8,130 nucleotides of DNA from Spartobacteria bacterium (GTDB lineage: Bacteria > Verrucomicrobiota > Verrucomicrobiia > Chthoniobacterales > Terrimicrobiaceae). Every line of letters starts with the position of its first letter. Position 1 is the first letter of the stretch. This document shows positions 1 to 8,130 of the stretch, one piece after another. The translations under genes and the position numbers were made by a program. The notes under the pieces were generated by a model. It had not been told where the DNA came from and did not search any database. It saw only the letters and a program-made list of their open reading frames with translations. The DNA lies in the NCBI GenBank assembly GCA_947487745.1, contig CANKXQ010000051.1, positions 1 to 8,130 on the forward strand, given 5' to 3'.

Positions 1-153
1 AAGCCAACGTCTGAGCACCTCGAATTCATCATAAAGAAAACCATGCCTCAGCTGCTCTACAATTGGGCTAGAGGGCATTTCTTCTTTCATCACATAATCA
101 TTCTTTGGCAGGAATTGCTCAATAACTCTTGGTGCGTAAAGTGCTCTTCTCAT
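1..153 (-). CDS. 5' part of an unrecognised gene coupled to the pseudouridine synthase gene
   Basis: On the minus strand an ATG at 153-151 opens a frame that stays free of stops to the window edge (51 codons). The peptide begins MRRALYAPRV and continues with a mix of charged and hydrophobic residues, ending in EVLRRWL at the edge. No signal peptide or family motif is recognisable. The start overlaps the TGA of the upstream pseudouridine synthase gene as ATGA (153-150), the usual sign of translational coupling in one operon. No Shine-Dalgarno sequence precedes it, so re-initiation is likely. Codons such as AGA and GAA are frequent, giving a less GC-rich look than the lpx genes. It could be a chance frame, but the ATGA overlap and the unbroken length argue for a real gene whose remainder lies left of the window. 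Function unknown. Confidence 0.6.
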   Translation of the reverse strand, partial: MRRALYAPRVIEQFLPKNDYVMKEEMPSSPIVEQLRHGFLYDEFEVLRRWL

Positions 154-935
154 ATGAGACAAAATAAACATTCTTCTGAATCATTGTCAACATTTCCCGC
201 AAATTTTTTTAAATCTTCCGCCCAACCTGTTTTCCATTCCATTGGCACGCCATTCCACTCGATTTTTAGGCCGGCGGACTGCAAAGCATGCCGTTTTAAA
301 AACAGCCGTTTCTGGAGAGCGAGGGTCCAGCCGGTTTGGATAAACTCAAGATAGCAATCCTCTGAAGGCCCATAGATTTTGTCTCCCACCACGGGGTGGC
401 CGGCATGGGAGGCGTGAACTCGAATCTGGTGGGTGCGCCCGGTGACAGGTTGCGCCTCGACCATGGAAAAACGCCCCGCCGTGTTTTCGATATTTTTCAA
501 TACGCGAAAATGCGTTTTAGCATGGGCTCCTGCAGGGTGGACCATCCGCTTGAGATGAATCTTCGTTGGCTCAACTTCCCCCTGTCTGATGATTGGCGCA
601 TCAATGGAAAAAAACTCCTCGCTTGGGTGCCCGCATAGGATGGTGAGATAGGTCTTTTTTATCTTTCCCTCTTGCATCGCGATGGCCGCTTGGCGCGCGG
701 CGGCAGCGTGTTTTGCGACCAATACCAATCCACTTGTCTCGCGGTCGAGACGGTTGATCAACGAGACCTGTCCCGAATTGGCGATTTCATAGCAAAGAAG
801 CTCTCTCAAGCCGTCCCAAAGAGTGCGCGTTCCATCGGGCTTGCTGGGGTGCACGAGGAGGCCTGCTGGCTTGTCCACAACCAAAAGGTCGGGAGTCTCG
901 CCGATAATCCGGAACTCTTCTTGATCCACGAGCAT
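150..935 (-). CDS. RluA-family RNA pseudouridine synthase
   Basis: The 261-residue product is predicted to convert specific uridines of rRNA or tRNA to pseudouridine in the cytoplasm. Visible family signatures are the N-terminal motif LLVVDKPAGLLVHPS (residues 17-31), the catalytic motif NRLDRETSGLVLVAK (61-75) with the active-site Asp at 64, and GRTHQIRVH (166-174), typical of RluA/RluC-type enzymes. There is no S4 RNA-binding domain in front of the catalytic domain, so it resembles short stand-alone members (RluA/TruC-like) rather than RluC/RluD. Which uridine it modifies cannot be read from the sequence. The ATG at 935 was chosen because the fold's first strand begins almost directly after it. 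It has no Shine-Dalgarno sequence. Only 23 bp separate this start from that of the divergent ABC gene, so each promoter must lie at least partly inside the opposite gene. The stop overlaps the next gene by ATGA. Confidence 0.93.
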   Translation of the reverse strand: MLVDQEEFRIIGETPDLLVVDKPAGLLVHPSKPDGTRTLWDGLRELLCYEIANSGQVSLINRLDRETSGLVLVAKHAAAARQAAIAMQEGKIKKTYLTILCGHPSEEFFSIDAPIIRQGEVEPTKIHLKRMVHPAGAHAKTHFRVLKNIENTAGRFSMVEAQPVTGRTHQIRVHASHAGHPVVGDKIYGPSEDCYLEFIQTGWTLALQKRLFLKRHALQSAGLKIEWNGVPMEWKTGWAEDLKKFAGNVDNDSEECLFCLI

Positions 936-958
936 GAGATGTCGAGTATGACTGGCTC

Positions 959-1648
959 ATGGTCTCACTGCAAAACGTCACGCGCATTTATTCCTCCGGG
1001 ATCGGGGAGGTTCGCGCATTGGATGGCGTCTCGCTTGATCTCGAGTCTGGGGCTTTTGCTACGATCACCGGCCCCAGCGGGTGTGGAAAAAGCACGCTGC
1101 TCAATCTCCTTGGCGGGCTTGACCACCCGACATCGGGTGAGATTCGCGTTGCTGGCATTCCCTTGCACGATGCAGGTGAGGCCGAGCTCACCCGCTACCG
1201 TCGCCACACGCTCGGTATTGTCTTTCAATTTTTCAACCTCCTCCCTGCCATGACAGTTCGCGAAAATGTGGAATTGCCATTGCTCTTGCGCGGCGAGTCG
1301 GCCTCGCTCGCGACTACAAGAGTATCGGAAATGCTCGACCTCGTTGGGTTATCGCATCGAGCCTCCCATTTTCCCCATCAGCTCAGTGGCGGTGAGATGC
1401 AGCGAACTGCCACGGCGAGGGCCTTGGTTGGACGCCCGGCACTCCTCTTGGCTGATGAGCCGACAGGCAATCTTGACTCCGCCAATGCCGCGATGGTTTG
1501 CGAGACGTTCTCAAAGATTGCTTCCCAAAAAATTGCCACCTTGATTATTGTCACGCACAGCGACTCAGTTGCCGCACTGGCGCCGGTTCGTATACAAATG
1601 CTCGATGGAAAAATACTCTCCAAAAGTGACTCTGGCTTTGCATCCTGA
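959..1648 (+). CDS. ABC transporter ATP-binding protein, LolD/MacB-type
   Basis: This 229-residue protein is the ATPase subunit of an ABC system that powers a partner membrane permease from the cytoplasmic side. Walker A is GPSGCGKST (38-46), the Q-loop is VFQFFNLLPAMT (88-99), the signature is LSGGEMQR (142-149), Walker B is ALLLADEPTGNLD (161-173) and the switch His is H200 in VTH. The text FFNLLPAMTVRENVELPLLL and DEPTGNLDS is characteristic of the LolD/MacB/FtsE-like clade, which moves lipoproteins or substrates from the inner membrane rather than importing solutes. No FtsX/LolC-type permease is in the window, so the partner is encoded elsewhere. Proximity to lipid A genes would fit lipoprotein export (LolD), but this is inference. 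ATG 959 is the first possible start after an in-frame TGA at 935-937. No Shine-Dalgarno is seen. Seventy bp separate its stop from lpxC-fabZ. Confidence 0.92.
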   Translation: MVSLQNVTRIYSSGIGEVRALDGVSLDLESGAFATITGPSGCGKSTLLNLLGGLDHPTSGEIRVAGIPLHDAGEAELTRYRRHTLGIVFQFFNLLPAMTVRENVELPLLLRGESASLATTRVSEMLDLVGLSHRASHFPHQLSGGEMQRTATARALVGRPALLLADEPTGNLDSANAAMVCETFSKIASQKIATLIIVTHSDSVAALAPVRIQMLDGKILSKSDSGFAS

Positions 1649-1718
1649 CACCCTGCAGTTCTGCATTTCGCCTCTTTCCCGATCCACCCGCATAAATCCT
1701 TAAAATCCCATTCGCACC

Positions 1719-3020
1719 TTGGAAAAACAACGCACACTTGCCTCATCCGCCAGCCTCACTGGCAGCGCTCTGCATACAGGCGAAAATGTCACCCTCACGA
1801 TTTTGCCCGCACCAGTCGGCCACGGCTTCAAATTTCAGCGCATCGATTTGCCCGATGAGCCGATTGTCGATGCCGCTGCCGCATATGTGAAGACCGTGGA
1901 GCGCGCGACCACGCTTGTCCAAGGCATGGTCAAAATCCACACAGTGGAGCATGTTCTTTCGGCTCTCACCGGAATGGGGGTGGACAATGCGCTCATCCAG
2001 ATGGATGCCAACGAGCCCCCAATCGGCGATGGCAGCGCATCCGAATACATCGCCCTCATCAACAAAGCCGGAATCATCGAGCAGGATGCGCCACGCCGCT
2101 ACATTGATATCCGCGAACCGGTCACCATCGAGTCCAACGGCTCGATCCTCGTCATTCTCCCAGATTCAAAATTGCGGGTCTCCTGCACGCAGGTCGGTCC
2201 CGAGGGGCGTTTCACCCAATTTCTTTCCACGGAAATCACTCCTGAGATTTACGAAAAAGAAATCGCCCCCGCCCGCACCTTTGTTTTTTACGAGGATGTG
2301 AAGCCCCTCATGGATAAAGGCCTCATCAAAGGCGGGAGCCTCGAAAACGCCATCGTCGCCAGAGGGGAGAGCGTCCTCAGCAAAGAGCCGCTTCGCTTCC
2401 CGGACGAGTTCGTTCGCCACAAGATTCTTGATATCGTTGGAGATCTCGCGCTCTCAGGTCGTTTCATCCGCGGGCATGTTGTTGCCGTAAAACCCGGCCA
2501 CGGCATCAATACCGAAGCCGCCAAACTTCTCGCCGAGCGCTTCAACGCCGTCGCGCCAGCCGCAGCCAAACCCGTTGCCGCCTCGCCGGGCGCTCTCGAC
2601 ATCAATGCCGTCATGCAGATCCTCCCGCACCGCTATCCTTTCCTCATGGTGGATCGCATTGTGGACTTCGATGGCGAGTTGAAAGCCACCGGCGTGAAAG
2701 CTGTCACCATCAACGAACCGTATTTTCAAGGACACTTTCCCAACCATCCCGTCATGCCAGGCGTTCTTCAACTCGAAGCCATGGCTCAGGTCGCCAGCAT
2801 TATCATGATGCGCCGCACGGAGAATGAGGGGAAAATCGGCTACTTCATGAGTGCCGATGAAGTCAAATTCCGCAAACCCGTCATGCCCGGTGACACACTC
2901 TTCATCGAGTGCGAACTCACCAGCGCTAAAAAACGCCTCGGCAAGGCCGCTTGCCGCTGCTTGGTCAATGGCGAGGTCGTCTCCGAAGGAATCTTGCTTT
3001 TTGGTCTTGTCGATAAATGA
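1719..3020 (+). CDS. lpxC/fabZ: Bifunctional UDP-3-O-acyl-GlcNAc deacetylase / 3-hydroxyacyl-ACP dehydratase (LpxC-FabZ fusion)
   Basis: This is a natural fusion of 433 residues. Residues 1 to about 278 are LpxC, the zinc deacetylase that commits UDP-3-O-acyl-GlcNAc to lipid A. Visible are KQRTL at the start, E77-H78 in TVEHVLSAL, H234 and D238 in FVRHKILDIVGDL, and H261 in PGHGIN, matching the zinc ligands and catalytic His of the family. An Ala/Pro-rich linker (about 279-292) leads to FabZ (about 293-433), which dehydrates 3-hydroxyacyl-ACP in fatty-acid elongation. It shows ILPHRYPFLMVDRI, GHFPNHPVMPGVL with catalytic H339, and E353 in LEAMAQ. Both enzymes use 3-hydroxyacyl-ACP-derived flux, so fusion couples lipid A and membrane fatty-acid supply. 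TTG 1719 is the start because it places M-E-K-Q-R-T-L exactly where other LpxC proteins begin, and the first in-frame ATG is at residue 70. There is no Shine-Dalgarno. A TAAAAT (1701-1706) is a possible -10 box with no clear -35. Confidence 0.96.
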   Translation: MEKQRTLASSASLTGSALHTGENVTLTILPAPVGHGFKFQRIDLPDEPIVDAAAAYVKTVERATTLVQGMVKIHTVEHVLSALTGMGVDNALIQMDANEPPIGDGSASEYIALINKAGIIEQDAPRRYIDIREPVTIESNGSILVILPDSKLRVSCTQVGPEGRFTQFLSTEITPEIYEKEIAPARTFVFYEDVKPLMDKGLIKGGSLENAIVARGESVLSKEPLRFPDEFVRHKILDIVGDLALSGRFIRGHVVAVKPGHGINTEAAKLLAERFNAVAPAAAKPVAASPGALDINAVMQILPHRYPFLMVDRIVDFDGELKATGVKAVTINEPYFQGHFPNHPVMPGVLQLEAMAQVASIIMMRRTENEGKIGYFMSADEVKFRKPVMPGDTLFIECELTSAKKRLGKAACRCLVNGEVVSEGILLFGLVDK

Positions 3021-3790
3021 CAAAAATCCATCCCAGCTCGGTCATCGACCCCTCTGCGACTCTGCACCCCGGTGTTGAGGTCGGGCCATTCTGCCACATC
3101 GGCCCTCAGGTCGAGATTGGGAGCGGCACTCGTCTTCTCGGCCATGTATCTATTGCAGGACCGACACGCATCGGGGAGGGGAATATCTTTTATCCTTATT
3201 GCTCGATCGGTCAGCGCTCGCAGGATCTGAAATACACCTCCGAGCCGACCTTTCTGGAAATCGGAAACAACAACTCATTTCGAGAATTTTGCACCGTCAA
3301 CCGTGGCACCCTGCCGGGAACCAAGACGGTCGTTGGCAATCACGGAAATTTTCTCGCCTACTCGCACATAGCGCACGACTGCATCGTTGGTGACCATGTT
3401 ATTTTTTCCAACAACGGCACAATCGCAGGTCATGTCACTGTCGAGGATCATGTCATTATCGGCGGCCTTTCCGGAGTCCATCAGTTTTGCCGCCTGGGCC
3501 AGCATTCCATCGTGGGTGGTTGCACGAAAATTGTTCAAGATGTCCCCCCCTATATGATCGCTGATGGCAACCCGGCCGAAGTCCGTGGCATCAATCAAGT
3601 CGGACTCGAGCGGCGAGGTTTCGTGGCCGAAGACACGCGCACGCTTCGCGAGGCCTACCGCCTTCTTTACCGCTCGAACCTGAATGTGAAACAGGCCTGT
3701 GAAAAAATCGCTTCCGATTTTTGCGGACCTGATGTCATCTCCCGCTTGCTGGCCTTTGTGGAGTCGAGTCAGCGGGGTATCATTCGCTAA
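3017..3790 (+). CDS. lpxA: Acyl-ACP--UDP-N-acetylglucosamine O-acyltransferase (LpxA)
   Basis: LpxA transfers a 3-hydroxyacyl chain from ACP to the 3-OH of UDP-GlcNAc, the first step of lipid A synthesis. The cytosolic enzyme is a homotrimer. The 257-residue length is normal. Residues 1 to about 185 are hexapeptide repeats forming a left-handed beta helix (for example [20 protein letters not shown]). The active-site segment AYSHIAHDC contains H117 and H120, the equivalents of E. coli H122 and catalytic H125. [14 protein letters not shown] and [20 protein letters not shown] are hallmark LpxA stretches. The C-terminal helical domain (about 186-257) ends ESSQRGIIR, close to the E. coli ending STRGLIR. 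The ATG overlaps the lpxC-fabZ stop as ATGA (3017-3020), so the two are co-transcribed and translationally coupled. The acyl-chain length it prefers cannot be decided by eye. Confidence 0.97.
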
Positions 3791-3795
3791 CCTCA

Positions 3796-4811
3796 ATCAC
3801 CGCTCTGCCCACCGTTCACGCCTACGCAGCCCACTCGCCAACCTCTCCGCTCGAACCTTTCACCTACGAACTCCCGCCCATCGGGCCCGAGCATGTGGAC
3901 ATCCGCGTCGAATACTGTGGCATCTGCCACTCGGACCTCAGCATGCTCCGCAACGAGTGGGGTTTTTCCACATACCCGCTCGTCCCCGGTCACGAAGTCG
4001 CGGGACGCGTCGAGTCTGTGGGAACAATGGTTAAAAATCTCGCCCCCGGCGACCGTGTCGGCCTCGGCTGGTTTTCCGAAAGCTGCATGACCTGCCCCCA
4101 ATGCATGGGCGGCGACCATAATCTCTGCGCCACGGGCGAGGGGACCATTGTCGGCCGCCATGGCGGCTTCGCCGACCTCGTTCGCTCCACTGGGCCTGGG
4201 CCACAAAACTTCCTGACTCACTCTCTTCTGTCAGCGCCGGACCGCTCTTCTGCGGCGGAATCACGGTCTTCAGTCCCATCCTTGAATTTGGTGTCCGCCC
4301 CACGGATCGCGTCGGAGTCATCGGCATCGGCGGTCTTGGCCATCTTGCTGTCCAATTCCTGAACAAATGGGGATGCGAGGTCACGGCCTTCACCTCATCG
4401 CTCGACAAAACCGAGGAACTCAAAAAACTCGGCGCCCACCGTGTTGTGAACTCACGCGACGCAGAAGCCATGAAATCCGAAGCCAACCGCTTCGACTTCA
4501 TCATCAGCACAGTCGCCGTTCCGCTCGACTGGATGGGTTACATCACCGCACTCGCCCCCAAAGGCCGCCTCCACACAGTCGGCGCCATTCCCGAACCCGT
4601 CTCGCTCGGCGCATTTCCGCTCATCATGGGCCAGCGGTCCTTTTCTGGATCCCCCCTCGGCAGCCCCGCCACCACCGCGCGTATGCTCGACTTCTGCGCC
4701 AGACATCAAATCGCCCCGTTCGTCGAGGAATTCGCCCTCTCGGATGTCAACGCGGCCCTCCACCGACTCGAAAAGGGCAGTCCAAGATACCGCATCGTTC
4801 TCAAAGCCTGA
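3796..4811 (+). pseudogene. Zinc-dependent alcohol dehydrogenase (CAD/YahK-like), frameshifted and lacking a normal start
   Basis: Two reading frames together encode one medium-chain zinc alcohol dehydrogenase of about 335-338 residues, close to the usual 345-350. The first frame has [10 protein letters not shown], the catalytic-zinc region YCGICHSD and PGHEVAGRV, and the structural-zinc cysteines of [15 protein letters not shown]. Around 4186-4190 homology jumps frame: [17 protein letters not shown] (the NAD(P) dinucleotide loop) and the rest, ending RIVLKA, are read in the next frame. Restoring one C in tcc|cac at 4186-4188 joins them exactly. Upstream, frame 1 is open from 3733 but holds no ATG, GTG or TTG until GTG 3895, which would cut off about 30 residues of the GroES-like domain. 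CTG 3805 or ATC 3796 lie where the start should be. Two defects suggest a recent pseudogene, although a sequencing error could explain the frameshift. It lies just after lpxA without an evident promoter. Confidence 0.85.
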
Positions 4812-4836
4812 TCGAGGCTGCTAGGTTTCGCAAAAA

Positions 4837-4869
4837 TTCCGAAAAAACCTTTGCCAAACCCATTCGGAA
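4837..4869 (-). repeat. Small inverted repeat, possible weak minus-strand terminator
   Basis: TTCCGAA at 4837-4843 is exactly complementary to TTCGGAA at 4863-4869, with a 19-nt spacer. On the minus strand the stem is followed by TTTTT, as in an intrinsic terminator. The stem is only 7 bp and the loop is long, so this may be chance. It lies between the dehydrogenase remnant and tRNA-Gln. Confidence 0.2.
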
Positions 4870-4895
4870 AATCGATATTCCCTGCCCCCGTCAAT

Positions 4896-4969
4896 TGCCT
4901 CGTGGTGTAACGGTAGCACTGCAGATTCTGGATCTGTTTGTCATGGTTCGAATCCATGCGAGGCAGCCA
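4896..4969 (+). tRNA. tRNA-Gln (anticodon CTG), CCA encoded
   Basis: A full cloverleaf folds by hand. The acceptor stem TGCCTCG (4896-4902) pairs with CGAGGCA (4959-4965). The anticodon stem GCAGA/TCTGT holds the loop TTCTGGA with anticodon CTG at 4928-4930, reading the glutamine codon CAG. The T stem CATGG/CCATG encloses TTCGAAT. The D loop contains AACGGTA. The discriminator is G4966 and CCA is encoded at 4967-4969. It is transcribed in the same direction as the lpx genes. tRNA 3' ends are common integration sites, and the 615 bp to its right hold no intact gene, but no repeat of its 3' end is present in this window. Confidence 0.95.
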
Positions 4970-5014
4970 CCCTCATAAACACTCGCTCTGCGGGCGGGTA
5001 GGGTTTAAAAATAG

Positions 5015-5326
5015 CCAAAGTGGGAAAGAAAGTGGGAGAATGTCCACGGATTTCCTATCATCGGAGCTTGGAAAGGCTTTCATTCATGGAACTTCACCTT
5101 CCGTGGCACGAAATACAAAGCCGCGCAGAGTGAGCTTCTCAAGTCCGTGCGCGGAGTGGCGCAGGAAGCCAAGGCGGAACCCAAAGCAATCCGCGAAGTC
5201 AAAAAAGACCAAAGCAGCGCCCAAGGGCGAGGCCCCCGACAACCCAAGTTAATGCAGAAACCAAAAAAAAGTCCGAGAGTAATAACCAAGCAACCGAGCA
5301 GCCTAACCCAAGTTTCGCATGGGTGA
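5015..5326 (+). pseudogene. Open start-less frame, possible gene remnant, unrecognised
   Basis: The frame runs from just after a TAG (5012-5014) to TGA at 5324-5326, about 103 codons, with no ATG until far inside (about 5255). The peptide includes VHGFPIIGAWKGF, then NFTFRGTKYKAAQSELLKSV, followed by a Lys/Ala/Glu-rich tail. The first part looks like ordinary protein sequence and the tail like a low-complexity charged region. I do not recognise the family. An alternative is that it is not coding and the open frame is chance. An ATG at 5086 lies in another frame and stops after 15 codons. Confidence 0.25.
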
Positions 5327-5342
5327 CTGGAAAACCGCATAA

Positions 5343-5522
5343 AACCTAGGGGGGCTTTCCAAAGGCACTACAATCTCTTCAGGCCGGGAACAGTTGTTTT
5401 TGCTTCGGCAATTGCTGGGCGGAACATGCGTGAAGCTGGGATTTGAAAATAAAAGCAGCGGGGCGAGGCACTATCACTTGCGCATCGGTGGAAAGTCATT
5501 GGACGATTTTCTGGGGCAGTGA
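5343..5522 (+). pseudogene. Start-less C-terminal fragment, weakly LAGLIDADG-endonuclease-like
   Basis: Between a TAA at 5340-5342 and TGA at 5520-5522 there are 59 open codons without an ATG. The peptide contains QLFLLRQLLGGTCVKLGF, then SSGARHYHLRIGGKSLDDFL. A helix ending in a hydrophobic stretch, followed by Y-x-L-R-I-x-G-x-x-x-L-x-x-F, is the kind of pattern seen in one half of LAGLIDADG homing endonucleases. The similarity is by eye only and the acidic LAGLIDADG helix itself is absent. It may be the tail of a lost endonuclease or another domain, or chance. Confidence 0.25.
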
Positions 5523-5584
5523 AAGTAAAATCAGAAAACAGCCGATTCATCATCCATGAGCTTCCGCAGGCTTTTGAGCGGGGG

Positions 5585-5656
5585 AGCCGACGACGAGATT
5601 CGAACTCGTGACCTATCGATTACGAATCGATTGCACTACCACTGTGCTACGTCGGC
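5585..5656 (-). tRNA. tRNA-Thr (anticodon CGT), no encoded CCA
   Basis: Read on the minus strand, the acceptor GCCGACG (5656-5650) pairs with CGTCGGC, leaving a T discriminator at 5585. The D arm contains AGTGGTA. The anticodon stem ATCGA/TCGAT encloses TTCGTAA with anticodon CGT, reading the threonine codon ACG. The T arm has ACGAG-TTCGAAT-CTCGT. The sequence after the discriminator is CCC, so CCA is not encoded, unlike the tRNA-Gln nearby. Its 5' end sits exactly where AT-rich DNA with the integrase begins, so its promoter must lie in, or have been replaced by, that DNA. Confidence 0.95.
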
Positions 5657-5706
5657 GTTTAAATAACTGATTTCCAACTGCTTTTGCTTCTGAAAAATGA
5701 TCTAGA

Positions 5707-5738
5707 TTGACTATGCGAATATACTGTGTATGTATACT
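5707..5738 (+). promoter_or_regulatory. Possible promoter of the integrase gene
   Basis: TTGACT (5707-5712) resembles a -35 box and TATACT (5733-5738) a -10 box, but the 20-bp spacing is longer than the usual 17. Another TATACT lies at 5720-5725 without a matching -35. If the distal -10 is used, the transcript would begin only a few bases before ATG 5750. Confidence 0.25.
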
Positions 5739-5749
5739 TTAATTTCCTC

Positions 5750-6820
5750 ATGCCCACAAAAACTGTCAAATCCAAAAGCACAAATAAAATCTGGAATAAA
5801 GTTGCGGGGTTGTCAAATTTTTACCGGTATAAAAATGGCAACTATTATTTCCGAGGTAAAGTCAAAGGAAAAATTCGCCCAATTTGCCTTGATACACAAG
5901 ACAAGGATATAGCCAAAAGAAAACTGCTGGAAGTTCAGCGTCAGATCAAATCGTCCATCGGTGAAATAACCTTCATCGAACTACTAGACCTCTACAGGAA
6001 GTCGCGCGGGGGACGAAATGAAAAAACCATAATGGATGTTTACCGTAGACTCAAAAAGCATCCTGCAACGGCTCGTATGCTAGTGCGAAAAATCAAGCCA
6101 GTCCACATCACAGAATACTTCGCGTGTATTGACCTCAATCCCAGAATGCACAATCTAAATGTCGAAACACTGAAGGCTGCACTTCAGTATGGCGTAGACA
6201 ACGATTACCTCCTTACAAACCCCTTTTCGAAACTTCACAGGTTCCGTAAAAAAACCAAAAGAATCGTTCCTGTTATTCCGACTCTGGAAGAATTCGAAAT
6301 CATAATGCTGTATATTCTTTCGAATACATATTCGGATACAGCAGAAAAAGCCTACGACCTAGGAATGTTTATTGGTCTTGCTGCGCTTGGTGAAGCCGAA
6401 GCACGAAACTTAAAGTGGCAGGATATCAATTGGGAAACGCAAAGAATAAAAATAAAAAGAATCAAGACAGATACCGACTTCGAGATTCCAGTTTACAAAT
6501 GGTTAAAGCCACATCTTTTAGATTTATTTGAACGGTCTGGGCAACCTAAAGTTGGTCAAGTATTTAAATTGAAAACAATAAAAAGATCATTGGAATCCGC
6601 TTGTGAATCGCTGGGATTTGATCTCTTTACCCCTAGAAACTTGCGACAGATGGGAATCATTCATCAGTTGGAAATTGGTTTAAAGCCAAAAATTGTGGCA
6701 AAGTATCAAGGTCACCAAGATGGAGGAATTTTGATTATGAACACATACTCGGAGGTCATAAATCGGGACGAAGATAAAAATCTGAACTTGATTTTGTTGA
6801 ACTTAGGAGTTGTCGAGTGA
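5750..6820 (+). CDS. Tyrosine-recombinase-family integrase with atypical active site
   Basis: The 356-residue protein has the layout of a phage/ICE integrase. There is a basic N-terminal arm-binding region (about 1-65, with YRYKNGNYYFRGKVKG), a SAM-like core-binding domain (about 72-165) and a catalytic domain (about 175-345). In the catalytic domain, box I reads GLAALGEAEARNLKWQDI (209-226), where the usual catalytic Arg (G-L-R-x-G-E) is absent. K239 in RIKTDTDFEIPV fits the beta-hairpin Lys. Box II is TPRNLRQ (294-300), with R299 kept but Arg in place of the usual His. H322 in QGHQDGG and nucleophile candidate Y333 in NTYSEV follow. I recall similar GLAGLGQAEA-type integrases from Verrucomicrobia, so this may be a natural subfamily and not a dead enzyme. 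ATG 5750 is preferred. GTG 5726 would add eight unconvincing residues. No Shine-Dalgarno is seen. It runs away from tRNA-Thr and its TGA abuts the stop of the convergent HTH gene. Confidence 0.88.
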   Translation: MPTKTVKSKSTNKIWNKVAGLSNFYRYKNGNYYFRGKVKGKIRPICLDTQDKDIAKRKLLEVQRQIKSSIGEITFIELLDLYRKSRGGRNEKTIMDVYRRLKKHPATARMLVRKIKPVHITEYFACIDLNPRMHNLNVETLKAALQYGVDNDYLLTNPFSKLHRFRKKTKRIVPVIPTLEEFEIIMLYILSNTYSDTAEKAYDLGMFIGLAALGEAEARNLKWQDINWETQRIKIKRIKTDTDFEIPVYKWLKPHLLDLFERSGQPKVGQVFKLKTIKRSLESACESLGFDLFTPRNLRQMGIIHQLEIGLKPKIVAKYQGHQDGGILIMNTYSEVINRDEDKNLNLILLNLGVVE

Positions 6821-7144
6821 TCAAAAAGTATATTTTACCTTAAATTTTTCCAATTCTTCCGAGGAGATACGGTAAGTTCGACCAGTTCGACGCGCTTTCA
6901 AAATCGGGTCTTTAGATCGATACTTATCACCGTGAACCCACCTGTATACTGTTGTATAAGATTGATTTAATTTTTTCGCGACTTCTTTCAAAGTAAGATC
7001 AGAAGATTCTGATTCGATATGTCCAGACAACATCCCAACTTGCTTTTGCAATTGTTCAATTTGCATTTTAAAAGGTGCGAGATATTGCTCAATAATTGGC
7101 TCTAAGTTGATAAAGGAACTAGTGTAGGGATTTTGAATTTTCAT
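6821..7144 (-). CDS. Small excisionase/MerR-like helix-turn-helix DNA-binding protein
   Basis: The 107-residue product has two parts. Residues about 12-42 (LEPIIEQYLAPFKMQIEQLQKQVGML) form a likely amphipathic helix or short coiled coil for self-association. Residues 50-102 form a winged-helix domain of the excisionase/HTH_17 type: LTLKEVAKKLNQSYTTVYRWV is the helix-turn-helix and the following RRTGRTYRISSEELEKF is the wing and closing helix. In integrative elements such proteins bend DNA at attachment sites to direct the integrase towards excision, or repress element promoters. Convergence with the integrase supports either role. The stop TGA is the complement of 6821-6823, directly against the integrase TGA. 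ATG 7144 lies 6 bp after a strong -10 box, so the mRNA is probably leaderless. There is no Shine-Dalgarno. The target DNA is unknown. Confidence 0.8.
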   Translation of the reverse strand: MKIQNPYTSSFINLEPIIEQYLAPFKMQIEQLQKQVGMLSGHIESESSDLTLKEVAKKLNQSYTTVYRWVHGDKYRSKDPILKARRTGRTYRISSEELEKFKVKYTF

Positions 7145-7150
7145 GAGCTT

Positions 7151-7179
7151 ATCATATCAAGAAATTTATAATATGTCAA
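7151..7179 (-). promoter_or_regulatory. Sigma70-type promoter of the HTH gene
   Basis: On the minus strand, TTGACA (7179-7174) is separated by exactly 17 bp from TATGAT (7156-7151), followed by AAGCTC and ATG at 7144. The -35 box is consensus, the -10 box matches five of six bases and the spacing is ideal. Transcription starting 7 nt after the -10 would begin on the A of the ATG, giving a leaderless message. A second TTGACT lies just upstream (7186-7181). Confidence 0.65.
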
Positions 7180-7269
7180 TAGTCAAGTTGCTATTTTGTA
7201 TATATTTATAAGTAGAATGAAATAAGATAAACTTAATCTATTTTTTGCATTTTACCTATATATATCCTC

Positions 7270-7308
7270 ACACATATGAAATTTCAAAAATTTCATATGT
7301 GTTTTTTT
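7270..7308 (+). terminator. Perfect 15-bp hairpin followed by a T-tract
   Basis: ACACATATGAAATTT (7270-7284) is the exact complement of AAATTTCATATGTGT (7288-7302) with a CAA loop, and seven Ts run from 7302 to 7308. This is an intrinsic-terminator layout on the plus strand, though the stem is AT-rich. No protein gene on the plus strand ends just before it, so it either ends a short RNA starting near 7190-7230, guards against read-through, or is a protein-binding dyad rather than a terminator. Each arm itself contains the palindromes CATATG and AAATTT. Confidence 0.55.
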
Positions 7309-7328
7309 CGTTCAAGCCAGCATTTTCT

Positions 7329-7416
7329 CTTTAAATGGGCTTTAGAATCGTCGCAACTGATGAGTGCTGTCACGATATTCCCTGACAACCCAAACCTCAT
7401 ATAAGCCATTTTAAAG
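7329..7416. repeat. Long imperfect inverted repeat with nested hairpin
   Basis: CTTTAAATGGGCTT (7329-7342) pairs with AAGCCATTTTAAAG (7403-7416) at 12 of 14 positions. Inside, TGTCA (7368-7372) pairs with TGACA (7383-7387). The nested arrangement is what a folded RNA or a replication-initiation structure would look like. Nothing identifies a known RNA family. Confidence 0.35.
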
Positions 7417-7694
7417 CGATGGAGAAACCGCTGAATACGAAAAATGAAATGAAATAAAATCTAGATCGAAATGTTTATGATCCAGATACCCTAAAACCAC
7501 GCATTTTTTGCAATATTTTTAGCATATTTTGAAGAAAAGTCCCTTATTCGTGCAATTTTATCCAAAGAAGTGAGTCATCTTGGCGCAGTATAAAACAATT
7601 ACCTTGAATATTTTAGATTATCTTCCCATTGATCAGATGAGAAAATAAGGCTTCGCATCATTTATTACACCCAGTCAGTCAAAAAATTTTAGTT

Positions 7695-8130
7695 TTAGTC
7701 TAACGGTATTGTGTAACCTAATCGAGTTAGGCAAGCCTTGTTTATTAGTTCAATTGCTGCGTCTCTATCTTTTTCTAATACGCACAATCCATCGTGCATC
7801 GGTAAATTCCAAAATTCTGCCTTCATAAATACCTCATCAACGAAAATAGAAGATTCCAGTTGCTGCAAACACATCTGAAATGTTGTCTTTCTTTTCTTTA
7901 ATTCTCTCATTTTCAGTGCGACATCTGGAAATTTCTCCTCATACCAACGACCGATTTCCAATACTTTAGGGTCTTTAGTAGCTCTTCCAGATAACCATTT
8001 TTGCAGCAATACCTTGATTTTATCTCTGGGATTATCTTTATCGACAAAAATCTCGTAAAAGTCCTTTCGAGCAATAGCCAAATATTGTTCCCTTTGATTT
8101 TTGTCTGCAATAAACGAAGCAATAAGATTA
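7695..8130 (-). CDS. C-terminal part of a family A / single-subunit-type polymerase-like protein
   Basis: The frame is open from the right window edge (first full codon at 8129) to TAA at 7697-7695, giving 144 residues. A TTG at 8081 could be mistaken for a start, but the frame continues upstream, so the gene's beginning lies outside. PRDKIKVLLQKWLSGR (window residues 34-49) has R35, K39 and G48 spaced as R-x3-K-x8-G. This is the same spacing as motif B of Pol I (R754, K758, G767) and T7 RNA polymerase (R627, K631, G640), with Ser where the motif Tyr usually stands. NLPMHDGLCV contains H112-D113, matching motif C (HDE in Pol I, HDS in T7). QQLESSIFVDEVF between them fits the helix before motif C. 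Motif A would lie beyond the edge. Whether it makes DNA or RNA, or is only related in fold, cannot be told. Its downstream neighbours on the element are the HTH gene and the integrase. Confidence 0.55.
   Translation of the reverse strand, partial: NLIASFIADKNQREQYLAIARKDFYEIFVDKDNPRDKIKVLLQKWLSGRATKDPKVLEIGRWYEEKFPDVALKMRELKKRKTTFQMCLQQLESSIFVDEVFMKAEFWNLPMHDGLCVLEKDRDAAIELINKACLTRLGYTIPLD

Follow-up and report, generated by a model that had tools for sequence, protein, structure and literature searches.

The window analysed here, an 8130-base stretch that is the entire contig G000:C51 (CANKXQ010000051.1), ends in part of a gene for a TV-Pol-type polymerase, which lies in an element integrated in tRNA-Thr(CGU). 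We give a probability of about 0.6 to the reading that the protein is the compact family A polymerase of this element and most likely primes and copies the element's own DNA. The placement of the element's ends is new, while the protein itself fits the TV-Pol family, a kind described in 2008, rather than a new polymerase type. TV-Pols (transposon-virus polymerases) were defined by Iyer, Abhiman and Aravind as proteins of 400-600 residues without known domains, whose core has an Arg on a beta-hairpin, two Asps, RxxxK and a two-helix thumb (PMC2579912). They were predicted to be both primase and polymerase, their hosts include verrucomicrobia, their neighbours include lambda-type integrases, and many are linked to D5-like helicases, resolvases or transposases (PMC2579912). 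The likeness lies in the two Asps, RxxxK, the pre-palm Arg, a size of ~400 aa, the lack of a joined nuclease and the integrase setting. Coordinates of all features are given in Table 1.

Table 1. Features of the window and of the sister element at locus L029
Feature	Position	Strand	Evidence or remark
Window: tRNA-Thr, anticodon cgt	5583..5656	minus	integration target
Window: 38-bp attachment repeat, 5' half of tRNA-Thr plus one base	5620..5657		identical to C36 8247-8210
Window: tyrosine integrase, 364 aa	5726..6820	plus	PF00589 30.8 bits (cut-off 27.1); PHROG integrase E 1.3e-28
Window: excisionase-type helix-turn-helix protein, 107 aa	6821..7144	minus	PF12728 37.5 bits (cut-off 27)
Window: 550-base stretch from excisionase-type gene to TV-Pol end	7145..7694		no ORF of at least 60 aa wholly inside
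Window: C-terminal 144 aa of TV-Pol-type polymerase	7695..8129	minus	palm and fingers part after motif A
Window: motif C, H112-D113-G114	7788..7796	minus	motif check; H and D in 22/22 rows of alignment A6
Window: motif B, R35-x3-K39-x8-G48 (RDKIKVLLQKWLSG)	7986..8027	minus	alignment columns and motif check
L029: integrase frame	299-1786
L029: TV-Pol	2048-3154
L029: lectin-like protein	3535-4800	opposite to TV-Pol	PF13385, E 5.6e-12; apparent cargo
L029: 82-aa ORF	between the 22-bp repeats
L029: rec2, second tyrosine recombinase	5685-6311

The polymerase fragment and its relatives

The genome of the window is fragmented (1.5 Mb in 234 contigs, 64% complete). The TV-Pol frame runs unbroken from 8129 down to 7695, stop included, and is open at the contig edge. 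The sequence-only reading had this frame leaving the window, which is right about the open edge; since the window is the whole contig, what the frame leaves is the assembly, and the gene has been cut there. No further piece of it was found elsewhere in the same genome. Alignment to relatives places the first residue in the window 7 residues after the motif A Asp. The fragment is the last third of the protein, with ~250 residues missing, and it ends 31 residues past the motif C Asp. The motif positions originally read in the unbroken frame (R35, K39, G48 and 112-114) are correct, as is the distance of 74 residues from K39 to D113. When the fragment was shuffled 200,000 times, the frequency of R-x3-K-x8-G was 2e-5 with HDG behind it and 1.1e-3 if HD sufficed, so HDG supplies much of the weight of the motif.

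Searches with the 144-aa fragment gave no Pfam match at E 10 (PF00476 included), no NCBIfam match, a best PHROG match at only E 0.058 and, among PDB sequences, just two cytochrome nitrite reductases at E above 0.5. A protein search found five metagenomic proteins that are 66-71% identical, four of them over 99% and one over 53% of the fragment. The window and four of these five were combined in profile A3, which found at least 45 proteins at E up to 0.01. Among the 45 matches listed, 35 are 383-412 aa long (full length is about 400 aa) and none of the 45 has a precomputed Pfam domain. Two alignments were used for counting residues. A4 has 38 rows, the window and 37 of the 45 matches; eight short pieces (P0001-P0005, P0038, P0042 and P0043) were left out, and P0041, which was kept, is truncated and lacks motif C. 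A6 has 22 rows: 15 of the 37 proteins, six relatives drawn from five phylum genomes and one viral contig, and the window. Counts for A4 were taken among rows with a letter in the column concerned.

The catalytic residues were observed to be nearly invariant across these rows. Motif A reads I-D-A-K-S-F-H-P in most of A4, and its metal-binding Asp, which the sequence-only reading had proposed to look for, is present in 37/37 A4 rows and in 21/21 A6 rows with that column. The Arg and Lys of motif B (RxxxK, in the fingers; R35 and K39 in the window) are each found in 38/38 rows of A4. In A6 each is found in 21 of 22, one row having K for R and another N for K. The motif C Asp is kept in all 37 A4 rows with the column, and HD in all 22 rows of A6. 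An Arg before the palm (R219 of relative P0006) is present in 37/37 A4 rows and lies beyond the contig edge for the window. A conserved Q and a conserved E between motifs B and C are retained in the window fragment.

These proteins are seldom recognised by general profiles, and few genomes were found to carry them. Pfam gave stray matches only for the 22 A6 members (best E 0.006), with no PF00476 match at E 1, and profile A4 matched no PDB sequence up to E 10. Locus scans of viral contigs detected no relative when the query was the fragment or A3, while A4 gave one match, L007. There the TV-Pol gene (3459-4577) sits on an IMG/VR viral contig a few kb from genes that by eye resemble packaging and portal genes, and a phage may thus use a TV-Pol-type enzyme as its own polymerase. 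No match was found by tblastn in named phages with P0006 or P0044, or in named plasmids with P0044. Pattern scans of genome contigs with A3 and A4 found no relative; a genome search later gave relatives in GTDB genomes, so these scans are no evidence of absence. With the fragment as query, TV-Pol was found in 3/197 genomes of the order (own genome counted) and 2/387 genomes of the phylum, and with profile A4 in 4/387 of the latter, all low counts among genomes that are often fragmented.

Predicted fold, compact core and sugar gate

A structure was predicted for the full-length relative P0006, 69% identical to the window, with a pLDDT of 88. Compared with the PDB, family A DNA polymerases fill all of the best 50 rows listed, and the structural matches start at about residue 147 of the model. 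The protein is therefore predicted to have a compact family A polymerase core, in which the motif A and motif C Asps would form a two-metal active site. The earlier proposal of a minimal core of family A type is thus borne out by the motifs and predicted fold of relatives, in which neither of the refuting outcomes named with it, a missing motif A Asp or a fold unrelated to a polymerase palm, was found. A chance motif match in an unrelated protein would suit a fragment that no Pfam or NCBIfam model recognises and whose best PHROG match is so poor. This explanation is hardly credible given the shuffle rate for HDG, and we take it to be refuted by the motif conservation in the A4 relatives and the predicted fold.

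At the level of sequence profiles the link to DNA polymerase I is faint. Two profile comparisons with 18 PolA sequences gave E 0.095 and 0.024 (probability 0.6 and 2%), which is not significant, and the profile search advised by the sequence-only reading thus failed to make the connection. A Foldseek search of a viral structure library matched V6BPG7 of Zamilon (E 1.9e-4, 17% identity), which we take to be the TV-Pol of a Sputnik-type virophage, fused to a D5 helicase. The predicted polymerase fold is common to both, whereas the window protein has no C-terminal helicase module. For the N-terminal part, a winged-helix domain was considered and is not established: Pfam gave sub-threshold helix-turn-helix matches only, the order of helices and strands in the P0006 model is compatible with a winged helix, and a single-sequence model of the L007 N-terminus is poor (pLDDT 49).

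The region between motifs B and C is markedly shortened. The Lys of motif B and the Asp of motif C are 73-76 residues apart in 37/38 A4 rows, those having both residues, and 72-84 in 22/22 A6 rows, against 122-125 in 18/18 PolA sequences of the same class. The much reduced fingers-to-motif C region claimed from the window alone therefore holds for the family, and the 124 residues quoted for Pol I agree with the PolA values.

The positions of the Pol I sugar gate were read by offset, at +5 from the motif A Asp and at +4 and +8 from the motif B Lys. The last of these presumably matches Y766 of E. coli Pol I, the third gate position, and we take the Gln and Ser of the window to stand at the positions of Phe762 and Tyr766. 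E710 and F762 of that enzyme discriminate against ribose (PMC7581432). At the three positions, A4 has His in 37/37, Gln in 38/38 and Ser in 36/37 rows, while the 18 PolA sequences have Glu in 18, Phe in 17 (one Tyr) and Tyr in 18. The wider A6 set is more mixed: His 17, Gln 2, Val 1 and Asn 1 at the E710 position; Gln 17, Met 2, Lys 1, Tyr 1 and Thr 1 at that of F762; Ser 17, Phe 2, Ala 1, Gly 1 and Gln 1 at that of Y766. As far as aligned residues can tell, all three gate positions are changed in the close family (His, Gln, Ser). The replacement of Tyr by Ser noticed in the window is thus real and accompanied by two further changes; it is a family feature (36/37 rows in A4, 17/22 in A6) and no peculiarity of this protein. 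The TV-Pol signature, size and setting fit, so both this change and the short B-to-C region are best seen as family traits. The suggestion of an unusual polymerase finds no support, since a minimal core in integrase-bearing mobile elements has been known since 2008 (PMC2579912).

Bacterial DNA polymerase I (PF00476) shares with the window family the predicted palm, fingers and thumb, the R...K pair, the motif A Asp and the HD of motif C. It differs in the longer Lys-to-Asp distance and in its intact Glu/Phe/Tyr gate, and the window family has neither a nuclease domain nor a Pfam match. T7-like RNA polymerases are known to keep the Tyr of motif B, eight residues after the Lys, where 36 of 37 A4 rows have Ser. 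It is for this reason very unlikely that the protein is a single-subunit RNA polymerase which serves to transcribe the element or only to make RNA primers. The structural matches listed are DNA polymerases, and no promoter-binding domain was identified, which also speaks against it.

Host PolA was looked at in the same context. PF00476 matched in 2 of 19 relatives from the order, each time on a small contig (E 5.5e-58 and 1.2e-42). In a class sample, 2 of the 21 genomes of the order matched, and in neither did the E value come close to the 1e-140 or better seen in other orders. The window's order apparently lacks the usual PolA, and many Verrucomicrobia are already known to have lost Pol I (PMC12926913). 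An origin of the TV-Pol from host PolA was dropped because the usual PolA is seemingly missing in the order.

Among TV-Pol carriers the 2008 study lists Microcystis phage LMM01 without naming the gene (PMC2579912). MAP_030, beside transposases, was taken to be the TV-Pol meant. The match to the family profile is weak: hhalign pairs the two at the Arg and at motifs A and C with E 0.0022 and a probability of 13%, and hmmsearch gives E 0.55-1.8. A loose motif pattern run on LMM01 matched two irrelevant ORFs and missed MAP_030.

An element in tRNA-Thr and a complete sister in tmRNA

G+C changes from 0.55 left of the tRNA-Thr gene to 0.36 right of it. Window positions 5383-5657 match a contig from the same genus (L019, G117) at 95.6%, ending at the 5' end of tRNA-Thr. 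From the other side, positions 4050-8247 of own-genome contig C36 (L018) match L019 at 94.4% and end inside the tRNA-Thr gene. On L019 these matches share 38 bp, the block in which window 5620-5657 and C36 8247-8210 are identical. The overlap on an intact site identifies the window as one end of the element and C36 8248-9611 (G+C 0.41) as the other, with the middle unassembled. L020 repeats the intact-site pattern, its flank being shorter (112 columns at 92%), and in L021 the overlap spans little beyond the tRNA. The two ends are likely to be one insertion and not a tandem pair. The integrative element proposed from the window alone is in this way confirmed, by the 38-bp repeat and the intact site in relatives. 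No description of a TV-Pol element integrated in tRNA-Thr or tmRNA was found in the literature searched, although one may yet be in print.

The excisionase-type protein also matches TIGR01764 (37.4 bits, cut-off 28.8). Rfam found nothing in 7145..7694. Within that stretch, behind the TV-Pol gene, the two arms of a perfect 15-bp inverted repeat (7270-7302) enclose a loop of 3 nt, and a T run comes next on the plus strand; this is a candidate terminator or replication site. Left of the element, a gene that by eye resembles zinc alcohol dehydrogenase (3895-4811) is split over two frames, 3895-4362 and 4446-4811, likely by a frameshift or an assembly error. The ~600 bases from tRNA-Gln to tRNA-Thr (4970-5580) hold only short ORFs (104 aa and less) and are possibly a remnant of an older insertion beside tRNA-Gln.

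The integrase of the window (5726-6820) reads GLAALGEAE where four aligned recombinases have GLR..E, so that the box I Arg is apparently missing, and its box II lacks the usual His. It may be impaired, or rely on another recombinase. The C36 end carries such a gene, a tyrosine recombinase (rec2; PF00589 102.8 bits, L018 9133-9609) that runs off the contig and keeps both the box I Arg and the box II His. The state of the adjoining integrase, together with a contig that breaks inside the polymerase gene (~250 residues missing, genome 64% complete), would suit a decaying element whose polymerase is no longer made or active. We consider such a relic improbable, since the frame is uninterrupted over its 144 residues, motifs B and C are in place along with the conserved Q and E between them, and both element ends retain the identical 38-bp repeat.

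A complete sister element of 6.2 kb was found in the tmRNA gene at L029 (G130, another family of the order). Its bounds are exact repeats of 22 bp, 6188 bases apart (334-355 and 6522-6543), and its G+C is 0.43 against 0.58 and 0.52 outside. No helicase or SSB-like partner was recognised among its genes, the small ORFs having been scanned by Pfam only, and TV-Pol is the sole recognised replication gene in this complete element. Seven loci from the genus of G130 (L062-L068) were compared at the site. In L062, L065 and L066 the tmRNA end runs on into the right flank, the two overlapping by 22 bp, and L065 begins within the tmRNA; L063, L067 and L068 have the tmRNA, then 4 matching flank bases, an unaligned stretch and further flank; L064 begins past the site. 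The rec2 of L029 is 81% identical to the C36 recombinase over 159 aa, while the integrases of window and L029 share a short match only (36% over 61 aa). Compared with many TV-Pols, the window's element is distinguished by its tRNA-Thr insertion and excisionase-type gene, and the sister by a further tyrosine recombinase, rec2, with no helicase recognised.

Other loci of the phylum vary in their recombinases. L028 (G472) has tRNA-Pro, an integrase (PHROG E 1.6e-12) and TV-Pol in the order and on the strands seen in the window. At L027 (G320) the recombinase is of the serine type and lies 4.4 kb from TV-Pol. At L026 (G381) TV-Pol is followed by an excisionase-like helix-turn-helix gene (PHROG E 6e-4), and in L030 (G153) no recombinase was seen by eye. 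A tyrosine integrase therefore stands beside TV-Pol in 3/6 phylum loci (window, L028 and L029), L026 and L030 having been scanned incompletely.

Some match to rec2 occurs in 191/197 genomes of the order, mostly at 35-42% identity, and these are presumably XerC/XerD. The close type (~210 aa) was found at 7 places in 6/197 genomes: C36 itself and six others at 72-86% identity, one over 123 aa only. TV-Pol is linked to two of the seven, in C36 through the shared insertion and in G130 directly. The other five contigs stop at most 0.6 kb beyond rec2 on the side that faces away from the tRNA, and the A6 profile detected no TV-Pol on them. At these five places (L079-L083) rec2 is 93-302 bp from a different tRNA gene (Ala, Tyr, Lys, Gly and Tyr), and it may be a marker of a wider family of tRNA-targeting elements. 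A role as dedicated TV-Pol partner is not shown, with TV-Pol tied to 2/7 places.

Proposed role in the element

Under the preferred reading, the element would excise from its tRNA site and TV-Pol would start synthesis on single-stranded element DNA, possibly de novo. It would then extend the new strand, which would multiply the element or convert it to double-stranded form, and the copied element would integrate again at such a site. As no helicase was recognised in the sister element, unwinding would fall to the host. Several points count against this reading: the missing part of the window's TV-Pol gene, motif A included, could be broken; the PolA profile match is not significant and that to MAP_030 is weak; and no partner like MP, which CCPol needs for priming, was recognised.

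Close parallels are CCPol-MP of SCCmec and the other PolA-SSB primases, likewise family A polymerases on mobile elements for which priming has been proposed or proven (PMC7581432, PMC10061031). In this type an OB-fold SSB gene adjoins the polymerase gene and a helicase gene follows. CCPol keeps, as E174 and F225, the two residues by which Pol I discriminates against ribose (PMC7581432), where His and Gln stand here, and acts with MP and the Cch2 helicase, whereas no such partner or helicase was recognised here. CCPol alone is an active polymerase that gains priming only with MP (PMC7581432), and second-strand synthesis after transfer is one role proposed for the PolA-SSB type (PMC10061031). 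Both precedents lend themselves to a primer-dependent gap-filling or second-strand polymerase, which would extend ends supplied by other proteins during single-stranded transfer or integration and would not prime. The lack of a recognised SSB-like partner or helicase in complete L029 points the same way. We regard this alternative as possible, though unlikely: the sister element has no other recognised replication gene, its small ORFs having been scanned by Pfam only, and a self-starting enzyme fits better with that.

A bolder version of the self-priming polymerase is that these are one-protein replicons, in which the N-terminal part of ~150 residues would bind the origin and the gate-less palm would start strands de novo with ribo- or deoxyribonucleotides. 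We think this rather doubtful; if true, a 6-kb element could dispense with its own helicase, SSB and separate primase. Standalone TV-Pols gain a fixed setting from the element ends, the intact sites and the complete 6.2-kb example. If TV-Pol primes alone, it would be a very small family A primase-polymerase, and the uniform gate change in the close family would make RNA versus DNA priming testable with one purified protein.
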